Positions 1 through 11,433 of a stretch of 11,433 bases of DNA are shown here, one piece after another. Source of the DNA: a bacterium (GTDB taxonomy: Bacteria > NPL-UPA2 > JAGMAN01). A program made the position numbers and the translations under genes. Numbering within the stretch: the first letter of the stretch is position 1; the number at the start of each line of letters is the position of its first letter. The notes under the pieces are model-generated. The model saw only the letters and a list, made by a program, of their open reading frames with translations. It did no database searches and had not been told where the DNA came from. Location: positions 1-11,433 of the forward strand of contig JAGMAN010000094.1 in the NCBI GenBank assembly GCA_023130215.1, written 5' to 3'.

Positions 1-263
1 CTAAGTTTGCTATAACCATGGGAGTGGGAACTATAATGGAAGCACGAATGTGTATGCTATTAGCCAGCGGCAAGAGAAAAGCAGAAATTCTCGTTAGAGC
101 TATCGAAGGTCCGGTAACCACAAGTATTCCCGCCTCTATGTTACAACTTCATCCCAATGTTACTGTCATAGTTGACGAAGAAGCAGCCACTCACCTGAAG
201 CAAAAGGGTTATTACCAGTATGTGGAAAAAATGACCCAGCAATTGCAATCTGCTCAAATATGA
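1..263 (+). CDS. nagB: Glucosamine-6-phosphate deaminase, C-terminal part (5' truncated by window edge)
   Basis: This is the C-terminal ~87 residues of a NagB-type glucosamine-6-phosphate deaminase/isomerase, the cytoplasmic enzyme converting glucosamine-6-phosphate to fructose-6-phosphate and ammonia. The reading frame is open to the left edge: the codons before the first Met read K-F-A-I-T, so the ATG at 18 is internal. Seen: A-I-T-M-G-V-G-T followed by E-A-R-M, then the strongly conserved tail S-x-LQLHPNVTVIVDEEAA, which matches the end of known NagB proteins. The N-terminal half with the catalytic residues lies outside the window, so activity cannot be judged. The stop codon TGA overlaps the next start (ATGA), implying co-transcription and translational coupling with the acyl-CoA synthetase. 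Another member of the NagB/6-phosphogluconolactonase superfamily is possible, but the LQLHPNVTV tail favours NagB. Confidence 0.88.
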   Translation, partial: KFAITMGVGTIMEARMCMLLASGKRKAEILVRAIEGPVTTSIPASMLQLHPNVTVIVDEEAATHLKQKGYYQYVEKMTQQLQSAQI

Positions 264-2371
264 AAACTAAAAACTTTCAACAAATCTTTTATCCGTCCTC
301 AATTGCTGTTGTTGGGGCGACGAATACTCCGGGGACAGTCCCTAATGATATATTCACCAATATTATGCGAAGTGGATATCCCTGCCCCATTTACCCGGTA
401 AGTCCAGGTCACGCTACTATTTCGGGGGCCAGGGCTTATAAATATGTAATTGATATTCCGCATCCGGTTGATTTAGCAGTTATAGTTTTCCCGAGCACGG
501 TTTGCACTTTGGCACTTGAACAATGTGGACAAAAAGGAATCAAAGCCGCAATTGTTATATCAGCCGGGTTCAAAGAAACTGGGCCAAAAGGCAAAGAGCT
601 GGAAGATAAATTAAAGGCAATCGCTGACAAATACAATATCTCAGTCATTGGACCAAATTGTTTAGGTGTGATAAATGCCGATCCTGTCGTGCAATTAAAC
701 GCCAGTTTCGCCCGGAAAATGCCTGAAGAAGGAGCCATAGGATTTTTGTCTCAAAGTGGAGCGCTCTGCACGGCTGTGTTAGATTATGCCTTAAATAAAC
801 ACATAGGCTTTTCTAAGTTTGTGAGTTTTGGTAACAAAGCAGATATCAATGAAGTGGATCTATTACAATATTTACTTAATGATGAGAAAACGAAGACCAT
901 TTTATTATACCTTGAAGAGATAAGTTTAGGAAGAGAATTGATTGAGTTGTTAAAGGAAAACAGTAACAAGAAACCTATATTGGCATTAAAGTCCGGACGA
1001 ACTTCAGAAGGAATTGCGGCCGCCCAATCTCACACCGGTTCACTGGCCGGGTCGGACGAAGTTTGCGATGCTGCTTTCAAACAACTGGGTATAATTCGCG
1101 CCAAAAACATTGAAGAGATGTTTAACCACGCTATAGCTTTAACTTACCAACCTCTCCCGAAATCAAATAGGATAGCTATTGTTACCAATGCCGGTGGTCC
1201 AGGAGTAATGGCGGCTGATGCATCCATTGAGAATGGATTGGAATTAGCTAAATTTAATCCTCAGACAAGTGAAGTACTTAAGAAGTCATTACCCCGAATG
1301 GCTAATACAAAAAATCCAGTTGATGTAATTGGAGATGCCCGGGCCGACCGTTACGATGCGGCTTTGACCAGTATTTCTCAAGATGATAATGCAGACGGCA
1401 TCTTATGTATCCTCACACCGCAGTCGATGACCGATATAGAATCAATTGCTCATTTGATCTGCAGAGTTGAAAAAGAAATGAGGAAACCGCTGCTATGTTC
1501 ACTTATGGGTGGCAGTGATGTTTTGAGTGGAATCGAAATATTGCAAAAAAGACATATACCTCATTATTCGCTACCTGAATCAGCTTCTCAATCTTTTGCG
1601 GCAACTGTTAGATACGCAAGATGGCTTTCACGCCCAAAAAGCATAGTGAAAAAAGTTGAAGTGAATTACTCGCGAGCAAAAGGAATCATAGGGAAGTTTC
1701 TCAGCCCGGATAAAAATTACTTGCCCGAACCGGAAGCTCTGGAGGTTTTGAATTGTTATGGATTCCCGATTTTGAAGTATAAAATAGCTAAAACGAGTGA
1801 AGAAGCTGTGAAATTTAGCGAGGAGATTGGTTTACCTGTGGCCTTAAAAGTTGTTTCTTCAAATGTGATACATAAATCTGATGCAGGTGGTGTATTATTA
1901 AACTTAAAAAATAAAGAAGAAGTTAAACGAGGATTCAAGCAAATAATTGATAATGTCCAGGCTAAAAAGCGAGATGCTCAGATTCTTGGAGTTATAGTAG
2001 AAGAAATGGCTCCTCCGGGGAAGGAAGTGATTATGGGTATTAAGAGAGATTCAAGTTTTGGACCGGTAGTTATGTTTGGTTCAGGCGGAGTATATGTGGA
2101 ATTAATCAAGGATATAGCCTTCCGGGTGGCCCCGATAACTGAACTGGATGCCCGGGAAATGCTTAAGGAAACCAGGTCTTACATTTTGCTATCAGGTATC
2201 AGAGGCGATAGACCTGCAGATATTGAGTCAGTTGAAGAATGTCTGGAACGTCTTTCTCAATTAGCTATGGATTTTCCTCAGGTCAGTGAACTGGATATCA
2301 ATCCGCTAATTGTTCATGCAAAAGGTAAAGGTTGTCACATAATAGATGCGAGGATCATGCTTACTATTTAG
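260..2371 (+). CDS. ADP-forming acetate/acyl-CoA ligase, alpha-beta fusion
   Basis: This 703-residue protein is an NDP-forming acyl-CoA synthetase, interconverting acetyl- (or acyl-) CoA + ADP + Pi with acetate (or acid) + ATP + CoA in the cytoplasm. Domains in order: CoA-binding Rossmann domain (~6-130, with VVGATNTPG near 18-26 and GPNCLGV at 131-137), succinyl-CoA-ligase-like domains (~150-455), and a C-terminal ATP-grasp domain (~480-700). The phosphohistidine of the alpha part is His258 in QSHTGSLAG. The second conserved histidine of the beta part is His538 in HKSDAGGV. GSGG (607-610) and ELDINPL (677-683) fit the ATP-grasp nucleotide and metal site. All key parts are intact and the length is typical of single-chain family members. 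The start overlaps the nagB stop, with no clear Shine-Dalgarno sequence, suggesting reinitiation. Whether it runs toward ATP formation or acetyl-CoA formation, and its exact acid substrate, cannot be read from sequence. Confidence 0.92.
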   Translation: MKTKNFQQIFYPSSIAVVGATNTPGTVPNDIFTNIMRSGYPCPIYPVSPGHATISGARAYKYVIDIPHPVDLAVIVFPSTVCTLALEQCGQKGIKAAIVISAGFKETGPKGKELEDKLKAIADKYNISVIGPNCLGVINADPVVQLNASFARKMPEEGAIGFLSQSGALCTAVLDYALNKHIGFSKFVSFGNKADINEVDLLQYLLNDEKTKTILLYLEEISLGRELIELLKENSNKKPILALKSGRTSEGIAAAQSHTGSLAGSDEVCDAAFKQLGIIRAKNIEEMFNHAIALTYQPLPKSNRIAIVTNAGGPGVMAADASIENGLELAKFNPQTSEVLKKSLPRMANTKNPVDVIGDARADRYDAALTSISQDDNADGILCILTPQSMTDIESIAHLICRVEKEMRKPLLCSLMGGSDVLSGIEILQKRHIPHYSLPESASQSFAATVRYARWLSRPKSIVKKVEVNYSRAKGIIGKFLSPDKNYLPEPEALEVLNCYGFPILKYKIAKTSEEAVKFSEEIGLPVALKVVSSNVIHKSDAGGVLLNLKNKEEVKRGFKQIIDNVQAKKRDAQILGVIVEEMAPPGKEVIMGIKRDSSFGPVVMFGSGGVYVELIKDIAFRVAPITELDAREMLKETRSYILLSGIRGDRPADIESVEECLERLSQLAMDFPQVSELDINPLIVHAKGKGCHIIDARIMLTI

Positions 2372-2407
2372 GAGTTAACAAGATGCATCAGCGAAAGGAG
2401 TAATGCA

Positions 2408-3679
2408 ATGCGATTAGTTATTTTTGAAGATGAAAAGTATGACCAACTATATCCCCTCTCTCTAACAAGAGCTGTTTTTGAATTAAAGTGTGGGATTACC
2501 AGTTTGGCAGAGAAAATCAGGAGAACATATCCTGCCAATGAAATTTCTTATTTTGTTCGAGATTATATTGCACCGACGTTAAAAAAACGTCATCCATCTG
2601 ATTCGGTGAATGATATTGGGAGCATTGGAAATGACGATGTTCTCATTATTAACGGGCGCTGCTTATTTATGAATACACCCCCAAATCTTTCAGGTGAAGA
2701 AGGATGGGTAGGAGAAAATAATGATTTGGTTTACGCAAAAGTAAACAAAGAAACCTTGGATGAGTTTCACGAAGATAGTTTTGAAGAATTACTTGACTAT
2801 ATAAAATCAGGAGTAAAAAAGGTGAGAATTGATTGCAAGATGATCAATTATCCCTGGGACCTGATTGATTATAACTCTCAAGCGCTCCTTGATGATTTCA
2901 AAAGGATGAAAAAAACAGGTATTGAAGGATTAATGGCAGAGGAGTCAGTAATTCACGGCCCCAAAGAACAAGTCTACATAGCAAAAGAAGCAGAAGTGCA
3001 TCCGATGGTATGTCTCGACACGAAAGGCGGCCCGGTGTTCATAGACAAAGGAGCAGAAATCCATCCGTTTACCCGTATTGAAGGGCCTTCTTATATAGGT
3101 AAAAATTCCATCATCTTAGGAGCTAAGATTCGTGAAGGATGTTCAATTGGACCTGTGTGCCGGGTAGGTGGGGAAGTTGAAGAGAGCATATTTCATGGTT
3201 ACTCGAATAAATTTCATGACGGATTCATGGGGCATAGCTATATCGGGGAATGGGTTAACATTGGGGCACTGACTACGAATAGTGACTTGAAAAATGACTA
3301 TAGTAATGTCAGCGTTATGGTAAAGGGAAAACCTGTTGATACAGGGAGTATCAAGGTAGGATCTTTCATCGGTGACCATACCAAGACCAGCATAGGTACT
3401 TCTTTGAATACCGGAGCTCATATTGGTGCTTTATGCATAATTGTATCTTCCGGAGGAGTTTTACCAAAATATATCCCCTCAGGGAGCTGGTTTATCAATA
3501 ATTCCGTGACTAAAGGTTTTGGCTTTAAGAAATTGCTCGAAACAGCCGAAAAAGCTATGGGAAGAAGGAAGGTGCAATTCACTGAGGAAGATACCCTGCT
3601 ATTAAAAAAAGTATATGAAGTTGCTAAACCAGATAGAGACTTTTTGATTAAGAAGTCAAGATACGGCCAGAACTCATGA
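2408..3679 (+). CDS. Alternative GlmU-family protein: nucleotidyltransferase-like N domain plus left-handed beta-helix acetyltransferase domain
   Basis: This 423-residue protein resembles the 'alternative GlmU' family (UDP-GlcNAc diphosphorylase/glucosamine-1-phosphate N-acetyltransferase, known from Bacteroidetes and other phyla). The N terminus has the family pattern F-E-D at 6-8 and LYPLSLTRAVFELKCGI at 14-30, rather than the usual L-A-G-G-x-G-T-R-M loop. Residues ~185-360 form hexapeptide repeats of a left-handed beta-helix (I-x-x-x-A-E-V-H-P, IGKNSIILGA, IGPVCRVGG). GHSYIGEWVNIGA (275-287) and the following T-N-S-D-L lie where classical GlmU has its acetyltransferase active-site histidine, so His276 is the likely counterpart. 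A Lys/Arg-rich tail follows to 423. AAAGGAG at 2394-2400 lies 7 bases before the ATG. It is followed 59 bases on by a second GlmU-like gene. The acetyltransferase assignment is from motifs; nucleotidyltransferase activity is uncertain. Confidence 0.8.
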   Translation: MRLVIFEDEKYDQLYPLSLTRAVFELKCGITSLAEKIRRTYPANEISYFVRDYIAPTLKKRHPSDSVNDIGSIGNDDVLIINGRCLFMNTPPNLSGEEGWVGENNDLVYAKVNKETLDEFHEDSFEELLDYIKSGVKKVRIDCKMINYPWDLIDYNSQALLDDFKRMKKTGIEGLMAEESVIHGPKEQVYIAKEAEVHPMVCLDTKGGPVFIDKGAEIHPFTRIEGPSYIGKNSIILGAKIREGCSIGPVCRVGGEVEESIFHGYSNKFHDGFMGHSYIGEWVNIGALTTNSDLKNDYSNVSVMVKGKPVDTGSIKVGSFIGDHTKTSIGTSLNTGAHIGALCIIVSSGGVLPKYIPSGSWFINNSVTKGFGFKKLLETAEKAMGRRKVQFTEEDTLLLKKVYEVAKPDRDFLIKKSRYGQNS

Positions 3680-3738
3680 ATTGCAATTAAATAAGGCTGA
3701 TCGAGATAGGCATTGCTCTTGAAATTGGAGGGGCGGGA

Positions 3739-5262
3739 ATGGCTGAACAAAATCATCAGAAGATAATAGAAACGATTGGGGATCTGAGCTCTGAAATAGA
3801 TATAACCTCAAAAGATATATCGGTCATATTGGCTGGGGGTCACGGGAAAAGAATTAAATCGGAGACTCCCAAGATGCTTCATAAGATATGGGGAGTTCCT
3901 ACTGTTTTTAGGGTAGTGAATACAGTAACTGAAGGATTGGATAACGATAATAAAATAATAGTTGTTGGCATAAAAGGTGATGAAGTAGCTCATGAAATCG
4001 GAAAGAGGAAAAACACTGCCTTTGTTTATCAGAAAGAGCAGAGGGGAACAGGCCATGCGATTCAAGTTGCCTTTGAATCTTTTAAGGGAAAGCAGTTCAA
4101 CGGAAATATCTATATTTTTCCTGGCGACATGGGACTGGTAACAACTGAAGCAGTCAGGAAATTCAAGGAAGAATTTGAGCACTCTAATTTTGATATGATG
4201 GTCTTAACCGGCATATATGATGGTAGGCCGGAGGACAATTATTATGGCAGGGTTATCAGAATGTTAGGGAAAGAGGCTACCGGTCAGGAGAGTGGAGAGA
4301 AAATAGGCCGGGTGATGGAGATAAAGGAGCACAAAGATATATTGAGTTTAAGAAGCGACTATTCACTGGATTTTGACGGAAGTGCATATAAATTCACCCG
4401 GGATGAATTATTGAATATAAGAGAATTCAATGGCGGGGTCTATGCCTTTAAAGGCGATAAATTGAGAGAACATATTATGGAGATAGACGCAGATAATGTT
4501 CAGGGCGAATTCTATTTAACTACCCTGGTTACTATCTTCAATGGTTATGGTCTGAAAGTTGGCGCCTCACGGGTACCAGATAACACAGTAATTATCGCTT
4601 TTAACAATAGAGCCGTTTTAAAAGATATGGAGGACATCGCCCGCAGCCGGATATACGGGAAATTAAAAAACATAATTACTTTTAAAGACAAAGAAGATTT
4701 CTTCCTGGCAGATGAAGTGGTGCAGCAAATCTTGGATCTGGATCGCAGAGAAGAGACACTTGACATTGTAATCGGAAAAGGAGTCCATCTTCATAAAGGA
4801 GTGCAGTTAAATAGGGGAGTACATATCAAGAAAAATAGTCTTTTGGAAGGGAACATTAAATTAGGAAAGAATGTGACTATTTGGGAAGGCGTCACCTTAA
4901 GCACCTATCCTGACCAGACGATGAGGATAGGGCAGGGGAGTGAAATTCTACAGGGCGACATCGTAAAAGGAAACATGGAAATTGGGGAGAACTGCCGCAT
5001 AGAATCATCTGTTAACATGACCGGAAGCGATGACTGCCCAACCAGAATTGGTAAAAGTGTCACCATAAAAGGCACCAGTTATATATTCGGCTCTGTCATT
5101 GACGATGATGTTTGGATAGAACATTCTGTTATTAAGAATAAGCGAGTAGAGAAAGTCCTCAGAAGGGATGGCTCCATTCAGCAGATAAGATACTATCTTC
5201 CTCAACCGGAGGGAATTGATTCAATAACTGGTTTATCCCCGAAACAGCAGAGAAGAAACTGA
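3739..5262 (+). CDS. GlmU-like sugar-phosphate nucleotidyltransferase with divergent beta-helix C domain
   Basis: This 507-residue protein has an N-terminal GT-A nucleotidyltransferase domain (~27-300) with a full set of UDP-GlcNAc pyrophosphorylase signatures: LAGGHGKRIKS (31-41), PKMLH (44-48), QRGTGHA (101-107), PGDMG (128-132, metal-binding Asp130), EIKEHKD (194-200), NGGVYAF (231-237) and NVQGEFYLT (253-261). This predicts transfer of UMP from UTP to N-acetylglucosamine-1-phosphate or a similar sugar phosphate. The C-terminal part (~345-465) has hexapeptide beta-helix repeats (IGKGVHLHKGVQL, IKLGKNVTI, IGENCRIESS). It lacks the H-x-x-Y-x-G-D-x-x-I-G-x-x-x-N-I-G-A-G-T block of active GlmU acetyltransferases. 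There is a ~26-residue leader before the core and extra residues between EHKD and NGGVYAF compared with E. coli GlmU. GGAGGGG at 3727-3733 fixes the ATG at 3739. UDP-GlcNAc is the favoured product; another UDP-sugar is possible. Confidence 0.82.
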   Translation: MAEQNHQKIIETIGDLSSEIDITSKDISVILAGGHGKRIKSETPKMLHKIWGVPTVFRVVNTVTEGLDNDNKIIVVGIKGDEVAHEIGKRKNTAFVYQKEQRGTGHAIQVAFESFKGKQFNGNIYIFPGDMGLVTTEAVRKFKEEFEHSNFDMMVLTGIYDGRPEDNYYGRVIRMLGKEATGQESGEKIGRVMEIKEHKDILSLRSDYSLDFDGSAYKFTRDELLNIREFNGGVYAFKGDKLREHIMEIDADNVQGEFYLTTLVTIFNGYGLKVGASRVPDNTVIIAFNNRAVLKDMEDIARSRIYGKLKNIITFKDKEDFFLADEVVQQILDLDRREETLDIVIGKGVHLHKGVQLNRGVHIKKNSLLEGNIKLGKNVTIWEGVTLSTYPDQTMRIGQGSEILQGDIVKGNMEIGENCRIESSVNMTGSDDCPTRIGKSVTIKGTSYIFGSVIDDDVWIEHSVIKNKRVEKVLRRDGSIQQIRYYLPQPEGIDSITGLSPKQQRRN

Positions 5263-5328
5263 GATTCATTATTGATTGTTCTCACACCCGCATGTCATTT
5301 CTTATAGTGCTCATTTGAGGAGGCAAAA

Positions 5329-6069
5329 ATGAAACTAACATTCCTTGGAACAAATGGCTGGTATGATACTGAAACGGGAAATACTGTATCGTGTTTGCTT
5401 GAATCTGCTGATTATAATATTGTATTTGATGCCGGAAACGGTTTACATAGATTAGATAAATATGTTAAAAATAAAAAGCAAATTTATCTCTTCATTAGTC
5501 ATTTTCATCTTGACCATATCATCGGACTTCATCTCTTAGATAAATTCAATTTTAAAAGTCTGAAAATATTTGGCCAAGAGGGAACTGCTATGCACCTGAA
5601 TTCTATTATGAAACAGCCTTTTACAAAACCGTTTGATGATTTAGCTTGTGAGGTGGAGATTAGCGAGCTACATGAAGGAGACCATAAAATCCCATTTCCA
5701 GTTACAATAAAGGAACTGTTGCATTCTTCTCCTGTCATTGGTTATAGATGTGAATTGGACGGAAAAATAATTTCCTATTGCACAGATACAGGAAAATGTA
5801 AAAATCTTTTAGAGTTAGCAAAAGATTCTGATGTTTTGATAACTGAATGCTCCTATAAGTGTAAAACAGAAGATCCAAGATGGCCTCATTTGAATCCGGA
5901 AACTGCTGCTTGCATTGCAAAAGAAGCAAGAACCAAAAGGCTTTTACTTACTCACTTTGACCCTATGCAATACAAGTCTTTGGAAGAAAGAGAAGAAGCA
6001 GAAAAATCTGCCAGAAAGATTTTTAGAGATACAATAGCTGCAAAAGATTTAATGCAATTTGAGATATGA
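5329..6069 (+). CDS. Metallo-beta-lactamase-fold hydrolase, RNase Z-like/phosphodiesterase group
   Basis: This 246-residue single-domain protein has the MBL fold with a complete dinuclear metal site: H58-F-H60-L-D62-H63 (the HxHxDH motif), His132 (in LHSSPVIGYR), Asp153 (TDTG) and His209 (LTHFDP). His187 in PHLNPETAACIA is a further conserved position. The N-terminal MKLTFLGTNGWYDT and the TDTG...ECSY order are typical of the RNase Z/PhnP/cyclic-phosphodiesterase branch, not of beta-lactamases. No flexible exosite arm as in tRNase Z is evident, and there is no signal peptide, so a cytoplasmic phosphodiesterase or similar hydrolase is likeliest. The substrate is unknown. GAGGAGG at 5317-5323 sits 5 bases before the ATG. 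The gene lies 66 bases after the second GlmU-like gene and could end the same transcript. It is noticeably AT-rich. Confidence 0.85.
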   Translation: MKLTFLGTNGWYDTETGNTVSCLLESADYNIVFDAGNGLHRLDKYVKNKKQIYLFISHFHLDHIIGLHLLDKFNFKSLKIFGQEGTAMHLNSIMKQPFTKPFDDLACEVEISELHEGDHKIPFPVTIKELLHSSPVIGYRCELDGKIISYCTDTGKCKNLLELAKDSDVLITECSYKCKTEDPRWPHLNPETAACIAKEARTKRLLLTHFDPMQYKSLEEREEAEKSARKIFRDTIAAKDLMQFEI

Positions 6070-6138
6070 AAGCAGATTTCCACTCTATCTCTTTCCCATC
6101 AACCACTATCTTCTTTTCCCTGCCAGACTAAGAAGGTC

Positions 6139-7104
6139 TCATGCTTCTTCGGGGAGAAGCGATGGGCCATACTTGTGCTCCAGCCCTATCGGCATGCGGT
6201 GGTAGAACTTCTTTATTGCTTCCTTTCCACAGAAACCAGCTCCCGAGACAATGGCATTAGCTGTGGCACAGGCCATCCCCAAGCGTATGGCTTCTTCCAT
6301 TCCTCTTCCTTTAGTGAGAGAATAGATCAGGCCAGCCACTAAGGCATCACCGGAACCAACTGAGTTAACTACTTTTACCTGCGGAGGAGAAGCTGACCAG
6401 ATTCTCTCGTTACTGGCAACTACTGCTCCCTGCCTTCCCAAGGAGAGAGCCACTATCTTAATCCCTTTATCAAGAAGGGACCTAATCACTTTAATCATAT
6501 CCTTTCTGCGGCGCAGTTTCTTTCCCGCAATTTCCTCTAACTCCTTGCGGTTGGGTTTGACCATAAAAGGGGAAGCCTTGAGCCCTTCAAGGAGTGCTTC
6601 TCCCCGGCTATCCAGCACGGTTCTCACTCCTTCCCCCTTAGCTAATTGAATTAACTCTGCATAAAAATTCTGTCGAACTCCAGGAGGGAGACTTCCAGCT
6701 AAAACTAAGAACTTGCTCCTCATCATTATCTTCTTAAACTTTCCCATAAACTCGCTGAGTTCTCTCATATCCACCTTCGGTCCCGGCTCCATAAGGTGAG
6801 TCTGCGTCTTAGAGGTTGGGTCCAAGATGGTCAGATTGTTTCTTGTATTCTCTTTTATCTTGACGAACTCCGCCCTAAGTCCTTCTTCCTTCAGTTTCCT
6901 CTCCATTAGCTCACCGGTTGGGCCTCCAAGGAAGCCGGTAGCTATCACTTCCCCTCCTAAGACTTTTATTACTCGGGCAACATTAATTCCCTTGCCGCCG
7001 GCTACCTGCCGGGTGTCACTAACCGCCAGAGTGGCGCCGACGGAGAACCCACCTACGCTGACGATCCTATCCAGACTTGGGTTTAGAGTGACGGTGGCGA
7101 TCAC
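6139..7104 (-). CDS. PfkB-family sugar kinase, 1-phosphofructokinase/tagatose-6-phosphate kinase type
   Basis: This 321-residue ribokinase-family enzyme is predicted to phosphorylate fructose-1-phosphate (FruK) or tagatose-6-phosphate (LacC) with ATP in the cytoplasm. Seen: N-terminal TVTLNPSLDR typical of FruK/LacC; PfkB signature 1 from G36 (GGKGINVAR through GFLGG, 36-61); GSLPPG (137-142); KPNRKELEE (183-191); and signature 2, NSVGSGDALVAG (247-258), with catalytic base Asp253. The start is GTG, supported by AGGAGG about 10 bases upstream on this strand and by the TVTLNP start seen in homologues. It overlaps the 3' end of ricT by 38 bases and is last in the tmk-holB-ricT operon. No fructose PTS or DeoR-type regulator is nearby, so the physiological substrate is uncertain. 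The C terminus ends just before the convergent gap to the MBL gene. Confidence 0.87.
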   Translation of the reverse strand: MIATVTLNPSLDRIVSVGGFSVGATLAVSDTRQVAGGKGINVARVIKVLGGEVIATGFLGGPTGELMERKLKEEGLRAEFVKIKENTRNNLTILDPTSKTQTHLMEPGPKVDMRELSEFMGKFKKIMMRSKFLVLAGSLPPGVRQNFYAELIQLAKGEGVRTVLDSRGEALLEGLKASPFMVKPNRKELEEIAGKKLRRRKDMIKVIRSLLDKGIKIVALSLGRQGAVVASNERIWSASPPQVKVVNSVGSGDALVAGLIYSLTKGRGMEEAIRLGMACATANAIVSGAGFCGKEAIKKFYHRMPIGLEHKYGPSLLPEEA

Positions 7105-7918
7105 GCAGCTCTCTCCTCCTCAGCCCTGGTCTGTGTCGGGTTAATTCCCCTACTGGAATCTCCGCTTTCTGTCCCTCTTTCAGTTCTACTGTCACTGTCT
7201 GCTTGAGAATATTCAAGTCAACTATCTCTCCTTCCCCCTGTTCAGTAATTACCTTCGTCCCCTCCTTGGGTAACCTTCTTCCCATCTCCCTGTAGGTCTG
7301 GCATTCATAGGTTAGACAACAGAGAAGCCGACCACAGACTCCAGAAACCTTGCTCGGGTCCAGGGATAGTCTCTGCTCCTTGGCCATGCGAATAGTCACT
7401 GGCTCAAATTCCTTCAGGAAGGTGGCGCAGCAAAGGGGTCTGCCACAGGGACCAAACCCTCCCAGACGCTTAGCTTCATCCCTTACTCCAATCTGGCGCA
7501 TCTCAATTCTTGCTTTGAAAAGGTGAGCCAGATCCTTTACTAATTCCCGAAAATCTACCCTCTCTTCTGCTATAAAGTAAAAAGTAATCCTGCTACGGTT
7601 GAAGGAGTACTCGGCATCTACCAACTTCATGGGTAGTTCTTTATCCTCTATTTTCTGGAGGCAAGTCTTGAAGACTTCTCTCGCTTTCCTCTCATTTTCC
7701 TCCAGTCTCTTCCTGTCCTCAGCAGTTACTGCCCTTTTCACTTTCCTGGGGGATTCTTTCCTTTCTTTAGTTTCTGGCTCGGATACAACTTCTGCCCACT
7801 CTTCACCGGATTCCAATTCTACCAGCACTTCATCTCCTGGGTTTAGATAAAGCTCCCGGGTATCGCAATAAATGATCTTACCACTCTGACACAATCTAAC
7901 TTGAACTACCTCTCGCAT
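7067..7918 (-). CDS. ricT: RicT/YaaT-like PSP1-domain protein
   Basis: This 283-residue protein belongs to the PSP1/YaaT family. In Bacillus subtilis RicT acts with RicA and RicF in an iron-sulfur-binding complex that affects RNase Y-dependent mRNA processing and phosphorelay. Seen: an N-terminal beta-rich segment with NPGDEVLVELESG (26-38), a charged linker (~48-80), a PSP1 domain (~80-150), then the family's cysteine cluster FGPCGRPLCCATF (155-167) and VCGRLLCCLTYE (194-205). Cysteines at 158, 163, 164, 195, 200, 201 and 206 are all present and are probable cluster ligands. The tail (~262-283) is Arg/Lys/His-rich. AGGAG about 7 bases upstream supports the ATG at 7918, which overlaps the end of holB by 23 bases. 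The holB-ricT order is conserved in many bacteria. Its role outside Bacillus is less clear. Confidence 0.9.
   Translation of the reverse strand: MREVVQVRLCQSGKIIYCDTRELYLNPGDEVLVELESGEEWAEVVSEPETKERKESPRKVKRAVTAEDRKRLEENERKAREVFKTCLQKIEDKELPMKLVDAEYSFNRSRITFYFIAEERVDFRELVKDLAHLFKARIEMRQIGVRDEAKRLGGFGPCGRPLCCATFLKEFEPVTIRMAKEQRLSLDPSKVSGVCGRLLCCLTYECQTYREMGRRLPKEGTKVITEQGEGEIVDLNILKQTVTVELKEGQKAEIPVGELTRHRPGLRRRELRDRHRHSKPKSG
7115..7120 (-). promoter_or_regulatory. Ribosome binding site of the sugar kinase gene
   Basis: Read on the - strand, AGGAGG lies within the 3' coding part of ricT, 10 bases before the GTG at 7104. It supports a GTG start for the kinase and suggests that its translation starts inside the upstream gene. 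Confidence 0.7.
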
Positions 7919-9029
7919 ATTCCAACTCCTCAGCTATCTTCATGGTCATGGCTTCTAAGCTAAGACGAAGATTGACATTGCGTTCTATGAATCCCTTCGT
8001 CTCCTCTATTGACTTTATAATCTTACTTACTGCCTGAGAAGAGACACTGACAGCTCTCTTCTCTATCTCTTCCTTCCTATCCAAATTTATAATTTCTCCA
8101 CCCTCCTTAAAGACTAAAAGGTCACGATAGTAACCAATAATTATATCCAGGATTTCCCCTACCTTTCTCCTTGTCTCTCCGGATAGAAAAGCCATCTTTT
8201 CCTTCTTTATCTCCCCAATCTGCTCTTTGCTAAATACCCCTTCTACTTCTCTTAACTCATCCTTTAGTCTCTCTTCCAGCTTCTCTCTGAAGTTGGAGGT
8301 GAGCTCTAACATTTTCTCTGCTACCTGCAGAAGCTTCTCTAAATCATCCTGATGGGAGATCTGACTCCCTAAATTGAGAATCTTCTCTCTCTCCTCCCAG
8401 ACCGCTTTCTCCTGGAGGGACAGAGCCTTCCCCAACCTTCCTTCCGAAAGGAGGGAGAGAAGCCGAGCCTTATTAGGGGAGAGATTGAGCTTCTTAACTA
8501 AGTAATCTTCTATTCTCTTTGGACTGAGTGGCGAAAACCTCATCATCTGACAGCGAGAGACGATAGTAGGGAAAAGAGAAGATGGGTGAGAGCTGATCAG
8601 GATAAGGATAGAATCAGCGGGGGGCTCTTCTAATGTCTTGAGAAGAGCATTGCTGGCCTGGGCCGTCATCCGGTCTGCTTCCATAATCAAGTAGACTTTC
8701 TTGCGACTCTGGTATGGTTTTAAGGAAATTTGCCGGCGAAGCCCTCGGATATCATCTATCCCTATCTGACGGGACAGCCCGGCTGGCCTCACCCAGTTGA
8801 CATCGGGATGGGAAAGCTTTTCGATTCTACGGCAGTCCGGACATCTCCCACAGGCATCTGAATCTGCTCTCGGACAATTCAGGGCCTGAGCTAAGGTCTT
8901 GGCTACCATAGTCTTCCCTATTCCATCTGGCCCGACAAATAGGTAGGCGTGGGCTATCCGGCCATCCTTGAGGGAATTTTTGATGAGCTTGATTATTCTT
9001 TCCTGGCCGATGACATTGCTAAAAGGCAT
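7896..9029 (-). CDS. holB: DNA polymerase III clamp-loader subunit delta'
   Basis: This 377-residue AAA+ protein is the delta' subunit of the clamp loader, which helps place the sliding clamp on DNA at the replication fork. Seen: N-terminal FSNVIGQERI; Walker A GPDGIGKT (33-40); a four-cysteine zinc module C52, C60, C63, C66; a Walker B-like strand VYLIMEADRM (112-121); LLKTLEEPP (129-137); and the SRC motif (158-160) contributed to a neighbouring ATP site. The C-terminal ~170 residues are helical and Lys/Glu-rich, as expected for the collar region. An intact Walker A differs from E. coli delta', which does not bind ATP, but is common in other phyla. Start context reads GGGGCAGG a few bases before the ATG. 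It lies between tmk and ricT. A DnaX paralogue is unlikely: the protein is short and lacks the tau extension. Confidence 0.93.
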   Translation of the reverse strand: MPFSNVIGQERIIKLIKNSLKDGRIAHAYLFVGPDGIGKTMVAKTLAQALNCPRADSDACGRCPDCRRIEKLSHPDVNWVRPAGLSRQIGIDDIRGLRRQISLKPYQSRKKVYLIMEADRMTAQASNALLKTLEEPPADSILILISSHPSSLFPTIVSRCQMMRFSPLSPKRIEDYLVKKLNLSPNKARLLSLLSEGRLGKALSLQEKAVWEEREKILNLGSQISHQDDLEKLLQVAEKMLELTSNFREKLEERLKDELREVEGVFSKEQIGEIKKEKMAFLSGETRRKVGEILDIIIGYYRDLLVFKEGGEIINLDRKEEIEKRAVSVSSQAVSKIIKSIEETKGFIERNVNLRLSLEAMTMKIAEELEYARGSSS

Positions 9030-9049
9030 AACCTGCCCCTACAATTCTG

Positions 9050-9098
9050 TAGTCTAAAGTCTAAAGTCCATAGTCTACACTTTATAGTCTATAGCCTG
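9050..9098. repeat. Array of seven 7-base tandem repeats, consensus TAGTCTA (- strand TAGACTA)
   Basis: On the + strand the exact 7-base periods are tagtcta, aagtcta, aagtcca, tagtcta, cacttta, tagtcta, tagcctg, starting at 9050. Three units are identical and the others differ by one to three bases. The array fills most of the 52-base tmk-holB gap and extends across the tmk stop codon (9082-9084) into its last codons. Such heptamer arrays resemble the short tandem repeats known between genes in cyanobacteria and other bacteria; the function is unknown. Confidence 0.8.
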
Positions 9099-9720
9099 CT
9101 TTCTTAAGTAACTCCTCCACCTGCTGTCTGATTCTCTTTTGAACCTCAGCTATGGAACCCTTAACTTTCACTATCTTTATCCTCTTCGGCTCCTGCTTTG
9201 CTAATTTTAGATATCCTTGTCTTACTCTCTGATGGAATTCTCTTTTCTCCCGCTCTAACCGGTCCCCTTTACTTCCCGCCCGTGCTCTCTTCAGTCCCTG
9301 AGGAATATCTATATCTAAAAGTATGGTTAAGTCCGGCTTCAGGCCTGCGGTAGCTACCTGGTTCATCTTCCTTATCAACTGTTTATTCAGCCCACGCCCA
9401 TATCCCTGGTAAGCTAAAGAGGAATCTGAGAAGCGGGTAGACACAGCCACCTTTCCCCGGGCTAAGGATGGTTTCACCACTTCCTCTACATGTTGAGCTC
9501 GACTGGCTAAATAAAGAAGCAGTTCAGTCAAGGGAGTCATTCCCTTGCTGCGAGGAGAAAGCAAAATCTTCCTCAGTCTTTCCCCTATCCGGGTCCCGCC
9601 AGGCTCATGGGTGCAAAGGACATCTATCCCTTTCCTCAAAAGGTAGTCAGACAACCTCTCCGCCTGGGTGGACTTACCACTACCCTCCGGACCCTCCAGA
9701 GTAATGAAGATGCCTTTCAT
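9082..9720 (-). CDS. tmk: Thymidylate kinase
   Basis: This 212-residue P-loop kinase phosphorylates dTMP to dTDP with ATP, an essential cytoplasmic step in dTTP synthesis. Seen: P-loop GPEGSGKST (10-18), THEPGGT (37-43, dTMP site), SRAQHVEE (73-80), FSDSSLAYQGYGRGL (97-111) and a LID-like basic segment RARAGSKGDRLE (145-156). The length is normal for bacterial Tmk. An oddity is that the usual Asp of the D-R-Y/F motif is replaced by Thr95 (S-T-R-F), while Arg96 is kept. The last codons (A-G-Y-R-L) and the stop fall in a heptamer repeat array. It heads the operon tmk-holB-ricT-kinase. The start ATG at 9720 has only a weak purine stretch upstream and may be close to the transcription start. Confidence 0.94.
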   Translation of the reverse strand: MKGIFITLEGPEGSGKSTQAERLSDYLLRKGIDVLCTHEPGGTRIGERLRKILLSPRSKGMTPLTELLLYLASRAQHVEEVVKPSLARGKVAVSTRFSDSSLAYQGYGRGLNKQLIRKMNQVATAGLKPDLTILLDIDIPQGLKRARAGSKGDRLEREKREFHQRVRQGYLKLAKQEPKRIKIVKVKGSIAEVQKRIRQQVEELLKKAGYRL

Positions 9721-9729
9721 TTCTCTTTT

Positions 9730-9758
9730 AATATACCACAGAATAGTCCTTTGTTCAA
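9730..9758 (-). promoter_or_regulatory. Candidate sigma70-type promoter for the tmk operon
   Basis: Read on the - strand, TTGAAC (9758-9753) and TATATT (9735-9730) are separated by 17 bases. Transcription would begin near 9723, only a few bases before the tmk ATG at 9720, giving an almost leaderless mRNA. The -35 match is partial (4 of 6 to TTGACA), so this is a candidate. Confidence 0.5.
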
Positions 9759-9790
9759 AGAAAATTCAAGAAAGTTGTTGAAATTTCTTT
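9757..9790. promoter_or_regulatory. 13-base imperfect inverted repeat between divergent promoters (possible operator)
   Basis: AAAGAAAATTCAA (9757-9769) and TTGAAATTTCTTT (9778-9790) are inverted copies with one mismatch, separated by 8 bases. The right arm covers the -35 box of the chaperone promoter and the left arm touches the -35 box of the tmk promoter. This is the geometry expected of a shared operator, but the arms are AT-rich, so chance symmetry is possible. Confidence 0.45.
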
Positions 9791-9806
9791 TCAGAGTCTT
9801 TATAAT
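9778..9806 (+). promoter_or_regulatory. Sigma70-type promoter for the PpiD-like gene
   Basis: TTGAAA (9778-9783) and TATAAT (9801-9806) are separated by exactly 17 bases, matching the sigma70 consensus at 11 of 12 positions. Transcription would start near 9813, leaving a ~50-base leader with GGGGAG (9850-9855) before the ATG at 9864. Confidence 0.72.
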
Positions 9807-9863
9807 AGCCAATGATGGAGAATTGTATACTTCATATGTCTTAAGTGTTGGGGAGAATTAGCT

Positions 9864-11433
9864 ATGCTTAGAATCCTGCGAAAGAAAATGAGAGGTATCC
9901 TCATAGCCACCATTGTACTCATCATCCCTGCCTTCATCGGATTCTATGGTGTCGGGCGCTACCGGGGAAGGCAATCCCGGACAGCGGTGGTAGCCAAGGT
10001 CAATGGCCAAAAAATTGACTATCGGCAGTTCCACGATGCTTATCAAGGAGTTAAACGGAGGTGGCAATCACTATATAGAAACCATTGGGACGAGCAAATG
10101 GAGGGACAACTCAAGAAGGAGGCCCTGGAGGAGTTGATTCGGGAAATCCTCCTGCCCCGGGAAGCTAAGAGACGGAGGATTGTGGTTACTGACCAGGAAG
10201 TATTCGATCAGATTAGCTCTATTCCTGGCCTGCATAAGGAGGGCAAGTTCGATAAGGCGCTTTACCTAAGGGTCCTGTCATATAAAGGGCTCAGCCCGGA
10301 AAGGTTCGAAGCGCAAATGCGAGAGGACCTCATGGTGAAGAAGCTTAGAAGCCAGGTGACTGAAGAGGTGGAGATTTCTGAGGAGGAACTCAAGGAGGAA
10401 TATATCAAGAGGAATGAGAAGGTGCGGGTGAAATATATTCTCTTCAAGAAGGAGGATTTCAAGAAGGACCTCAAGATGGAGGAGAAGGAACTCAAGGACT
10501 ATCTTCAGGAAAACCTGGAAGAGTTTAAGGTGCCAGAAAAAGTAAATGTCCAGTATGTGCTGATTGACCCCAGGGAAAGAGAAATAGATATAGAAATAGA
10601 TGAGGATGAAATTAGCAGTTATTACCAGGAAAATATTGAGGATTTCAAGCACCTGGAAGAAGAAGGAGAAGCTCATACCGTTCCATTGGAGGAAGTGCGG
10701 TCTCAAATCCAGGCTACCTTAAAAGCTAAAAGAGCCGATGAGGTGGCTCGGGAGGAAGCAGAAGACTTAGCCGGTGAGCTTCTGGATAAGACCGATTGGG
10801 AGAGGATGGTCAAGGAGAAGAAATTGGAAGTGAGGGAGACAGGACTTTTTGCTAATGGGGAAGCGGTAAAGGGCATTGGCTGGACACCTCAATTCTCCCG
10901 GGAAGCCTTCGCCGTGGACGACGACGAGGTGAGCCAGGCCATTAAGACTCCCAGGGGGTATGCTATTTTTGTTCGCAAAAAGAGGGAAAAGTCTCACCTG
11001 CCGGAGTTAGAGGAAGTAAGGGAAAAGGTGGAAGAGAAGGTTAAGGATAAGAAAGCTACCAAATTAGCTAAGTCCAAAGCAGAGGAGTGCTTGGCTAAAT
11101 TGAGAGAAGGCGGCGATTTGGAGAAAGTGGCTGAGGATTTTTCTGTTGAAGTTGAAGATAGCGGTCTCTTCTCCCGGGGGCAGTATATAGAGGGGATAGG
11201 CCCCTCTCGGGATTTTGGTGAGGCTTCCTTTTCGCTTAAGGAAGCTGAAGTGAGCGACTCAATTGAGACTCGCCTTGGGTTCTGTCTCCTTCAGTTGGAG
11301 GAGCGCAAAGAAATAGATGAGGAAAAATATAATAAGGAGAAGGAGAAATTCAAAAAGAGTCTTCTCCCCTGGAAGAAGATGGAAGCTTACCATAAGTGGT
11401 ATGAGTCCCTGAGAAGCGAAGCTCGCGTCTGGA
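9864..11433 (+). CDS. PpiD/SurA-like membrane-anchored periplasmic peptidyl-prolyl isomerase/chaperone (3' truncated by window edge)
   Basis: The frame is open from ATG 9864 to the window end (523 codons, no stop). The N terminus has a basic stretch (RILRKKMR, 3-10) followed by a hydrophobic helix (~11-31), predicting one membrane anchor with the rest in the periplasm. Next comes a SurA-N-like domain (VVAKVNGQKIDYRQFHDAY from residue 42 to ~165, including ALEELIREILL and the F-E-A-Q-M-R-E-D segment). Charged, helical parvulin-like segments follow (VRVKYILF, 188-194; VNVQYVLID, 227-235). Two copies of a parvulin C-half-like module lie at ~311-375 and ~419-481 (GLFANGEAVKGIG and GLFSRGQYIEGIG). 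The catalytic histidines of active parvulins are not seen (YIL/YVL for HIL; GYAIF and GFCLL for GYHII), so a chaperone role is likelier than isomerase activity. The family assists folding of exported proteins, suggesting a diderm cell. GGGGAG precedes the start. It is divergent from tmk. Confidence 0.82.
   Translation, partial: MLRILRKKMRGILIATIVLIIPAFIGFYGVGRYRGRQSRTAVVAKVNGQKIDYRQFHDAYQGVKRRWQSLYRNHWDEQMEGQLKKEALEELIREILLPREAKRRRIVVTDQEVFDQISSIPGLHKEGKFDKALYLRVLSYKGLSPERFEAQMREDLMVKKLRSQVTEEVEISEEELKEEYIKRNEKVRVKYILFKKEDFKKDLKMEEKELKDYLQENLEEFKVPEKVNVQYVLIDPREREIDIEIDEDEISSYYQENIEDFKHLEEEGEAHTVPLEEVRSQIQATLKAKRADEVAREEAEDLAGELLDKTDWERMVKEKKLEVRETGLFANGEAVKGIGWTPQFSREAFAVDDDEVSQAIKTPRGYAIFVRKKREKSHLPELEEVREKVEEKVKDKKATKLAKSKAEECLAKLREGGDLEKVAEDFSVEVEDSGLFSRGQYIEGIGPSRDFGEASFSLKEAEVSDSIETRLGFCLLQLEERKEIDEEKYNKEKEKFKKSLLPWKKMEAYHKWYESLRSEARVW

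Follow-up and report, generated by a model that had tools for sequence, protein, structure and literature searches.

A recurrent bacterial gene set that may link an acyl carrier protein and an ADP-forming acyl-CoA ligase to amino-sugar metabolism

Background

Why would a gene for an ADP-forming acyl-CoA ligase (ACD) overlap a nagB gene and be followed by two genes resembling glmU? This question is raised by a stretch of bacterial DNA of 11,433 nucleotides, here called the window, which is the whole of contig C131 in a genome assembly of 1.01 Mb that is 90% complete. An initial annotation of the window proposed that the ligase takes part in amino-sugar metabolism, either by returning acetate to UDP-GlcNAc synthesis or by making ATP from acetyl-CoA.

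We therefore analyzed the genes of the window and searched for similar arrangements elsewhere. The searches covered 98 relatives of the host, 294 Elusimicrobiota genomes (for one NagB paralog, NagB2, only) and 82 genomes of the phylum that includes genome G053. Selected genomes were rechecked, and the assemblies are drafts.

Results and discussion

Organization of the locus

Gene calls established the annotated order and strand of nagB, ligase and two GlmU-like genes, and domain searches confirmed their families. The genes of this run are as follows.

1 to 263, plus strand: 3' end (86 amino acids) of nagB2, encoding a NagB paralog with 77-79% identity to NagB2 of loci L004 and L005; the 5' part is on contig C115 (L057 8414-8964), with an exact contig overlap of 25 bp
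260 to 2371, plus strand: fused ADP-forming acyl-CoA ligase (ACD), 703 amino acids, with CoA_binding_2, Succ_CoA_lig, Ligase_CoA_2 and ATP-grasp_5 domains; closest solved structure 8wzu
2408 to 3679, plus strand: glmA, alternative bacterial GlmU family (TIGR03991, 378 bits), with a left-handed beta-helix C-terminus
3739 to 5262, plus strand: glmB, GlmU-like nucleotidyltransferase plus beta-helix, below all GlmU cut-offs; 87% identity to the G002 protein and 71% to that of G003
5329 to 6069, plus strand: MBL-fold (RNase Z-like) gene with a Lactamase_B_2 domain, last of the plus-strand run; 34% GC, GC3 0.25

The gene annotated as nagB does belong to the NagB family, but only its 3' fragment lies in the window. 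Positions 1-25 match exactly the last 25 bases of contig C115, which ends in the 5' part of nagB2, and the NagB2 protein joined across the two contigs has 262 amino acids and is colinear with its relatives in a Zixibacteriota locus (L004) and an Elusimicrobia locus (L005). The joined core reads nagB1 - DUF4954 - ACP - nagB2 - ACD - glmA - glmB, all on the plus strand, where ACP denotes an acyl carrier protein gene. Upstream of nagB1 on the plus strand of C115 are, in order, a transposase-like ORF (L057 511-1728), which was identified by eye only and is without a Pfam match, a DUF2204 gene, a PfkB-type kinase gene and a Fic-domain gene (L057 4260-5198; 33% GC); the MBL-fold gene follows glmB. 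The annotated ATGA overlap between nagB2 and the ligase gene is real, at positions 260-263. An identical 4-base overlap occurs in L005, and in L004 a 2-base gap separates the two genes. An Rfam search of the loci found neither a riboswitch nor a glmS ribozyme, and a promoter and terminator scan gave results at chance level.

Recurrence of the gene set

The neighborhood search found that the pairing of nagB and ligase is not unique to this contig and recurs above chance: a nagB-ACD-ACP set accompanied by a left-handed beta-helix (LbH) protein, either DUF4954 or GlmU-like, is present in 11 genomes from four phyla. These are not 11 independent events, for eight of the genomes belong to one phylum and three carry a recently exchanged cassette. 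The eight are among the 82 genomes of G053's phylum, in which the order is ACP-ACD-nagB with DUF4954 next to it. Gene order is reversed between two groups of genomes, and the paired NagB proteins belong to two well-separated subfamilies. Because the partners stay together through both gene orders and both subfamilies, functional coupling is suggested. Our literature search, in which few subscription journals were covered, found no description of the NagB-ACD pairing, of an ACP with NagB, or of the whole set.

The set has probably moved between lineages. GlmA of the window shares 75-78% identity with its counterparts from two other phyla versus 45% with that of G003, a member of the same order, and GC3 in the cassette is near 0.35 versus approximately 0.5 in host genes. 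The Zixibacteriota cassette (L004; L062 2039-6517) has approximately 40% GC versus 52-62% in downstream genes of the same contig, which is possibly chimeric. NagB1 clusters with the NagB proteins of G001 and G003. Thus, ACP-nagB2-ACD-glmA was probably acquired horizontally by the host, and we take glmB to be native to the lineage; the simplest account is that the foreign segment displaced a native glmA between a native-type nagB1 and the native glmB. A mobile cassette of genes that only happen to be adjacent, with no common function, would agree with the low-GC island in L004 and the by-eye transposase-like ORF. However, we consider this explanation very improbable, given the persistence of the partners across gene orders and NagB subfamilies and the strong purifying selection described below.

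A dedicated acyl carrier protein

The ACP gene (C115 8135-8386) lies outside the window, inside the 272-bp gap between the DUF4954 gene and nagB2. Its product scores 51.4 bits against PF00550 (cut-off 20.8), and the phosphopantetheine attachment domain has its serine. An LGA[DE]S motif is found in all 11 ACPs of the set, and the gene holds the same position in L005 (nagB1-ACP-nagB2-ACD-glmA) and L004 (ACP-nagB2-ACD-glmA). An ACP adjoins 11 of 11 nagB-linked ACD genes and none of 28 other full-length ACD loci, most of which had flanks of 1.1-1.5 kb. An ACP of this kind was likewise not found by this search at the G003 locus, where nagB-glmA-glmB occurs without an ACD.

Where genomes were inspected, another gene, located in a fab operon, encodes the ACP of fatty acid synthesis; in G098, the ACP of the set is the sole ACP found. 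The ACPs of the set also group apart from housekeeping fatty-acid ACPs in a tree (support 100/99). The set therefore carries an extra, divergent ACP that is distinct from that of fatty acid synthesis.

The ADP-forming ligase

The ligase retains the domain set of the ACD superfamily and its phosphohistidine, the catalytic His. It scores below the curated cut-offs of two named enzymes, namely TIGR02717 for acetate-CoA ligase (553.8 bits; cut-off 567.15) and NF045493 for 4-hydroxybutyrate-CoA ligase (724.2 bits; cut-off 1300). In a tree of 39 ACDs, all 11 nagB-linked proteins form a single clade (SH-aLRT 100), a result matched by no label shuffle. The ligase shares with characterized members such as Nmar_0206 (4-hydroxybutyrate-CoA ligase, PDB 8wzu) the order of its domains, the phosphohistidine and most of the pocket; it differs in belonging to a separate clade and in its scores, its linkage to nagB and ACP, and its CoA-binding domain.

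Differences specific to the clade occupy 8 of 141 positions in the N-terminal CoA-binding domain versus 1 of 230 in the ATP-grasp domain. When the CoA-binding domain is compared with all the remaining ligase, p = 0.016, in a modest test that ignores phylogeny. Clade-specific residues lie at positions 28, 30, 48, 61, 62, 77, 80 and 88; the changes include a glycine-to-proline replacement at position 28 and others at 48, 61-62 and 77-80. These regions presumably lie near bound CoA, as judged from succinyl-CoA synthetase, and the changes give modest support to what would be expected of an altered thiol carrier.

We also considered the acyl pocket as a pointer to the acid, and dropped it. The residues described for this pocket in Nmar_0206 and in the Korarchaeum enzyme (PMC11494057) are kept, and since they equal those of most other ACDs, the acid cannot be named from them.

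The genus of the host has a second ACD, next to secA or a methyltransferase gene (L016, L036); in the host itself it is seemingly split over two contig ends (G000:C127 5520-6107 and C128 7-1422).

NagB2 is an altered member of its family

Full-length NagB2 of L005 scores 288.6 bits against TIGR00502, above the curated cut-off of 236.9, and the window fragment by itself scores 74.5 bits. NagB2 shares with glucosamine-6-phosphate deaminase NagB the fold family and the catalytic positions Asp72, His143 and Glu148 (which we take to be the E. coli numbering), and it keeps the phosphate lysine and one loop threonine. Unlike that enzyme, NagB2 has its phosphate loop and lid arginine replaced. The loop that contacts the substrate phosphate reads DVS[ND]T[IV] in 3 of 3 NagB2 proteins versus a [PA][TS]G[SG][ST]P type in every other NagB aligned there, and the lid arginine is Gln or Lys in all three, with L075 the one other NagB that is without it. 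Roles for the loop, the lysine and the lid arginine were taken from a published account (PMC8369159).

For NagB2, dN is near 0.13 and dS exceeds 1.5, which indicates strong purifying selection, that is, selection for function. Because the catalytic positions are kept, the loop and lid are rebuilt, and dN is far below dS, NagB2 is likely functional with altered binding. An Asp141-to-Asn change in the NagB of L004 was rejected as a sign of inactivity, because Asn occupies that position in a solved NagB structure of the B. subtilis type (2bkv). Among the 294 Elusimicrobiota genomes, NagB2 was found only in the one already known.

Two GlmU-like genes

The initial annotation assigned both downstream genes to the GlmU family. 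This holds for the first: glmA passes TIGR03991, the alternative bacterial GlmU model (cut-off 225.3 bits). The second passes no GlmU cut-off, although it resembles the uridylyltransferase domain of GlmU. Neither reaches the 366.85 bits required by the canonical GlmU model TIGR01173 (glmA, 26.5; glmB, 168.2). Unlike GlmU and its alternative form, the host has two separate genes, and these are the sole strong GlmU-like candidates in its genome. A glmB homolog in the L005 genome lies within a glmM-glmB-glmS run (L061 7155-11931), and this run supports a putative role for glmB in UDP-GlcNAc synthesis, where it would be the uridylyltransferase.

Metabolic setting

The predicted tie between the ligase and amino-sugar genes is borne out by the 11 genomes; in G411, the neighbors of the set also include a GH20 hexosaminidase and a ROK kinase. 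In G053's phylum, ROK or BadF kinases neighbor the set in three loci, and some neighbors there look catabolic; those in the host genome look biosynthetic. The set resembles a nagBA-type GlcNAc operon in having nagB, sugar kinases and, in one case, a hexosaminidase, but it is without NagA and has an ACP, a ligase and an LbH protein instead.

Such neighbors invite a catabolic explanation, in which amino sugars are converted to fructose-6-phosphate and the ligase converts acetyl-CoA to acetate and ATP, as happens in other fermenters that have an ADP-forming acetyl-CoA synthetase. Acetate kinase was not found in the host genome or in G098 and G099, which harbor the two closest copies, as this explanation would favor. 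It is present, however, in most members of G053's phylum; moreover, the host already has another ACD, of the kind common to its genus, and the ACP is left unexplained. We therefore regard the catabolic explanation as unlikely.

Another explanation, which follows one of the initial proposals, is that the ligase turns acetate from N-acetyl groups into acetyl-CoA for GlmU-type transfer. ADP-forming ligases are reversible, and the glmA family is annotated as acetyltransferase/uridylyltransferase. Acetate was supposed to come from GlcNAc-6-P deacetylation, and this part is unsupported: neither nagA nor a hexosaminidase gene is within approximately 9 kb upstream, NagA was not found in the host genome (90% complete), where the only match was noise at 17 bits, and it was likewise not found in G098, G099, G447, G408 or G411. 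What stands of the earlier pathway is its amino-sugar theme. Simple acetate recycling, which we consider quite unlikely, leaves the dedicated ACP unexplained, and the changes in NagB and the lost GlmS likewise point away from it.

GlmS is missing from all three genomes of the host genus. In G003 the order is kpsF-glmS-trpG, whereas kpsF and trpG are direct neighbors on a single contig in each of the three genus members, which led us to reject an assembly gap (L107 3141-3253; L108 31-1184; L109 3549-4707; L110 1044-2197; L111 2534-5522). In G004, all that is left of glmS is roughly ten codons from its start and 28 from its end, mutually out of frame. The gene has thus been cleanly lost from the genus. 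MurA and GlmM are kept, and therefore UDP-GlcNAc is needed and NagB or a scavenged amino sugar must supply it. In this genus, the set most likely feeds UDP-GlcNAc.

One way to do so would be for NagB to run in reverse and make GlcN-6-P in place of GlmS, the set being a UDP-GlcNAc operon to which the ligase supplies acetyl-CoA. The loss of glmS, the retention of MurA and GlmM, and the grouping of nagB with glmA and glmB in G003 agree with this. However, both GlmS and the set are present in G098, G099 and G053, and neither GlmS nor NagB was detected in G004. Also, Akkermansia is without GlmS, and its NagB is unable to aminate at physiological levels (PMC5902328). Reverse operation of NagB is, in our view, improbable.

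A possible acyl-transfer module

Our preferred explanation is that the locus is an instance of a conserved amino-sugar module, in which an ACP, an ADP-forming ligase, a NagB-family protein and an LbH protein would together move acyl groups on or off an amino sugar. We put this forward tentatively, as plausible but short of probable. The phosphohistidine of the ligase would join a carboxylic acid to, or free it from, the thiol of 4'-phosphopantetheine, and in this clade that thiol might belong to the dedicated ACP, either in addition to CoA or in its place. Transfer of the acyl group onto or off the amino sugar would then fall to the LbH protein, with NagB controlling the supply of the sugar. 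This explanation draws support from the conservation of the ACP beside the ligase and from the residues specific to the clade in the CoA-binding domain.

A narrower form of the proposal is possible but doubtful. Here the ligase would be an ADP-forming acyl-ACP synthetase that loads or unloads the dedicated ACP by the phosphohistidine route, and a hexapeptide-repeat acyltransferase would move acyl groups on or off amino sugars from a repurposed NagB.

Several considerations weigh against the module. The ACP might act in regulation or be a passenger with no connection to the set, few independent events are behind the 11 genomes, and GlmU-type transfer could draw on acetyl-CoA from other sources and do without this ligase.

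If the module proposal is correct, then in several little-studied phyla amino sugars gain or lose acyl groups via a carrier of their own and a reversible, ATP-conserving ligase, a route that replaces plain acetyl-CoA and NagA. ADP-forming ligases would gain a new acceptor, and a role would be suggested for DUF4954. The source of cell-wall glucosamine in a genus that has lost glmS and keeps murA is a directly testable question.

DUF4954 and neighboring genes

A functional study of DUF4954 was not found in the literature search, with its small share of subscription journals. In G448, two different DUF4954 genes (L094 6549-8591 and 12679-14658) flank an ACP-ACD-nagB set. Elsewhere, a protein of 788 amino acids with a weak NagB domain, and mostly without a Pfam match, is encoded between DUF4954 and a GH20 hexosaminidase gene (L098 14540-16906). 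In both the window (6139-9720) and G447 (L093 95-4106), the set converges on a block that contains ricT and holB, an arrangement that may be due to chance.
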